From an uncultured Planctomycetota bacterium (GTDB lineage: Bacteria > Planctomycetota > Phycisphaerae > UBA1845 > UTPLA1), in assembly GCA_900696465.1 (NCBI GenBank), contig CAADGE010000035.1:124001-188000 (forward strand): DNA of 64,000 nt, given 5' to 3'. How positions within the stretch are numbered: position 1 is the first letter of the stretch; each line of letters begins with the position of its first letter. Of this stretch, positions 1-64,000 are shown in pieces. Under the pieces are notes generated by a model that saw only the letters and a list, made by a program, of their open reading frames with translations, searched no databases and had not been told where the DNA came from. A program made the position numbers and the translations under genes.

Positions 1-1663
1 GCCGCAGCTTGCCGTCGGCCACGAGCTGCGCCAGAAACTCCGAATGATGCACGACTCGGAACTTCGCCCCGAAGTCGGGGTACTCATTCGCCAGCGTGTT
101 GAAGCAGTGCGGGCACGTCGTAACAATCGTCCTGGGCTTGTAGTTGTTGAGTATCTCCGCGTTCTGCTGGGCGAGCATTTGGAAGAGAAACTCGTTACCC
201 GCCCGCCGTGCCGGGTCGCCAGTGCAGCACTCTTCCTCGCCGAGAATCGCGTAATTCACCCCGGCGGTGTTGAGCAGATTCGCCATCGCCCGGGTGATGC
301 GCCGCGCGCGATCGTCAAACGACGCAGAGCAGCCGACCCAGAACAGCACGTCGGCGTCGGGCTTCTCCGCCATGCGCGGCACTGCCAGCCCTTCGGTCCA
401 CGCCGCCCGATCGGACGACGGGAAATTCCACGGGTTTGAATTCGTTTCCATTCCGCGGAAGGCGTTCTGCAACTCGGCAGGGAACTCGGACTTTTCCATC
501 ACCAGGTTGCGACGCATGTCCACGATCTTGTCCACATACGTGATGAAGACCGGGCACTCCGTCTCGCAGGCCCCGCAGGTCGTGCAGGCCCAGAGCACTT
601 CGGGCTTGATGACATCGGGCACCAATTCCGGCAATCCGCCATTGCCGTCCTCCGCACCCTCGGCCCCTTGGCTCCTCGACCCCTTGGCCCCTACGAGCGC
701 CTTCTCATGCTTGTAGAGATAATCCCGCAGATCGAGCGTGAGCTGCTTCGGCGACAGCAGTTTGCCGGTGCCATGCGCGGGGCACTGATCAGTGCAGCGG
801 CCGCACTCGGTGCAGGTGTAAAGATCGAGCACGGCCTTCCACGAAAGCTGCTCAATGCGCTTAAGGCCCAGTGTTTCCTCGCGTTCCAGCATGCCTTCGA
901 TGTCCGGCACATTCGGCAACCGCCCGCGCGGTGCGAGCGATTGGAAAAAGACATTCGGGATGCCGGTGACCACGTGGAAATGTTTTGAGATCGGCAGGAG
1001 GTTCAGAAAGAGCAGGACCAGCGTGCCATGCGTCCAGAAACCGAGATGCCGCAGGACGTTCAACGTGCCGTCCGAAACATGGGCAAGCGCCATTGCGGCG
1101 ATGGAGCCCGCCGGCTCGACGGCGTGAAACTCGATGGCCGCGCCTTCAGCCCGTGCGACGCGCACCATCTCCGCCCCGTCGTAGAGCAGGTCCGCCAACA
1201 TCATCGTGGCGATAATGAGCAGGATGAGGATCCCTTCGAAGCCCTTGGAGAGCCGCTCCGGCTTGAGCACGATTCGGTAGTAGAAGAAGAGCGACGTGCC
1301 TGCGAGCACAAGCACGACGAAGATGTCTTTCAGAAAAGAATAGACCTTGCCCAGCGGCTGGCCGACGCCGAAGACCCAGAAGTTGAACGATTCATCGTAG
1401 CCGCGGCCCCAGAGAATCAGCGTCCGCAGCAGCAGGACAATGAAGCCGAGGAAGATGAGCTGATGCGCGATGCCCGCCCACCAGTATCGGCGCATGCGCT
1501 TCTGTGCGAAAGCGTATTCCCATGTGCGCCGGATCCGCTCGCCCAAGTGATCAAAGCGGCTTTCATTCGGCCCCAACGTCATCAATCGCCAGCGGCGATA
1601 CAACTGCCAAGCAAACAGTCCCCAGGCGCCGACCAGGAGAATCGTCATGGTGGTTGGATTCAT
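1..1663 (-). CDS. Membrane-bound Fe-S oxidoreductase (EtfD/EMO-like), partial at window edge
   Basis: I translated this gene directly; it runs off the left edge, with 554 codons visible. The start is the first ATG after an in-frame TAG two codons upstream. The first ~260 residues hold several hydrophobic helices of the NarI-like cytochrome b kind. Two ferredoxin-type motifs follow: CTECGRCTDQCP (from about residue 284) and CTTCGACETECP (from about residue 360). The C-terminal part has heterodisulfide-reductase-type cysteine patches (VGCSASFDD, EECCTGDPA, TTCPHCFNT). This is the architecture of mycobacterial EtfD and of ETF:(methyl)menaquinone oxidoreductase, which pass electrons from ETF to membrane quinone. 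The immediately upstream gene on the same strand, etfA, supports that role. A short low-complexity insert rich in Gly, Ala, Ser and Glu separates the two cluster motifs. A DsrK/HdrD-like role for another partner is the alternative. Confidence 0.82.
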   Translation of the reverse strand, partial: MNPTTMTILLVGAWGLFAWQLYRRWRLMTLGPNESRFDHLGERIRRTWEYAFAQKRMRRYWWAGIAHQLIFLGFIVLLLRTLILWGRGYDESFNFWVFGVGQPLGKVYSFLKDIFVVLVLAGTSLFFYYRIVLKPERLSKGFEGILILLIIATMMLADLLYDGAEMVRVARAEGAAIEFHAVEPAGSIAAMALAHVSDGTLNVLRHLGFWTHGTLVLLFLNLLPISKHFHVVTGIPNVFFQSLAPRGRLPNVPDIEGMLEREETLGLKRIEQLSWKAVLDLYTCTECGRCTDQCPAHGTGKLLSPKQLTLDLRDYLYKHEKALVGAKGSRSQGAEGAEDGNGGLPELVPDVIKPEVLWACTTCGACETECPVFITYVDKIVDMRRNLVMEKSEFPAELQNAFRGMETNSNPWNFPSSDRAAWTEGLAVPRMAEKPDADVLFWVGCSASFDDRARRITRAMANLLNTAGVNYAILGEEECCTGDPARRAGNEFLFQMLAQQNAEILNNYKPRTIVTTCPHCFNTLANEYPDFGAKFRVVHHSEFLAQLVADGKLR

Positions 1664-1750
1664 GCACTATCCCGTGAGCGGTTTGAGGATCAGACGTGTG
1701 ACATGGCCGCGGCATTAGGTGACCATGCTCGACGCACACTGTAATCGTTC

Positions 1751-2740
1751 TCAATGACTCCGCACCTTCTTCACTGCTTCCGTAAGCAGCGGCACAAACG
1801 TAAACAGGTCGGCCACCACGCCGTAGTCCGCCACCTTGAAGATCGGCGCTTCCGCGTCGGTGTTGATCGCTACGATGCAACGGCTGCCGCGCATGCCCGC
1901 AAGATGCTGTATCGCCCCGCTGATACCGCAGGCGATGTAGAGCTGCGGTGTCACCGTCTTGCCGGTCAGCCCAACCTGCCGCGAGTGCGGCTGATAACCG
2001 GCATCACAGGCAGCGCGGCTGGCGCCCACCGCCGCGTCGAGGGCATGCGCGAGATCGTAGATGATCTTGAAGTTCTCCTCGCTCTTGAGACTGCGACCAC
2101 CTGAGACGACGATCGCCGCCTCGGTCACATCCTTCTCGCCGCCACCGGTCCGCGCGATTTCCTTCGTCGTCTGGCGATCATCCGCCGAATCAGCAGCATA
2201 CGGCACACTCACGCGCTCGGCCCTCGCCCCGCCGCCCGCGGGCGCGGCAAACGTGTTCGGCCGCACCGACGCCATCTGCCGGCGACCGGCATTGAAATGC
2301 ACACGAGAAAATGCCTTGCCGTTGTAGATCGGCCGCTTCACGACGAGCGCCCCGCTTCCTTCGATGTCCAGCTCGGTGCAGTCGGTCGCCAGGCCGGCGT
2401 TCGTGCGCATCGCCACGCGCGGGGCCAGGTCGCGCCCCATGAACGATGCCGCGAGCAGAATGATCTGCGGATCGGCCTTTTCGATGATGGCGCACAGGGT
2501 CCGCGTGTACTTGAGCGGGTTGTACATCGCCAGTGCTGCGTCATCCGCGACATAGACAAACGCGACACCCGAGCCGTCGAGTTTATCCGCAACGGCTCCC
2601 ATGTCCTTGCCGATGACGGCCGCGACGACCTTCCCGCCGGTCTTTCCTGCCAGTTGTGATGCCGCCGTGATGGTTTGCAAGGCCGCCGGCAGCACCGCCC
2701 CATCCCGCTGTTCGATGAATACCAGAATGTCCTTCGTCAT
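1751..2740 (-). CDS. etfA: Electron transfer flavoprotein alpha subunit
   Basis: A 329-residue protein, the usual length for EtfA. The N-terminal alpha/beta domain begins MTKDILVFIEQRDG. The C-terminal FAD-binding domain shows the family signature, including LTGKTVTPQLYIACGISGA and the following segment with INTDAEAPIFKVADYGVV. EtfAB collects electrons from acyl-CoA and related dehydrogenases and hands them to a membrane quinone oxidoreductase, probably the adjacent downstream Fe-S protein 87 bases away. A GAGGG Shine-Dalgarno lies a few bases before the ATG. The beta subunit, usually the immediate upstream partner, is not here: the upstream neighbour is dtd. etfB must lie elsewhere or beyond the window edge. 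Confidence 0.95.
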   Translation of the reverse strand: MTKDILVFIEQRDGAVLPAALQTITAASQLAGKTGGKVVAAVIGKDMGAVADKLDGSGVAFVYVADDAALAMYNPLKYTRTLCAIIEKADPQIILLAASFMGRDLAPRVAMRTNAGLATDCTELDIEGSGALVVKRPIYNGKAFSRVHFNAGRRQMASVRPNTFAAPAGGGARAERVSVPYAADSADDRQTTKEIARTGGGEKDVTEAAIVVSGGRSLKSEENFKIIYDLAHALDAAVGASRAACDAGYQPHSRQVGLTGKTVTPQLYIACGISGAIQHLAGMRGSRCIVAINTDAEAPIFKVADYGVVADLFTFVPLLTEAVKKVRSH

Positions 2741-2823
2741 GATGCCCTCGCTGGGTTAACGATACGAGCCGACATGATAAGGCGACCGCCCGGCATGGGC
2801 AAAAGCAGGTCCGAATGAACACG

Positions 2824-3273
2824 TCAACGAGCAGTTTTCGAATCGATGATGAGATTAATCGGCCCCTCGTTTTCCGAGGCGACAATCATCCGCTCCCGAA
2901 AGACGCCGGTCTCTACGTGCAGGCCCAGTCCGCGCAGGGTGGCGCAAAAATCCTCATACAGGGTGTTTGCGACTTCGGCCGGAGCTGCGTCTGTAAACGC
3001 CGGTCGCCGACCCTGTCGCGTGTCGGCATGCAGCGTGAAGTTGCTGACGACCAGAACAGCGCCGCCGATCTGCGACACATCGCGATTCATCTTGCCGGCG
3101 TCATCCTCGAAGATACGCAGATAGGCGACCTTGTTCGCGAGGTACGACACATCGTTCGCTCCGTCGCCCTGGCCCACGCCGAGATAGACGAGTAGCCCGC
3201 GGCCGATCCCCCCGACGACCTTTCCGTCGACCGTGACCGAAGCGGACGATACTCGCTGTACGATGGCGCGCAT
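2824..3273 (-). CDS. dtd: D-aminoacyl-tRNA deacylase
   Basis: A 149-residue protein, the normal size for Dtd. It starts with the canonical MRAIVQRVSSASVTVDG and contains the GGAVLVVSNFTLHADTRQGR segment, which in this family provides the SQFT-like active-site strand (SNFT here). The C-terminal NEGPINLIIDS matches the NxGPVT-type motif. The enzyme hydrolyses D-amino acids mischarged on tRNA in the cytoplasm. The reading frame extends upstream, but the family N-terminus fixes the start at this ATG. It sits in a minus-strand run between a large membrane protein (53 bases upstream) and etfA (83 bases downstream), so co-transcription is likely. Confidence 0.95.
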   Translation of the reverse strand: MRAIVQRVSSASVTVDGKVVGGIGRGLLVYLGVGQGDGANDVSYLANKVAYLRIFEDDAGKMNRDVSQIGGAVLVVSNFTLHADTRQGRRPAFTDAAPAEVANTLYEDFCATLRGLGLHVETGVFRERMIVASENEGPINLIIDSKTAR

Positions 3274-3326
3274 GAGAATGAAAAGAATGCCGTAATCGCG
3301 ATGGTCACTCATCGCCGACTGTGAGT

Positions 3327-5162
3327 CTAGCCGAACAGAACGGCGCGGTACGAGTTGTACACACCGGTAGCCGCCGCCACCAGCAGCACGATCCCCAGAA
3401 CCAGCAGCGCGCGGCGGTGCTCGCGGCTGCCTGCGAAGGAATAGAGCGCGCCGAGAATTGCCAGCGTGAGGGGGCGGACCCATTCCGTCGGCAGTGCGGT
3501 CGGCCTCAACAGAATCAGCATCGCCGCGGCCGGGAGGATCAGCAGCGCCATCGTCCACAACGGCGGGGCGAAGCTGCGCCATCGCGTCCGGGGCAGGAAT
3601 TCCGCCATGACCAGAATCGGCAGCGAGAGGAAGGCCAGCACAACAGCGCGGTACTGGATCAGCCACCCGCGCATGGGTGAAGTGGGCAGCCGGACGAAAA
3701 TAAAGCAGATGCACGCCGCAGCCAGGGCGATTGAGAGGGCGGCCTTGCTGATCGAATTTGTCCGCACGGCCTCGCGCGCCGTGATCCAGGTGAGCAGGCC
3801 GATGGCCGCCGCACCACTGAAGATGCGACCACGCGTGTTGTCATCGCCGCTGGCCGCGACCAGTTCGGGCCACAGGGCCATTTGAAACGCAGCAAGCATG
3901 GCGAGCGCGGCGATGATGAAACTGGCGCGACGCGCCAGCGGGATGAGATGCCCGGCCGTGGTCCACGACACACCGTCGAGCAGTTGCTGATCCCAGACAC
4001 GGGCCATCCACCGCCACCAGACAAAGGCCAGGGCCAGGGCGAAGAGCACGGCATTGAACAGTACCGGGATGCGATCGGCATACGTCTCGCCACGATCGAC
4101 AGCGCCCAGCAGGGCGGCCAGCCCGCATGCGGCCAGCACGCCCGAAAGCGTGAGCAGGGCGATGCCGAGTGACGCAGTATTGGCACTCCACCGACGATAA
4201 GTCATGAACAGGGCGGTGACGCCCGCGGCGAGGGCCGTCGCGAACCCTGCGAAGGCCAGCGGCCAGCCCATCGGCTCGCGGCTGACGATCTGGTAGACGC
4301 CCAGAATCAGCACGGCGCCGGCAATGATCGATTCGATCTGAATGAACATCGGCCAGCGGCCATACGGCGCGATCAGGTCTTCAAGCCGGTCTGGCCATGC
4401 GCGCTTGCGTCGATTGCGATAACCCAGGTCCTGCACGACCGCCGCGCCGACCAGCAGCACTGTCAGTCCGGCCTGGAGTTGAAACTCCCAGTTCCACCAG
4501 TGCGGACGAAGGGCGATCCACTCCCAGCCGGACGCCGTTTCGCCGCCGCGCACCGGCGGGATCATCAGACCGCTCCACCAGATCAGGAGCGCGAGCAACG
4601 CGAGTACGACGGCCGGCTGCTGGGGGCGCGGTCCGGCGACCATCCAGAACAGCGCGGCCATGAGCATCGCCGCGAGGTCCCACCACTCCATGCCGGTTGG
4701 CATGCCCACAAAATGCGATGACGGATTGAGTACGCGCGCGAGCGTCAGCATGACCAGAGTGTTGACGGTCAGAACGGCGGAACAGACGCCTGTGACCATC
4801 GCCCACGCGAAAAAGGTGTCCGCCGTGGTTCGTGGTTGCGGGGGCGAACTTCTGCGGGCAAAGAGCGACGAGAGCCAGCCGATCATCGCCCAGAGCACGC
4901 ACAGGGCTGAAGTGATGTGGCATGCGAAGTAGAGATTCCAGAACGAAGGACCCTGGCGATAGGCCGAAAGCCCTGCCGCGAGACTGACCAGGCCGACAAA
5001 GAGCGAAGTACCCAGACCGGCCGGCAGTCGACGACAGGCCAGTTGAAAACACAGACCGAGCGCGACCAGAAAAATCAGGAAGCCGTCGCGCAGCAGGATG
5101 GATGTGTCGAATCGGGCGAGAAGGTTGAAAGGAAAGTCTGCCTGTAAATGCGTGGCGATCAT
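3327..5162 (-). CDS. Large polytopic membrane protein of unknown function
   Basis: About 611 residues from the ATG used here. An upstream in-frame ATG at 5228 would add 22 residues rich in Pro, Gly and Ser. The whole chain is hydrophobic, with well over ten predicted membrane helices separated by short Arg-rich loops. Examples are GFLIFLVALGLCFQLA near the N-terminus and ALLVLGIVLLVAAATGVY at the C-terminus. I see no recognisable transporter or catalytic motif. It lies directly downstream of the TolC-like gene on the same strand, so a joint envelope role is possible. I cannot assign a family. Confidence 0.7.
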   Translation of the reverse strand: MIATHLQADFPFNLLARFDTSILLRDGFLIFLVALGLCFQLACRRLPAGLGTSLFVGLVSLAAGLSAYRQGPSFWNLYFACHITSALCVLWAMIGWLSSLFARRSSPPQPRTTADTFFAWAMVTGVCSAVLTVNTLVMLTLARVLNPSSHFVGMPTGMEWWDLAAMLMAALFWMVAGPRPQQPAVVLALLALLIWWSGLMIPPVRGGETASGWEWIALRPHWWNWEFQLQAGLTVLLVGAAVVQDLGYRNRRKRAWPDRLEDLIAPYGRWPMFIQIESIIAGAVLILGVYQIVSREPMGWPLAFAGFATALAAGVTALFMTYRRWSANTASLGIALLTLSGVLAACGLAALLGAVDRGETYADRIPVLFNAVLFALALAFVWWRWMARVWDQQLLDGVSWTTAGHLIPLARRASFIIAALAMLAAFQMALWPELVAASGDDNTRGRIFSGAAAIGLLTWITAREAVRTNSISKAALSIALAAACICFIFVRLPTSPMRGWLIQYRAVVLAFLSLPILVMAEFLPRTRWRSFAPPLWTMALLILPAAAMLILLRPTALPTEWVRPLTLAILGALYSFAGSREHRRALLVLGIVLLVAAATGVYNSYRAVLFG

Positions 5163-5246
5163 CCGGTCGTGGGTGCCTTCGGGGCCGGGCGATGGCTTCG
5201 GCGGGCTTCCTGCCCGTCGGCTCGACATGCGCCGCGTGGATACACG

Positions 5247-7124
5247 TCAGGGCTCTTGTGAGAGGATGACGTTGTTGTATTCCAGCAGAGTACCCTTGGC
5301 CCGCTCCACGTCAACGATGCCCTGGTTGTACTGCACGAGTGATTGAAGGAGTTGACGCCTTGTGTTTCCAAGGTTGATCTGGGCGTTAAGGATCGTATCC
5401 AGTTGCTCCGGGCTCTTGCGCTCCTGTCGCTCCTCGAGCGAACGAAGGTTCTCAGAGGCGGCATTTACGCCGTCGTGGCTGGTGCCGATCTGCTCGTAGT
5501 TGGTCTCCAGATTTCGCAGGGCAACGCGGCAGTCGGTGATGATATCGTCGAGCGCCTTCTTGTAGCGATAGACGGCCTGCGATTGCTGCAGGGAGGCAAT
5601 GCGGATGCCCGCCCGCTCGGCACGCTCGCCGAAGTTCCATTGGAATTCCATACCGACGAACTGGTCGATGAAGTTGCCGCCGGTCATCTGGTCGAAGCTC
5701 CGGTCGGCACTGGGGCCCAGGCCGTTAAGCGTCATCCGATAGATGACGTCGAGCCGAGGCAGGGCCTGGTTCTTGGCGATGCCGAGCTGCAGCCGGGTGA
5801 TGTCCACGGCATAGCGCGCCTGCAGAATCTCGGGGCGTCGCTCCAGCGCCGTCTGCACCGTGTGAAAACGATCTCGGAGCACTTCGATCGAAGTCGGCTC
5901 ATCCGTCGGAATGATCTCGAAATCTGCGGACAGCGGCAGGTCCGGATCGTTGATCAGATTCAGCAGTTGGTCCTCGGAATTGCGCACCCGGTTTTTCACG
6001 TCGAGATACTCAAATTCGCGCTGCTTGACCGCCGCCTGGCTGCGGAAGAGCAGGGTCTGGTACGCGTCAAAGTCCTTGCGGGCTTCGATCTGCTTGAGCG
6101 TGCGGCTCGCTTCGGCGACGACTTCGGCAACGATGACCACGTCACGACGTGCCCCGACGAGCGCCCAGTAGGCCCGCTCGACTTCATTGAGCGTCTGAAT
6201 CACGCTGCCCCGAAATGCTTCTTCGTTGATCTTGCGCTCGTTTTTGCGGATGTTGATCTGAGCGCGGTTGAAGTCGATGCCGAAATTACGCAGGATCGGC
6301 TGGCGAAGCTCGGCCACAAAGTTCTGTGCCCACGATGGATTAAGGACCTGGAACTGGAAGCCGGGGTTGTCGATGCGGGTCATCTGCTGCGTGAACGTCA
6401 CCTGTGCACCGGTGGCCAGCAGTTTGCGAATGCCGCCGTTGACGATCGTCGTATCTGTTTGCGAAGCAATAATCGCGGAAGGCGTCGGACGGTCGGTATT
6501 GTCACGACTGACGTTCGCGAAAAAAGCCAGATCAAAGGCCGCCTCGGCCTGAACGATCTGCGCCGTGCTGATTGCAGGGGCGTAACCATCCACCTTGATC
6601 TGATAGTTGCTCGCGAGCGTGCGACGAAGGGCATCGGACAGCGAGATTCGCAATTGGTTGGGACGGTGAATGTCCTTGATTAACTCCACTGCGTCGCGGT
6701 AGATTTGTTCATACTCCCGCTTGATCGTTTCGCTCAGCCGTATCGTCTCCAGCCGCTTGCGAAAGGCCTCCTCCGCTCGGATCGGGTCCGGAAGCTGGAG
6801 CCAGATCGTCGCATCCAGCGGCTTGTCCATTGCAGCGGGCTTGCCGGCAAGTTCCACTGGCGCAGGCCGGTCGATCTGCGGAAGCTCCGGAGCAACCTCC
6901 GGCGACGGTTCGCCGTTCATCCGTTCTTCGTATCGCTGAACCTGGGCCTCATTGAGCGAGGTGGTGCGCTCCTGGCAGCCGAGCACCAGCAACGTGCCGC
7001 ATAGCAGGGCGAGGCGACGAATCCGACGTCGGCAACTCGGCGCAGTCGACGTCACGGTTGCGGCGAATAAATGGCGGGAAACGTTCAGATGCCTCGCGTG
7101 GTGTGTCGGAGATCCTGTGGGCAT
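5247..7124 (-). CDS. TolC-family outer membrane efflux lipoprotein
   Basis: About 625 residues from this ATG. A lipobox LLVLGC is followed by a Glu/Pro-rich linker, then long alpha-helical segments with the outer-membrane-efflux pattern, such as SLSDALRRTLASNYQIKVDG, a segment with LRQPILRNFGIDFNRAQI, and a C-terminal ALRNLETNYEQIG region. The family forms trimeric outer-membrane ducts for efflux or type I secretion. The start is uncertain: the frame is open upstream to about 7352, and a GTG at 7055 would give a compact lipoprotein signal (MTSTAPSCRRRIRRLALLCG then the lipobox). No membrane-fusion protein or RND pump gene lies nearby, so the inner-membrane partner is unknown. The adjacent multi-helix membrane protein is the only candidate in view. 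Confidence 0.85.
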   Translation of the reverse strand: MPTGSPTHHARHLNVSRHLFAATVTSTAPSCRRRIRRLALLCGTLLVLGCQERTTSLNEAQVQRYEERMNGEPSPEVAPELPQIDRPAPVELAGKPAAMDKPLDATIWLQLPDPIRAEEAFRKRLETIRLSETIKREYEQIYRDAVELIKDIHRPNQLRISLSDALRRTLASNYQIKVDGYAPAISTAQIVQAEAAFDLAFFANVSRDNTDRPTPSAIIASQTDTTIVNGGIRKLLATGAQVTFTQQMTRIDNPGFQFQVLNPSWAQNFVAELRQPILRNFGIDFNRAQINIRKNERKINEEAFRGSVIQTLNEVERAYWALVGARRDVVIVAEVVAEASRTLKQIEARKDFDAYQTLLFRSQAAVKQREFEYLDVKNRVRNSEDQLLNLINDPDLPLSADFEIIPTDEPTSIEVLRDRFHTVQTALERRPEILQARYAVDITRLQLGIAKNQALPRLDVIYRMTLNGLGPSADRSFDQMTGGNFIDQFVGMEFQWNFGERAERAGIRIASLQQSQAVYRYKKALDDIITDCRVALRNLETNYEQIGTSHDGVNAASENLRSLEERQERKSPEQLDTILNAQINLGNTRRQLLQSLVQYNQGIVDVERAKGTLLEYNNVILSQEP

Positions 7125-7555
7125 GGAAGAAACCGAATCCGCTTTGCCAGTATTAAAAACCCGGCCTCCGCGATCGTTCGTGTCGCGGAGGGTCGAGGCG
7201 CTGTTCATGGCGCTGCCGCGCAGTGGGTGCATCGCCCCCGGCCTGCCTGCCGCTACCGACCCACTGCCGGGGCGGGCTTGCGTCATGCGGAAGCGAGAGC
7301 TTTTAAGGGGGCCCGCGGCCGCTGTCAAACCAGTCTGATCGGGCAGACCCATTCTTAATACTGATACAACGGCAGAATCGTGGTGAACTCTCTAGGAGAA
7401 CGGCTCACAGGGAGGCAAAACACGCTGAACACCAATGAACTGGCCACCAGAAATGGGTGAGGGTTGATTCCGATGACGGCAGTCCCCCATGGCATGCCGT
7501 TCGTTAAAGCAATAATCCCAGCCCGATGTTCGCGTAATTTCTGCCGGTCAAACCC
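7125..7555. other. Intergenic region without a recognised gene
   Basis: About 430 bases between the TolC-like gene and the metallophosphoesterase gene, both on the minus strand. Part of it is open in the TolC frame, but the protein-like signal starts only near the lipobox. I see no RNA gene, clear promoter hexamers or terminator. Confidence 0.4.
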
Positions 7556-9013
7556 TCAAACAAGGCGGATCTGTACGACCTCCGCCGGGGCGTGGACCCG
7601 TAACGGGAACCAGTTTCCGACCCCGCTGCTGACGAAGAGGGTTTCGCCGGGCCGGTGATAGAAACCTCGCAGGTAACGGAAGAGCATCTGCCCGAGTCCG
7701 AGGTCCGAGGCCGAACCGGGCGGCGTGAACATGATCTGCCCTCCATGTGTATGGCCTGACAGCGTGAGTGGTATACCCATGGGACCGAGGACATCCCATG
7801 CATGGGGATGATGTGCGAGAGCGATGACCGGCCCGTCGCTGCGAGGGTCGTATCCTGTAAGCATTTCGAGGGCGTTATCTGCATCGCCGCGCCGGCCGCT
7901 CGGGCTGGTGGCGTTGCGGCTGGCATAATCAAGTCCGGCGATGGTGAGCTTCTCGCCGCCGATCTCAATCACCCTTCGTTCGTTGATCAGCAGCGGCAGA
8001 CGCGCGCGCGTGAAGCGCACGAATTCCTCGCGGCTGTCGAGCATGTCATGATTGCCGATCGACAGGTAAATACCGTGGCGATGGCGAAGCTGCTCCAGCG
8101 CACCGATCGCCGGGGGCAACATCTGGTTCGAGGTATCGACGATGTCGCCGGTGACGAACACGAGATCGCTGTCGAGTTGATTCACCGCGTCGATCATGCG
8201 GCCGAGCATCCAGGGGCGATAGAGCCGTCCGACGTGCAGATCGGAGACGTGCGTGAGCGTCAGGCCGCGCAACCGCGAAGGCAGCCAGGGCGCTTCGAGT
8301 TCGAGTCGTCGCACCAGCAGGTTCGCCTCACTGACTCGGCTGATGCCGGTCGCTCCGACGAGGAGGGCCATCGGACCGGTGGCAAAAGCCGTCTTGAGAA
8401 GTGCCCGGCGCGTCCATTGAACTTCATCTGCCGAAGTGGTCGCGGTGATCGTTCGCGAGAAGTCGCGGGCTGTGGTCGACGGCAACTGGACGTCTGCCCG
8501 GTCAGGGTTGAGCGCCTCGCGACGATTTGGTGCCAGTTTGATGGCACCAATCCACATCAGCCGGAGGCCCGCGACGATCGGCATGCACGCCACAAGTCCG
8601 ATGTTCCAGAGTGTGACGGCGGCTGCGTACCAGGTCGGACTGCCGAGAAACAGCGGCATGCGCCCGACGAAAAGCATAAAGAACATCGGCCAGGAGAGCA
8701 GCAGGCAGAACACGGCGACGACGAGTCGAAGGGCCAGCGAGACGCTGCCGGACGCAACGTGCCTGGCAAAGCGCCGATCCGCAATACTCCACCACAGGGC
8801 GTTGAAGCAGAGGATCGAGAAGATCACCATGCGGAACCCGACGGCCCGCGGTGTGGGAATGAAACGCGCCAATACAAAGCCGTAAACCACCAGAAAGGTG
8901 AGAATGCCCAGCAGCGACCAGTGCAGCCGGGCATAGAACGCATCGGAAGGCCGGCGACGATCCGGAGCGATTGGATCATTGTGCGGTCTTGATGTGTCTA
9001 TGGTTTTCGACAT
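7556..9013 (-). CDS. Membrane-anchored metallophosphoesterase (YkuE/YaeI-like)
   Basis: A 485-residue protein. The first ~200 residues contain about four membrane helices (for example LLGILTFLVVYGFVLARFI). The C-terminal ~270 residues are a calcineurin-like phosphoesterase domain with all expected metal-binding blocks in order: THVSDLHVG, VFVTGDIVDTS, IGNHD, ALAHHP and LSGHTHGGQ. The signature places it with YkuE/YaeI-type enzymes, some of which act on lipid-linked phosphates; the substrate here is unknown. The catalytic domain probably sits next to the membrane. It is the first gene of the minus-strand run that precedes rnpB. Confidence 0.88.
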   Translation of the reverse strand: MSKTIDTSRPHNDPIAPDRRRPSDAFYARLHWSLLGILTFLVVYGFVLARFIPTPRAVGFRMVIFSILCFNALWWSIADRRFARHVASGSVSLALRLVVAVFCLLLSWPMFFMLFVGRMPLFLGSPTWYAAAVTLWNIGLVACMPIVAGLRLMWIGAIKLAPNRREALNPDRADVQLPSTTARDFSRTITATTSADEVQWTRRALLKTAFATGPMALLVGATGISRVSEANLLVRRLELEAPWLPSRLRGLTLTHVSDLHVGRLYRPWMLGRMIDAVNQLDSDLVFVTGDIVDTSNQMLPPAIGALEQLRHRHGIYLSIGNHDMLDSREEFVRFTRARLPLLINERRVIEIGGEKLTIAGLDYASRNATSPSGRRGDADNALEMLTGYDPRSDGPVIALAHHPHAWDVLGPMGIPLTLSGHTHGGQIMFTPPGSASDLGLGQMLFRYLRGFYHRPGETLFVSSGVGNWFPLRVHAPAEVVQIRLV

Positions 9014-9146
9014 TCAGGTGGTACGCGGTCGATTCGATAGAGATTGAAACGAATCGCCTTTGCAGCGCTTACGCATCGTTGAAGATGGTAGTTCACGAGT
9101 CGGTTCACCGCCCACGATGTTGCACTGGCGACAGCGTTTAATAATG

Positions 9147-9686
9147 GCGGCAGAGCGGGCCGTAAGCCGAATTCTGTCCCGCGAAGCCGTTGCCGGACAT
9201 CGTGGTGGCGACCATTTCTCTGGGCCGACGGTTGCCCGTCGGCTCAAGCACCCTACCCGCAACAGTGCGATCTTGCCCGACGTGCCGAAGCGCGTCGAGA
9301 AAAATCGCGCGAGACGAGCCGCCTCGCGAGGCGATCGACACCTGGGATCCCAGAGAATCCGGGCGCGCCGTCGCCTGCTCGTTGCTTACGTGGGCTTGCT
9401 GGCGGTGGGGTTTACCCTGCCACGCCTGTCACCAGACGCGCGGTGCGCTCTTACCGCACCTTTTCACCCTTACCGTCGTAGGGTGGGCATCGCCCACCAG
9501 GCCGCATCGGCAATCACATCGACCCTTTGGTGGGCCGTGCCCACCCTACGATGGCGGTGTCTTTTCTGTGGCACTCTCCCTGGCATCGCTGCCGGTGGCC
9601 GTTAGCCATCACCGTGCCCTGTCCAGTTCGGACTTTCCTCCCGAGAGAACCTGCTCCCGAGCGGCCGCCTGGCCCACTCTGCTGCC
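9147..9686 (-). ncRNA. rnpB: RNase P RNA (bacterial type A) with expanded P12
   Basis: Read on the minus strand, the universally conserved blocks of type A RNase P RNA appear in order. They are GAGGAAAGTCCG near the 5' end, GGTAAGGGTGAAAAGGTGCG, GGTAAGAGCGCACCGCGC, a GGCAGGGTAAACCCCACC block, GCGGGTAGGGTGCTTGAGCC, and ACAGAATTCGGCTTAC at the 3' end. The termini pair as a ~16-bp P1 helix (9671-9686 with 9147-9162, one mismatch and one G-U). The 5' end falls 6-7 bases after a perfect TATAAT. The RNA cleaves 5' leaders from pre-tRNAs. At about 540 nt it is long for the class, mainly because of a palindromic insert in the P12 position. Confidence 0.95.
9477..9550. repeat. Palindromic element inserted in the P12 stem of rnpB
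   Basis: Two 23-base arms (9477-9499 and 9528-9550) are inverted repeats matching at 21 of 23 positions, separated by 28 bases. Each arm is itself palindromic: GGTGGGC, three bases, GCCCACC. The RNA can therefore form one long hairpin or two short ones. It lies where P12 is expected, between the conserved ACCGCCATC and ACGGTAAGGGTG segments. The structure resembles REP-like dispersed palindromes more than an ordinary P12 helix. Confidence 0.8.
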
Positions 9687-9692
9687 GGGTTC

Positions 9693-9698
9693 ATTATA
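9693..9698 (-). promoter_or_regulatory. -10 element of the rnpB promoter
   Basis: A perfect TATAAT on the minus strand. The predicted first transcribed base, 6-7 bases on, coincides with the first base of the P1 helix of rnpB. The -35 region is weak (CGGCAA at a 17-base spacing). Confidence 0.7.
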
Positions 9699-9965
9699 CG
9701 GGCCGCCCTTCGACCTTGCCGAGAATCGCCGGATCGCCCGATCCGACGCCTGTGAAGCCACCTTGTAAACGGTTTGTAACAACGCAGCCCGATGATTCCA
9801 CGATTCCCAATGATGCCGCATGCGATACGGTTTACAGGACGCCCCGCTCGGCGGTTCTCTTGGCCCTCTCCAAGCGGTCCGGCTATATTGGAGGTTGCAG
9901 AATCAACCAATTGAATCGATTGACCGACATCGTCGTTCACAACCGCTGAGCCGGGAGTCTGAGAC

Positions 9966-11981
9966 ATGGCCAAGGGCGCCTCGAAGAATCGTCAGAAGAG
10001 CAGACAGCAGCAGCGTCACGATCCGAAAGAAGCCGCGCAGAACAGTCAAGCAGCGCGCCCATCGGCGCCTCCTGTGGCGCCGATTCCGGATGGCCTCTTT
10101 TTCCTCGGCATGCTTCTGATGATCATCGCCTGTGCGGTCACCGGCGTTCTCGTGGCCAACCATCTCGGCAGTCTGAGTCTGCCCGGTTGCCGACCCGGCG
10201 GTGCGTGTGAGCAGGCCGCGGCCAGCGCCTGGGGTAAGCTGCCAGGCACCAACTGGCCGATCTCCTTCGTCGGTCTGGCTTACTTCGTGGGCATACTGTT
10301 CGCGTGGCTGACGTCCAAGGGCGGAATCTCCCCGCAGCTACGTAACGTTGTTCGCATCGGCGCGCTCATCTCGGTGATGTACGTCGCCGTTCTCATCGTC
10401 AACCGGCATGCCTGCTACTACTGCATCGGAGCGCATGCCGCGAACCTGCTCTTCTGGCTCATGGTCGAACGATTGCAATCCTCGCCTGCAGCCGCTTGGC
10501 GACCGGTGGTCACGACGGCTGCCGTGTTCCTGCTCGCTTCCGCCGCACTTGGCGCCACCGAGTGGCAAGGCAAGAAAGCCGAAGAACAGCGCCAGGAAGA
10601 CGCCCTGGCAGAGTCCACGCGCGAGATCATCGAAGCCAGCGAGAAGGCCAAGCGCGAAGCCGAGGCCCGCAAGGAAGCCGAGGCGACCGGCGAACAAGTC
10701 GCGCAGGATTCTTCCCCCTCACAAACCGGCACGACCTCGGTGGTCGAAGGCGAGACGAACGCGGCGGATCGTCCCTGGCAGGGCGGATTTACAGGTCGCT
10801 ACCGCTGGGGGCCGGAAGAGGCCGCCGTCCGCATCGTCATGATCACCGATTATCAGTGTCCGGACTGCCGCCGCGCCGAGCGCGACCTGACCATGCTGAT
10901 GAATGCCCGCAACGACGTCTCCGTGACCGTCAAGCACTTCCCGTTCTGCACGGACTGCAATCCCGGTGTCGGACGGAACATGCACCCGAACGCATGCTGG
11001 GCGGCACGAGCCGCCGAAACTGCGGGCATCCTCCGCGGTGCGGAAGGGTTCTGGGAGATGCACAAGTGGCTCTTCGACCAGAAAGGCGGCTTTACGAATA
11101 CCGAGTTTCGCGAGCTGCTCGAGCGGCTGGGCTACGACGAGCGACAGTTCACCGACGTCATGCAGTCAAAGGTCACGCTGGAGCTCGTCCAGAAAGACAT
11201 CCAGGAAGCCATCTGGCTTGGTCTGCATTACACGCCAATGATCTTCCTGAACGGCAAGGAACTCAAAGGCGTCTTCGCCCACGAAGCCCTGAGTCGCGCG
11301 GTCCTCACCCTGCTGGCGACGAACCCGACGCCTGCCACCTGCGAGAACGACCAGCCGCCGCCGGCCGCGCAGAAATACATCGATGACTGGCGCGAAGGCG
11401 AGATGCGCATGCCCGGCGAAGACGTCCACGCCTGGCCGATGGGTGTCGAAGGTGCGGCACTTCACGTCGTCCTGTGGGGTGACTTTCAGGAGCCCAACAC
11501 CGCCCGCGCCGATCGCATCATCCGCGACTTCATGGCCGGCCGCAGCGACTGCCAGTACCTTTTCCGCCACTACCCCGTCAACCAGCTCTGCAACCGCATG
11601 AGCCAGCTCACGAAGCACCCCAATGCCTGCCGGATGGCCCAGGCGGCCGAGGCGGCGGGCCTGCTCTTTGGCACCGATGGCTACTGGAAAATGCACGACT
11701 GGCTGATGAACAACCAGGAAACCTTCAGTGACGAGGCCCTGCGCGAGGCCTGCCGCACGATGGGCTTCCTGCCAGATGCGCTGTTCGTCAAGATGGACAG
11801 CGAGGAGGTCGCACAGGGAATCGCCTACGATGCCGACGTCGCCAAGCGGCTCGGCCTCACTTCGATCCCCTACATCTATGTCAATCAACGCTTCGTCCCG
11901 CGCTGGCATCGCGAAGGCGACAACATGCTGCAAAAAATCATGCAGGCCGCCCTCGAAGAGGGGACGAAAGCCGGTAAATAG
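9966..11981 (+). CDS. VKOR-DsbA-DsbA-like fusion, disulfide bond formation
   Basis: A 671-residue three-part protein. Residues ~44-170 are a vitamin K epoxide reductase domain with membrane helices, the loop pair C75/C81 and the redox motif CYYC (150-153). After another membrane helix (~180-198) and a charged Glu/Lys/Ala-rich linker (~200-245) comes a DsbA-like thioredoxin domain. It has the CPDC active site (298-301) and a cis-proline at HYTPMIFLNG (~424). A second DsbA-like domain (~485-670) repeats the same layout but reads FQEPNT where CxxC should be, so it cannot be redox active; its cis-proline (LTSIPYIYVN) is kept. VKOR oxidises the Dsb partner using quinone, so the fusion is a self-contained oxidative folding machine for exported proteins. 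The second domain may bind substrate. GGGAG precedes the ATG. Confidence 0.93.
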   Translation: MAKGASKNRQKSRQQQRHDPKEAAQNSQAARPSAPPVAPIPDGLFFLGMLLMIIACAVTGVLVANHLGSLSLPGCRPGGACEQAAASAWGKLPGTNWPISFVGLAYFVGILFAWLTSKGGISPQLRNVVRIGALISVMYVAVLIVNRHACYYCIGAHAANLLFWLMVERLQSSPAAAWRPVVTTAAVFLLASAALGATEWQGKKAEEQRQEDALAESTREIIEASEKAKREAEARKEAEATGEQVAQDSSPSQTGTTSVVEGETNAADRPWQGGFTGRYRWGPEEAAVRIVMITDYQCPDCRRAERDLTMLMNARNDVSVTVKHFPFCTDCNPGVGRNMHPNACWAARAAETAGILRGAEGFWEMHKWLFDQKGGFTNTEFRELLERLGYDERQFTDVMQSKVTLELVQKDIQEAIWLGLHYTPMIFLNGKELKGVFAHEALSRAVLTLLATNPTPATCENDQPPPAAQKYIDDWREGEMRMPGEDVHAWPMGVEGAALHVVLWGDFQEPNTARADRIIRDFMAGRSDCQYLFRHYPVNQLCNRMSQLTKHPNACRMAQAAEAAGLLFGTDGYWKMHDWLMNNQETFSDEALREACRTMGFLPDALFVKMDSEEVAQGIAYDADVAKRLGLTSIPYIYVNQRFVPRWHREGDNMLQKIMQAALEEGTKAGK

Positions 11982-12492
11982 CTGCACCCCGTCCGGTCGC
12001 GCTGCGGACGACCCTTCATTGCTTGCTTATGGCTGAATCGCCACGACACGGCAGGGGCCGCCGGTCCCGCCTTTGATCATGATCAACAGTGTAAGTGTGA
12101 TGGCGCCCTTCGGCGCAGCATGGCCGTAGTCGCCAGGATCACCAGGCGCGGATGTTCGCCCTGAAAAACCAAGTAAAACCTTACGGTGTCTTTCCCGCAC
12201 AGTTTCGATTACCGGACGCATGGCAAGCTCCTGCCAGAAGCGCGATGACGTCCGGGAAGGTGCAAACCGAAGGACCTTTCTCGCAGGCCCCGCACGCGAC
12301 ATAAATACAACGTCCGACTGCCTTTATTTCGACGTTTTGACTTTTCGATGTTTTGATGTTTCCGATCGGTTGCGTTGACAGGACTCCGGGTCGTATTATC
12401 ATGTAGGGTTCGCTATCCCCGGTATCGGCAGGGATGTCTTCACGCCGCAGGTCGGTGCCGGTTAGCTGTCAATGAGCAAAGGGCGCATTGCC
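11982..12492. other. Intergenic region, no confident gene
   Basis: About 510 bases. Short minus-strand open frames (12027-12302 and 12181-12402) contain Cys/Gly-rich peptides, but they overlap each other, lack family similarity that I recognise and do not look like real genes. A T-rich stretch at 12328-12360 carries short imperfect direct repeats. A plausible plus-strand promoter lies at 12375-12402. Confidence 0.4.
12375..12402 (+). promoter_or_regulatory. Candidate sigma-70 promoter for the secreted protein gene
   Basis: TTGACA (12375-12380), a 16-base spacer, and TATCAT (12397-12402). It lies about 90 bases before the start at 12493 and points towards it. Confidence 0.5.
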
Positions 12493-13224
12493 ATGTTTCG
12501 CAATCGCATTCCATTTCTCGCACTCTGTACGGCCGCAATCGCCGTGCTCTCCACGAATGCGCAGGCCACGCCGGAACCCAATCCCGTTCCCGTCGCATGG
12601 GAACTCTCGCTCGAACCCTCACCGCTCATGCGGATCCAGGTCGATACCGGCAGCGGCCCGAAGATCTACTGGTACATGCTCTACACAGTGACCAACAACA
12701 CCGGGCAGGACATCGACTTTCACCCGGAGATCGTCCGGGTCAACGAGATCGAAAGCGAGCTGGCCGTGGAGAAGATCAGCGAGCGGCCCGATCAGGCCCC
12801 GACCGTCAGCGTCGATCCGGCGATCGTCGGCCTGAACAGCCAGGTTTACAAGGCCATTGCCGAGCGTCACGCACGCACCCATCCGTTTCTGGTCACGCCG
12901 GTCAATGCCATCGGCCGGCTTCTCCAGGGCAAGGACAACGCCCGGACCAGCGTGGCTGTCTTCCCTGATCTGGACCCCCGGGTGAGCCGGTTCACAATCT
13001 ACTTCGGCGGCCTTTCCGGGGAGAAGGTGACGCGGCCGAATCCGAGCTATGATTCCTCCCGTGCGGCACAGGGCAGTCAGAGCAACGGCCACGGCGACGA
13101 CGAAAACCCGAAGCTGTTCGTGCTTCGCAAGACACTATCGATTCCGTACACCCTGCCGGGCGATGTTCGCACCCGGCAGAATGCCCAGCCGGTGCTGGGT
13201 CGCATGACCTGGGTCATGCGTTAG
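12493..13224 (+). CDS. Secreted protein of unknown function
   Basis: About 243 residues from the ATG at 12493; an ATG at 12472 would add seven residues. The N-terminus is a Sec signal peptide, MFRNRIPFLALCTAAIAVLS, with probable cleavage after the Ala-rich stretch ending NAQA. The mature part has a beta-rich pattern with a YTVTNNTGQDIDF segment. That pattern resembles proteins with immunoglobulin-like folds that describe 'relationship' terms, but no family is identifiable. It precedes rpmA on the same strand by 72 bases and has its own candidate promoter. Confidence 0.75.
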   Translation: MFRNRIPFLALCTAAIAVLSTNAQATPEPNPVPVAWELSLEPSPLMRIQVDTGSGPKIYWYMLYTVTNNTGQDIDFHPEIVRVNEIESELAVEKISERPDQAPTVSVDPAIVGLNSQVYKAIAERHARTHPFLVTPVNAIGRLLQGKDNARTSVAVFPDLDPRVSRFTIYFGGLSGEKVTRPNPSYDSSRAAQGSQSNGHGDDENPKLFVLRKTLSIPYTLPGDVRTRQNAQPVLGRMTWVMR

Positions 13225-13296
13225 AATATCGCAGGACGACACGACAGAAGTACGCCCGGACAGACCGGCATCGTTGAGTTGAAAGGATCATGCGAC

Positions 13297-13551
13297 ATGG
13301 CACATAAAAAGGGACAAGGTTCAACCCGCAACGGCCGCGACAGCAATCCGCAGTTTCTCGGCCTGAAGCGCTACGACGGTCAGCTCGTGACCACGGGCAC
13401 CATTCTCGTCCGCCAGCGCGGTACGACATTCCGCCCCGGCATGTACGTCGGTCGAGGCCGCGATGACACATTGTTCGCCCTGCGCGACGGCAAAGTGGTC
13501 TTCCAGGGCCACAAGATTTCGATCGAGCCGATGGCCGTCGAGACGAACTGA
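13297..13551 (+). CDS. rpmA: 50S ribosomal protein L27
   Basis: An 84-residue protein with the L27 signature: [17 protein letters not shown] at the N-terminus, then [19 protein letters not shown]27 lies near the peptidyl transferase centre. The N-terminus is of the short, non-cleaved type. AAAGGA ten bases before this ATG decides the start over an upstream in-frame codon. rplU (L21), normally directly upstream, is absent; a secreted-protein gene sits there instead. obg follows, as is common, after an intrinsic terminator. Confidence 0.97.
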
Positions 13552-13590
13552 CGTCGGCTTTGCGGCGTTCTCTCTTTTTCGACAACGAAG

Positions 13591-13628
13591 AAAGCCGACG
13601 GATTGCACTCCGTCGGCTTTTATTATTT
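13591..13628 (+). terminator. Intrinsic terminator after rpmA
   Basis: A perfect hairpin AAAGCCGACGGA / TCCGTCGGCTTT with a short loop, followed by a T/A-rich tail (TTTTATTATTTT). It separates rpmA from obg. Confidence 0.88.
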
Positions 13629-13705
13629 TAAAGCGATACTTCTGTCCGTGCATGATCTGATTGGTCGTTCGCCGCGATCGTGTTTCGGCGGCGACGCGTA
13701 AACCC

Positions 13706-14728
13706 ATGTTGTTCATTGACGAAGCCATTATCTGTGTTCGATCCGGCCGCGGCGGCGACGGCTGTGTCAGCTTTCGGCGTGAGAAGTACGTGCCCAAGGG
13801 CGGGCCGGATGGCGGCGACGGCGGCGATGGCGGGAGCGTCCTGCTCTATGTGGATCCGCAGCTATCGACCCTCGTCGATCTGACCGGCAAGCACCACTGG
13901 ACCGCGGACAACGGCCGGCCTGGCGGCGGCGACAACTGCAGCGGCAAGGCCGGCCACGACGAGATCGTACGCGTCCCTCCCGGCACACTCGTCTACGATC
14001 GCGATACCGGCGTCCTTCTGAAAGACCTCGTGGAACCAAACTCTCAACTCTGCGTCGCGCGCGGCGGCCGCGGTGGTCGCGGCAACGCTCGATTTGCCTC
14101 GCCGACGCACCAGACACCGCGGGAGTTTGAACGTGGCGAAGAAGGCCAGGAACGCTGGCTGCGGCTCGAACTCAAGCTGATCGCTGACGTCGGCGTGATC
14201 GGACTGCCCAACGCCGGAAAGAGCACGCTCTTATCGCGCGTATCGCGAGCCCGTCCGAAAATCGCCGACTACCCCTTCACCACGCTGGTTCCCAATCTCG
14301 GGATCGTGTCGCTTTCCGGATATCGCCAGTTTGTCATGGCCGACGTCCCCGGCCTCATCGAAGGTGCGCACGAAGGCATCGGCCTGGGCGACAAGTTTCT
14401 GCGGCACATCGAGCGGACGCGCGTGTTGCTCCACTTGATCGATCTCTTCCCGCCGGCCGGCACACCCAGTCCCGCCGAGGCCTACCGCATCATCCGGGGC
14501 GAACTGGAAAAATACAGCCCGGTCCTGGCGACCAAACCCGAGCTGGTGGTGGCCAATAAGCTCGACCTTACGAACGAAGCGCAGCCCCCCGAGCTGCTTG
14601 AATTGCGGGAAGCCCTCGACGGTCGACCGGTTCTCGCCGTGTCTGCGGTCAGCGGCAAAGGACTGGAGGTTGTCACCCAGCGAATCTGGGAGATGATCGA
14701 CGAGGCCCGCAAAGCGGACGCCGGGTGA
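13706..14728 (+). CDS. obg: GTPase Obg/CgtA
   Basis: 340 residues. The glycine-rich Obg fold occupies residues ~1-158 (GRGGDGCVSFRREKYVPKGG, then GGDGGDGG). The G domain follows with G1 GLPNAGKST, G3 DVPGLIEGA, G4 NKLDL and G5 SAVSGKG. It is a ribosome-assembly and stress-linked GTPase. The ATG at 13706 matches the family N-terminus (MLFIDEA); the frame is open back to a TTG at 13661. No long C-terminal extension is present. The Shine-Dalgarno is weak. Confidence 0.96.
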   Translation: MLFIDEAIICVRSGRGGDGCVSFRREKYVPKGGPDGGDGGDGGSVLLYVDPQLSTLVDLTGKHHWTADNGRPGGGDNCSGKAGHDEIVRVPPGTLVYDRDTGVLLKDLVEPNSQLCVARGGRGGRGNARFASPTHQTPREFERGEEGQERWLRLELKLIADVGVIGLPNAGKSTLLSRVSRARPKIADYPFTTLVPNLGIVSLSGYRQFVMADVPGLIEGAHEGIGLGDKFLRHIERTRVLLHLIDLFPPAGTPSPAEAYRIIRGELEKYSPVLATKPELVVANKLDLTNEAQPPELLELREALDGRPVLAVSAVSGKGLEVVTQRIWEMIDEARKADAG

Positions 14729-15154
14729 ATCCGCCCACCATGGGAACGGCAGCGTGGGTGATGAATGCCGTAAACATGGCACTCCGATAAGGCGCGATAG
14801 GCCGTTATTGGAGCACTCCTGCCGTCACGTCGAACCGTACCTCTCCTGCGACGCGCCCCACGTTGCATTATAGACCGCGTGTTGCGGCGAATCGTCCGCG
14901 CTCCGAAAACTTTTTTCGTGCATCGCCACGCGCCGGCATAAACCTCCCGCGCCATTTCTTCCGCACCAATTCACTTTCAACGCGATTCGCCGCAGGCGGC
15001 GGGCATATTATCAGATGAACACCATTTGCTTCGTGCGGGGGCGCCTGCGGTCCAGGCATTGCAGAGGTTCAACCGAGCATCTCGTGTCCAGAGGGGACGC
15101 GACTCGGCTATGAACACATGCCCGACACAGCGGTGGGCACAAGGGGAGGATCAC
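14729..15154. other. Intergenic region between obg and the PEP-CTERM gene
   Basis: About 425 bases. It contains a strong hairpin near the obg end (14782-14813). Otherwise I see no gene and no convincing promoter. Confidence 0.4.
14782..14813 (+). terminator. Stable hairpin downstream of obg
   Basis: CTCCGATAA with GGC pairs with GCC and TTATTGGAG around a short loop, giving about 12 bp with one G-U. There is no T-run after it, so it may act as an mRNA 3' stabiliser or a factor-dependent terminator rather than a classic intrinsic one. Confidence 0.45.
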
Positions 15155-16003
15155 ATGTTGAAGAACCTGGGTAGCATCGCGTTCGTCTGCGTGCTCGCCG
15201 TGATGAGTTCGGCCGCCACGGTCCGGGCTCAGGTCGGCGAACCGCAGGGGAGTTTCACCATCACCGTTCGGCAGGGCGGCAACATCATCGCCCAGCAGAA
15301 CGTCACCATCGGTCCCGGCGGCGACCTTGAAGACCTCAAGGCCAGCTTCCAGGATGGAACCCCTGAAGACCACACGCAGATCGGGTCCATCGGCCCCGGC
15401 AATCACCCGATCATCCTGAAGGTCACCACTGATGACGATCCGTTCTTCCGGATTTCGCACTGGTACATCGACGTGCCGATCAGCATGGCGAACATCCATG
15501 CGCCCGGGCCGACGTCGCTCTTCGATCCCAACGGCGGATTGGTGGACGTGACCGTGACCGGGCTGTCGTTCGACAACGGCGCACTGGCGTTTCCGTACGT
15601 CCAGCCCAGCCCGCACTACTACACGTCGTTCATGCGCGACTTCCAGGGGCACTTTTACAACCTGCCCGGAAGCCACGCTTACAATGCCTTCGGCAACGGC
15701 ATCATCGACATCCAGGTGCCGGGAACACTCTACACCGACGGTATCCTGAATCCGTACAACTTCGAAGTGCTTCAGACCGGTTCGCAGGTCTCCTGGCGCT
15801 GGAACAACATCCTGCCGCCGACGACCTCAACGACCGTGACCAACCAGTTCGGCGTGACGCACAACCCGATCAACCCGGGATACGTCTTCGAGCTGGGTCT
15901 GTCGGTCGCGTTCCTGCAGATTCCCGAGCCGGGCACCCTGGCGATGCTGGCCCCCGCCGCGATGTTCGTGATCCGACGTCGCAAGCGGCACGTCGCCCGC
16001 TGA
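15155..16003 (+). CDS. PEP-CTERM sorting domain protein
   Basis: 282 residues. The N-terminal signal peptide runs MLKNLGSIAFVCVLAVMSS and continues to an Ala-x-Ala site. The C-terminus has the complete PEP-CTERM signal: IPEPGTL, a hydrophobic stretch and the basic tail IRRRKRHVAR. Such proteins are handled by an exosortase, which anchors or releases them at the outer envelope. A strong Shine-Dalgarno (AAGGGGAGGA) four to five bases upstream fixes the start. The mature region is beta-rich with repeated Asn/Gly/Pro loops and no catalytic motif. No exosortase gene is in the window. Confidence 0.9.
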   Translation: MLKNLGSIAFVCVLAVMSSAATVRAQVGEPQGSFTITVRQGGNIIAQQNVTIGPGGDLEDLKASFQDGTPEDHTQIGSIGPGNHPIILKVTTDDDPFFRISHWYIDVPISMANIHAPGPTSLFDPNGGLVDVTVTGLSFDNGALAFPYVQPSPHYYTSFMRDFQGHFYNLPGSHAYNAFGNGIIDIQVPGTLYTDGILNPYNFEVLQTGSQVSWRWNNILPPTTSTTVTNQFGVTHNPINPGYVFELGLSVAFLQIPEPGTLAMLAPAAMFVIRRRKRHVAR

Positions 16004-16065
16004 GAAGATAGATACGATCGCGACCGCGCGATTCGACCACGATCGTTATCACCTCCATGAAAGGC

Positions 16066-16102
16066 AGGGGTCCGGCCCATCGGGTCGGCCCTTGTCTTTT
16101 TT
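16066..16102 (+). terminator. Intrinsic terminator after the PEP-CTERM gene
   Basis: AGGGG and CCGGCCC pair with GGGTCGG and CCCTT around an ATC loop, followed by GTCTTTTTT. It lies between this gene and convergent acpS. Confidence 0.8.
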
Positions 16103-16235
16103 ACAAGCCGCGGTGATTTGTTTTCGCGAATGCAATACAACTTCGGTGATCGCCCGCGGCAGGTCGAACAGGACCATCCTTCGATACCATTTGAATACAC
16201 GCAGTGATGCAGAAGCTGCCCTGCAGGCGATAAGC

Positions 16236-16619
16236 TCAGGTACCGACCCCCACCGCGCTGGCGGCTGCGTAATGCTCGGTGTGCGTGATGGAAAGGAGCA
16301 CGCTCGATATGCCGCGCTGCCGCGCGATCTCCGCCGTCGGCCCGCTCAGGGTGACGTGCGGCTGGCCGGCATCATCATTCAGGATTTCGATATCTGTCCA
16401 GGAAATCGGCCCGCGCCAGCCGGTTCCCAGTACCTTGAGAATCGCCTCCTTCGCGGCGAATCGGCCGGCGATCCGCGGTACGGCGTGCTTCATGCGCATG
16501 CAATAGGCCTGTTCGGCCGGCGTGAGAATGCGCGCGAGAAACCGATCGGGATGGTCCTGCATGATCCGCGCGATCCGCTCGCACTCGATCAGATCAATGC
16601 CGTGCGCGATAAGGTTCAT
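16236..16619 (-). CDS. acpS: Holo-[acyl-carrier-protein] synthase
   Basis: 127 residues, typical AcpS length. The N-terminal MNLIAHGIDLIECERIARIM carries the metal-binding Asp. The motif GRFAAKEAILKVLGTG carries the conserved Glu and Lys, and SITHTEHYAAA is near the C-terminus. It transfers 4'-phosphopantetheine from CoA to a serine of carrier proteins. The stand-alone carrier protein at 55.7-56.0 kb in this window is a possible client besides the fatty-acid ACP. Confidence 0.95.
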   Translation of the reverse strand: MNLIAHGIDLIECERIARIMQDHPDRFLARILTPAEQAYCMRMKHAVPRIAGRFAAKEAILKVLGTGWRGPISWTDIEILNDDAGQPHVTLSGPTAEIARQRGISSVLLSITHTEHYAAASAVGVGT

Positions 16620-16751
16620 GCCCGAAAGCTACCACGGCGACGAGATGCACTCAAGGCAAAGGACGCGGTGCTGGAGCGGAATGCCGTGACGAGCAAGGGC
16701 AATGTGAGAAGAGCCGCGCCTTTCGCTTGCGACAACTGAGATGTAACTTCG

Positions 16752-17093
16752 TTAAAACGGCTTTTCCGGGTCGACTTCCTCTTCATCATTATCAGCGTCG
16801 TCTTCGTCCAGATCGCCGTACTTCCACGCGTCCGCCTCTTCGGCCTCGTCGATCTCCTGCTCCATGTGACGGAACATCTTCTCCTGAAGCGGCTGAATGC
16901 GCTTGTACATCTGAAACGTCGCCTCGTAGGCAGCGACCATGCGGTCCACCTTCTGCGTCAACTCCGCGGTGCGCAGCAAATGCCACTTCATCAGGCACTC
17001 GGGCTCCTTGATGTTGCCGAAAGGATCGCAGCGAAAGGAAAGCTGGCCGTTCGGGCCGCGTGAAAAGTGTTCACACTCGCTGCACTGCAACAT
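16752..17093 (-). CDS. Small four-cysteine protein of unknown function
   Basis: 113 residues. The N-terminus carries four cysteines (C4, C7, C22, C33; beginning MLQCSECEHF), which suggests a zinc or Fe-S site. The middle is helical (LTQKVDRMVAAYEATFQMYK). The C-terminus is strongly acidic, with runs of Asp and Glu. The start is well placed after GGAGACGGGA. A perfect inverted repeat sits just upstream. I cannot name the family. Confidence 0.75.
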   Translation of the reverse strand: MLQCSECEHFSRGPNGQLSFRCDPFGNIKEPECLMKWHLLRTAELTQKVDRMVAAYEATFQMYKRIQPLQEKMFRHMEQEIDEAEEADAWKYGDLDEDDADNDEEEVDPEKPF

Positions 17094-17106
17094 GTTCCCG
17101 TCTCCG

Positions 17107-17124
17107 GTGCCATTGACATGGCAC
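17107..17124. promoter_or_regulatory. Inverted repeat upstream of the four-cysteine gene
   Basis: GTGCCAT-TGAC-ATGGCAC, a perfect 7-bp inverted repeat with a 4-base loop, 14-31 bases before the start codon and next to its Shine-Dalgarno. It could be an operator or an RNA hairpin that affects translation. Confidence 0.4.
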
Positions 17125-17160
17125 TGTCAGTCGCCGCGCCGTTGCTTGCCGCCGCAGCGG

Positions 17161-17511
17161 CTACCAGATGTAGTCGCCGATCGTGGGGGCGCGCCGCTCG
17201 AATCGCTCGCAATCGGTCCGCCACCATTTCTGCAGCGTGGCCTCGCTCTCCTGAAGCCGGCGCGCCCGTCGCTGCTCGCTTCGCTCGATATCCGAGATCG
17301 TTTCGTTCAGATGTGCCGTGCGCATCTGAATGCGACGCTGCGAGTAAGGGTCATTACAGCCGGCCGCCGCCAGGAGCAGGAGCACGATGCCCATGCTAAG
17401 AGCGCCCAATCGCCCCCCGCCGGATGGCCATCCTGAAAAAAACCGCTCCCGCGGTCTCCCCTGGCGGGACTGCCCTGAGAACTGATTTCGAGTTCTGCAC
17501 ATCACGAACAT
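17161..17511 (-). CDS. Small lipoprotein of unknown function
   Basis: The frame contains GALSMGIVLLLLAAAGCNDP, a clear lipoprotein signal with lipobox LAAAGC. About 65 charged residues follow, likely helical (RTAHLNETISDIERSEQRR). The start is uncertain. The ATG at 17511 gives an Arg-containing n-region, while the ATG at 17394 would leave almost none. It lies 67 bases upstream of the four-cysteine gene on the same strand. Confidence 0.55.
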   Translation of the reverse strand: MFVMCRTRNQFSGQSRQGRPRERFFSGWPSGGGRLGALSMGIVLLLLAAAGCNDPYSQRRIQMRTAHLNETISDIERSEQRRARRLQESEATLQKWWRTDCERFERRAPTIGDYIW

Positions 17512-17717
17512 TTTACTCGCTGAAGGACCGGCCGGCGCACCAGAGTCAAGAACCACGCTACGATTTCCTTCCACAACTATTATCGCCGCTTGCAGAGGGC
17601 CCTGCCTGCATCGGCGTTAGACTTCTTCAAAGTGGGCTCTGTGCCCCTGAAATAAAAGATAAATAATATCTGTAAATTATGGGACTTTATATCTCCGTTG
17701 CGATGGCTGATGGGTGT

Positions 17718-17733
17718 TGTTCCACGTGGAACA
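17718..17733. promoter_or_regulatory. parS: parS centromere site
   Basis: TGTTCCACGTGGAACA is a perfect 16-base palindrome. It matches the conserved bacterial parS consensus (TGTTTCACGTGAAACA) in the variant with CC/GG, which is known from other genera. It lies just upstream of the parB promoter, about 107 bases before parB. Confidence 0.93.
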
Positions 17734-17746
17734 GCAGAATGGCTCG

Positions 17747-17775
17747 TTGTCTGATCTTTGAGTATGGCTTAAAAT
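17747..17775 (+). promoter_or_regulatory. Candidate parB promoter
   Basis: TTGTCT (17747-17752), a 17-base spacer and TAAAAT (17770-17775), about 64 bases before the parB start. parS ends 13 bases upstream of the -35, so ParB spreading could repress the promoter. Confidence 0.6.
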
Positions 17776-17839
17776 CGTCCCGGAATAAGTCTTCGCTGTT
17801 GCCAGATGGTTTGCTACTGAACGATTCACGGAGGAATGC

Positions 17840-18775
17840 ATGTCAAAGGAAGTCAGGCGGCTTGGACGAGGTATTGCGTCGCTGGTTTCTACCGAGTTGA
17901 CAGAGCCATCTTCTCCGAGCGTAGTTAGTTCCGCTCGTGATGAGGCACTGCCACAGGCGAGGGCGACTACTCAGTCGCGCTTTGCAGTCATCCCCATTTC
18001 CAGTGTACGCACGAATCCTGCTCAGCCGCGCAGAGAGTTCGACGAAGCGGCACTTCAGGCACTGGCGGATTCGCTGAAGAGCAGAGGTGCGATCCAGCCA
18101 ATTGCCGTGCGACCGGCAGAAGGCGGCTACGAGCTGCTGGCAGGGGAAAGGCGGTTGCGCGCAGCCGCGATCGCCGGACTTGACAGTCTTCCAGCTGTCA
18201 TTCGTCCGGCGAAGGATGAGGACCTGCTCGAACTTGCACTGGTCGAGAACATTCAGCGCGAGAATCTCAATCCTGTCGAAAAAGCCCAGGCATACAAGAA
18301 TCTGCACGTTCGCTACGGCCTGTCGCATGACGAGATCGGAAAGCGCATGGGAGAAGATCGTGCGACAGTTGCTAACTATATACGATTACTTGACTTACAT
18401 GACGATATCCTCGCATTGCTTGCCGGAGGCAGTCTGGGTGCAGGGCACGCCAAGGCACTCCTGGCTATTACTGATAAAAAGAGTCAATTGTCTCTTGCAC
18501 AGAAAATTGTAAGCGAGGAATGGTCGGTGCGTCAGGTTGAGACCGCCGTCGCGCAGCTTCGAAAGGATGGAGAATCTGCAAGAGCGATCGAGGCAAAACC
18601 GGCCCGACCGGCGGTAAGCGACATGGAACAACGTCTATCGCAGGCCGTTGGCTCCCGCGTGCGAATCAAGGAGGGGCGTCGTCGGCACAGCGGCAGGATC
18701 ACGATAGAATACTACACGCTTGATGACTTCGACCGAATTGTCGCACTATTCGGCGTCGTTCGGGAGCCCGCCTGA
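17840..18775 (+). CDS. parB: Chromosome partitioning protein ParB
   Basis: 311 residues. The N-terminal ParB/CTPase domain contains TNPAQPRREFDE, ELLAGERRLRAA and LVENIQRENLNPVEKAQAY. The helix-turn-helix region that binds parS follows (LSHDEIGKRMGEDRATVANY), then GAGHAKALL and a C-terminal dimerisation region. It binds parS, slides as a CTP clamp, and loads SMC. GGAGGA five bases before the ATG fixes the start. No parA adjoins it: the upstream genes are on the opposite strand. The central part (about 18.34-18.52 kb) is noticeably richer in A/T than neighbouring genes. Confidence 0.96.
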   Translation: MSKEVRRLGRGIASLVSTELTEPSSPSVVSSARDEALPQARATTQSRFAVIPISSVRTNPAQPRREFDEAALQALADSLKSRGAIQPIAVRPAEGGYELLAGERRLRAAAIAGLDSLPAVIRPAKDEDLLELALVENIQRENLNPVEKAQAYKNLHVRYGLSHDEIGKRMGEDRATVANYIRLLDLHDDILALLAGGSLGAGHAKALLAITDKKSQLSLAQKIVSEEWSVRQVETAVAQLRKDGESARAIEAKPARPAVSDMEQRLSQAVGSRVRIKEGRRRHSGRITIEYYTLDDFDRIVALFGVVREPA

Positions 18776-18820
18776 ATCGCGTCCTGAAGTTCGTTCGTCG
18801 ATTGCCGGGAGTATTCCGCA

Positions 18821-19576
18821 TTGAAGGTTGCAACCGATTCTCAACTGACCGCCGCACCCATTCGACAGGGCGGGTTCTGGGGTCACCTTCTTGTCTCGGC
18901 GTCTGCATGTCTGCTGACCGTTTCGATTCTGGGTTCCGCGGTCATTCTCGCCTACAAGGGCTATCGTCGTCACGAATTGAAGACCAAGGTGCGAAGCTTC
19001 ATCGCCTCGCTGGAAAATCGTACGCCGGATGAACTCGCCGAGCGCATCGAAGAACTCAGGCAGCGTCCGAAGGTGGCGCAACATGTACTGCCCGAGCTGC
19101 GAAACACGCTCGCGGCGGCGCGATCGGAGAATCAGCTTCGCGCCGCGATCGAGGTCTCGCGGGCTTTCGTCTCGCACAGCAGCATCCAGCGCGCCCTGCT
19201 TGAACTTCGCCGCGATCCACGTGAGACGGTTGCGGCAGCCGCAGTTTCGGTGCTCGCTGATCTGGAGCCGCCGGAAAAGGCCGCCGAGGCGCTGGGGCAA
19301 TGTCTCGAAGGGGTGGACGTCGGCGAAATATCCGATGCCGCCATTGATGAAATCTGTGCGGGTCTGCTCAAGCTCGGCGGGCCGGGTCTCGAAGTGATGC
19401 AGCATCATGTAGGGCGATTGAGCGAGGATCGCCGAATCTGGATTGTTGGATACGTCGACGCCGTCGGCGGGCCGTATCGTCGTGCATGGCTGGATATGTT
19501 GCAGCGCGATCCGGATCCGCGTGTGTCGGCTGCAGCGCAGGCAGCACAGGATGTGCGGACCGTGGACGCGAGATAG
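18821..19576 (+). CDS. Membrane-anchored helical-repeat protein, unknown function
   Basis: 251 residues from a TTG start 45 bases after parB, with GGGAG upstream. One membrane helix (LVSASACLLTVSILGSAVIL) is followed by a long alpha-helical domain. Repeated Leu/Ala patterns there, such as RETVAAAAVSVLADLEPPEK and later DPRVSAAAQAAQD, suggest HEAT-like repeats. The domain topology is unknown. Position and spacing suggest co-transcription with parB. Confidence 0.7.
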   Translation: MKVATDSQLTAAPIRQGGFWGHLLVSASACLLTVSILGSAVILAYKGYRRHELKTKVRSFIASLENRTPDELAERIEELRQRPKVAQHVLPELRNTLAAARSENQLRAAIEVSRAFVSHSSIQRALLELRRDPRETVAAAAVSVLADLEPPEKAAEALGQCLEGVDVGEISDAAIDEICAGLLKLGGPGLEVMQHHVGRLSEDRRIWIVGYVDAVGGPYRRAWLDMLQRDPDPRVSAAAQAAQDVRTVDAR

Positions 19577-19676
19577 CTTGAAAGATAAGGCAACCGGCCG
19601 CCGTGCGTGCACAGCACCAACGGCATGGATCGCCGTGAATTTCAACAGGACGTAAAGACGGCGGAGCTGGCGGATC

Positions 19677-20399
19677 GTGGACGGCTTTTACTTCTCACTT
19701 CTGGGCAAGTGGTCCTACCTGGGCCTCTTCCTCGTCCTGCTCGCGGCCGGCATGGGCGTACCGCTGCCGGAAGATATCCCGTTGCTCGCTGCCGGCTGGC
19801 TGGTGCATCGCGGCCAGGCCGATCTGTACCTGATGATTCTCACCGGCCTGATCGGCGTCATGGTGGGGGATTCGATCATCTTCTCAGCAGGCCGCCGCTA
19901 TGGCGCGCACATCGTAGAACATCGATGGCTCCGAAGGATCGCCAAGCCCTGGCTCCTTGAAAAAGCCCGGCAGAAATATGAAAAGCACGGCGCGAAGATT
20001 CTGTTCGCCGCGCGCTTCATGCCCGGCCTGCGGGCGGTGCTGTTTCTCACGGCGGGAATCTGTCGCGTTCCGTTCTGGAAGTTCTTCGTGATTGACGGCT
20101 TCGCGGCCCTGATCTCCGTACCGGTCTGGGTCGTCGTCGGTTACAAGTTCAGCGACTACATCCACGAGATTGTCGGCGGCACACGCACCGCCACGATTGT
20201 GATCGCCTCCGTCTTTATCGCCGGGCTGATCGGCTGGGGCTGCTGGGAGTACTACCGGCATATTCGAAAAAAGAATCGTGAGGCCCTGGATGCAAAAAAA
20301 GTGCTGGAAGAAGTTGTACGGACAGCCCCGCTGCTGACGGATACCAGGCCACGGACAGAGCAGCGGGAGACGGCTGCGACGGCTGTTTCGGACGAATAA
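19677..20399 (+). CDS. DedA-family membrane protein
   Basis: 240 residues from a GTG start with GGAG upstream. It shows the DedA/SNARE-associated signature: GVPLPEDIPLLAAGWL near the N-terminus, GDSIIFSAGRRYG, and FAARFMPGLRAVLFLTAG, with the conserved Arg and Pro in the re-entrant region. Several membrane helices and a charged C-terminal tail follow. DedA proteins are linked to undecaprenyl-phosphate and lipid flipping and to membrane homeostasis. The exact substrate is unknown. Confidence 0.9.
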   Translation: MDGFYFSLLGKWSYLGLFLVLLAAGMGVPLPEDIPLLAAGWLVHRGQADLYLMILTGLIGVMVGDSIIFSAGRRYGAHIVEHRWLRRIAKPWLLEKARQKYEKHGAKILFAARFMPGLRAVLFLTAGICRVPFWKFFVIDGFAALISVPVWVVVGYKFSDYIHEIVGGTRTATIVIASVFIAGLIGWGCWEYYRHIRKKNREALDAKKVLEEVVRTAPLLTDTRPRTEQRETAATAVSDE

Positions 20400-20658
20400 C
20401 ACCAGTCCGACTTTTCATGGCCTGGAAACATCAAGCCCCATCGTTCGGCTCGTAAGTTATTGCAAATAATATCCTTGTGTTCAGACGTGCGTATCGCTTT
20501 CTCCCCTTGATCTGATGTTTGACGGGATGCATTTTCAATTTGCCCGTCAGGGTGCGGCGGGCAATGACCAGTGCGTTTGGTGATTTGCCAACTCCATGAA
20601 AAGGAGGTAAACTTCGGGGCTCGCCTCTGATCGAGGAGAGCTTGTCGGAGTACGACCC
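20400..20658 (+). promoter_or_regulatory. Leader region of rpmI-rplT
   Basis: About 260 bases without a normal gene; infC, usually upstream of rpmI, is absent. It holds an AT-rich patch (20456-20475, possible promoter), an imperfect GACGGG...CCCGTC hairpin (about 20520-20550), and at 20596-20610 a four-codon open frame ATG AAA AGG AGG TAA whose own codons form a perfect Shine-Dalgarno. L20 autoregulation via leader RNA is known in other bacteria; whether this leader does so is inference. Confidence 0.4.
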
Positions 20659-20856
20659 ATGCCCAAGATGAAAACCCATAAGGGCTCGGCCAAGCGCATG
20701 CGCGTCACGGCCAGCGGAAAGATCAAGTACAAGAAAAGCAATGCCGGCCACCTCATGAGCGGTAAGTCCGGCAATCGGAAGCGCAAGCTGCGTCAGCCGG
20801 GGATCCTGGCCAACAAGCCGCTGACGCGCAAGACGCGCCGCGCCGTACAGGAGTAA
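20659..20856 (+). CDS. rpmI: 50S ribosomal protein L35
   Basis: 65 residues, the standard L35 length. It begins [20 protein letters not shown] and has the basic segment [16 protein letters not shown] lies nine bases upstream. rplT follows after four bases, the usual pair. Confidence 0.97.
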
Positions 20857-20860
20857 TCTC

Positions 20861-21226
20861 ATGCCACGCACCAAGACGCACGTCGCGCATCACAAGAAGG
20901 TCAAGCGGACGCTCAAGGCCGCCAAGGGTTATTACGGCGCGCGCAGCAAGCTCCTGCGGTCGGCGCGTGATACGGTCGTTCGCGCTGGTGTCTATTCCTA
21001 TCGCGACCGCCGCGCGCGAAAGCGCGACTTCCGCTCGCTCTGGATCACGCGAATCACCGCCGCCTGCCGGGCGAGAGGTTTCTCGTACAACCGTTTCATC
21101 AACGGCCTGAAGCGCGCCTGCGTCGATCTGAATCGCAAGATGCTCAGCGAACTGGCGATTCATGACGCCGCGGCGTTCGATCTGCTTGTCGAGCTTGCCC
21201 GCAGCAAATTGCAGAAGGCCGCGTAG
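20861..21226 (+). CDS. rplT: 50S ribosomal protein L20
   Basis: 121 residues, typical of L20. It begins MPRTKTHVAHHKKVKRTLKA and contains RDRRARKRDFRSLWITRI and YNRFINGLKRA. L20 is needed for early 50S assembly and in many bacteria represses its own operon. It is translationally coupled in position to rpmI. Confidence 0.97.
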   Translation: MPRTKTHVAHHKKVKRTLKAAKGYYGARSKLLRSARDTVVRAGVYSYRDRRARKRDFRSLWITRITAACRARGFSYNRFINGLKRACVDLNRKMLSELAIHDAAAFDLLVELARSKLQKAA

Positions 21227-21326
21227 CACTCTTCAACTGAATCATCCGGCTGTGCAGGCCGCACTCGCCAAAGAGAAGGCATACGGGCGAGACGCGCGGA
21301 CTCCGCGTTCAGAATGACCAACAGGA

Positions 21327-22955
21327 TCAGGCACCGCCCTCGCGCGAGGCCAGCGGCGGAAGGGTGACCGTGCGCACCGATAGGATCGGCGGCGACGCAC
21401 GGCGAAGCTCATCGAGCACGGCGTCCGGCAACCCCCCGTCGATCTTGAGCAGCATTAGCGCGGTCTTTGCCCTGCGGGAAAGCGTCATGTCCGCAACGTT
21501 GATGTGGTGATTGCCCAGCAGCGTACCGACCAGGCCGATCACGCCGGGCCGATCGTCGTTGAAGATCAGCACCAGGAGCCCCTCGGGGACGACTTCCATC
21601 CGATAGCCGTCGATGGCGAGAATGCGCGGCTGTCCGTCGAGAAACACGGCGCCCTCGATGCTGTGTGATTCAACCCCGCGATGGATGGTCAGCGTGACCA
21701 CCTCGTAATAATCGCGTCGGGCGGTCAGGCCCGCATGATGCACGACGATCCCGCGTTCGCGGGCGAAGTCGGCGGCGTTCACCAGGTTGAGCCGGCCTTC
21801 GATGTGCGGGCTCATCAGCTCGACGACGGCCTGCAGGGCCAGCGTGGGGCACAGCGCGGTCATGGATTCGGCGCCCTGCGTGGTCAGCTCGATTCGGTCG
21901 ATGCCGGCGGCGCCGTGCGGCGAGAGAATGGCGCTCATCCGCGCCGTCAGATCAAGATACGCACGGTCGCGGTCGGTCAGATGCGCGGGAAGCCCGGCGA
22001 CGTTGACCGCGCCGCGAATGACGCCCGAGCAGAGATAATCCAGCAGCGATTCGACTGCCTCGGTGGAGACGGCCGTCTGGGCCTCTTCCGTCGAAGCGCC
22101 CAGGTGCGGCGAGAGAATGATGTTCTTTGCGGACAGGAGCGGTGAACCGACCGGCGGCTCGTTCTCGAACACGTCGATGGCCGCAGCGGCGAGCCGGCCG
22201 CTGTTCAGCGCGTCGGCGAGGGCGGCTTCGTCGATCAGAGCGCCGCGGGCACAATTGATCAGCACGGCACTGGGCTTCATCCGATCCAACTGCGGCCTGC
22301 CGATCATGCGCTTGCTGTCAGGAGTCATCGAGGCGTGGAGCGTCAAGACGTCGATCTGCGAAAGCAGCGTCATGAGGTCTTTGACCAGCCGCACATGACC
22401 ATCGAGCGCTGATTCACCCGAAAGCAGCGGGTCGAATGCGATCACGTTCATCTTCAGGCCGAGGGCGCGCTCGGCGACGGCCCGGCCGACGCGTCCCAGT
22501 CCGACGATGCCAAGCGTCTTGCCGGCCAGTTGATGACCGACGAAGGCCTTGCGATCCCACTTTCCGTCGACCACATGGGCGTGGGCCTGCGGCAATCGTC
22601 GCATGGCGGCGAGCATCAGGGCGACGGCCTGTTCCGCAGTGGAGACGGTGTTGGCATCCGGCGTGTTGATGACGAGGACGCCGGCGGCAGTCGCAGCGGG
22701 GACGTCCACATTGTCTACGCCGACGCCGGCGCGAGCGATGACGCGAAGCTTGCCCGGCGCGGCGAGCATGTCCCGCGTGACCTTGACGCCGGAGCGAATG
22801 ATCATGCCGTCGTAATCGCCGACCGTCTTCGCAAGCTGATCGGGCGGCAGGCCGGTGCGAACCTCGACCTCGATGCCGGGGCGCGCGCGAAGCATCGACA
22901 ATCCTTCTTCGGCGATCTGGTCGGCAACAAGAATTCGCAACATGGGCATTGTCAT
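21327..22955 (-). CDS. serA: D-3-phosphoglycerate dehydrogenase, long ACT-containing form
   Basis: About 542 residues; three closely spaced ATGs (22955, 22949, 22943) are possible starts. The substrate- and NAD-binding domains carry GIVGLGRVGRAVAERALG and the catalytic HLGASTEEAQ. A ~130-residue intervening (allosteric-substrate-binding) domain follows. The protein ends in an ACT domain (LIFNDDRPGVIGLVGTLLG, then HHINVADMTLSRR). This is the long PGDH type found in actinobacteria, Bacillus and animals. It catalyses the first step of serine synthesis, with likely feedback control by serine through ACT. A second, different PGDH gene lies immediately upstream on the same strand. Confidence 0.94.
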   Translation of the reverse strand: MTMPMLRILVADQIAEEGLSMLRARPGIEVEVRTGLPPDQLAKTVGDYDGMIIRSGVKVTRDMLAAPGKLRVIARAGVGVDNVDVPAATAAGVLVINTPDANTVSTAEQAVALMLAAMRRLPQAHAHVVDGKWDRKAFVGHQLAGKTLGIVGLGRVGRAVAERALGLKMNVIAFDPLLSGESALDGHVRLVKDLMTLLSQIDVLTLHASMTPDSKRMIGRPQLDRMKPSAVLINCARGALIDEAALADALNSGRLAAAAIDVFENEPPVGSPLLSAKNIILSPHLGASTEEAQTAVSTEAVESLLDYLCSGVIRGAVNVAGLPAHLTDRDRAYLDLTARMSAILSPHGAAGIDRIELTTQGAESMTALCPTLALQAVVELMSPHIEGRLNLVNAADFARERGIVVHHAGLTARRDYYEVVTLTIHRGVESHSIEGAVFLDGQPRILAIDGYRMEVVPEGLLVLIFNDDRPGVIGLVGTLLGNHHINVADMTLSRRAKTALMLLKIDGGLPDAVLDELRRASPPILSVRTVTLPPLASREGGA

Positions 22956-22997
22956 TCGGATGGACAAGCCGACGGATTGCAAACCGTCGAACGAATC

Positions 22998-24209
22998 TCA
23001 AGTGATCGGTTTAAGTTCCACCTTGATGATCATGTCCTTCATATCGGTGAGCGAGGCCAGCAACTCCGGTGTGGGTTTCTGATGCAGTCTGATAACCGCA
23101 ACGGCGGCCCGCGCCCCCTGAAAGATCGTGTTGGACATTTCCTCGACGTTGATCTCGGCGCGGCGGAGCATGTCCAGCACGGTCGCCAGGACACCCACCT
23201 TGTCGTAATGGCGGACGACCAGTTGGCAGCAGGCGGGCGACTGCGTTTCGATGTTGACGCAGTTGGGCACCTGTCCGGTTTCCTTGAATGCGCGGCAGAT
23301 TCGGACCGTCTCCGCGGCGATGGCCTCCTGGGCCTGATCGGTCGAAGCCCCGATGTGGTGAGCGCCGTAGATCACGCCGCCTGCATCGAGGATGTCCGCG
23401 CGATACTCGGCCGTCGCCGTCTCTGGTTCCGATGGAAAAACATCCAAGCCAACGCGCAGGTCCTTCTCGCGCACCGCCCGGGCCAGCGCGGCGTAATCGA
23501 GCACATCGGCGCGGGCCGTGTTGATGACGTAGCTGCCGGGGCGAAGACGATCGAGCACATCGGCGCTGATGAGTCCTTTCGTTTCCGGAGCGGCCGCAAG
23601 ATGGATGCTGAGGATATCGCACACCGCTGCCACCTCGGCGGCATTGGCCAGCCGCGTGACGCCCAGTTCTTCGGCCTGCGTGTCGGTCAGGGATCGGCTC
23701 CAGGCCACGACGTTCATCTCGAATGCGTGGGCCCGGGTTACGACGGCCTGCCCGATCTGTCCCATTCCGACGATTCCGATGGTGCGGCCCTTGAGCCCGC
23801 GGGCCTTGGCGTATTCCTTTTTATTCCATTTGCCGTTGCGCAGATCGAGCGTGTTGTCGACCACGCGCCGATCCAGCGCGAGGATGAGTGCGAAGGTCAG
23901 TTCGGCGACGGCGACGGCGTTCTTGCCGGGACAGTTGGAGACAAAAATGCCGCGGCGCGAGGCGGCGGCGACATCGATGGTGTTGTAGCCCGCTCCGGCT
24001 CGTACGATCAGCCCAAGCTGGCTCGATGCGTCGATCATGTCGGCGGTGACTTTGGTGCCGCGGACGACCAGCACCTGGCAGGCGCTGTAGACGATGGCCT
24101 CGCGCAGGTCGTCGCCTTTGAGGTTCGGCTCGTGGGTAATCTCGAAGCCGGCGGCCCGGAGACCGTCGACGCCGGATGCCTCAAAACTGTCCGCGATGAG
24201 GAGCTTCAT
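22998..24209 (-). CDS. Second D-3-phosphoglycerate dehydrogenase-like protein, short ACT form
   Basis: 403 residues, with AGGA nine bases before the ATG. The NAD-binding fold carries GIVGMGQIGQAVVTRAH and the catalytic-site region HHIGASTDQAQEAIA. The C-terminal ~80 residues are ACT-like (VVRHYDKVGVLATVLDML, then RRAEINVEEMSN). It lacks the intervening domain of its neighbour, so it is not a recent duplicate but a distinct subfamily. It could be a second PGDH with different regulation or a related 2-hydroxyacid dehydrogenase. It would be transcribed ahead of the long form, with about 43 bases between them. Metabolic division of labour is unknown. Confidence 0.9.
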   Translation of the reverse strand: MKLLIADSFEASGVDGLRAAGFEITHEPNLKGDDLREAIVYSACQVLVVRGTKVTADMIDASSQLGLIVRAGAGYNTIDVAAASRRGIFVSNCPGKNAVAVAELTFALILALDRRVVDNTLDLRNGKWNKKEYAKARGLKGRTIGIVGMGQIGQAVVTRAHAFEMNVVAWSRSLTDTQAEELGVTRLANAAEVAAVCDILSIHLAAAPETKGLISADVLDRLRPGSYVINTARADVLDYAALARAVREKDLRVGLDVFPSEPETATAEYRADILDAGGVIYGAHHIGASTDQAQEAIAAETVRICRAFKETGQVPNCVNIETQSPACCQLVVRHYDKVGVLATVLDMLRRAEINVEEMSNTIFQGARAAVAVIRLHQKPTPELLASLTDMKDMIIKVELKPIT

Positions 24210-24299
24210 ACCTGGGGTTCCTGTTGAATTCGATTTACATCGGCGCCGAATCTTACCGCACGCTTCGCGGTGCGCGTAGCCGCACACGAAACTGCCGAT

Positions 24300-24791
24300 T
24301 CAGATACCGGAGCCATCGGAGACGTTCTGCGCGAGCGAGGCGATGAGAGATTTACGGAAATGAACAAGTCGTTCGACCTCACCGAAGCCGCAGGCCCGAT
24401 GGGCCACGACGCCGACTTCGTTGTCCGGAATGCTGTCGGACGCCATCTCACGGCAGCCGCGTTCGAGGGACCATTGTTCTGCCGCGGCGACGAGTTTTCG
24501 ACCGATGCCCTGTCGGCGCAGATCGGGATCGACGTACCAGCCCTCGATGTACCCGACCGGTCCGGTCTCGCAGCCGACCGCCGTGGCATGCATGGAGACC
24601 TCGATGAATCCGACGAGTGAGCCGCTTGGTCGAACGGCGACGAAGACAATCTGCTCGGCGAGTCGGGTCATGATGTTGGCGATCTCGCAGACGTGTTCCT
24701 CGGCCGGACAATCGGGCCACAGCGCGCAGCGCAGCCGCAGCCACTCGGGATGATCTCCCGGCTCGGCTTTTCTAATCGTGACCGCCATCAT
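24300..24791 (-). CDS. GNAT acetyltransferase, aminoglycoside 6'-N-acetyltransferase-like
   Basis: 163 residues. The sequence follows the chromosomal AAC(6')-I pattern closely: RLRCALWPDCPAEEH, VGFIEVSMHATAVGCETG, PVGYIEGWYVDPDLRRQG, then IGRKLVAAAEQWSLERG and EMASDSIPDNEVG, ending AHRACGFGEVERLVHFRK. The Q/R-x-x-G-x-A/G-like acetyl-CoA loop is RRQGIG. Members acetylate aminoglycoside 6' amines, but environmental homologues may have other substrates. Two adjacent ATGs (24791, 24788) are possible. It lies between hemW and the dehydrogenases on the same strand. No mobile element is nearby, so it looks chromosomal. Confidence 0.85.
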   Translation of the reverse strand: MMAVTIRKAEPGDHPEWLRLRCALWPDCPAEEHVCEIANIMTRLAEQIVFVAVRPSGSLVGFIEVSMHATAVGCETGPVGYIEGWYVDPDLRRQGIGRKLVAAAEQWSLERGCREMASDSIPDNEVGVVAHRACGFGEVERLVHFRKSLIASLAQNVSDGSGI

Positions 24792-24861
24792 CCGTGCTCC
24801 GTATTCGGTGGGTGCGTCGGACAGCCATGATACCGCACCGACAGTATCCGAGGCGCGCCGG

Positions 24862-26115
24862 CTAGCTGATTCGGCCCACTGCGGAATCATCCAGCAGAAA
24901 GCCCTGCATGACCTCGTTGGCGACCAGCATACCTTGTCGCGTGAGTCGGAATCCATCAGCATCAACCACCAGCAGGCCGAGCCGGGCCAGTCGCGCCAGT
25001 TCCTCGGAAAAAAGCTGCTTCGCGTCGTAACCGGATAATTCGGTGAAGCGACGGTAGCGGACGCCGTCCGTCAGACGCAGCATCTGTACCGCCGTTTCGC
25101 AGGCCCGTGCCAGTGGCGTAAGGCACTCTTCCTCGACGACGAGCGCTTCGGTTGGCGCACAAGAAGCCGCGGACAGATTCAGGACGGATAGTTCGGCGAC
25201 GGGGGCATCGCGGTCGCGCGGCCTCGGTTCAGAGGCGATCGAAAATTCCGCCGTCAGTCGCTCGATGTAACGGCGGACATCCGCGATGTTCTTGCGGCGA
25301 ACTCCTTCGAGGCAGCTCACCGCCGACGGTCCAATGCCGAGGTATTCGCGGTTTTCCCAGTAGATGACATTGGCGCGGCACTGTCGTCCCGCCCGGGCGA
25401 AGTTGCTGACCTCGTAGTGTTCGAATCCCGCAGCGGACAGCAGGTCGATGGTCATCTCGAACATATCGGCTTCCAGCGACTCCTCGCACGGCTGGATGCG
25501 GCCGTCGGCCCGGAGCCGCGTGAGTGACGTGCCCGGCTCGTACATGAGCGAGTAACACGACAGGTGCTGCGTGCCGAGATCAATTGCCCGAGTGAGTGAC
25601 TCGCGCCAGCTTGCGTGCGACTGTCCGGGGATACCGTAGATCAGATCGAGGTTGATGTTATCGAATCCGGCGGCCCGAGCGGCGCGGACGGATTCGGTGA
25701 TGTGTCGCGGATCATGCAGCCGTTCGAGGACGGCCAGCTCATTCGGGTTGAACGACTGCGCGCCGAATGAGATGCGATTAACGCCGTGGCGGCGCAGCAG
25801 ATCCAGCTTTAATTTATCCGTGCTCGATGGATTCGCCTCGACGGTAAACTCCGTGACGCGGCCGGCCCGCGCGGCGACTTCGGTGAGGATGCGGCCCAGG
25901 GCGTCAGCGGGCAGAACGGTCGGGGTGCCGCCTCCGATGAAGATGGTTTCGACCGGGCGACCGGGGTCGCGCAGCGCAAGTTCGCGGAGAATCGCCTCGA
26001 CGAGGCCGTCCACTAGCCCGGGAAGGGTCGGCAGCGAATAGAAATCGCAATAGCCGCACTTGGTCGTGCAGAAGGGCAAGTGAACGTACCAGCCGATGGC
26101 GCGGTCGTCGGGCAT
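24862..26115 (-). CDS. hemW: Radical SAM heme chaperone HemW-like
   Basis: 417 residues. The radical SAM cluster motif CTTKCGYCDFY is at residues 16-23. It is followed by IFIGGGTPTVL, FTVEANPSS, RISFGAQSF, NLDLIYGIPGQSHASW and HLSCYSLMYEPGTSL, all in HemW/HemN order. The C-terminal HemN-type domain includes YDAKQLFSEELARLARLGLL. HemW inserts heme into respiratory enzymes. The single CxxxCxxC and lack of the extra HemN N-terminal motif favour HemW over true coproporphyrinogen oxidase. AGGAGA lies just before the ATG. Confidence 0.92.
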   Translation of the reverse strand: MPDDRAIGWYVHLPFCTTKCGYCDFYSLPTLPGLVDGLVEAILRELALRDPGRPVETIFIGGGTPTVLPADALGRILTEVAARAGRVTEFTVEANPSSTDKLKLDLLRRHGVNRISFGAQSFNPNELAVLERLHDPRHITESVRAARAAGFDNINLDLIYGIPGQSHASWRESLTRAIDLGTQHLSCYSLMYEPGTSLTRLRADGRIQPCEESLEADMFEMTIDLLSAAGFEHYEVSNFARAGRQCRANVIYWENREYLGIGPSAVSCLEGVRRKNIADVRRYIERLTAEFSIASEPRPRDRDAPVAELSVLNLSAASCAPTEALVVEEECLTPLARACETAVQMLRLTDGVRYRRFTELSGYDAKQLFSEELARLARLGLLVVDADGFRLTRQGMLVANEVMQGFLLDDSAVGRIS

Positions 26116-26306
26116 AGAATCTCCTGGGGCCGGCGTTGAGCCGATTGGTGTACCCTATATTACAAGACCTTGCAGCGTCGGCGTGCACGAAAGTCGGGTA
26201 TTGCTTGAATGGCCCCTGCGACAAGGGTACATTGAAGCATCACGGCTTACCGCTGGAATCGCCCGCGATGACCGATCCGCTCGGGGCGAACGCAAGAAGG
26301 ACGAGA

Positions 26307-26915
26307 ATGGTCAAGCTGGTCACCTTCAGTCGGAAAGGGAAGCGCAAGGAGTTCGAGATCGGCTCCGCGCCGAGCATCATCGGTCGCAAGCCGGAGGCCG
26401 ACATCCGCATTCCGCTGGGGGAAGTATCGCGCGCGCATTGCGAAGTCCGGCTCAAGGGCAATCAGCTTTTCGTTCGCGATCTGGGCAGCAGCAACGGCAC
26501 CTACGTCAACAACGAGCGCGTCACCGAGGCGGCCCTGAAGGCCGGCGACACCATGCGCATCGGGCTGGTGCAGTTCACGGTGCAGATCGACGGCAAGCCC
26601 GAAAAGATCGTTCCGCTGCCCGGCTCCACGCCGACCGTCTCGGCCAGATCGCAGCCCGCTCGGGCCGACACCGTGACGAAGATTGCGCCTCCGCGTGCCC
26701 CATCGAAGGCCGATGCGCCGTCGGATGATGATTTCGACATCGACGAACTCGAAGAACTCGACTCGGAAGACCTGAGCGATCTGGACCTCGGCGAAGTCGA
26801 CGAAATCAGCGACTCGGGCATCATTGATGAGGTCGAGGAAGTCGAAGAGATTGAAGGGCTCGAAGAAATCTCCGAAGACGACCTGATCCCCGACGAAGAT
26901 TCCGACAAGCTTTGA
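26307..26915 (+). CDS. FHA-domain protein with acidic tail
   Basis: 202 residues. Residues ~1-95 form a forkhead-associated domain with IIGRKPEADIRIP, SRAHCEVRL and RDLGSSNGTYVNNERV, the phosphothreonine-binding motifs GRxxxxD, SRxH and NGT. A Pro/Ala-rich linker follows. The last ~65 residues are extremely acidic, dominated by Asp, Glu and Leu repeats such as DELEELDSEDLSDLDLGE. FHA proteins read Ser/Thr-kinase signals; no kinase lies nearby. AAGGA before the ATG at 26307 fixes the start, although the frame is open further upstream. Confidence 0.85.
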   Translation: MVKLVTFSRKGKRKEFEIGSAPSIIGRKPEADIRIPLGEVSRAHCEVRLKGNQLFVRDLGSSNGTYVNNERVTEAALKAGDTMRIGLVQFTVQIDGKPEKIVPLPGSTPTVSARSQPARADTVTKIAPPRAPSKADAPSDDDFDIDELEELDSEDLSDLDLGEVDEISDSGIIDEVEEVEEIEGLEEISEDDLIPDEDSDKL

Positions 26916-26989
26916 ACCGCACCGCTGCCGGCAAGCTTCCATTTCGTAGACGAAGTTCACTTTCCACCTGATTGCCTGCCGTCACACGT

Positions 26990-26995
26990 TATAGT
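26990..26995 (+). promoter_or_regulatory. -10 element immediately upstream of the prenyltransferase
   Basis: TATAGT ends 8 bases before the ATG at 27004, so transcription would start at or next to the start codon. The -35 match is weak. Confidence 0.5.
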
Positions 26996-27003
26996 ATTCC
27001 GCG

Positions 27004-27921
27004 ATGATGACGACGACCCTTCGATGGACCGGCGCGATACGTACCTGGGGAGAGATGATCAAGTTCTCTCACTCCGTCTTCGCGCTGCCGTTTGCCGTCT
27101 TCGCCGCCTTTCTGGCGAGCAGAAATCTGCCCGGCGGTTGGCCCGGCTGGGGGCGGCTCGGGTTGATCGTCGTCTGCATGGTGGCTGCGCGAAGTTTTGC
27201 CATGACCTTCAATCGCATCGCCGATGCCAAGCTCGATGCTCGAAATCCGCGAACGGCCTCGCGGCCGATTCCCGCCGGCCGGATTCGCATCGGTCAGGCG
27301 TGGGTCTTCACCGTGCTCGCCGCCGCGGTTTTTCTCCTGGCCTGCATGGGCTTCCATCTCATTTACGAGAATCCGTGGCCGCTGCGGCTTGCGGCGCCGG
27401 TCCTCGTGGCACTGGCGTTGTACTCCTATGCGAAGCGATTTACCTCAGGGGCACACTTCGTGCTCGGTGCGGCGATCGCCTTTGCACCGGTGGCCGCGTG
27501 GATCGCCGTGGACCCGGCCGCGCCAGGGCTGCCGGTCTTCCTGCTGGCGGCTGCGGTCACTTTCTGGATCGCCGGATTCGACATCATCTATGCCTGTCAG
27601 GATGTTGAGACCGATCGGCGCGACGGGCTTTTTTCCATTCCGGCGCGGATGGGTGTTGCCAGGGCCCTGCAGGTGTCACGGTGTTGTCACATGCTGACAG
27701 TCGGCCTGCTTGCGACAGTCGGTCGGACGGCGGACCTCGGGGTGATTTACTGGGGCGGCGCCACCCTGACGACGGCGCTGCTGATCGCGGAACAGGCCGT
27801 CGTGAAGGCCGACGACCTCTCACGGGTGAATCTCGCCTTCTTCACCCTCAACGGATGCGTCAGTCTGCTGCTCGGCGCGGCCGGCGTCGCGGACCTGTTG
27901 CTGGATGCCGCATGGGGATAG
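27004..27921 (+). CDS. mqnP: UbiA-family prenyltransferase, probably MqnP
   Basis: 305 residues with about eight membrane helices. The first aspartate-rich region is NRIADAKLDARNPRTASRP; the second is IIYACQDVETDRRDGLFSIP. These are the UbiA polyprenyl-diphosphate and aromatic substrate sites. Homologues of this size in planctomycetes are usually the prenyltransferase of the futalosine menaquinone pathway (MqnP), but no mqn gene is nearby, so 4-hydroxybenzoate prenyltransferase (UbiA) remains possible. Menaquinone would be the acceptor for the ETF oxidoreductase and the VKOR fusion. No Shine-Dalgarno is seen; a -10 hexamer ends 8 bases before ATG. Confidence 0.88.
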   Translation: MMTTTLRWTGAIRTWGEMIKFSHSVFALPFAVFAAFLASRNLPGGWPGWGRLGLIVVCMVAARSFAMTFNRIADAKLDARNPRTASRPIPAGRIRIGQAWVFTVLAAAVFLLACMGFHLIYENPWPLRLAAPVLVALALYSYAKRFTSGAHFVLGAAIAFAPVAAWIAVDPAAPGLPVFLLAAAVTFWIAGFDIIYACQDVETDRRDGLFSIPARMGVARALQVSRCCHMLTVGLLATVGRTADLGVIYWGGATLTTALLIAEQAVVKADDLSRVNLAFFTLNGCVSLLLGAAGVADLLLDAAWG

Positions 27922-27994
27922 TTCGACCTGTTTCGGCCGGAAACCACCCTGTTATTGCTCCTGACTCGTTTACAGACCGCGGTCGCCGGACATG

Positions 27995-28023
27995 TTGATA
28001 CGCAGCCAATTCACAGGTATAGT
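27995..28023 (+). promoter_or_regulatory. Strong sigma-70-type promoter with leaderless geometry
   Basis: TTGATA (27995-28000), exactly 17 bases, TATAGT (28018-28023). The next ATG begins 8 bases after the -10, so the mRNA should have almost no 5' leader. Confidence 0.7.
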
Positions 28024-28031
28024 TCTCATCG

Positions 28032-28448
28032 ATGTTCACTCTGGTTCGATTTGCGTTTCGCGCGATGGTTCCGCTGGCCGCGGCCTTGGTTATGGCCGGC
28101 GGGCCGGCCGTCTTTGCCGCGCAGGCCCACTGTCAGCAGCGTGCCGCCGAGGAGATGGCCCGTCAGAAGGCCGCACAGGAAAGCGGCTGCGATCTCGATA
28201 CGGCTCCGACCGAGTCTAAATCTTCGGATCCGCGATCGAACGACAGCGGAGCTTCGGCATGCTTTGTCGCCGCCGGCGCCAAGCCGATCGACACGCACGG
28301 CTCCGCCCACGTACTCCTGCCGGCGGATTCGGTTGTGCGCGACTGCGGTCGGCATCGCTCCCGCCATCTGATTCTTGAAGCGGACACGCCGCTTGTATCT
28401 TCACTTCATCGTCCGGCGTATCACGCGCTGGCTCCGCCAGCACACTAA
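28032..28448 (+). CDS. Small secreted protein of unknown function
   Basis: 138 residues. A signal peptide (MFTLVRFAFRAMVPLAAALV, then a likely site after FAAQA) precedes a Cys-, His- and Ala-rich mature part with several histidines towards the C-terminus. No family is recognised. A near-consensus promoter ends 8 bases before the ATG and there is no Shine-Dalgarno. It occupies the position upstream of secDF where yajC is often found, but it is not YajC-like. Confidence 0.65.
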   Translation: MFTLVRFAFRAMVPLAAALVMAGGPAVFAAQAHCQQRAAEEMARQKAAQESGCDLDTAPTESKSSDPRSNDSGASACFVAAGAKPIDTHGSAHVLLPADSVVRDCGRHRSRHLILEADTPLVSSLHRPAYHALAPPAH

Positions 28449-28631
28449 CTACGCCCGTCACCCATGAACCGATGGCGAACCCGACCGATTCCTCGGCGGC
28501 GCCGGGGTTCACGGATTCATTCTCCGCTTACCGACGAATATGAACCGGTTACATCTGCGCCACCCTGATCGGCGCTGATGATCATTGATGTCCCAACCTG
28601 CATTGGTAACACGCAACCTGGAAGGTGTGTC

Positions 28632-31600
28632 ATGACTGAACGAGATATCTGGTGGAAGATTGTGCTGATCGGTTTTGTCGCGGCCCTGGCTTTTTCCACG
28701 GTCTGGCCGCTCGATCAGAAACTCAAGTACGGAATCGACCTCGCCGGCGGCTACAGTCTGCTCTACGAGATTGACGACTCGGGTATGTCTGCCGGCGAGA
28801 AGGCCGGCCTTTCGGAGCGCGTGATGCGCGTGCTTCGCGAGCGCGTGGATCCCAAGGGTGTGTACAACCTCGTCTGGCGGCCTGTCGGCGCGAATCGCCT
28901 TGAGATTCAGATGCCGCGCCCCAGCGAGGATGTCGTCGCGGCTCGCCGGGAATACGAGGACTATCAGGAAAAGATTCAGGAGACCATTCTGCGCCGCACG
29001 GACGTTCTCAGCGCCCTGGCCCGATCAGGAGAGGATCGATCACGGGCTTTTGCCTCGCTGATTCGCAACGTACCGGCCCGGCAGGCGCTGTTGGAGGCCG
29101 CGGCCGTAGCGTACGATGCAGTGCAGACGGCGCAGGCGGAGTACGATCGACGCGTTGCCGCCATCTCGGCAGACAATCTTTCGCGCTCTCAGATCGAAGC
29201 CGCGCTGCAAACTTCGCTCGGCGAGCGCACCTCGGCCCTGGCTGCTCTGGTCGGCGCGATTCCCGCGCGACAGGGCCTGCTCGAAGCCGCCGCCAAGGCC
29301 TGGGATGAAATGTCCGCGGCCCGTGCCACGACGCAGCCGGCAACGGAAGGCGCCACAGTTCCGGCTGACGCTCTCACTGCGTTTCGCGAGAAACAGTCGG
29401 CCTACGAGGCGGCAATCAAGGCCGTGCTCGATGCGAACGTCGATCCCAATAAGTCGACCGAGGGCATGACGATCGACCAGGTGCTCGATCTGGAGCTGAA
29501 GTTCGACGCTGCCCTGGCCGACGTGCTCGCCACCAACATCGACATCGGCCAGTTGCAACTGGTCCTCGATGCCCGTCCCGGCGAGGCGAAGCGCGAAGAA
29601 ACACTCACTCGGCTCAAGGAGTCGTTTTCCGGTTTGTCACCGATGATCGACGGCATGGTGTCCGCGGCCGATCGCCTGAAGCGGCAGCGTCGCGGTGAAG
29701 GCCGCCTGGAAGACCCGGCCGATCTTCAGCGCCTGCTTCGCGGCGCCGGCGTACTCGAGTTTCGCATCCTGCCGAAGCGCGATGCGGCCAGTGCCGATCA
29801 GTTCGATCGCTACATCGAGCAGCTCAAGTCCCGCGGGCCGCGGCGCATGCCCGGCGAGGAAAACTTTCAGTGGTTCGCGATCGAAGACCCGCGCGACTTT
29901 CTGAAGATGACCGACCTGGAGCGCGACTTCGAGGCGCGAAAGGCCAGTCTTCCGGTCGTGGTCGAGCGCTACGGCAACCAGTATTACGTGCTGGCCCACA
30001 TCGGCGACGATCGGGCGATGGTGCATCGCTTCGGTGAGCCCGACTGGTCGCTCAAGAGCGCCCGATTCGCGCGCGATGAGATCGGCCGTCCGGCAATCGG
30101 CTTCAGTCTTGACGAACGGGGCGGCGACAAGTTCGCCAACCTGACGCGGCGAAACATCGGTCAACAACTGTGCATCTTCCTGGACGATGAGGCCATTTCC
30201 CACGCGACGATCAACTCGGTGATTCGCACCGAGGGCATCATCCAGGGGTCCTTCACGCCGCAGGAAGTGACCGACATGGTCAAGAAGCTCGACGCCGGCA
30301 GTCTGCCCAAGAAGCTGAAGGATCCGCCGATCAGTGTCCGCGCCATCGGCCCGAGTCTGGGCGAGGCCAATCGAGAAGCGGGCCTGCGTTCGGCCAAGTA
30401 CGGCGCCATCCTCGTGGCGATCTTCATGCTCGGCTATTACTTCTACGTCGGCGGCGTCGCTGTCTTTGCCGTCGGTCTGAACCTGCTGCTCACGCTCGCC
30501 GTCCTCTCGGCGATGGGCGCCACGCTGACCCTGCCCGGCATCGCGGGCCTGGTCCTCTCGCTGGGCATGGCGGTCGACGCCAACGTGCTCATCAACGAGC
30601 GCATGCGCGAAGAACTGGCCCGCGGCAACACGATGCGAATGGCCATCAAGCTTGGTTATGAACGGGCCTTCCGGGCGATTCTCGACTCGAACGTCACCAC
30701 CCTCCTGACCTGCGTGATCCTCTACTGGGTCGGCAGCGAGGAGATCAAGGGCTTCGGTCTGACCCTGGGCATCGGCGTCGTGCTGAATCTGTTCACCGCC
30801 TACTTCGTGACCCGCATCTTCTTCGAGATGATGTCGATGCTGTCGATTCCCATGGAAGTGACCCGCTATCCGATCTTCGCTGCGTTTTCCATTGCCGGCT
30901 TCGGCGGCATGCTCTACGGCATCGGCTACGCCTGGAACGATGAACTGGCCCGGGAACACTCGGTGCTCATGGCTTTCGGGCGCGGGCTGCTCGAATGCGC
31001 GCCTGCGGTCGTCGGGCTGCTCGTCCTGATCGCACTCTTCCGTGCCGTGCATCGATCGTTTCAGCGCGGGACCAAGCCGAGGCTGCCGATGATGCAGCTC
31101 ATCGGTGCACCCAAGATCAACTGGGTCGGCCTTCGACCGGTCTTCTTCGGCGTCTCGCTGCTCTTTTCGGCTGCCGGTCTGTTCTGCTTCTCGCAACTGG
31201 AGCGCGAGCAACTTTATGACATCGAGTTTCTCGGCGGAACCGCCGCGCAGATCGACCTCAAGGAGCCCGGCTCCCTCGATCAGACGCAGATCAGCGAACG
31301 GCTGGCAAAGTCGGGCGAAACGCTTCGCCGATATGCGGACGCGATCCGCGGCGCCAGCGTGAGCGGATCGGGCGGCACCTACGTGATCGATTGTCCTGGT
31401 GTGCCGGCCGTGCGGCTGGAGCCGGTGATCAAGTCGGTGATGGACACGGAAGACAATCGCCTGCTCAACGAACTCGACGGCATTCGTTACAGCGATCCCG
31501 GCGCGACACAGGTCACGATCCGGACTCGCACCGAAGAAGATACGAATGTTACGCTCGATGATATGAAGCGATACCTCGGCGACTTTGCCCAGAAGTTCGA

Positions 31601-32810
31601 GCGCGCCGGTGAATCCATCGCACGGGCGCAGGTGCAGGGCATCCAGAGTATCGGCAGTGGACGCGAAGAAGGCCGATCCTTCGAAATCGTCACTCTTGAG
31701 CCGAACAAGGAAATCGTGGTCGGCGCGATCATGGAGACCATGCAGGACGTTCTGGACATCCAGCCGGCCCTGCGCTTTACGCTCATGGCCGATGCCTCGC
31801 AGGGCGGCACGCCTTACTTCCCGGTCCGAGAGGAGGATGTCCGGCAGCTCGGGCTGCCCCTCAGCGATGCCGAACTGGCGCAGATCGACCTTCGCGGCTG
31901 GAAGGGCGGCGTGGCCATGATCCTTGATCGCATTGAGCCGCCGCAGAATCTCAAGACGCTCAAGGACCGGCTTCGAGCCATGCGCCTCCAGCCGGGGTTT
32001 GAGACGCACGGCTGGCGGGAGTCCGAGGTGTTCGGCCTGACGCCGGCTTCACCCGGCAGCGATCTCATGCAACGCGTCATGGTCGTCGTGGCGGACGAAA
32101 ACTTCCCGCTGTACGACGAGCAACGCAACATCGCCTCCTCGTGGGTGAGCGAACTGGCCGAGCCCGAAGTGGCACTGATTCAGGCGGCACTCCAGCGACA
32201 GACCTCGCTGAGCCAGGTGACGCAGTTCGACCAGCAGGTTTCGGCCGAGGCCCAGACTTCGGCGATCATCGCCATTTCTCTGAGCTGGATGGTCATCATC
32301 ATCTACGTCTGGTTCCGCTTCGGAAACATCCGTTGGGGCCTCGCGGCGGTCGTGGCCCTGGTTCACGACGTCATTATGGCGATTGGGGCCATTGCCGCGT
32401 GTCATTTCCTCGCGGACAGCGCCCTCGGCAAGGCCCTGCTGCTCGACAAGTTCCGCATCGACCTGGCAATGGTCGCGGCCCTGCTGACGGTCATTGGCTA
32501 CTCGGTCAACGACACGATCGTGGTCTTCGACCGGATTCGTGAGAATCGTGGCCGGCTCGATGAAGTCACACCGGAAATGGTCAACACCTCCGTCAGCCAG
32601 ACGCTGGCGCGAACCATCTTGACCGGTCTGACGACCATGCTCACAATCCTGGTGATGTACATCTTCGGCGGCCCCGGCATTCACGGCTTCAACTTCGCCA
32701 TGTTCGTCGGAATCGTCGTCGGAACATACAGCTCGTTCGCCATTGCCGCGCAGTTCCTGGTCAAGCGCCCGGCGATGGCGGCGGCCGCTCGTCTGGCTGC
32801 GGCCCGGTAG
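28632..32810 (+). CDS. secDF: SecD-SecF fusion protein translocase subunit
   Basis: About 1392 residues; GGAAGG upstream supports the ATG at 28632. The SecD half begins with one membrane helix and GIDLAGGYSLLYEID. Later come ISVRAIGPSLGEANREAGLR, TLPGIAGLVLSLGMAVDANV and the five-helix RND bundle. The SecF half starts after extra helices near residue 780, with YDIEFLGGTAAQIDL, then SLSWMVIIIYVWFRFGNIRW, LLTVIGYSVNDTIVVFDRIR and SVSQTLARTILTGLTTML. Both RND Asp motifs are present. SecDF uses proton motive force to pull exported proteins through SecYEG. Residues ~110-350 hold a large Ala/Glu-rich insert containing a duplicated helix unit. The SecF half also carries a long periplasmic insertion. 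Confidence 0.96.
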   Translation: MTERDIWWKIVLIGFVAALAFSTVWPLDQKLKYGIDLAGGYSLLYEIDDSGMSAGEKAGLSERVMRVLRERVDPKGVYNLVWRPVGANRLEIQMPRPSEDVVAARREYEDYQEKIQETILRRTDVLSALARSGEDRSRAFASLIRNVPARQALLEAAAVAYDAVQTAQAEYDRRVAAISADNLSRSQIEAALQTSLGERTSALAALVGAIPARQGLLEAAAKAWDEMSAARATTQPATEGATVPADALTAFREKQSAYEAAIKAVLDANVDPNKSTEGMTIDQVLDLELKFDAALADVLATNIDIGQLQLVLDARPGEAKREETLTRLKESFSGLSPMIDGMVSAADRLKRQRRGEGRLEDPADLQRLLRGAGVLEFRILPKRDAASADQFDRYIEQLKSRGPRRMPGEENFQWFAIEDPRDFLKMTDLERDFEARKASLPVVVERYGNQYYVLAHIGDDRAMVHRFGEPDWSLKSARFARDEIGRPAIGFSLDERGGDKFANLTRRNIGQQLCIFLDDEAISHATINSVIRTEGIIQGSFTPQEVTDMVKKLDAGSLPKKLKDPPISVRAIGPSLGEANREAGLRSAKYGAILVAIFMLGYYFYVGGVAVFAVGLNLLLTLAVLSAMGATLTLPGIAGLVLSLGMAVDANVLINERMREELARGNTMRMAIKLGYERAFRAILDSNVTTLLTCVILYWVGSEEIKGFGLTLGIGVVLNLFTAYFVTRIFFEMMSMLSIPMEVTRYPIFAAFSIAGFGGMLYGIGYAWNDELAREHSVLMAFGRGLLECAPAVVGLLVLIALFRAVHRSFQRGTKPRLPMMQLIGAPKINWVGLRPVFFGVSLLFSAAGLFCFSQLEREQLYDIEFLGGTAAQIDLKEPGSLDQTQISERLAKSGETLRRYADAIRGASVSGSGGTYVIDCPGVPAVRLEPVIKSVMDTEDNRLLNELDGIRYSDPGATQVTIRTRTEEDTNVTLDDMKRYLGDFAQKFERAGESIARAQVQGIQSIGSGREEGRSFEIVTLEPNKEIVVGAIMETMQDVLDIQPALRFTLMADASQGGTPYFPVREEDVRQLGLPLSDAELAQIDLRGWKGGVAMILDRIEPPQNLKTLKDRLRAMRLQPGFETHGWRESEVFGLTPASPGSDLMQRVMVVVADENFPLYDEQRNIASSWVSELAEPEVALIQAALQRQTSLSQVTQFDQQVSAEAQTSAIIAISLSWMVIIIYVWFRFGNIRWGLAAVVALVHDVIMAIGAIAACHFLADSALGKALLLDKFRIDLAMVAALLTVIGYSVNDTIVVFDRIRENRGRLDEVTPEMVNTSVSQTLARTILTGLTTMLTILVMYIFGGPGIHGFNFAMFVGIVVGTYSSFAIAAQFLVKRPAMAAAARLAAAR

Positions 32811-32870
32811 CGGGCAAGCGGCCGACGAACGCAGGACGTCGGTCATGATCAGGGCATCAGGGAGGTCCAC

Positions 32871-34109
32871 ATGGGTACGGAAGCCCGAGTCGGCGTCGTG
32901 GCGGGTCTGGTGATTGTTGTCATCGCCAGCGTGTACTTCTTCTATGGAAGCACGCCGGGTGAGGATGAGTTGCTCGTCGCCACGGCGACGCGCGTGACCG
33001 AGCCGCCGAAGATACCCGAGTCCGCAGAGAAGAAGATCGAGCCTGCGCCGGCGGCCCGTCCCGGCGCGCTGGTGAATCGTCCGACGGCGGACTCGCAGCG
33101 CCAGGTCGCGCAGCGGCCGGTGCAGCGACCACCTCAGCGGCTCGCCGAGCGCCTGGCCACTGGACCGCGCTCGCCGACGGACGCTACCTTGCCGGCGCGC
33201 CCGACCGATACGACGACCGGTCGCCCGTCGGGCACGCAGATCGTCCTTGCCGATCCGTCGCGTTCGGAGGGCGTAAAACCGCAGGAGTCGTCGCAGCCCA
33301 TCGCGCTGCGCACCAGCCCGTCGCCGGAGTTGGTGGAAGCAACGTGGGACAAGCTGCTCAAGCCGGACGAGAAGGCAACCGATCCGCACGGCACCGATTA
33401 CGGCACCATTGGCGATCGCATTCGCACGGCCGTCGCGTCGAACGATTCGGCGGAGGATGACCGTCCACTGCCGCGTGACCCGTCGCGCAGCGTGAATCCG
33501 TCGGCGGAGCGTGCTGAGCCGGAAGCAGCAGGAGATGTTCGAAAGGATCTACAGCGATCGCGCGCCGCCGAGGAGCGCCCGCCGATCGTGACCATGCCGA
33601 CCACAGCGCATGCGCCGGAGAACAAGCGATCGGCGTTTCAGCCGTCGGATCGACTTGCGACCGGTACAGCGACGCGCAGCGCGTCCGCCGGCGGCTGGCC
33701 GAAGCAGCATGTCATCTCCGAGGGTGATACGCTTGAAGGTATCTCGCAAAAGTACTATCAGGTTCGCACGGCCTCGGATGACATCCTCGCAGCCAATCCG
33801 CAGATCAAGGGGCCACGGCAACTGCGCATCGGCGATACCCTGACAATCCCGCAACCTCGATCGTCGAACCCACCGGCGACCGACTCGGCCGCGGCTGCGC
33901 GTTCGAATCCAGGAACTGGAGATGCAGCGCCGACTCTTGTCGGGCGAACTTATCAGGTCGTCGGAGGAGATACCCTCTACGGCATCGCGCAGAAGCAACT
34001 GGGCAACGGTGCGCGATGGGAGGAAATCCTGCGTCTCAACAAAGCCCTGCTCAAGGGAGACCCCAGGCGGCTTTCGCCAGGCATGACGCTGCGGCTGCCC
34101 GAGTCCTGA
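32871..34109 (+). CDS. Membrane-anchored protein with two LysM domains
   Basis: 412 residues. One N-terminal membrane helix (VGVVAGLVIVVIASVYFFYG) is followed by a long Pro/Arg/Ser-rich, probably disordered region (~40-275). Two LysM domains come last: HVISEGDTLEGISQKYY and YQVVGGDTLYGIAQKQL, each ending in a TLTIPQ / TLRLPE strand. LysM binds peptidoglycan or chitin-like glycans, so the protein should span from membrane to cell wall. GGGAGG precedes the ATG; secDF ends 60 bases upstream. Confidence 0.9.
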   Translation: MGTEARVGVVAGLVIVVIASVYFFYGSTPGEDELLVATATRVTEPPKIPESAEKKIEPAPAARPGALVNRPTADSQRQVAQRPVQRPPQRLAERLATGPRSPTDATLPARPTDTTTGRPSGTQIVLADPSRSEGVKPQESSQPIALRTSPSPELVEATWDKLLKPDEKATDPHGTDYGTIGDRIRTAVASNDSAEDDRPLPRDPSRSVNPSAERAEPEAAGDVRKDLQRSRAAEERPPIVTMPTTAHAPENKRSAFQPSDRLATGTATRSASAGGWPKQHVISEGDTLEGISQKYYQVRTASDDILAANPQIKGPRQLRIGDTLTIPQPRSSNPPATDSAAAARSNPGTGDAAPTLVGRTYQVVGGDTLYGIAQKQLGNGARWEEILRLNKALLKGDPRRLSPGMTLRLPES

Positions 34110-34149
34110 CACGTGCTGCCGGTCGAGTCCGCGCATGCACGGCAGGGCG

Positions 34150-34764
34150 ATGCGCCGCGCAGCAGATGGAGCGGATGTGGCAGTCGAGCTCGAATGCAAA
34201 GTCGCGGTGGCTTCCCACGATCATCTGGTGGAGAAGCTTCGCGCTGGCGGCGGAAAATTTCTCGGCAGCGTCATCGAGACCAATCGATTGTTCGATAACC
34301 CGCAGCAGGCGCTTCTGGCGCGCGGTTGCGGGCTTCGCGTGCGCAGTGTACGCGTGGTCGATGGGTATGCCGAAGGCGTTCCGGCGACGATGACTTTCAA
34401 GGGGCCAACGCAGGCATCGGCTTTCAAGCGGCGCGAAGAGATCGAACTGCCGATCGGCGATGCCAATGCGATGACACGACTGCTGTCGGAACTCGATTTT
34501 TTTCCGTGGCTGACGTTTGAGAAGCGCCGGTCAACGTGGCGCCTGCCGCCATCGGGCAACGCGACGGCATCCTGCACGATCGAGCTGGACGAACTCCCGC
34601 AGCTCGGCTGCTTCGTGGAGATCGAGGGACCGACCGAGGAGACCATTCGTCAGGTTGCGGATAAAATAGGCATCGATACCCATAACTCCATCAGCCGAAG
34701 CTATGCAGCGCTGGTGGCTGAGCACCTCGGTGAAGCGCCCCGCCCCATTGAACTGCGTTTCTGA
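34150..34764 (+). CDS. CYTH-domain protein (CyaB/class IV adenylate cyclase-like)
   Basis: About 204 residues. The N-terminal ELECKV fits the ExExK metal-binding motif of the CYTH family. Arg-rich strands (CGLRVRSVRVVDG, FKRREEIELPI, FEKRRSTWRLP) and the C-terminal IELDELPQLGCFVEIEG complete the tunnel fold. Members bind tripolyphosphate or nucleotides and include adenylate cyclases, thiamine triphosphatases and inorganic triphosphatases. The substrate cannot be told from sequence alone. A GTG at 34177 is an alternative start with a better-placed Shine-Dalgarno. Confidence 0.85.
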   Translation: MRRAADGADVAVELECKVAVASHDHLVEKLRAGGGKFLGSVIETNRLFDNPQQALLARGCGLRVRSVRVVDGYAEGVPATMTFKGPTQASAFKRREEIELPIGDANAMTRLLSELDFFPWLTFEKRRSTWRLPPSGNATASCTIELDELPQLGCFVEIEGPTEETIRQVADKIGIDTHNSISRSYAALVAEHLGEAPRPIELRF

Positions 34765-34876
34765 CGTCGAGAGCCGATGCAGGCCTGGCGGCCGGACTGC
34801 TTGACGCCGGTCCGGCAAGCTTCTACGTTCTTGACGACTAACCGGCCCCCGGGGCCATCTACAGGACCTCGCACGC

Positions 34877-35914
34877 ATGAATCTTGTTACAGGCGGCACC
34901 GGCCTATTGGGCTCGCACATCGTGGAACAACTGCGCAAGCGCGGTCGTCCGGTACGGGTACTCGTCCGCCCAGGAGCCGATGTGGCCTGGCTTCAATCGC
35001 AGGGGGTCGAGCTGGCGGAAGGTGATCTGTCCGATCTGCCGTCGATCATGCGGGCCTGCGAGGGCGTGCAGTGCATCTACCACGCCGCGGCGCGGGTTGG
35101 TGACTGGGGACCGTGGGAGGATTTTGTCAGGATCACCGTCGAGGGTTCGAAGAATCTCTTCGACGCCGCCGAGCGGACCGGCGTGCCGAGGTTCATTCAC
35201 ATCAGTTCCATCAGTGTTTACGGTCATGTAAATGAACCCGGGCTCGTCGTGGACGAGACCGCTCCGCTGGGGCAGAAGCTCTTCAAGTGGTCTTACTACA
35301 CGCGCGCCAAGGTGATGGTGGAGGAGGAGCTTTGGCGCCGCCATCGCGCCGGCAGCAAGGTGAAGTACACAGTCATCCGCCCGAGCTGGCTGTACGGTCC
35401 GCGCGATCGTGCCACGATTCGTCGGCTTGTCACCATGGTGCGCGACGGAAAGGCCAAGCTGTTGGGCAGCGGCAACAATCGGCTCAACGTGGTCTATGCC
35501 GGCAACGTCGCCGAGGGGTGCATCCTCGCGGCGGACAACGCGGCCGCCGTCGGCCAGGCGTACAACTGCTCCAACGACGGCGAGCTGACTCAGCGCGAGT
35601 ATTTCAATCTGGTCGCCGAAGCCATCGGCGCGCCGCCGGTGACGAAGTCGGTGCCCTACAAGATCGCCTACCGCGCTGCCTTTCTGCTGGAGTGCATCGG
35701 GCATCTCTTCAAGCTCAGGAAGCCGCCGATGATTACCCGCTATGCCGTCTGGCTCATGGGCCGGGACACCTTCTTCTCCGCAGAGAAGGCAAGGAAGGAG
35801 CTGGGGTGGAAATCCACAGTCGGCTATCGTGAGGGCATCCCGATGACGATACGCTGGTTCGAGGAGAGTCAGCGAGCATCGCCCCGCCGCCCTGCTGCCG
35901 TAGCGGTGCATTGA
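34877..35914 (+). CDS. NAD-dependent epimerase/dehydratase (extended SDR)
   Basis: 345 residues. The N-terminal nucleotide-binding motif is GGTGLLG. The active-site region has ISSISVYG and YYTRAK, giving the Ser and the YxxxK pair. RPSWLYGPRD and the NVVYAGNVAEG segment follow the extended-SDR, 3-beta-hydroxysteroid-dehydrogenase-like pattern. The substrate may be a nucleotide sugar, a steroid-like or a terpenoid alcohol. Neighbours give no clue. Confidence 0.88.
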   Translation: MNLVTGGTGLLGSHIVEQLRKRGRPVRVLVRPGADVAWLQSQGVELAEGDLSDLPSIMRACEGVQCIYHAAARVGDWGPWEDFVRITVEGSKNLFDAAERTGVPRFIHISSISVYGHVNEPGLVVDETAPLGQKLFKWSYYTRAKVMVEEELWRRHRAGSKVKYTVIRPSWLYGPRDRATIRRLVTMVRDGKAKLLGSGNNRLNVVYAGNVAEGCILAADNAAAVGQAYNCSNDGELTQREYFNLVAEAIGAPPVTKSVPYKIAYRAAFLLECIGHLFKLRKPPMITRYAVWLMGRDTFFSAEKARKELGWKSTVGYREGIPMTIRWFEESQRASPRRPAAVAVH

Positions 35915-36008
35915 CCGCCGCTGCCCACGCCTCGCAAAGGCGATCGCCGGGTCCGCTGCGATGAGTTGCAAGGCAGATCTCTGTCCTGCGAATACCCCTC
36001 AAAATGCT

Positions 36009-36037
36009 TTGTTTTCGATATCAAAAATCGTTATCAT
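36009..36037 (+). promoter_or_regulatory. Candidate promoter of the dockerin-bearing secreted protein
   Basis: TTGTTT, 17 bases, TATCAT in an AT-rich patch (36000-36040). It would give a leader of about 100 bases before the ATG at 36145. Confidence 0.55.
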
Positions 36038-36144
36038 GAATCTCGGTGAGGGGCCGAGAAACACTTCACGAGCGGCCAGATGTGGGTGAGGGAACCTGCT
36101 GCCGCGTGGCCCCGATCGGTTCGCAAAATTCGGAGGTACGACTA

Positions 36145-38172
36145 ATGGGGAAGCATTCACTTGCCCCGCTCGCCGTTCTGTTGTCCTGTTTAGTCACGAC
36201 GGCCGCTTCTGTGCGGACGATTGCTGCTCCGATTGAAGGCAATGTCCAGGAACCGCAGGCGCTCGCGACATTCACGGCTGCCTCCGGCTCGATGGTACTC
36301 GAGCTGGACCCGACGGCGCTTTTGCAGGCCGGCCTGCCGACGCTTCAGAACGCCGACGGATCGCCTTCTTCCGGTAGCTTCATCTTCGAAGTCTCTGCTG
36401 CGGGCTCCGAGCTGCGCGTCACGCTGCGCGATGATCAGGTCCTGCGCATCTCCGGTTACCTTCAGACGCGCGGTATGATTCGCCTGCCGACGGCCCGCGG
36501 GGCGCTCTCGGCGGACAGCCGACTCGGCGATTTCGTCGTGTCGCTGTCGCGGCGCGGCGGCTGGATGACCGATCAGCAGAATCTCTATCGCAATATCTTC
36601 GAACTGGACTCCGCAGCGATCACGATCCATGTGGACGAAGCGACCGAGTCGATGGTCATCACCGCGCCGGTTGTCATCGCCGAATCCTTCGCCGACGAAG
36701 TGCTTCGCAATCCGTCAGTCGCACGGACGGTCGTCGGCGCCGTTTCGATCGATGTCGGCGTATCGCTGACGGATGTCGACACGCCCGACCTGCACGCGGC
36801 CGAGACCACAAACAGCGACGAAGTCGCGGCCCCGCGCGGCGGAACACTGAACGGTCCGGACGTCATCGTTCACAACATCGGCTCGGCCCTGACGCTATAC
36901 GGCACGATCGGTGGCGTTTCCGCGTACGCCATGACGACGGTCTCGTGCAATCTCGGCGAACAGGACGCCATCTGGATCGACTGTCTGAGCGGCCCGCAGT
37001 GCAATCAGCACCCGGTCATCGTGCAGAACATGTATCGCCTCAAGGGCGGCCGCTTCGAGCAGATCGGCCTCGCCTGGCTCAAGCACGGCTGGTGCGCCGC
37101 CGATGCCCCGTCCTGTGGCAGCCCGTATGAACCCAACGGCAGTTGTGACTGGCTGGGCACCCATGCCACCGATACCTACGGCGCCAGTCTGAACGCCGAT
37201 CAGCAGGACCTGGGGCCGCGCTCCGAGGTCAACGCGTGGACCGGCGTCTTTCCATATCCGTACGTGCTCAACTGGAACCTGACGGGCAACTCCATCTACA
37301 AGCGGCTGCAGATCAAGGTGGACGATGTCAATCCGTCGCTCAACAGCGGTGCGCTGTATTTCGGCGAGAGCCAGTACGTGGCCACCGATGAGCAGCCCAT
37401 CAATCGCTACAACAACTGCACCTGGCGGCGCGTGAACGTCGGTTCGGCCAGCGGCGGCGGATGGAACATGAGCTTCACCGGCAGCTCCATCACGCAGCAG
37501 CCGGCCATCTACGCCTGGCCGGCCAACGAGTCCGGCGTCACGCTGGTGAACGTCGACGTTCCCAGCGACGGTCGCCTGATCCTCGGTTACAAGGTCAGCG
37601 ATCTGGGCGGCGGCATGTGGCACTACGAATACGCACTATACAACATGAACAGCCACCGATCGGTTGGTGCCTTCACCGTTCCGGCTGCGGCCTCATTGAG
37701 CATCGCCAATATCGGCTTCCACGATGTCGACTATCACAGCGGTGAGCCCTACTCACTCACCGACTGGCCGGGCGTGCACGCCGGCGGCGCCGTCTCCTGG
37801 CAGACCGAGAAGTTTACGACGAATCCGAATGCCAACGCCCTGCGCTGGAGCACGCTCTACAACTATCGCTTTGATGCCAACACCCCGCCGACCATGGGCA
37901 CGATCGAGCTGGGCCTCTTCCGGACCGGCTCGCCGGATTCCGTCCTCGTGGCCGCGGCGATTCCGAGCGTCCCGGTCTGCGATTGCGGCGGCGACCTCGA
38001 CGGAAGCGGTGCACCGGACGGGCTCGACATCCAGCCCTTCGTCGCCATGTACGTCGGCAGCGAGCCGGTGGACGTGTGTGCCGACCTGGCGACACCCAAC
38101 GGCGGCGCGCTCAACGGCGACGACGTGACCGCGTTTGTCGAGACAGTCCTATCGGGCGAATGCGCGAAGTAG
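36145..38172 (+). CDS. Secreted protein with C-terminal dockerin-like domain
   Basis: 675 residues; CGGAGGT seven bases upstream fixes the start. A signal peptide (MGKHSLAPLAVLLSCLVTTA) leads a large extracellular region rich in Asn, Gly, Trp and Tyr, without a catalytic motif that I recognise. The C-terminal ~65 residues carry two calcium-loop-like repeats of type I dockerin kind: DLDGSGAPDGLDIQPFVAMY and a second with LNGDDVTAFVETVL. In this group such domains occur on many secreted proteins; whether they bind cohesins is unproven. No cohesin is in the window. Confidence 0.87.
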   Translation: MGKHSLAPLAVLLSCLVTTAASVRTIAAPIEGNVQEPQALATFTAASGSMVLELDPTALLQAGLPTLQNADGSPSSGSFIFEVSAAGSELRVTLRDDQVLRISGYLQTRGMIRLPTARGALSADSRLGDFVVSLSRRGGWMTDQQNLYRNIFELDSAAITIHVDEATESMVITAPVVIAESFADEVLRNPSVARTVVGAVSIDVGVSLTDVDTPDLHAAETTNSDEVAAPRGGTLNGPDVIVHNIGSALTLYGTIGGVSAYAMTTVSCNLGEQDAIWIDCLSGPQCNQHPVIVQNMYRLKGGRFEQIGLAWLKHGWCAADAPSCGSPYEPNGSCDWLGTHATDTYGASLNADQQDLGPRSEVNAWTGVFPYPYVLNWNLTGNSIYKRLQIKVDDVNPSLNSGALYFGESQYVATDEQPINRYNNCTWRRVNVGSASGGGWNMSFTGSSITQQPAIYAWPANESGVTLVNVDVPSDGRLILGYKVSDLGGGMWHYEYALYNMNSHRSVGAFTVPAAASLSIANIGFHDVDYHSGEPYSLTDWPGVHAGGAVSWQTEKFTTNPNANALRWSTLYNYRFDANTPPTMGTIELGLFRTGSPDSVLVAAAIPSVPVCDCGGDLDGSGAPDGLDIQPFVAMYVGSEPVDVCADLATPNGGALNGDDVTAFVETVLSGECAK

Positions 38173-38381
38173 CCGAATCTGTCAGGCCATTGTCACCGTC
38201 AATCCGAGCCGGCAGCACCGGCATTCTGTAAATGCAGATCCGTCGCTCGCGCGCCGGGCTCGGTTGCCGGCAAACCTGGCTGCGAACACGACGGTGCGAA
38301 AAGTTCCGCCCTCTCATCAATAAGAAGCGCGAACATGACTTGCTTGTATCGCGAGAAGGATGCGATTGATGTACCGCGATT

Positions 38382-39959
38382 TCAGGCCGTCTTCGTGGCG
38401 GGCGTAAGACCGGCGGTGTCCAGTGCGCTCGACTCGGTAGTCGCCGCGCGGCGGGCGACGCGGAAGCCGTAGAAGCTCAGGCCGGCGACATAGAGATAGC
38501 CGATGGTAAAGAGCGTCATGAAGAAGAGGCCGATCCACATCTTTTTGTAGACCGTGTAGGCCACACAACTGGCCATGTACAAACCCATTGCCAGCTCACA
38601 CCATGCCTGAAGGTGCTTGGCATCGACTCGCAGCCGCGAGCGACGTGAAACATTTTCTGCACCGACGACGGGCTTCGACTCTGAGGCGTTGCCATCCACG
38701 CCGAACTTCGGCGTGCGAACGAATTCGCCCGGCTTGCCGAACAGCCCTTCGAACACCGCGCGGACATTGTTGATCGAAACGCCGACGCCGAGACTCATCA
38801 GGAAGGGCAGATACTTCAGACTCTCCGCCCAGGTGCGAAAGACTTCGCGCTGGCTGGCCACGTAAAAGGTACTCGCCGAACAGGTGGCGATCAGCACGAG
38901 CGACACATCGAACATGGCCCGCAGGACAACATTGTCCGCAAAGATGTGGGTCTTCAGGTAGAGCGCCGGCAGGAGCAACAGCGTCAGGATGAGGATCAGA
39001 AGGTAGCTCACCCAGCTTGTCAGATGGAAGAAGGCCTCCACCTTGATCCGCCAGGGCAACCGGGAACCGAGAATCCGCGGCAGCAACTTGCGGCATGTCT
39101 GGGCACCGCCCTTGGCCCAGCGATGCTGCTGGCTCTTGAAGGCGTTCATCTCCGGCGGAATCTCCGCGGGCGCCGTGAACTCCGGCAGATAGAGAAACTT
39201 CCAGCCGGCCAGTTGAGCACGATAGGAAAGGTCGAGGTCTTCCGTCAGGGTGTCGTGTTGCCAGCCGCCGGCCGCCTCGATACACGACTTTCGCCACATT
39301 CCCGCCGTGCCGTTGAAGCTCATGAACCGGCCGCTGCGATTTCGCGCCGCATGTTCGATCACGAAATGCCCGTCGAGCAGGATTGCCTGGGTCTTCGTCA
39401 GGAGCGACTGATCGCGGTTCAGATGCTCCCAACGCGCCTGCACCATGCCCACTTTCGGGTCGACGAAGTGATCGACCATCTGTTCAAGAACATCTGGCGG
39501 CGGAATGAAATCCGCGTCGAAGATGAGGATGTATTCGCCGGTGGCGCGCCGGAGACCTTCGGCGAGGGCGCCGGCCTTGTAACCTTCACGGTTCTCGCGA
39601 TGCAGGAAGACGACAGGATGGCCTTGGGCGCGCATCCGCTCGCACGTTTCCCGCGCGATATCGACCGTCTCATCGGTGGAGTCGTCCAGCACCTGGATTT
39701 CGAGCCGGTCCCGCGGGTACTCGATCCGGCAGGCGGCCTCGATGACCCGTCGGGCAACGTACTTCTCATTGAACATGGGGAGCTGGATGGTGACGCGCGG
39801 TCGTTCGAGAAAACAGGCCGTCTTGCGCGGATTGTTCCGGCGATACTTGTAGTAGAGATAGACCAGACTGTAGCGATGGATGCCGTAGACGGCGAGGGTC
39901 AGACAGACCGCCAGGTGAACATAGACGATCGACTTGTAGAAAACCGAAACTTCGCTCAT
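38382..39959 (-). CDS. Processive family 2 glycosyltransferase (cellulose/glucomannan-synthase-like)
   Basis: 525 residues. An N-terminal membrane helix (FYKSIVYVHLAVCLTLAVYG) precedes a GT2 catalytic domain with VTIQLPMFNE, LDDSTDE, IFDADFIPPP, LTEDLDLSYR and QQHRWAKGGAQT. These are the D, DxD, TED and QxxRW motifs of processive polymerases. Three to four further helices follow. The layout resembles plant CslA mannan synthases and bacterial homologues that make beta-linked polysaccharide. No partner (BcsB, PilZ domain or export gene) is adjacent. The start at 39959 matches family N-termini better than the upstream extension. Confidence 0.92.
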   Translation of the reverse strand: MSEVSVFYKSIVYVHLAVCLTLAVYGIHRYSLVYLYYKYRRNNPRKTACFLERPRVTIQLPMFNEKYVARRVIEAACRIEYPRDRLEIQVLDDSTDETVDIARETCERMRAQGHPVVFLHRENREGYKAGALAEGLRRATGEYILIFDADFIPPPDVLEQMVDHFVDPKVGMVQARWEHLNRDQSLLTKTQAILLDGHFVIEHAARNRSGRFMSFNGTAGMWRKSCIEAAGGWQHDTLTEDLDLSYRAQLAGWKFLYLPEFTAPAEIPPEMNAFKSQQHRWAKGGAQTCRKLLPRILGSRLPWRIKVEAFFHLTSWVSYLLILILTLLLLPALYLKTHIFADNVVLRAMFDVSLVLIATCSASTFYVASQREVFRTWAESLKYLPFLMSLGVGVSINNVRAVFEGLFGKPGEFVRTPKFGVDGNASESKPVVGAENVSRRSRLRVDAKHLQAWCELAMGLYMASCVAYTVYKKMWIGLFFMTLFTIGYLYVAGLSFYGFRVARRAATTESSALDTAGLTPATKTA

Positions 39960-40179
39960 GGGGTGTCCGTTTCGATGCAGGGCCCTGCCGGGGCAGTCGG
40001 TCGAGCTGGCAGGGCCCGCCGCTGGCAATCGGGAGATTGTAGGGCCGCCGAAGCCGCGTCGTCAAAGCCGCGGAATGATGCCCTGATGAGGTGTTTCCGG
40101 CGAGGCCATCTGCTACAGAATCTGTTCAGTTACCACTGTATCCCGCTAAACTACTCACCATGCTGAACAGAATCAACCG

Positions 40180-41157
40180 TTGCGCCGGCCGTCGGCCGCC
40201 GCCAGGGCTGCTGACACCTTGACCATCATTCTTGAAGCTACCGGGCTGCGCGTCGAATACGGCAAGACGGTCGCGCTCGATGATTTCTCCCTCACCCTCG
40301 CCGCCGGGGACCTGCTCGGGCTCATCGGCCCGAACGGTGCCGGCAAGACCACCAGCTTGAAAGCCGTGGCCGGACTGCACCCGCTGGATGCCGGTCGCGT
40401 TCGTGTTCTGGGCAGCAACATCGAGCCGGGCAACGTGCTGGCACAGTCGCGCATCGGATTCGCACCGGATACGCCGCCGATCTACGAGGAGCTCAGAGTC
40501 GCCGAGTTTCTGCGCTTCATCGGCAAGGCCTATCGACTGCGGCGGGACATGATCGAAGAACGAATCGATTTCTGGCTCGAACAGCTCTGGCTGCTCGACC
40601 GGCGCGAAGCAAGGATCAAGACGCTGTCGCGCGGCATGCGCCAGCGACTCACTGTCGCCCGTACGCTGCTGCCGGACCCGACGCTCATTCTGCTCGACGA
40701 ACCCGCTTCGGGGCTGGACCCCGCCGGTCGCGTCCAGTTTCGCAAGCTACTCGGCAGTCTACGGGACCAGGGCAAGGCACTGATTGTGAGTTCCCATATC
40801 CTCGCCGATCTGCATGAATACTGTACGCACATCGGCATCATGGAAGCCGGAACATTGCGGCAATTCGGCACCGTGGCACAGGTCGTCGGAGGAAAGCAGG
40901 ACAACCGGTGCCACTACCGTGTCACCCTCGCCCGATCCGTCCCCGATGCTGCGCGCCTGCTTTCCGAGATGGGCGGGCTGACCCGGATCGAGGTCCACGG
41001 GCGGCAGATCTCATTCGAATACGAGCATGAAGCCGGGGCGGCGGCAGCGCTGCTTGCCCGATTGCTCAGAGAGGGTCTGCCGGTGGCGAGTTTCGCGCCG
41101 GTGGAACACGACCTGGAACAGGCCTACCTCCGGACCGGCATCCGGCAGGTGGACTAG
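40180..41157 (+). CDS. ABC transporter ATP-binding protein
   Basis: About 325 residues from a TTG; another TTG at 40219 is possible and no ATG is in frame. Walker A is GPNGAGKTT, the signature is LSRGMRQRL, Walker B is LILLDEPASGLDP, and the switch His is in IVSSHILAD. The C-terminal ~100 residues form the extra domain seen in ABC-2-type exporters, ending LEQAYLRTG. The permease gene follows 92 bases downstream. Confidence 0.93.
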   Translation: MRRPSAAARAADTLTIILEATGLRVEYGKTVALDDFSLTLAAGDLLGLIGPNGAGKTTSLKAVAGLHPLDAGRVRVLGSNIEPGNVLAQSRIGFAPDTPPIYEELRVAEFLRFIGKAYRLRRDMIEERIDFWLEQLWLLDRREARIKTLSRGMRQRLTVARTLLPDPTLILLDEPASGLDPAGRVQFRKLLGSLRDQGKALIVSSHILADLHEYCTHIGIMEAGTLRQFGTVAQVVGGKQDNRCHYRVTLARSVPDAARLLSEMGGLTRIEVHGRQISFEYEHEAGAAAALLARLLREGLPVASFAPVEHDLEQAYLRTGIRQVD

Positions 41158-41249
41158 AAAACCGGAATGATGAAGCAAGAGGAAAAATCGCCGAATTGCG
41201 CTCGATCGGTGAAGCACATTTGCATCGAAAGATCGAAGGATGGCACGTC

Positions 41250-42737
41250 ATGAGTGACATACCGATAGTCAGCAATCCGCTGGGCTGGGCACAGCTTCAA
41301 TTGGTCGGCGGCTGGCGGCGATTCTGGATGCTGGCGGCAATCTATGGCGGGATAATTCTCTTTGTCGCCTCGCTCATCTATCGCGGCACTCGGCCGGACC
41401 TGTCTCTGCCGCAGTTCGCCGGCGGGGCCATGACCCTGCTCATCTTCGTGCAGGTCGGACTCTTTTTTTTAGTTGGCACCAATCAGTTGCGCCGCGCCAT
41501 TCAGCGCGACTTTACCACCGACATGATCACTTCCCACCGGCTGACCGCCATGAGCGGACCGACGGCGGTGCTCGGCTATCTCACGGGCGCGCTCGCGCAG
41601 GTGGCATCCATGACCTTCGTAAACTGGACCGCCTGCAATATCTTTCTGCTCATGATCGGACCGGGGCCCGGTACACCGCTCGTCGCGCCGACCATGCTCT
41701 TTATCATGCTCGGTGTCCTCGCATTAACCTGCTGGGTGTTTGCCGTTCTCGTGGCACTCGCCACACGGGGGAAAACGGCCATCACCGGCCTGCTGATCAT
41801 CCTCGCGGTGGCCGGCAACCTGACGATCACCGCGGCATTGCCGGGGCTTTTTCTCCTTCTCTCGATCGGCCGCGTTGCGTTGATGAGCCAGTCCGGCCTG
41901 CTCCCCGACCACCAGGTCATGATCTTTGTCTCGATGATCCTGCAGGCGGCTTTTGCGATCATTTTCTTCATCGCCGCGGCGCGAAAGTACCATCGTGACG
42001 ACGTCATCGCCTTCTCGCCCGCACTCGCGTATGTGCTGCTCGGACTATGGACGCTGACCTCCGCGCTGGCCCTTCGCTTCTGGCCGCCGGATGATGAAAC
42101 CGTGATCGACTTCTTCGCGTTTGCCGCGGAGCCGTCCATTCAATGGGGTGTGACGCTCACCAGTCTCGCGCTGCTCTCGTGCCTGCCGATTGCCAGTTCC
42201 GCGCAGGATGAGGCGCGCTGGGCACGGCGAACGCTGAAAGATCCCGATTTCGCGCCACCGCGTCCCCGTCGCTACTACGAAGCCGCCATCATCTGCACAC
42301 TGGTCGTTGCCGCCGTGCTGGTTCCCGTCGCGGGCAGTCAGATTGGGGCGCTTGTGGCCACTGCAACCGGCGACGTTGATCCCTTGCGGGCCTCTGCGAT
42401 TCCCGTCTCGTTTCTGCTGGCACTGTTGACCATGTCCGGCCTGATGCGCTTCTGCTACAGCGTCGTGCCCAATGGGTTTCTCTTCGGCGGGATCATGGTC
42501 TTCCTGCTCTGGTTCCTGCCGCTCCTGCTCGACTTGTCGATCGAAGTCGCGTACGACCGGCCAGTCATGGACCCCAAGTCAATCGTCTTTACGGCCTCAC
42601 CGGTCGGCATCTGGATGGCTGCGCTGCGGAATCTACCTGCCCCCGTTTTCGCCGGACTCGCTGTGCAACTTTCCTTCGCTGGAATGGCGCAATACCTGGC
42701 CCGCCGAAGGCAGGCGGCCACAGCCCCGGCGGTTTAG
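41250..42737 (+). CDS. ABC transporter permease
   Basis: 495 residues, AAGGA upstream of the ATG. It has about 11-12 membrane helices, for example AAIYGGIILFVASLIYRG and LLIILAVAGNLTITAALPGL. No periplasmic domain or substrate motif is seen. Its position directly after the ATPase gene makes it the cognate membrane subunit of an exporter of unknown cargo. Confidence 0.85.
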   Translation: MSDIPIVSNPLGWAQLQLVGGWRRFWMLAAIYGGIILFVASLIYRGTRPDLSLPQFAGGAMTLLIFVQVGLFFLVGTNQLRRAIQRDFTTDMITSHRLTAMSGPTAVLGYLTGALAQVASMTFVNWTACNIFLLMIGPGPGTPLVAPTMLFIMLGVLALTCWVFAVLVALATRGKTAITGLLIILAVAGNLTITAALPGLFLLLSIGRVALMSQSGLLPDHQVMIFVSMILQAAFAIIFFIAAARKYHRDDVIAFSPALAYVLLGLWTLTSALALRFWPPDDETVIDFFAFAAEPSIQWGVTLTSLALLSCLPIASSAQDEARWARRTLKDPDFAPPRPRRYYEAAIICTLVVAAVLVPVAGSQIGALVATATGDVDPLRASAIPVSFLLALLTMSGLMRFCYSVVPNGFLFGGIMVFLLWFLPLLLDLSIEVAYDRPVMDPKSIVFTASPVGIWMAALRNLPAPVFAGLAVQLSFAGMAQYLARRRQAATAPAV

Positions 42738-42898
42738 CCGCCAGGGCGGGATATTTTGACGCCCGTTCACGCTGGGCGTACCTTTTTATGAAAGATTCAA
42801 CGCTTTATAACGTTTTCACTGTTTTGTCGAACACGTGCGATGTCCCGATGGGAAAGATTCGGCCTCCAAACACACACCACCATTGAAAGGAAACCACG

Positions 42899-44944
42899 AT
42901 GTACACAGGCGCACGAGTACTGCTCGCCCTGGGGATCTGCACCCTCACGGCTACCGGATGCAGTCTCAAGGGTAACATGAACACCGCAGCACCAAAGGAC
43001 ATGGAGAGCACTCCGCTGATCGCGCGGAGCATCCTCTATGGCAATCCTGACAGGGCCTCGCCCAAGCTCAGCCCCGATGGCGCGCAGCTCGCCTTCCTGG
43101 CGGAAGATTCCGGCGTCATGAACGTCTGGGTCGCACCGGCCGATCAGCCGGATGCCGCCCGCGTCGTGACTCAGGATCGCAAGCGCGGCATTCGATCATT
43201 CTCGTGGGCCTACACCAGCGATCACATTCTCTACCCGCAGGACAAAGACGGCGACGAAAACTGGCACATCTACGCGACCGACATCAAGACAGGCCAGACG
43301 AAAGACCTGACGCCGATCGACGGTATTCAGGCGCGCATTCAGGAAATCAGCCACAAGTTCCCCGGCCAGATCCTGCTGGCCATCAACGATCGCACCCGCG
43401 AATTGCACGACATCTATCGCGTAGACCTTGTGACCGGCCATCGCGAGCTGATCCAGAAGAATGACGGATATCGCGATTTCACCACCGATGACGATTACCG
43501 AGTTCGCCTGGCCACGCGCATGACGCCGGACGGCGGCAGCGAGATCTTCAAGCCGGCCGATGGCGGCGACTGGACCTTGTTCACCCGAATTCCGCCGGAG
43601 GATTCGCTGACCACGAGCGCGATCGGCTTCGACAAATCCGGCAACACGCTCTACATGATCGACAGCCGCAACCGCGACACGGCGGGAATCTTCACCTGGA
43701 ACATGGAAACCAACGCCCAGAAGCTGCTGTCCGCAAATCCCCGGGCCGATGTCGGCGGACTGCTCATGCATCCGACGGAAAACACCATTCAGGCCGTCGC
43801 CTTCAACTACGATCGAAAACAGTGGGACATTCTCGATGACGCCGTCCGGGCCGACATGTCCTACCTCAAGACGGTCGCGAGCGGCGACGTCGAGGTCACC
43901 AGTCGAACCCTCGACGACAAGCACTGGATCGTTGCCTATCTCATGGACAGTGGCCCGGTCCGCTACTACCACTACGACCGCACGGCCCGCAACGCCAGGT
44001 TCCTTTTCACGAATCGCCGCCAGTTGGAAGGCCTGCCGCTGACGAAGATGCACCCGGTGACGATCAAGTCACGCGACGGTCTGAATCTCGTGAGCTATCT
44101 GTCTCTGCCGGTCTGGTCGGATCGCAACGGCCGGCCGAAGGAGCCGCTCCCGCTCGTGCTGGTGGTTCATGGCGGCCCGTGGGCACGCGACAGCTGGGGC
44201 TTTGATCCCACGCATCAGTGGCTGACCAATCGGGGTTATGCCGCTCTTTCCGTGAACTTCCGCGGCTCGACCGGCCTCGGCAAGAAGCATCTGAACGCCG
44301 GCAACTTCGAATGGGCCGGCCGCATGCACGACGATCTCATCGACGCAGTTACCTGGGCCATCGATCAGAAAATCGCCGATCCGGGCAAGGTCGCAATCTT
44401 CGGCGGCAGCTACGGCGGCTACGCCACGCTGGTCGGCCTGACTTTCACGCCGGATGTGTTCTGTTGCGGCGTCGATATTGTCGGCCCATCGAATCTGATC
44501 ACGCTGCTTGAGTCCATCCCGCCCTACTGGAAACCGATGATGGACATGTTCACCTCGCGGGTGGGCGATCCGCGAACCGAGCAGGGCCGCAAGCTGCTCG
44601 AGGAACGGTCCCCGCTGAATCACGTGGCGAAGATCAAGCGCCCGCTCCTGATTGCGCAGGGCGCGAACGATCCTCGCGTCAAGCAGGCCGAGAGTGACCA
44701 GATCGTCTCCGCGATGAAGAGCAAAGGTATCCCCGTAACCTACGTCTTATTCCCCGACGAGGGACACGGCTTTGCACGTCCCGAAAACCGCATGGCCTTT
44801 TACGCCGTGGCCGAGGAGTTTCTTGCCCGCCATCTGAACGGCCGCTTTGAGCCGATCGGCAGCGCCTTTACCGGTGCGGTGATCACCGCGCCGGCGGGCA
44901 CGGATCAGCTCCCCGGCCTGGAGGCAGCGCTGAAGAAGGGATAA
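42899..44944 (+). CDS. S9-family prolyl oligopeptidase-like lipoprotein
   Basis: 681 residues. The N-terminus is a lipoprotein signal (VLLALGICTLTATGC). Residues ~40-390 form a beta-propeller (WD40-like repeats, for example ASPKLSPDGAQLAFLAED). The alpha/beta-hydrolase domain has VVHGGPWARDSWG, the nucleophile in GGSYGGYATL (Ser near 504), an Asp in GANDPRV (near 588) and a His in DEGHGF (near 621). It should cleave short peptides, often after Pro or hydrophobic residues, in the periplasm. AAAGGA lies before the ATG. Confidence 0.94.
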   Translation: MYTGARVLLALGICTLTATGCSLKGNMNTAAPKDMESTPLIARSILYGNPDRASPKLSPDGAQLAFLAEDSGVMNVWVAPADQPDAARVVTQDRKRGIRSFSWAYTSDHILYPQDKDGDENWHIYATDIKTGQTKDLTPIDGIQARIQEISHKFPGQILLAINDRTRELHDIYRVDLVTGHRELIQKNDGYRDFTTDDDYRVRLATRMTPDGGSEIFKPADGGDWTLFTRIPPEDSLTTSAIGFDKSGNTLYMIDSRNRDTAGIFTWNMETNAQKLLSANPRADVGGLLMHPTENTIQAVAFNYDRKQWDILDDAVRADMSYLKTVASGDVEVTSRTLDDKHWIVAYLMDSGPVRYYHYDRTARNARFLFTNRRQLEGLPLTKMHPVTIKSRDGLNLVSYLSLPVWSDRNGRPKEPLPLVLVVHGGPWARDSWGFDPTHQWLTNRGYAALSVNFRGSTGLGKKHLNAGNFEWAGRMHDDLIDAVTWAIDQKIADPGKVAIFGGSYGGYATLVGLTFTPDVFCCGVDIVGPSNLITLLESIPPYWKPMMDMFTSRVGDPRTEQGRKLLEERSPLNHVAKIKRPLLIAQGANDPRVKQAESDQIVSAMKSKGIPVTYVLFPDEGHGFARPENRMAFYAVAEEFLARHLNGRFEPIGSAFTGAVITAPAGTDQLPGLEAALKKG

Positions 44945-45000
44945 TCCCTCCCGGCGCACTGGCCTCCCCGTGCGGAAACAATTCATGCGTAAGAAAAAGA

Positions 45001-45036
45001 AACGGCGGGATCGAGGTTCGTCCTCGATCCCGCCGT
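45001..45036 (-). terminator. Terminator of flagellin gene, probably bidirectional
   Basis: A perfect 14-bp hairpin, CGGCGGGATCGAGG / CCTCGATCCCGCCG with a 5-base loop. On the minus strand it is followed by TTTCTTTTTC. It lies between convergent flagellin and S9 peptidase genes. Confidence 0.9.
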
Positions 45037-45078
45037 GTGGTTGATAGTGCCCACCAGGTCGGGGTGTCGCCGTGCCGC

Positions 45079-46476
45079 TTACCGCAGCAGCGACAGGATC
45101 TGGCCCGACTGCTGCGAGGCAACACCGAGCAGCGAGATGGCCGACTGCAGCAGCACGTTCTGCTTGGTCAGTTCAGCCGTCTCCGTGGCGAAGTCCACGT
45201 CGCGGATTACGCTGCGGGCGCTTTCCAGCGAGAGCTTCGTCGCGTTCAGACTGTTGACGGCGGTATCTACCTGGTACTTCTCGAAACCACCGATGCGACC
45301 CTGCTGCGTGGCAACCTGGCTCAAAGCGGACTTGGCGATGGCCATCGCATTGTTCGCATTCTGAGAAAGGGCGTTGGCGCCGCCGCTCTTGAGCGTGTTG
45401 AGGTAACCGACCACGTTGCTGCCCAGGTTGTGGCTGAGCAGGCCGGAGAAGCCGACCGTGGACTGCGTGTTGCTCTCGGTACCAAGCTGGAAGGTCAGGC
45501 CGCCGCCATCGATCGTGAGGTTGCCGGCGCTGCCCGCCACGTTTCCGGCCGCCGTCAGCGTGAACTCACCGCTGGCGCCGCCCGCATTGAAGGACACTCG
45601 CAGACCGTCCACGAAGGCCGTCTGGCCGGCGACGGTGACACTGGCGTCGGTGCCCTTGGTGTGGGAAATGTTGCTGAACTGCGTGTCACCGCTGATGAAG
45701 CTGGCGGACACGAAGGCCGCGGAGCCGTACTCGCGGCTCTGGAGCCGCAGCTCGCTGCCGACGATCGACGCCGAAACGCCGGTCTGATCAGCGGCGGCAA
45801 TGATCCGGTCGCGAATCTCGGTGAACGTGTCGTCCTCGCCGACCGCGATGGTCGCGCTGCCGAGCTTGCCGGTGATGCTGAACTCGGCCGTGCCGAGCGA
45901 AGCGGCGCTGACCGTGGTCAGCGTGGCGGAAGCAACGGCGCCGGCCGAAGCAACGTTGATCGCCAGCGACTGTGACGAAGAGGTATTCGGCCGCGAATAG
46001 ACGCGGACGTCGCCGACTTTGTTCGGCGTGTCGGCCGTTGCCCGGATGGCCTGCTGGCCGTCGAGCAGCGACTTGCCGTTAAACGTGGTCGTGCGAACGA
46101 TTCGATCGATCGAGTTGATGGCGTTGTCGATCTGCGCCTGGTTCGCGGCAATCTCCGCGGCCGACAGACCGCCGGAGCTCGTGCTTGCCGCGGCAAGCTT
46201 CTGAATCTCAGTAAGCAGACTCGACACTTCCTTCAAGGCGCCGTCGGCCACGTTCATGACCGACTTGGCCCGCTGGCCGTTGGCGATCGCCGCCTCGACG
46301 CCGGTCAGTTCGGCATTGAGACTCTGAATGGCGATCAGACCCGCCGGATCATCCGATCCGCGGTTCACCTTGAAGCCCGTCGAAAGTCGCTGGAGCGTAT
46401 CCGACTGCGACTGCGACGTCCGGTTCAGGATGTTCAAGAGTGAAATGGTATTGGTGTTCGTTACGGTAAGACCCAT
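45079..46476 (-). CDS. fliC: Flagellin
   Basis: 465 residues. The N-terminal D0/D1 region (ISLLNILNRTSQSQSDTLQR, then LSTGFKVNRGSDDPAGLIA) and the C-terminal D1/D0 region (ARSVIRDVDFATETAELTKQ, ending SGQILSLLR) are typical flagellin ends. The centre is a variable, Ala/Ser/Thr/Gly-rich surface domain. It polymerises into the flagellar filament after type III export. AAGGGGA lies about nine bases before the ATG. No other flagellar gene is in the window, so it is a detached filament gene. Confidence 0.95.
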   Translation of the reverse strand: MGLTVTNTNTISLLNILNRTSQSQSDTLQRLSTGFKVNRGSDDPAGLIAIQSLNAELTGVEAAIANGQRAKSVMNVADGALKEVSSLLTEIQKLAAASTSSGGLSAAEIAANQAQIDNAINSIDRIVRTTTFNGKSLLDGQQAIRATADTPNKVGDVRVYSRPNTSSSQSLAINVASAGAVASATLTTVSAASLGTAEFSITGKLGSATIAVGEDDTFTEIRDRIIAAADQTGVSASIVGSELRLQSREYGSAAFVSASFISGDTQFSNISHTKGTDASVTVAGQTAFVDGLRVSFNAGGASGEFTLTAAGNVAGSAGNLTIDGGGLTFQLGTESNTQSTVGFSGLLSHNLGSNVVGYLNTLKSGGANALSQNANNAMAIAKSALSQVATQQGRIGGFEKYQVDTAVNSLNATKLSLESARSVIRDVDFATETAELTKQNVLLQSAISLLGVASQQSGQILSLLR

Positions 46477-46576
46477 GACTTCATTCCCCTTCCCAAGGTC
46501 TCTGTTTGTTCTCTATCCCCTCTTAACCCGAGGACCGCTTCCCCCACCTGGACCGGCTTTTTCAGCAGTGGGAACA

Positions 46577-46604
46577 AGGTCGGACAGCATTGACGCAAAC
46601 CTAA
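46577..46604 (-). promoter_or_regulatory. Possible sigma-28-like flagellin promoter
   Basis: Minus strand TTAGGTTT, 12 bases, TCCGACCT partly matches TAAAGTTT-N11-GCCGATAA. It would give a ~95-base leader. The 46477-46780 gap shows no other clear element. Confidence 0.25.
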
Positions 46605-46780
46605 GATATAATCCTGCGAAAACAAAAATGCTGCCACGCTTGACACCCCACAAACACATGTCGGATAAAAACTTGAGCCAGCGCGCAGGATCATTTGCAA
46701 AGGTATGACAACATTTATCAGTATCAGCAGAGGTAGGTCCGTATTGAGAAGGCCCGCGGACTAAAAAGCCGCCGCATCAC

Positions 46781-47473
46781 TCAGGAATCAATCCGAAGGG
46801 GACGATTCGCTGTCGTCTTCGGAGACGATTCCGGCTCCGGCGACTTATCTGAATCTTCCGCCGTTGCCGTTTCAGCCGCCTGTGTCGTGCTTTGCTGCGA
46901 TCGATATGCCCGCAACCGCTCGAGGGCTTCCTGCGGTATCGGACCCAGACACCAGTCACCCTCTTCGCGCGTGATCGCCACCTGTACCTGGCGGACCTGC
47001 TCGCCGCCTCGCACGGCGTAATCCTGCAGCTCGTACTCCGCACTCATCAGGTAGATGGGTCCCGGCGCATCGGGAACTTCCGGCAATTTCTCGATTCCGA
47101 GAATGCGAACCTGCTTGAGCGCGTTGAAGTTCGATTCGAAGCGCGGCGGGAGGATCGGCGGACGACGGCGGCTGAGCATCAGGCGAAAGTCCGAGTACTT
47201 TCCCTGCATGCACACCCGTGCGAAGCGATCCACGAAGCGATTGAGCGACAGGTCGTAGGTGCGGGCCGAGACCGGAAAGTCGAAATGCGGCCGCTTTTCG
47301 GGGTTCAGAATGACCGGCTCCGGAAAGGCCTGCTCCTCCGTGAGAATCGGCTCCTCCGTCAACAAGACGAAGCCGACGGCACTTACCAGCGTAAACGCCA
47401 TCAGGATCAGCGCATAAAGCGCAATACGCTTGATCGTCGGCCGGTAGTTTCGATCCACTGCCATGTTTTTCAT
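46781..47473 (-). CDS. Membrane-anchored protein of unknown function
   Basis: 230 residues. One N-terminal membrane helix (IALYALILMAFTLVSAVGFV) leads a soluble alpha/beta region with a conserved-looking RFARVCMQGKYSDFRLMLS. A Thr/Ala/Glu/Ser/Pro-rich tail ends the protein. The fold may be NTF2- or SnoaL-like from its pattern, but this is a guess. The gene is 23 bases downstream of smpB on the same strand and is probably co-transcribed. Confidence 0.75.
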   Translation of the reverse strand: MKNMAVDRNYRPTIKRIALYALILMAFTLVSAVGFVLLTEEPILTEEQAFPEPVILNPEKRPHFDFPVSARTYDLSLNRFVDRFARVCMQGKYSDFRLMLSRRRPPILPPRFESNFNALKQVRILGIEKLPEVPDAPGPIYLMSAEYELQDYAVRGGEQVRQVQVAITREEGDWCLGPIPQEALERLRAYRSQQSTTQAAETATAEDSDKSPEPESSPKTTANRPLRIDS

Positions 47474-47496
47474 CGGGACACTTTTGCGGAAGCCCG

Positions 47497-47982
47497 TCAG
47501 AGTCCGCCGCGCCGCTGGGCCCGCATGATCTCCTTGCGATCTTCCTTCTTCCGCTCGTCGTGTCGCTTGTCGCCGTGTGTCTTGCCGCGCGCCAGGGCCA
47601 GTTCCACCTTCGCGATGCCGTCCTTGTTGAAGTAAACACTCAGGGGAATCAGCGTCTGGCCTTTGATCTGAACCGCGGCCGACAATTTCTTGATCTCCCG
47701 CTTGTGCAGGAGCAATTGCTTGGGCCGCTTGGGGTCATGATTGTAGCGATTGCCTTCCTTATAGGGCTGAATCTGAAAGTTAATGAGCACGACCTGGCCA
47801 CGATCAACCCTTGCGTAACTCTCCGCGAGACTCGCCCCGCCCTGACGTAAGCTCTTTACTTCCGTGCCTTTAAGAGCAATTCCGGCTTCCACCTTGGATA
47901 GGATTTCGTAGCTGAAGCGGGCCTTTTTATTTTGCAACGGAGCGGGCTGTGGCGACCCCTTTCGTGGCGTATCTTTGGCCAT
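47497..47982 (-). CDS. smpB: SsrA-binding protein
   Basis: 161 residues. KKARFSYEILSKVEAGIAL, GTEVKSLRQGGASLAESYA and LLLHKREIKKL form the OB-fold of SmpB. The C-terminal basic tail (GKTHGDKRHDERKKEDRK) enters the ribosomal decoding centre. SmpB with tmRNA rescues stalled ribosomes. A promoter-like element ends 6 bases before the ATG with no Shine-Dalgarno, so the mRNA may be leaderless. I saw no ssrA gene. Confidence 0.96.
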   Translation of the reverse strand: MAKDTPRKGSPQPAPLQNKKARFSYEILSKVEAGIALKGTEVKSLRQGGASLAESYARVDRGQVVLINFQIQPYKEGNRYNHDPKRPKQLLLHKREIKKLSAAVQIKGQTLIPLSVYFNKDGIAKVELALARGKTHGDKRHDERKKEDRKEIMRAQRRGGL

Positions 47983-47988
47983 GACAAT

Positions 47989-48017
47989 ATGTTATGTCGA
48001 AGTAAAATAACACGCAA
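47989..48017 (-). promoter_or_regulatory. Candidate smpB promoter, leaderless geometry
   Basis: Minus strand TTGCGT (48012-48017), 17 bases, TAACAT (47989-47994), then six bases to the smpB ATG. The hexamers are moderate matches. Confidence 0.4.
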
Positions 48018-48055
48018 CTCTGACCGAAGGTGCACCCCATCACCGGGCGAAGAGA

Positions 48056-48061
48056 TATAAT
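48056..48061 (+). promoter_or_regulatory. -10 element of the ECF sigma gene
   Basis: A perfect TATAAT ends 12 bases before the ATG at 48074. No good -35 is seen at the expected spacing. Transcription would begin about 5 bases before the start. Confidence 0.45.
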
Positions 48062-48073
48062 AGGGTGAAGTCC

Positions 48074-48718
48074 ATGAACGGTCACGAGGTCAATTCTTCG
48101 CGCCTCGACCCGACCCTCGAACGCCAGCTCATCAAGCAGGCGTGTGGGGGGTGCGCAAAAAGTGCGCACAGTATCGTTGAGGCCTACCAGGATCGGCTGC
48201 ACGCATTTGTCTGGCGCCTCGTTCGAAATAATCATGAGGCCGAGGAAATCTGCCAGGACACCTTCCTGCGGGCCTTCGCCTCCCTCGACAGCTTCGATCC
48301 GAGCTACCGATTCAGCACATGGCTGTTCACCATCGGTTATCGGCTCTGTCTCAATTCGCTTCGCCGACGGAAGGATTACAGCGGCGAGGTCGATTTCAGC
48401 GGACTGTCCTCATCCGGACGCGCTGACCCTGCCGAAAGCGTATCGGACGCCGTCGCCAACAGCGAAGAGGCCCGTCGGCTCAAGGAAGTTATCTGGGATT
48501 CTGTCGATCAACTGACACCGCAACAACGCGCGACGGTATTACTCTTTTACAGGGAGTCCCTGAGCTGCCAGGAAATCGGCCAGATCCTCGGCATGCCCGC
48601 GGCAACGGTCAAGAGCCATCTGCATCGGGCTCGCAACCGACTCAAGGAACTCCTGAGCGGCCACCTCGTGGAGGATTGGTCGGTCGTGCGGTTTTCGACC
48701 TCGGCGCAAAGCGCCTGA
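48074..48718 (+). CDS. ECF-type RNA polymerase sigma factor
   Basis: 214 residues from this ATG; a GTG at 48065 adds three. Region 2 reads RLVRNNHEAEEICQDTFLRA with the core-binding AEEICQD motif, and continues to YRFSTWLFTIGYR. Region 4 reads LTPQQRATVLLFYRESLSCQ and EIGQILGMPAATVKSHLHRA, a helix-turn-helix for -35 recognition. Region 3 is absent, as in ECF factors. A zinc-binding anti-sigma gene follows 67 bases downstream, the usual control partner. Confidence 0.93.
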   Translation: MNGHEVNSSRLDPTLERQLIKQACGGCAKSAHSIVEAYQDRLHAFVWRLVRNNHEAEEICQDTFLRAFASLDSFDPSYRFSTWLFTIGYRLCLNSLRRRKDYSGEVDFSGLSSSGRADPAESVSDAVANSEEARRLKEVIWDSVDQLTPQQRATVLLFYRESLSCQEIGQILGMPAATVKSHLHRARNRLKELLSGHLVEDWSVVRFSTSAQSA

Positions 48719-48785
48719 CAGCGCAGATCGCCGAAGCGTCGAGTGAAGAAGTGTCCGGCAGGCAGCCGGCGGAGTAATCGCGGCC

Positions 48786-49457
48786 ATGATGACGTGTCGC
48801 AACGTACAACACCTGTTGCAGCAGTTCATTGATAGGGAGTTAAGCTCCAGTCTGACCGCGGAGGTCCACGCGCACCTGTTGCAGTGTCCCGCTTGCCAGC
48901 GGGAGTCCGAAGCCCTGCGTGCCAGCGTCGAAGTCATCAGCCGCGACCAGCCGGCGCCAACTCTGCAGCCCGGCTTCGCCAGCCGGGTCGTCGCTGCAAT
49001 GATGGAACAATCTCGCGTCCCGGTGGTGGTCGAGACGACCCGTCCGCGACGATGGCGATGGCGATCCTATGCCATGGCCGCGAGTCTTCCGGCTGCGGCG
49101 GCGATTATTTTCCTGGCCATCGTTATCTGGCCATCCGCCGCGCCGCAGGAGCAGCCCACCCTGGTGGCCGGCGTCTCCGTGATGGATGCCGCAGGGGTCA
49201 AGAATCTCACCGACGAAACCATGGCCGCCGTCTCCGATGCCCGACAGGCGGCGCACAGTCTGAACCGTCTGCTGCACATTTCCGCAGATCAGGCCGGCCA
49301 GGGAGTCCGCGCGGGCCTTGACCGCGTCGACCGTTCCTCCGACCGTGAAGGATCGCCCACACTGGTCGATATCCTCTTCCAGCCGTTCAATCACCTGCTG
49401 CTGCCCGATTCGCCCGCGAACACCACGGATGCACACGACGAAATCGTTCGCTTCTGA
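48786..49457 (+). CDS. Zinc-binding anti-sigma factor, membrane-spanning
   Basis: 223 residues. The N-terminal zf-HC2/ZAS-like domain has C4 and HLLQCPAC (His30-x3-Cys34-x2-Cys37). After a basic segment (RPRRWRWRSYAM) comes one membrane helix (~100-120, AASLPAAAAIIFLAIVIWPS). The periplasmic part is ~105 residues. It should hold the upstream ECF sigma inactive at the membrane until a signal triggers release. A second ATG three bases later is possible. The next gene's probable start overlaps its end. Confidence 0.88.
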   Translation: MMTCRNVQHLLQQFIDRELSSSLTAEVHAHLLQCPACQRESEALRASVEVISRDQPAPTLQPGFASRVVAAMMEQSRVPVVVETTRPRRWRWRSYAMAASLPAAAAIIFLAIVIWPSAAPQEQPTLVAGVSVMDAAGVKNLTDETMAAVSDARQAAHSLNRLLHISADQAGQGVRAGLDRVDRSSDREGSPTLVDILFQPFNHLLLPDSPANTTDAHDEIVRF

Positions 49458-51486
49458 TCCCGATCGTCCTTGCACGCTGCAATCCGAGTGCTCGCTTCGC
49501 GCGCTCCGCAGCCGATCTGCTCCATTTTACATCGCCGCGATCGCAACCGTTGTACTCTGTGCGACGGCAACCGCCTCCGCGCAATCTACCCCCTCGGAAA
49601 TCGACGACGACTGGACACGCATCGTGCCCGGTGACGTGCGATTCTATGTCGAGATGAACGACCTCGCGGATGTCCGCAAACAGTTCCGCCGCATGGGCAT
49701 CTGGAGCACGGTCGTCGAGATTCGTGAGCAAGGGGGCACGATGGCCGGCCAGCCGTCCTGGCAACTTCGCACGCGCGAGTTGCTTGGTCTGGATGCCGAA
49801 GAAGTCGTCACGGAACTGCTCGGGCAGCGCTCCGCAATCATGGCGGTCACGCCTGCCGAGTGGGACAACGGGGTGCTCCTGGCGGAGCTGGCCGACCCGC
49901 AAACACTGGAGCGACTCCTGAAGGCGGCGAATGCCAAATCGCTGGCACCCGAAGGCGCCGTCCGGCGCTATCAGCTGGCCAGCGGATTGACCCTTGCGCA
50001 CAGCGGCCGCCTGATCGCGATCGGTCCTGCCGCAGATCCCGACGAACTCTGGAGCAGAACCGTTCTGCTTATGTCCGGGCAGCGCGGCCCGTCGCTATCC
50101 GCGCGGGCAGACTTCGCGGCACTGCGATCTCGGCTCAGCCCGCTGCCGCAGGGGCTGCTCTACACGGTTCGCCAACCAAGCGAGCCGGCCGTCGTCGCCG
50201 ATTGCAGTCGTCTGCTTGTCGGCGTCTGGCTGGAGCTCGATGAGATCGTTTGCGAGATACGCGGCCACCGCGCCGAGCGCAGCGAAGGTGCCACCGCGAT
50301 CGACTCGGCCGCGCTCGAACGAATGCCCGCAACCACCCTCGCGGCCTGGGTCGGACAGATCGACTTTCCCGCCCTGCGCCGACGCGCATTGCCCACGGAA
50401 GACTTCTCTCTTGCATACCTCTTCCTCGCCACCTTCGGGCAGATTCAGATCGGGGAGCGCTCGATGCTCGAATCCCTGGGACCCAACGGCCGAATCATCG
50501 TCGCGCGCGATCCGCCCGGTCTGGCCACCGGGTTCGATCTGCCCGCGATTACCACCATCCTTGATGCGCGAGAGGCCGACGGTTTCATCGAAACGCTCGA
50601 TACACTGATGGACATCATGGCCAAGAGTCTGGCCCTGATGACCACCGGTGGCGACGAATCGGAGATGAAGCGCGTCGGCGTCAAGACGCATCGTTGCGAA
50701 GATGTCGAGCTTCACAGCGTTGCCATGGGGCCGGCACTGGCCCGACGGCTCGGAATCTCTTTTCTCCGTAAAATGGAGCCCTGCTGGGCGGTCCTCGACG
50801 GCCAACTGGTCATCTCCAGCTCGAAGGCCCACGTGGAAGAAATTGTTCGTGCCCTGCGCGGCAAGGGTCCGCGGCTCACCCAGACTGCCGCCGCGCGCCG
50901 CCTTGCGCCGGTCGCGGAAAGCCCGGAACCCGTCGCCGAATTTGTTTTCCTTCGAAGCCATGCGCTGTCTGCGATGCTATCCAACTGGCTGAGCTATGTG
51001 GAGGAGAACCATCCGCAGGCCCTCCGAGCCGAATGGTGGCGGAGCTGGGCAATGCAGCGCATGGCAGAACGACTCCGACTCGGTGTCGCGCTTGAAACCG
51101 ACAAGCAAAGATCCAATCGTGCCGTCGTCGTCGAAATCAGCGAGGCGTCTCCGGCCTGGAAGTACCTCATGCAAGGCGACATCGTTCTGGCGGCTGCCGG
51201 CAGGCCCCTGGGAGAAAAAGCCGCACAGGATGTCGCCGAACGATACCGCAATCGGGGAGATGCGGAGCACTTCGAATTGCAGGTCCTTCGTGGTGATGAA
51301 ACGCTCACTGTTCGCATCCCCGTCCAGCCGGTAGCCCAGCTCGACCTCGACGCCTTTGACCCGGCTCGAGCGATCCGCCAGCTTGCCGCCCTGGCCCGCT
51401 GTACGGAAACGGTCACCTTCTATCGTTATCTGACGCGGCCGGAGCGCTTCGATGCCCGGCTGATCATCCGCTGGAGGACCGAGTAG
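49429..51486 (+). CDS. Secreted protein with C-terminal PDZ-like domain
   Basis: About 685 residues from an ATG that overlaps the anti-sigma gene by 29 bases; the frame is open further upstream but looks non-coding there. A signal peptide (SAPFYIAAIATVVLCATATA) leads a long domain that resembles planctomycete DUF-type secreted proteins, with no catalytic motif seen. Residues ~555-640 read like a PDZ domain: GVALETDKQRSN, VVVEISEASPAWKYLMQGDI, VLAAAGRPLG and ELQVLRGDETLTV. It is the third gene of the sigma/anti-sigma cluster and may be the sensor-side partner or a target. Start confidence is low. Confidence 0.75.
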   Translation: MHTTKSFASDPDRPCTLQSECSLRALRSRSAPFYIAAIATVVLCATATASAQSTPSEIDDDWTRIVPGDVRFYVEMNDLADVRKQFRRMGIWSTVVEIREQGGTMAGQPSWQLRTRELLGLDAEEVVTELLGQRSAIMAVTPAEWDNGVLLAELADPQTLERLLKAANAKSLAPEGAVRRYQLASGLTLAHSGRLIAIGPAADPDELWSRTVLLMSGQRGPSLSARADFAALRSRLSPLPQGLLYTVRQPSEPAVVADCSRLLVGVWLELDEIVCEIRGHRAERSEGATAIDSAALERMPATTLAAWVGQIDFPALRRRALPTEDFSLAYLFLATFGQIQIGERSMLESLGPNGRIIVARDPPGLATGFDLPAITTILDAREADGFIETLDTLMDIMAKSLALMTTGGDESEMKRVGVKTHRCEDVELHSVAMGPALARRLGISFLRKMEPCWAVLDGQLVISSSKAHVEEIVRALRGKGPRLTQTAAARRLAPVAESPEPVAEFVFLRSHALSAMLSNWLSYVEENHPQALRAEWWRSWAMQRMAERLRLGVALETDKQRSNRAVVVEISEASPAWKYLMQGDIVLAAAGRPLGEKAAQDVAERYRNRGDAEHFELQVLRGDETLTVRIPVQPVAQLDLDAFDPARAIRQLAALARCTETVTFYRYLTRPERFDARLIIRWRTE

Positions 51487-51757
51487 GCCGGAAGACGTTC
51501 CGTCCCGGTTCCAGTCGCGATTCTCGGCCTGTACAAGTCTCCCGGGCAGGCCCCCGCCAGCCGGCAGCCCCGCCTCTGCCGCTTTGTGAATCCACTCCTG
51601 TGTGCTATACTCGGGACGCAGCGAGCATGGTCACGAGACTGGCCCAGGCAATCATTCCGACCCCAATGTTGCCGCATTCGACCCGGCGAGCGTGAAACAC
51701 GCCTCTTGCGTTATGCCCGGGGGGATTCCAACGGTTTCGCGCATCGGGAGATTCCGC

Positions 51758-54145
51758 ATGATCCGCATGGCCAAGAAGGCCTTTATCGCACTCGGTCTGA
51801 CTGAACAGTTCCGATCGCCTCCGCTCGCATGGCCCGCCTGCATGGTGTTCGCTGTGCTTCTGTCGTTGAACTCCGATGCCCGCGCGGCGGGCACGTGCGA
51901 TCTGCAACCGATCGAGGGCTGTGGAAAGGCCCGCGCCCTGATTTACTCCTTCTTCGACGAAAACGGCCAGCCCCGCGTCGCCGAGCCGCGCGAGGGGCTC
52001 TCCGATACCGACGTGCTTCACTACGATCTGGAGATCGAGGTCTCCGACTTCTCATTCCAGTTCTTTTATCGATGCACCCTGACGGGGCGCAACGTGATGA
52101 CCATCCAGAGCAAGTCGCCGTCGCTGACGGAATTCACCTTCCGCCTGCGACAGCAGTACGCGATCACGAACGCCCTGCTCAACGGCGTCACGCCGGTCGC
52201 TGTGCAGACATTGAGCAGCTCGACCAAGCGTGTCCAGCTCGACCGCACCTACGGCATGGATGAAATCTTCACGCTGACGATTGAGTACACCGGCGAAACC
52301 GTCGCCGAGGGGTTCGGCTCCATCAAGGTCGGCGTGCAGGGGCCGACGCAAACCCCCGTCGTCTTCACGCTGAGCGAGCCCTACTACGCCTACACGTGGT
52401 GGCCGGTCAAGGATGGCGACGTCGGCCAGCCGGGCGACAACATCGACAAGGCCACGATGGATTTTCGCATCATCGTTCCCAACAATTTCAAGGCACCGGC
52501 CAACGGTGTGCTGATCAGCGAGGAGGATCTCGGCGGTGGCCGGATGCGCTACCACTGGCAGATCCTCAACCCGATCGCGCCCTATCTCGTCTCATTCGGC
52601 GCGACGAACTACAACAAGTGGACGCGAACCTACAACTACCCCGGCGGGACGATGCCCGTCGAGTTCTACATCTATCCGAGTCTCGACACGGCCTCGAATC
52701 GTACCAACTGGGAGCGCTGCATCGGCATGCTGCCGGTCTTTCGGACCGTCTACGGCGAATACCCCTTCGTGAATGAGAAATACGGCCACTACAGCTTCAA
52801 CTTCAGCGGCGGCATGGAACACCAGACGCTCAGCGGCATGGGCGGCTTCGGAGAATCGCTGATCGCCCACGAGCTGGCGCACCAGTGGTGGGGCGACATG
52901 ATCACCTGCCGCACGTGGCACGACATCTGGCTCAACGAAGGATTCGCCACCTACGGCGAATGTCTCTGGCAGGAGCGGCGCACCGGCACCGTCAATTCGT
53001 CCGCCTACTTCTCGGCCATCCAGGGCCGAAAGCCCAGCAACGTCTCTGCCACGGTCTACATCTACAACGTCGCAAACGCCGCCGGAATCTTCGACTCAAA
53101 TGCCGTTTACAACAAAGGCGCCTGGGTACTCCATCAACTGCGAGGCGTCGTAGGTGACACGACGTTCTTCCAGATCCTTGCCGACTATCGCACGGCGTTT
53201 GAGTCCTCCGCCGCCACAACCGACGACTTCGCCGCCGTTGCATCCAACACTTACGGCCAGGACCTGACCTGGTTCTTCGATCAGTGGGTCTATCAGCCCG
53301 GTGCGCCGGCATATCAATTCGGCTGGCAGTCGGCCAACGTCAACGGCCAGAACTACCTGCTCACCCGAATCGCCCAGACCCACACGACCGCCGGCTATCC
53401 GAACGTGTTCACCATGCCGGTTGAGTTACGGCCGACGGTCGGCGGCAGCCCGCAGACACACAAAGTGTGGAATGACGCCCGAACGCAGTGGTTCGTCGTA
53501 CCGGTCAGCGGCCCGGTCTCCGCGCTGTCCTTCGATCCGAATCAGTGGATCCTGCGGACGGCGGCCACCAGCGTGAGTTATGTCCCCGGTCCGCCCAAGA
53601 TTATCCAGACGATTCCCGCGCCCGGTGCGGCACTCGACGGCACGACCATGCCGAACCAGTTGACGGTCTGGTTCCACACGCCGGTCAACGCAACCGCAGC
53701 CAACTTCGCGGTGACCGGCCAGACACACGGCACCCGCAGCTTCTCGCTCAGCGGCCAGACGAGCGTGAATCCGGTAACGCTGAACTTTGATGCACCATTG
53801 CCGCCCGATACCTACACCCTGACGATCTCCGGTCTGACGGCGGCCAACAGCGGCATGGTCCTCGACGGGGAAATTGCGGATCCGCTCGACCCCGCATCCC
53901 TGCCATCCGGAAACGGCGTCGCTGGCGGCACGGCTCAGATTCAGTTCACGGTCACCCCCTGCGGCTACACCGCCGACATCAACGACGACTGCCTGATCGA
54001 CGAGATTGACGTGCAGCTCTTCGTGCAGGCACTGCTCGGGCAGAACTTCGACACCGGGCAAGTAGCTCGTTGCGACCTGAACGGCAGCGGCGAGGCCGAC
54101 GGCGCGGATGTCCAGCCCTTCCTGGCGGCCTATCTCAATCCGTAA
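51758..54145 (+). CDS. Secreted M1-family metallopeptidase with dockerin-like domain
   Basis: About 795 residues; GGGAG upstream supports this ATG. A signal peptide ends near DARAAG. The peptidase part has GGMEHQTL (GxMEN equivalent) and HELAHQWWGD...WLNEGFATYGE, the HExxH-18-E zinc site. A Big_5-like / Ig-like domain follows (TIPAPGAALDGTTMPNQLTV). The last ~60 residues are a dockerin-like pair, INDDCLIDEIDVQLFVQALL and DLNGSGEADGADVQPFLAAY. It should act as an extracellular or periplasmic aminopeptidase attached through the dockerin. The dockerin resembles that of the protein ending at 38172. Confidence 0.93.
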   Translation: MIRMAKKAFIALGLTEQFRSPPLAWPACMVFAVLLSLNSDARAAGTCDLQPIEGCGKARALIYSFFDENGQPRVAEPREGLSDTDVLHYDLEIEVSDFSFQFFYRCTLTGRNVMTIQSKSPSLTEFTFRLRQQYAITNALLNGVTPVAVQTLSSSTKRVQLDRTYGMDEIFTLTIEYTGETVAEGFGSIKVGVQGPTQTPVVFTLSEPYYAYTWWPVKDGDVGQPGDNIDKATMDFRIIVPNNFKAPANGVLISEEDLGGGRMRYHWQILNPIAPYLVSFGATNYNKWTRTYNYPGGTMPVEFYIYPSLDTASNRTNWERCIGMLPVFRTVYGEYPFVNEKYGHYSFNFSGGMEHQTLSGMGGFGESLIAHELAHQWWGDMITCRTWHDIWLNEGFATYGECLWQERRTGTVNSSAYFSAIQGRKPSNVSATVYIYNVANAAGIFDSNAVYNKGAWVLHQLRGVVGDTTFFQILADYRTAFESSAATTDDFAAVASNTYGQDLTWFFDQWVYQPGAPAYQFGWQSANVNGQNYLLTRIAQTHTTAGYPNVFTMPVELRPTVGGSPQTHKVWNDARTQWFVVPVSGPVSALSFDPNQWILRTAATSVSYVPGPPKIIQTIPAPGAALDGTTMPNQLTVWFHTPVNATAANFAVTGQTHGTRSFSLSGQTSVNPVTLNFDAPLPPDTYTLTISGLTAANSGMVLDGEIADPLDPASLPSGNGVAGGTAQIQFTVTPCGYTADINDDCLIDEIDVQLFVQALLGQNFDTGQVARCDLNGSGEADGADVQPFLAAYLNP

Positions 54146-54184
54146 GAGCAGTAATTTGTTCAAGCGAGTCAGGACCGACGAGCG

Positions 54185-55711
54185 TCAACGAGCGAGCGCC
54201 AGCAAGTCCACTTTCTCGCGGTCGGTTCGCGGGAGTGCCGGATAGAACTGCCACACATCTGGCAGCATGTACACGGGAAGGCGTTCTCTGCACCATGCGG
54301 CCAGACCTGCTTCGTCATTGCCCGCCCCGGACTCAACGTCGCCATCCCGAAGCGCGATGCATGCCTTGATTCGATTGCCGAAGACCGGATCGGGCAGCGG
54401 CACGATGGCCACCTCCTTCACCCGAGGATGCGCAGCCAGGGCCGCTTCGATCTCCCCCGGCTCGATGCGATGCCCCCGGCATTTGATCATGCGATCGATC
54501 CGCCCTTCAAACAGCAGCACACCGTCGGCGCGATCCCGAACGCGGTCGCCGGTGCGATAGGCCGCGCCGCGGCCATCCGGAGCCGGAACGAGCTTGCGCG
54601 CCGTCAGTTCGTCGTCATCGTGGTAGCCGGTTGTCACGGTCGGACCGGCGACCAGCAGCTCGCCCGATGCACCGGTCGGAACGGGCCGAAGCGCATCATC
54701 GACGACCCAGACTCGAGTATCTGAGACGGGAAGGCCGATCGGAACGGGCTCATCGTTTGCCAGTTCCTCACGGCTGACAGCATGATACGTGCAGACGTTG
54801 GTCTCCGTCGGGCCGTACAGATTCGTCAGGGTTGCGTGCGGCAGCAACCGGGCGATCTCACGCAGCGCCGGCTTGGGCATCACTTCACCCGCGAAGATAA
54901 CGTGTCGCAGGCGCGACAAGTCGTGTTCCGCGAGCTTGCCGCGAAGCTGCATCATGATCAATGCCGAGGGGACCGAGTACCAGACGCTGATGCGCGTGTC
55001 GGCGATCAGTTTCGCCATCTGGTAGGGAAACATCTTCACGCCTTCGGGAACCGGGATCATCGCTGCCCCCGCGCGGACGGCCGCGAAGATATCGAGCGTG
55101 GACAGGTCGAAATGATAGGGGGCGTGGTTGGCGAGTCGATCTTCCGAAGAAATATTGAAGTAGTCGACGGCCCATTGCGAGTAGTGCAGCAGACTTTGCG
55201 TCGTGATCCGTACGCCTTTGGGGCGGCCTGTCGAGCCGGACGTAAACAGAATATTGGCGATGCCATCAGCCGGTTCCGGCGCTTCGCCCGTGTCGGGCGG
55301 AAACTGTCGCCAGGATTCCAGCGGCACGGCGTCATCTGTGGCGATGGTCACGATGGCCGTTTCAATGCCATCAATGTTGTGCGGCGCCTCCGTGCCCAGC
55401 CAGAGCCGCACACCGGCATCTTCACAGATCATCCGCACGCGCTCCGCGGGCCAGGCGGGATCGAGTGGAACATACGTCGCGCCCGTTCGGATTACGCCGA
55501 ACAGTGCGATCATGGCATCAACGGACTTGCGAAACGAGAACGCCATGCGCCTGCCCGGGCCGGCACCGTAGCGCAGAAACAAGACGGCCGCGCGATCAGC
55601 GGCATCCAGCAGTTCTCGATAGCTCAACGTGGCGCCAGCGAACTCGACCGCCGGCCGTGCCGGGTGCGCCGAAGCCGACTGCTGCAACAGGTGGTAGAGC
55701 GTCTGGCTCAC
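54185..55711 (-). CDS. Stand-alone amino-acid adenylation enzyme (NRPS A-domain-like)
   Basis: About 508 residues from GTG 55711, just after the carrier protein's stop; an ATG at 55771 would overlap that gene. All adenylation core motifs are present: A3 LFTSGSTGRPKGV, A4 HAPYHFDLSTLDIF, A5 NLYGPTETNV, A7 YRTGDRVR, A8 RIDRMIKCRGHRIEPGEIE and A10 PRTDREKVD. The Phe-Asp in A4 is the amino-acid-binding Asp, so an alpha-amino acid or similar substrate is expected. It probably loads the adjacent carrier protein, as DltA does for DltC. No condensation, thioesterase or dlt-type transferase gene is next to it, so the product is unknown. Confidence 0.9.
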   Translation of the reverse strand: MSQTLYHLLQQSASAHPARPAVEFAGATLSYRELLDAADRAAVLFLRYGAGPGRRMAFSFRKSVDAMIALFGVIRTGATYVPLDPAWPAERVRMICEDAGVRLWLGTEAPHNIDGIETAIVTIATDDAVPLESWRQFPPDTGEAPEPADGIANILFTSGSTGRPKGVRITTQSLLHYSQWAVDYFNISSEDRLANHAPYHFDLSTLDIFAAVRAGAAMIPVPEGVKMFPYQMAKLIADTRISVWYSVPSALIMMQLRGKLAEHDLSRLRHVIFAGEVMPKPALREIARLLPHATLTNLYGPTETNVCTYHAVSREELANDEPVPIGLPVSDTRVWVVDDALRPVPTGASGELLVAGPTVTTGYHDDDELTARKLVPAPDGRGAAYRTGDRVRDRADGVLLFEGRIDRMIKCRGHRIEPGEIEAALAAHPRVKEVAIVPLPDPVFGNRIKACIALRDGDVESGAGNDEAGLAAWCRERLPVYMLPDVWQFYPALPRTDREKVDLLALAR

Positions 55712-55734
55712 GAAAAAACCACGACGTGATTGCG

Positions 55735-56004
55735 TCAGGAGGCCCGGCCGCCACGATGACGATCGACCCATTCGACGATCGAGTTCACGGTGCTCAGGCG
55801 ATCCTGGGTCACCTCGTCATCCGGAAGTTTGACGCCCAGGTCCTGCTCGATGAACACCAGGAGCTGCATCAGCCGCAGCGAGTCCATGCCGTGCTGGAAA
55901 AGATCAGCACGGTCGTCCGGCTGGGAATCCGCCGGTGTGGGAATCAGCGTGCCAAACAGATAATCGCGAAGTTGCTGGCGTGTGTGAGTCGCGGTACCGG
56001 GCAT
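55735..56004 (-). CDS. Acyl/peptidyl carrier protein
   Basis: 89 residues; GGAGG seven bases before the ATG fixes the start over an ATG 24 bases upstream. The phosphopantetheine serine lies in FQHGMDSLRLMQLL. The fold then continues with VFIEQDLGVKLPDDEVT. It is directly upstream of the adenylation enzyme, 23 bases away, and should be its acceptor. AcpS at 16.2 kb, or a broad-range transferase elsewhere, would supply the prosthetic group. Confidence 0.92.
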   Translation of the reverse strand: MPGTATHTRQQLRDYLFGTLIPTPADSQPDDRADLFQHGMDSLRLMQLLVFIEQDLGVKLPDDEVTQDRLSTVNSIVEWVDRHRGGRAS

Positions 56005-56175
56005 TGGTCCATCCTCCGTATGCGGCAAGTCGCGCCGACCGGGCCATCATGTGACAACTGCTATGCGGGTGGCTGTGGGTCGTCAGTTTAGGAATCTGTC
56101 CGGCGCGTGTCAATCGCCACCCGGCAGGGACGGTGCACGCTTGCGCTTCGAGAGGATGCGCTTGGTTATCAGAGC

Positions 56176-56211
56176 GCAAGAAAGCGGCCCCGCGAGTTAT
56201 CGCGGAGCCGC
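56176..56211 (-). terminator. Terminator of clpC
   Basis: On the minus strand a 12-bp hairpin with one mismatch, GCGGCTCCGCGA / TCGCGGGGCCGC with loop TAAC, followed by TTTCTTG. It lies about 75 bases after the clpC stop. Confidence 0.7.
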
Positions 56212-56283
56212 GAAAGGTTCATGCATATTCGGCCAGACGATCGCCACCACATCAGCGGTGGAATTCGGCACAAGTCTAGGCAA

Positions 56284-58821
56284 TTACGTTCCTTCAGTCG
56301 GGCCAGCGCCGGCGCCCGCAAGCTCGGGCTCCGCCGAGGCCTTGTCATCGAGGAAGCCCTCGAAACAAAGCTTCTTTTCGCCTTCGATCTCGGCGTCGCC
56401 CAGAGAGACCAGTACGCGCTTCTTGCCCTTGTACATGCCGCGCAGGAGGTTTTCGCTCAGCGGATCCTCCAGGTACTGCTCGATGGCTCGGCGAAGCGGC
56501 CGCGCACCAAACTTCTCATCGGTGCCCTTGGAGAGGAGAAACTCCTTGGCCTCGTCGTTGAGCTCGAGGGCCAGGCCGTGCTCGGCGAGGCGCTTCTGCA
56601 CCTTACGAATCTCCAGCTCGACGATGCGGGTCAGGTCCTCGTGCTTGAGCTTGTGGAAGACGACCACTTCGTCCACACGGTTGAGAAACTCGGGACGGAA
56701 GTAGTTCTCCAGCTCCTGCTTGAGAATGTTCCGCATCTTCTCATAGCCGAGATTCTCATCGCGCCGCTCGAAGCCGAAGGTCGACTGGTGGGTGATCTTG
56801 TCGGCCCCGATGTTGCTGGTCATGATGAGAATGACGTTTCGGAAGTCGACATGGCGACCAAACGAGTCGGTCAGCCGGCCTTCTTCCATGATCTGGAGCA
56901 GCATGTTGAACACGTCCGGATGTGCCTTCTCGATCTCGTCGAGCAGCACGACGGCGTACGGCCGACGGCGGATGCGCTCCGTAAGCTGACCGCCCTCCTC
57001 GTAGCCGACATAGCCCGGCGGGGCGCCGATAAGTCGGCTGACGTTGTGCTTCTCCATGTACTCGGACATGTCGATCGTAATGAGCGCCTCTTCGGCCCCG
57101 AACATGAACTCCGCGAGGCACTTGGCCAGCAGGGTTTTTCCGACGCCGGACGGGCCGATGAAGATGAAGCTGCCCATCGGCCGGTTCGGGTCCTTCAGGC
57201 CGCTTCGGCTTCGGCGGACACTGCGGGAGACGGCGCTGATGGCCTCCTGCTGACTGATGACGCGTTTCTGAAGCTCGCCCTCGAGGGACAGCAGTCGCTC
57301 GGCCTCGTCCTTCTCCAGGCGGGTCAGCGGAACGCCGGTCATCTTGCTGACGACCTCGGCGATGATCTCCCCGTCCACCGTGCCGTCGATCTCGTTGCGG
57401 TGTTCGTGCCAGTCGCGTTCGAGGCGGTCCTTTTCGGCGGCCAGTTGCAGGGCCTTGTCGCGGAGGTCGGCGGCGCGCTCGTAATCTGCATTGCGGACCG
57501 AATCATCCTTCTCGATGGTCAGCCGCTTGATCTCTTCTTCGAGGCGGGTGAGCTCCTCGGGCTTGGTCATGGCCCGCAGGCGTACGCGAGCGCCGGCCTC
57601 GTCGATGACGTCGATGGCCTTGTCCGGCAGGACGCGGGCGGGGATGTACCGCATCGACAGTTCGACGGCGGCCAGCAGTGCCTCGTCCGTGATCTGGACG
57701 CGGTGGTGGGCCTCGTAGCGGTCGCGCAGCCCCTTGAGGATCTGCAGCGTCTCTTCGCGCGAGGGCGACTCGACGATGATCTGCTGGAAGCGGCGCTCCA
57801 GCGCGCCGTCCTTCTCAATGTACTTGCGGTACTCGTCGAGCGTCGTCGCACCGATGCACTGGATCTCACCGCGTGACAGCGCGGGCTTGAGCACGTTGGA
57901 CGCGTCGATGGCACCCTCCGCGCCGCCGGCGCCGACCAGCGTGTGAAGCTCGTCGATGAAGAGGATGACGTTGCGTGCCCGGCGCACTTCGTTCATCACC
58001 GCCTTGATGCGCTCCTCGAACTGGCCGCGATACTTCGTACCGGCGACCATCATGGCCAGGTCGAGCACGACGATGCGCTTGTCGGCCAGCAGCTCGGGTA
58101 CATCGTTGTTCACGATGCGCTGGGCGAGCCCCTCGACAATGGCGGTCTTACCTACGCCGGCCTCACCGAGCAGCACAGGATTGTTCTTGTAGCGCCGGCA
58201 CAGCACGACGAGCAGGCGCTCGATCTCGTTCTCGCGGCCGATGACCGGATCGAGCTTGCCGCTGCGGGCCATCTCGGTCAGGTCGCGCCCGAATGAATCG
58301 AGGGCCGGCGTTCGCGACTTGCCGCCCTTGCGGCCGGATTCCTGTCCCACGCCCCCGCCTCCTGCTGCATCTTCATTTTCCACACCAGCACCCAACAGGT
58401 TGAGGACCTCTTCACGAACTTCTTCAAGCTTGATGCCGAGATTCATGAGCACCTGAGCGGCCACGCCGTCCTGCTCCCGCAGGAGGCCCAGCAGGAGGTG
58501 CTCCGTGCCGACGTAATTGTGGTTGAGGTTGCGTGCCTCCTCGATGGCGTACTCGATCACCTTTTTGGCGCGCGGCGTCTGCGGCAGCTTGCCCATGGTG
58601 ACCATGTCGGGGCCGCTCTTGACGAGCTTCTCGACTTCCATCCGCACCTTGCGGAGGTCGACCTCGAGATTCTTGAGGACGTTGGCCCCTACGCCACTGC
58701 CCTCCTTGACCAGGCCCAGGAGGATGTGCTCCGTCCCGATGTATTCGTGGTTGAACCGCTGCGCTTCCTGGTTGGCCAGGGCCATGACCTTGCGTGCTCG
58801 ATCCGTGAATCGCTCGAACAT
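56284..58821 (-). CDS. clpC: ATP-dependent Clp protease ATP-binding subunit ClpC
   Basis: 845 residues. The double Clp N-domain starts [20 protein letters not shown] with the repeat unit [11 protein letters not shown] / [11 protein letters not shown]. The first AAA+ domain has Walker [10 protein letters not shown], and [16 protein letters not shown]-like segment ([16 protein letters not shown]) sits in the short middle region, as in ClpC. The second AAA+ domain has [12 protein letters not shown] and [15 protein letters not shown]. The loop STFGFERR carries a (V/L/I)GF-like tripeptide for docking ClpP. It unfolds substrates for ClpP. AGAGGA precedes the ATG. No ctsR/mcsAB genes adjoin it. Confidence 0.96.
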
Positions 58822-59058
58822 GTATGGGGTTCCTCTCGCTTCGGTTTCGCTTCTGTCTTATGTACGCCCCTGCGCGGTGGTCACGATCGGACGGTCGCCC
58901 CGATGCCGCATGTCCGGCCCGATGCGGGGCTGACGTCGAATTCTAGTCCCGCACCGGCGGCACTGCAAACCGGACCCATACCGGACCCGGTCGGGCACAC
59001 AAGCCCGCTCCGGCCTTAGTATCGGTTCATTGACGAGGAGGGTCTAGCGTACAAAGGG

Positions 59059-59625
59059 TCACTTTGTGCGCCGTCGAATCAGCGCAAGCCCGGAAACCAG
59101 CAGGAGAAGCGCTGTGGCCGGTTCGGGTGCGATGGTGCGAGTAATCTGAAACTGGAATTGTCCGGTGTTGTCGGCGAAAAAGTTGTCGAAGATGCCGAGA
59201 TAGACGAAACCGGCGCTGGGGACCACGACGCTGTGCAACAGGTCGCGATGGTCGTCCAGACTGGTCCGCTGCTGGAGGAACAGCACCGATTCGCCTGCCA
59301 GCGGAATGGCGGCGGCCGTGTAGTTGGTGTTGACACCCTGATAATTGCGCATCAGTTCTGTGTTCGGCAGCGGAGAAATCAGGCCCATCACAAAGTTCGA
59401 CCAGATGTAGTATGGCCCGCCGACGTGAATCGTGCCGGTCCCGGAAAACCGGAGCAAATCGCCCGGCTGAACCTGGATACCGGTGTTCATCAGATGGGCC
59501 TTGTTGTTGTAGGCCGCATTTCGCGTACTGATATAGGTAAAGTCGAAGATTGCGTCCGCCGAGAGCCGGTCCGCGGCCGACAGCAGACAGAGCAGGGCTG
59601 CAAGGATGAGTCGTCTGGCGTTCAT
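59059..59625 (-). CDS. PEP-CTERM sorting domain protein
   Basis: 188 residues. A signal peptide (MNARRLILAALLCLLSAADR) and a C-terminal PEP-CTERM signal (APEPATALLLLVSGLAL then IRRRTK). The mature part is a beta-sandwich-like domain similar in pattern to lectin or carbohydrate-binding PEP-CTERM proteins (FRSGT-like FSGTGTIHVGG, VYLGIFDNFFADNTG). It depends on an exosortase encoded outside this window. Confidence 0.85.
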   Translation of the reverse strand: MNARRLILAALLCLLSAADRLSADAIFDFTYISTRNAAYNNKAHLMNTGIQVQPGDLLRFSGTGTIHVGGPYYIWSNFVMGLISPLPNTELMRNYQGVNTNYTAAAIPLAGESVLFLQQRTSLDDHRDLLHSVVVPSAGFVYLGIFDNFFADNTGQFQFQITRTIAPEPATALLLLVSGLALIRRRTK

Positions 59626-59976
59626 GATTCAATCCCCGCGGGCGCGTCGACCGTGCACGCATGGCCGCGCACGAATCGTCGCAGCCCCGGGGACCCCCAA
59701 CCGGAATGGATTTCTGATGTTCCCCCGTTGCCTTCGTGACGACCCGACGAAGCGGATGCCGGGCCGGCGCCGAAGCGCATCCTCACTGCTCCATGTTATC
59801 CATGTGATGCGTCACGAGTAAAGAGATGCGCGGCCTCGCGCGGGAAAATACTCGCGCCGCAGGTTCGATAAGCACGCCAAGATTGATCGCAGCCACGTTA
59901 CCGGATGCGATGATCGCGCGTTAAGGGACGTTGTGCGCGGGAGTGATCACGTCGTGATGAAATTCGCGGCGCACAT
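59626..59976. other. Intergenic region without a recognised feature
   Basis: About 350 GC-rich bases between the PEP-CTERM gene and the next minus-strand gene. No gene, RNA, hairpin with T-run or clear promoter was seen. Confidence 0.4.
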
Positions 59977-60489
59977 CTATCGCTTGGAGTCCTGAAGCGA
60001 CAGAGCGGTAGCGGCTTCAGATCGATAACGCCGCTGCACATCCAGCTCGACCACGCGATTCCACCAGCGCCGGGCTTCGGAGCTTCGCCCCTGGCGCTCG
60101 CAGAGCCGCGCCCACAGGACATTGACTTCGACGTGCTCTTCGTCAAGCGAGACGGCGCTTTCAAGCGAGTTGAGTGCCGCGTCGATGTCGCCCTGATCCA
60201 GTGCCGCTCGTGTGGCGGACAGCAGCGACTCGATGCCGCGGGCGCAATCCGTCATCCGGCGACATTGCAGCCAAAGGAGCCCCTGTGAGGCGAACCACGT
60301 CAGCACACAGATCGATGCGGCCAGCCAGGGTGTCCAGGATGGAATGGCATCGGGGGCAATGAGCAGGCCGGCGAGGGCGACGTTGCCGCAAATGCCGAAG
60401 ACCATCGCGAGCACGACACCGAGCCACTCGCGACGGCGAACAATCAGCCCGGCGCCCGGAAGAATAATATTGAGCAACCAGACGAACAC
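59977..60489 (-). CDS. Small membrane protein with TPR-like C-terminus
   Basis: 170 residues. Three or so membrane helices (WLLNIILPGAGLIVRR, VVLAMVFGICGNVALAGLLI, PWLAASICVLTWFASQGLLW) precede a cytoplasmic helical segment. Its ALDQGDIDAALNSLESAVSL then RQGRSSEARRWWNRVVELD resembles two tetratricopeptide repeats. It is 32 bases downstream of the next small membrane gene and probably in the same unit. Confidence 0.75.
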   Translation of the reverse strand: MFVWLLNIILPGAGLIVRRREWLGVVLAMVFGICGNVALAGLLIAPDAIPSWTPWLAASICVLTWFASQGLLWLQCRRMTDCARGIESLLSATRAALDQGDIDAALNSLESAVSLDEEHVEVNVLWARLCERQGRSSEARRWWNRVVELDVQRRYRSEAATALSLQDSKR

Positions 60490-60521
60490 GGCAGACCCCG
60501 ATTATGAAGAAGCACGCGGCC

Positions 60522-60938
60522 CTACGGTGTGGAAGCCGCTCGCTGCCCACCGGAGCCCGGCGGGGCGACGATGATCGGCTCGCTGAGTTGCACCCAGGCC
60601 GCCATGATCACCGGCGCGAGGGCGACAATCACGGCGCCAATGGTCATCCCCAGCCAGGAGCGCCCCTGCTTATGATTCTTCGGCTGTCCCAGACTGCGGA
60701 AGCCGAGAATGCCGGCGGTCATGCCGAGGACAATGCACACCGGCCCCGCCGCGAAGACCAGCGGCTTACGGTACTGCGAGAATCCCGCCTTCTCATTGTA
60801 AGGGATGACGGAGTTCTTGATGTCCAACCCCTTGAGAGCGACCAGTGAAAGGCCCATCAGAAAGATGAGTCCAATGACGGCGACAATCATCGCGGCCGTT
60901 GCCTGGGTCTCGTGAAGACGAAAGTTCGGCATCTTCAT
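60522..60938 (-). CDS. Small membrane protein of unknown function
   Basis: 138 residues with three hydrophobic helices (AMIVAVIGLIFLMGLSLVAL, VFAAGPVCIVLGMTAGIL, GMTIGAVIVALAPVIMAAW) and short polar ends. This three-helix plan is like DUF4190-type proteins. No function can be assigned. Confidence 0.75.
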   Translation of the reverse strand: MKMPNFRLHETQATAAMIVAVIGLIFLMGLSLVALKGLDIKNSVIPYNEKAGFSQYRKPLVFAAGPVCIVLGMTAGILGFRSLGQPKNHKQGRSWLGMTIGAVIVALAPVIMAAWVQLSEPIIVAPPGSGGQRAASTP

Positions 60939-61189
60939 GGTTCGTCGTTCCTTTGCATGTCAGAGATTGTGCCGCGCCGGGCGGCCCGGCCTTCAGCAAA
61001 TTGGCCGGCAAGCGACCCCTGCGGGTCGCAAAGGTCATTATATGGACGGGCGGCCTAGTCGTCACCGGCGCCCACCGAGGCAGCCCCATCGCAATCTGTA
61101 GCGGCCTTCTCAGCAGGACGCGGCACCGGACGATACAATCCGGGGCCCGGCCGTAGCGAGTACGGTCCGGCCGATCGGAGCCCCTGAAG

Positions 61190-61597
61190 ATGTCGAACCC
61201 CGGATCGAATCCTCCCGCCGGCGGAATGCGCGAGCCGGCCATCCGCGTGATGATGATGCCGCGGGACACCAACGCCCATGGAACCATCTTCGGCGGAGTC
61301 ATTCTGAGCTATCTCGACCAGGCCGGGGCCATCGAGGCCCGCAAGCTCGGCTGCCAGAGCGTGGTGACTGTGGCGATGGATCAGATCGAGTTTCACGAGC
61401 CGGTCTATGTGGGCGACGTCCTGAGTTTTTACACCCAGACAGTTCGAGTCGGACGAACTTCCGCGCGGATTCGAGTGGAGGTGGAGGCGGAGCGATTCAC
61501 AGACCCCTGCGGGGCGCGCGTCTGGGTCACTTCCGCGGAAATGGTGTATGTGGCGGTGGATGCCCAGCGCAAACCGACGCTCATCCGACCACAGTAG
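61190..61597 (+). CDS. Hotdog-fold acyl-CoA thioesterase (YciA/BFIT-like)
   Basis: 135 residues. MMMPRDTNAHGTIFGGVILSY carries the Asn-x-x-Gly-x-x-Phe-Gly-Gly catalytic pattern of YciA-type thioesterases. IEFHEPVYVGDVLSFYTQTV and a C-terminal VYVAVD strand complete the hotdog. It hydrolyses acyl-CoA thioesters in the cytoplasm. It is convergent with the foldase gene, 24 bases away. Confidence 0.92.
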   Translation: MSNPGSNPPAGGMREPAIRVMMMPRDTNAHGTIFGGVILSYLDQAGAIEARKLGCQSVVTVAMDQIEFHEPVYVGDVLSFYTQTVRVGRTSARIRVEVEAERFTDPCGARVWVTSAEMVYVAVDAQRKPTLIRPQ

Positions 61598-61621
61598 TCG
61601 TCGGCAGCATGGGGCCCGCGA

Positions 61622-63742
61622 TTAAAACATCGGCGGCGCCGGCCGCGGCGGAAGCTGGATGCCATCGTAACCGTCGGGCAGGGCGCGCTCCGCGACCTTC
61701 TCATATCCGGCTCGCTTTTCAATCTCGGCCGGATCAAACCACTTCGAGCGCAACAGGGCGCTGCGCTCGCCCATCAGGCGGAACACTGCCGTTTGCCGCA
61801 CCTCGTTCTCGTAGCGCTCGGCGTCCAGCGGCTCGCTGCCGGCCAGTTCCACCACAAAATGCTTGCGGAACTTCGGCAGGGAGACGAGCTGCACGACCGG
61901 CGCGGGCTCTGCGGCCGGCTGCGTCGTAGCCGCGAGAATGCGCTCTGTTTCGGGCACGTCGATCTGCGGCGGCTCCCAGGACGGCTCAGTCATCGCGAAG
62001 CAGCGATCGACGAATTCTTCAGATACACCAACACCCATTACATTCGGCGCTGTCAGGGTTGGTTTTCCCTTCTCTGCGGCCTCCATTAACTGTGTATCCG
62101 GCAACCTCGTGCGCCGGGCGAATGCAGGAGGTGAGGTCGCCACGATGGCCGGCGTCCCCGACTTGAGGTCCTGCGCCAGCTCCATCGCCTTCTCAACGCC
62201 GAGGCGCGCGGCGATCGCGTAGAGTTCTTTCGCCGTCGGCTCGGCCTTTGCGAAGGCCCGGGCAAGCCGGACATCGCGCTCCACCTTCTCGCGCACTTCG
62301 GCGTAGTCAGCCGGCGGCACGGATTCCTGCGCCGCCACCACTCGGAAGAGAATCACGCGATTCTGCACGTATTCCATGCGATCGCCCATCAATTGCGGGC
62401 CGATGCCGATAAACGGCGAATCCACCGGCTGGAAAAGTTGCAGGTGAAGCCCGGCATCCTGCTTCGCATCATCCGAGGAAACAAAAGCCGGCACCCGGAA
62501 AACAATCTGCGAGAGCGTGGTCTGCGCCGTTCCGCCCGGCATATGGGCGCCGCGAAGGTCCAGATGCGTCATCAACGACTCTTCCGTAATCAGGCCGGTC
62601 TGGCCGTATCGGATCGGAATGCCGAACTCCTCTGAAACGCGCCGGCCAACTTCCTGCATGGCGTCCGGATTGTCCGCGCCTGGCGGGATCGGTTTGAAGC
62701 CGGTCTCGGGATCGGTGCGAACATCCTGCCACGGCTTGATCAGAATCCCCTGCGCCTTCTTGATTGCCTGCTCGGCGATCTGTACGGCATTTCGCTGTCG
62801 AAGCTCGCGCTCGATGTCCGGCTGCGCCTCGCTGAAAGACTTCTCCACCTGCTGCGGAATCGGCGCTGGCGGCTCCGGCGGAGGGGCATCCGGCGGCGCT
62901 CCCTCGACCGGCGCGGGCGGCGGCGGATCAACGTAGATGGTCTTCGTATACCTCGCACGATTGTTCTTCCAGTATGACTTCACCGCATCGAGCGAAACCG
63001 GAACCTGCGGGGCGATCTCCGAAAGATCGGCCACGAGATACTGAATATCCACCCGGCGCGGGTAGCGATAGCCGAAGCCGGTCTCGCTGTCGGCGGGATC
63101 GAAATCCTTGTTGGCCTCGAACTGTGCCCGCAGTTCGTCCTCGCTCACCGGCTCCTCGGAATCGACAAACCGCTCGGCCGGCACGGCGATAAACCGCACG
63201 CGAATCTTGTCCTCGGTGTCCAAGGCATAGTGACGAACCTGTGGCTCCGACGGTACCGCCGAGCTGAGGATGTGATTGGCGTTCTTCTGAATCGCAATCT
63301 GCCGGGCAAGGGCATGGCGAATATCCGGCGGCGTGATCTTCCGTTGCGTCCGCAGGATGTCCAGTGTGTCCGGCGGGAACTGCTGCATCTGCTGATCGAT
63401 CTCCTGATCGGAAACAGCCACGCCGGACCGCTCCGCCTCCAGCGCCAAGAGGTACCAGTGGTCGAGGCGAAGGTCGCGACGACCAAACTGCCACGCCTCG
63501 CCGTACTGCGACTTGAACTGCTGGGGCATGAAGAAAAGACTCTCCAGCACCTCCAAGTCGCGCCGGGCATAGCTCATGTCGGCCTGCGTGATGTCCGTGC
63601 CGAAGGCCCGGGCATACACTTCCTTGCCCATTTTCGGCCCGAGGATTTGCGTCAGGGCCGAACCGCCGACAAACGAAAGCATCGCCAACAGCACGACCAC
63701 GACCATGATCTGCTTGGTGTGTGCCCGTAACCACTTCATCAT
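61622..63742 (-). CDS. PpiD/SurA-like membrane-anchored periplasmic foldase
   Basis: About 706 residues from an ATG with AAGGAG upstream; the open frame extends further, but that part looks non-coding. One N-terminal helix (IMVVVVLLAMLSFVGGSAL) anchors it. The large outward part has a SurA-N-like helical domain (VAVSDQEIDQQMQQFPPDTL) and a pattern seen in PpiD-type peptidyl-prolyl isomerases (IRVRFIAVPAERFV, EDELRAQFEANKDF). A Pro/Ala/Glu-rich insert (residues ~270-300) follows. I cannot confirm an intact PPIC catalytic domain. It likely assists folding of exported proteins next to SecDF and the VKOR fusion. Confidence 0.82.
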   Translation of the reverse strand: MMKWLRAHTKQIMVVVVLLAMLSFVGGSALTQILGPKMGKEVYARAFGTDITQADMSYARRDLEVLESLFFMPQQFKSQYGEAWQFGRRDLRLDHWYLLALEAERSGVAVSDQEIDQQMQQFPPDTLDILRTQRKITPPDIRHALARQIAIQKNANHILSSAVPSEPQVRHYALDTEDKIRVRFIAVPAERFVDSEEPVSEDELRAQFEANKDFDPADSETGFGYRYPRRVDIQYLVADLSEIAPQVPVSLDAVKSYWKNNRARYTKTIYVDPPPPAPVEGAPPDAPPPEPPAPIPQQVEKSFSEAQPDIERELRQRNAVQIAEQAIKKAQGILIKPWQDVRTDPETGFKPIPPGADNPDAMQEVGRRVSEEFGIPIRYGQTGLITEESLMTHLDLRGAHMPGGTAQTTLSQIVFRVPAFVSSDDAKQDAGLHLQLFQPVDSPFIGIGPQLMGDRMEYVQNRVILFRVVAAQESVPPADYAEVREKVERDVRLARAFAKAEPTAKELYAIAARLGVEKAMELAQDLKSGTPAIVATSPPAFARRTRLPDTQLMEAAEKGKPTLTAPNVMGVGVSEEFVDRCFAMTEPSWEPPQIDVPETERILAATTQPAAEPAPVVQLVSLPKFRKHFVVELAGSEPLDAERYENEVRQTAVFRLMGERSALLRSKWFDPAEIEKRAGYEKVAERALPDGYDGIQLPPRPAPPMF

Positions 63743-64000
63743 GAGCGTCGACTCCTTGCCGAGGAAGCGTGGCTGCTCGCAGGAAACGAGCGCCTCCGCC
63801 CTGGAGGGGATCTCAAAAAAACGCGAGCCCGACAGGATACCGCGCCATCGGGAGCGGCCGCAAGACCGGGGGGCGGACCGCTCAATACTTCGCGAACCGG
63901 CGGGTTTTCGGGCGATGCCGCGGGCCGGGCCTGCGGACACGCATCCAGTGCGGCCACCGGCAATAGCGGCCAGCGTGGGGCGCCCGCCAGGGACCATCGA

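Follow-up and report, generated by a model that had tools for sequence, protein, structure and literature searches.

A REPIN is a pair of REP sequences in inverted orientation that has been duplicated as a unit, and repetitive sequences are reportedly to be found in the RNase P RNA gene of cyanobacteria (to go by the title of a 1997 paper by Vioque). The single repeats most relevant for present purposes are the GTAG REPs, in which, according to Di Nocera et al. (2013, PMC3733652), GTAG stands at one end of a short stem (6–9 bp in most of them) with a short loop; in their account such repeats also form dimers with the GTAG ends outside, most of them 20–100 bp apart, planctomycetes are among the hosts, and cases of REPs lying inside protein genes are reported. 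REPINs are mobilised by a cognate RAYT transposase that is flanked by the same REP. RAYTs figure in the abstract of that paper, which also mentions the palindromic elements of Rickettsia, i.e. palindromic repeats carried in functional genes; the term "RNase P" has no occurrences in its main text. As to the RNA itself, helix P12 is described as being without universally conserved nucleotides and as sometimes dispensable (PMC2858038, citing Vioque 1997).

The locus described here lies in a window of 64,000 nucleotides (the whole stretch of DNA that was analysed) belonging to a draft genome, G000, of 48 contigs and 4.14 Mb, which is 96.8% complete. The window contains an rnpB gene whose match spans the full RF00010 covariance model (Table 1; the gathering score is 100), and in which the entire outer part of P12 is made up of a head-to-head pair of REPs. 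An earlier note on this DNA had placed a palindromic element in P12, and in this it was correct: the class A RNase P match runs from 9680 to 9148 with the insert inside P12, alignment confirms that two 23-base arms (9477–9499 and 9528–9550) agree at 21 of 23 positions and are 28 bases apart, and each arm is, as claimed, itself a palindrome, GGTGGGC-3-GCCCACC (9482–9498 and 9529–9545), these being the sole two mismatch-free copies in the window. A repeat finder extends the arms to 9473–9499 and 9528–9554 (27 nt, 89% complementary). The basal P12 stem ACCGCC/GGTAAGG is kept, and is separated by at most 2 bases from each 23-base arm. The note had further put the RNA at about 540 nt; by the covariance match it is 533 nt long.

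Just one RF00010 match was obtained in G000, which makes this the sole rnpB detected in the genome. A search with PF08745 (PIN_5), which we take to be the Pfam family covering the protein-only HARP, gave no matches in the ten genomes searched, G000 included (a control matched in 4 of 14). Thus, within the reach of the RF00010 and PF08745 searches of a draft that is 96.8% complete, the rnpB with the insert is the only RNase P found in G000. A separate observation on the same gene is that a terminator-like hairpin with a run of T lies inside it on the minus strand (window 9308–9328, in the P15–17 region), where shuffles lead one to expect 0.9 such sites.

Table 1 Features of the rnpB locus, in window coordinates.
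Feature	Position	Strand	Basis or remark
rnpB, class A RNase P RNA	9148..9680	-	cmscan RF00010, 259.2 bits, E 2.3e-83, model positions 1-367
Basal P12, 5' side, ACCGCC	9553..9558	-	Sequence; predicted to pair with the 3' side
Basal P12, 3' side, GGTAAGG	9468..9474	-	Sequence; predicted fold
Inverted GTAG REP pair with GTAG ends outside (head-to-head dimer, REPIN-like), distal P12	9477..9550		Repeat and pattern searches
REP unit GTAGGGTGGGCATCGCCCACC	9478..9498	+	G000:C35:133478-133498:+, 0 mismatches
REP unit GTAGGGTGGGCACGGCCCACC	9529..9549	-	G000:C35:133529-133549:-, 0 mismatches
Spacer between the arms	9500..9527		Unlike the spacers of the other G000 REP pairs and of G069
Promoter-like site TCGGCA-18-TATAAT, just upstream of rnpB	9693..9722	-	Consensus match only, 10/12

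When set against the GTAG REPs as they are described in PMC3733652, the element shows the same tag and short loop, with a stem that in G000 is of 7 bp (both arms carry GTAG together with GGTGGGC-3-GCCCACC), dispersed copies, and dimers with the GTAG ends outside (the rnpB pair and four more); it is unlike them in that its host gene is a structural RNA. The dispersal, which the earlier note had supposed, is clear: allowing Y at one position and up to one mismatch, the REP pattern occurs at 25 places in G000 (none for the reversed control), two of them within rnpB and 23 elsewhere. The unit GTAGGGTGGGC-3-GCCCACC, searched with up to 3 mismatches, gave 49 genome matches against 4 for the reversed control, palindromic sites being liable in this count to register on both strands. 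The copies occur as single units, in two runs of one direction, and in four head-to-head pairs besides that of rnpB. Three of these four have related spacers, which that of the rnpB pair does not resemble (nor does it resemble the fourth), and the 82-nt rnpB element finds an end-to-end match at rnpB alone. None of the 12 other REP-bearing loci (L085–L096) has an Rfam match; a tRNA-Thr in L094 lies about 580 bases away from the REP of that locus.

The two runs deserve a word of their own, being unlike the inverted pairs seen elsewhere: one (L085, G000:C6:19214-19366) has five REP units in one direction with a 33-base period, and the other (L086, G000:C22:70142-70300) has four units, again in one direction, with a period of 46 bases. 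Elsewhere in the window, at 12327–12362, there is a GAAACGTC-type octamer repeat (TTTCGACGTTTTGACG), a sort of repeat with which P12 is filled elsewhere in the order; AAACGYCGAAACGYC has 11 exact matches in G000.

In common with REPINs, the rnpB element consists of two inverted REPs with a spacer, and its host probably encodes a RAYT, judging by a candidate at G000:C29:190-882 that matches PF01797 with 62.4 bits and NF047646 with 78.1 bits, just under the cut-off of 80. The spacer differs from that of the other four pairs, and a scan of 1.8 kb around the RAYT (the contig starts about 190 bases upstream of it) brought up no GTAG hairpin of the form sought. A scan for GTAG-like hairpins beside the three Y1_Tnp matches of G000 gave one GC-rich site, in L159, which is not GTAG. 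The Rickettsia palindromic elements, likened here by their description in PMC3733652 only, share with the present case that palindromic repeats are carried in functional genes, but the genes in the cases given there are protein genes. The repeats of Vioque (1997), known to us by title, do lie inside an RNase P RNA gene, but are short tandem repeats in another phylum; it is the octamer-type P12s discussed below (GAAACGTC and GTGGGAAC) that resemble the cyanobacterial rnpB repeats in kind, and the GTAG REP pair does not.

The earlier note had proposed that P12 be compared among close relatives, and two other genomes of the genus (G001 and G002) prove to have P12s of 42 and 76 nt, neither with a REP; the anchors of this same-genus comparison start a few bases earlier than those of the survey below, so that lengths differ by about 4. 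On an rnpB tree built without outer P12, G000 groups with G001 and G002 (93/82, not starred). Five families are represented by more than one row, and every one of them occupies one side of a branch, though details are unsure, 26 of the 96 inner branches being starred. Most simply, the REP pair entered the rnpB of G000 recently, as measured by the age of the genus; that it was gained before the genus divided and later lost is a possible alternative. The outer P12 of the relatives is too divergent for an empty site or a target duplication to be read at base resolution. The arm is not unique to rnpB, and a long P12 of this kind is not common to the relatives, these being the two signs by which the note would have recognised ordinary growth of the helix, and the entry of a dispersed palindrome into a tolerated site of rnpB is accordingly supported.

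A second case comes from another family of the order, where the P12 of G069 contains this REP pair too, but around a spacer that is unrelated (the local score between the G069 and G000 spacers was reached by 329 of 500 shuffles). Since the spacer is unrelated and the tree requires 2 changes for the GTAG REP, this looks like an independent insertion. The corresponding minima are at least 25 changes between long and short P12 and at least 9 for the GAAACGTC type; all these counts are minima on one tree and do not distinguish gain from loss.

Across the order, RF00010 was found, with stricter filters, in 99 of 114 genomes, and in these 99 rnpB genes the length of P12 (counted from ACCGCC and ending before GGTAAGG, so that basal letters are included) ranges from 10 to 349 nt with a median of 37, exceeding the median by more than 30 nt in 35. 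Other segments are nearly constant, with standard deviations of 2.2 for P8–10 (n = 99) and 0.2 for P13–14 (n = 98). Conclusions about segment lengths rest on these two and P12, the values for P15–17 and P19 being approximate, since the anchors went unrecognised in 11 and 26 of the 99 genes respectively and several P15–17 values enter the flanks. Many of the long P12s have short motifs in inverted arms. By motif, the GTAG REP pair occurs in P12 of G000 and G069 only, among the 99, while the GAAACGTC octamer is present in ten genomes (with G049 and G085 added by eye). Three genomes have GTGGGAAC and G030 has AAGGTGTCAGGAACC; CTAGARA is present in G008 and G110 (with one match also in the short P12 of G068), and G098 and G102 share a GTAG repeat of the GTCCGC type. 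That many relatives have dispersed repeats of other kinds in this slot goes beyond anything in the earlier note. Two wider searches may be mentioned here. A scan for ACCGCC together with the exact REP core returned two loci, which were rejected as REPs near unrelated ACCGCC with no Rfam match; its reach is limited, in that it would miss G069 (where one arm has GGTGGGT) and that the G000 records perhaps lie outside it. An rnpB query against phage sequences gave partial matches only, in 5 records.

Dispersal of the P12 repeat within its own host was tested in 18 of the 35 genomes with a long P12, and in 13 of these (G000, G069, G031, G049, G055, G025, G050, G030, G076, G077, G082, G103 and G109) the repeat family is found at no fewer than five further places in the genome, four unrelated families being involved among the tested hosts. 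G069, for instance, has 161 REP copies, two of them within rnpB. The P12 of G031, used as a query, has at least 37 matches in G031 (two being itself), at least 48 in G049 and at least 12 in G055, and none in G056, whose own P12 was not the query. Queries with the whole gene provide an internal control, as the matches outside rnpB are confined, to within a base, to P12: in G030, where P12 is 132–264 of the query, all of the at least 51 non-self matches fall within 153–249, and in G025 and G050 (P12 at 117–195) all those outside rnpB, among the matches listed, fall within 116–196. Dispersal is weak in G085 and G108 (one and two other places), the octamer pattern search found no other places in G084 or G089, and for the P12 of G070 there were no other copies among the best 40 of 58 candidates. 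It must be remembered that the octamer search uses the common octamer rather than the exact P12 of each host, and can therefore over-call or under-call; its reversed control gave 0 in every case except G076, where it gave 2. Octamer copies in the 12 hosts exceed those in 16 comparators by a Mann-Whitney test with p = 0.0045, uncorrected for shared ancestry, the comparators being of one family with P12s of 10–52 nt and G000, although searched, standing outside the test.

A genome may, on the other hand, carry a repeat family and not have it in P12. Of 14 genomes searched for the REP, 13 contain it, among them G014 (53 copies) and G032 (26 copies), yet P12 in these two is without it; similarly, the comparators G079, G086 and G052 have 18, 16 and 7 octamer copies and P12s of just 20–52 nt.

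The reading preferred here, and held with a good deal of confidence, is that a REP pair, likely moved by a RAYT, landed in the tolerant, peripheral P12 of the sole rnpB detected in G000, and that the same filter would account for what is seen in the order. The pair would have moved into P12 probably by means of a RAYT-type transposase or some similar process; being self-pairing, it would close the helix and leave the neighbouring substrate-binding junction (J11/12–J12/11) in place. With the helix closed and the junction intact, the ribozyme is proposed to survive the insert; one that fell in the conserved core would not have persisted. The pair would then be retained as P12 is peripheral and accepts a self-pairing insert, and through the same filter P12 would come, across the order, to hold again and again unrelated palindromic repeats of the host's own genome.

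The folding, as predicted on isolated segments, is in keeping with this reading. For G000 the 97-nt segment has a z of -7.4, none of 200 dinucleotide shuffles being as good, and its predicted fold is a single hairpin of -64.6 kcal/mol in which the basal stem is followed by one run of 14 pairs and one of 8. The REP pair may therefore form a structural arm of the RNase P RNA, as the earlier note had suggested, in so far as predicted folding can speak to this. Of the 35 long P12s, all but G002 and G036 have a z < -3 when compared with mononucleotide shuffles, and in 30 at least half of the outer arms are predicted to pair with one another. All 35 are predicted to have a closed base, of at least 2 basal pairs, a result that partly follows from the method, as the anchors were the basal letters themselves.

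Tolerance would be enough to explain the pattern seen in P12, with some bias of insertion towards the hairpin being possible. A stronger proposal, that P12 is a preferred landing site, the enzyme targeting hairpins or single-stranded DNA so that insertion is itself biased, seems rather improbable. It is certainly the case that several unrelated families are found at one spot, their repeats often starting a few bases from the ACCGCC/GGTAAGG stem, but tolerance alone, with core inserts being lost, predicts just the same, and genomes rich in a repeat that their P12 lacks (G014 and G032 for the REP, G079 and G086 for the octamer) are awkward for a site that attracts insertions. Moreover P19 has also been hit: in the rnpB of G070 (L132) it contains two inverted copies of a different GTAG repeat (GTAGGGTCCGC...), which is dispersed, with at least 8 matches on 5 contigs, and for this reason P12 is the main site observed and not the sole one. 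Two further rnpB genes have repeats outside P12. In G082 (L142), whose P12 holds GAAACG repeats, the P15–17 region contains an inverted GAATGCAGAATGC-type tandem repeat, while in G049 (L083) the P18–19 region contains an GTAGGGTGCATCTTGATGCACC hairpin that is GTAG-like by eye and that the motif expression did not match. The most far-reaching version of the preferred reading, which can be put forward only tentatively, would make P12 a standing dock for mobile palindromes throughout the order, many lineages having independently rebuilt the arm from their own repeats, possibly helped by hairpin-favouring insertion, with the gene as a record of repeat activity.

Alternatively, selection may have favoured a long P12 for some role in protein docking, RNA stability or localisation, the repeats being a convenient source; this is distinctly unlikely. 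What speaks for it is that the predicted folds of 33 of the 35 are far better than those of shuffled sequence. Yet both length and sequence differ within the one genus of G000, G001 and G002, and a P12 segment that goes down to 10 nt, basal letters included, argues against a common function.

Less likely still is ordinary growth of the helix in place, by slippage and compensatory change, with the likeness to a REP a coincidence. P12 does vary in length across the order, some long P12s are without dispersed copies as far as was found (G070, and by pattern G084 and G089), and G002, of the same genus, has a long P12 without a REP, all of which would fit. Such growth would not, however, be expected to place two copies of a 21-base tagged REP unit in P12 when 23 more are spread through the genome, or to give G069 the same units at the same spot around an unrelated spacer; for G000 and G069 the genome-wide copies already speak against it. 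Finally, an artefact of assembly or binning is hardly to be credited, for although G000 is a draft of 48 contigs, its rnpB is internal to a contig of 358,775 bases, and long P12s are present in one-contig assemblies too (G076 and G089).

Repeats in cyanobacterial rnpB and REPs in open reading frames are precedents, the latter as described in PMC3733652, whereas REP pairs in RNase P RNA appear to be new: neither these nor repeated colonisation of P12 across an order is reported among the matches listed in a literature search (titles and openings of abstracts), with an earlier account possible in Vioque (1997) or in an IJSEM paper that deals with the RNase P RNA of planctomycetes. For the expansion segments of essential RNAs the raw material is usually unknown; here it is the host's own dispersed repeats, in several lineages, so that the clutter of the genome seems to supply an essential RNA with material for building. 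The set of long P12s offers a natural series on how an RNA enzyme tolerates new arms, and a P12 filled with repeats is a marker of past REP movement. There is also a practical side, in that covariance models and size filters may miss expanded genes; 15 of 114 genomes are without an RF00010 match under the stricter filters. In these 15 the rnpB may be absent, truncated or too expanded, and some of them are more than 95% complete (G041, G059 and G051). At the other extreme, G048:C1 has two RF00010 matches, each of 389 nt and scoring 313.8 and 304.5 bits, a possible duplication of rnpB.
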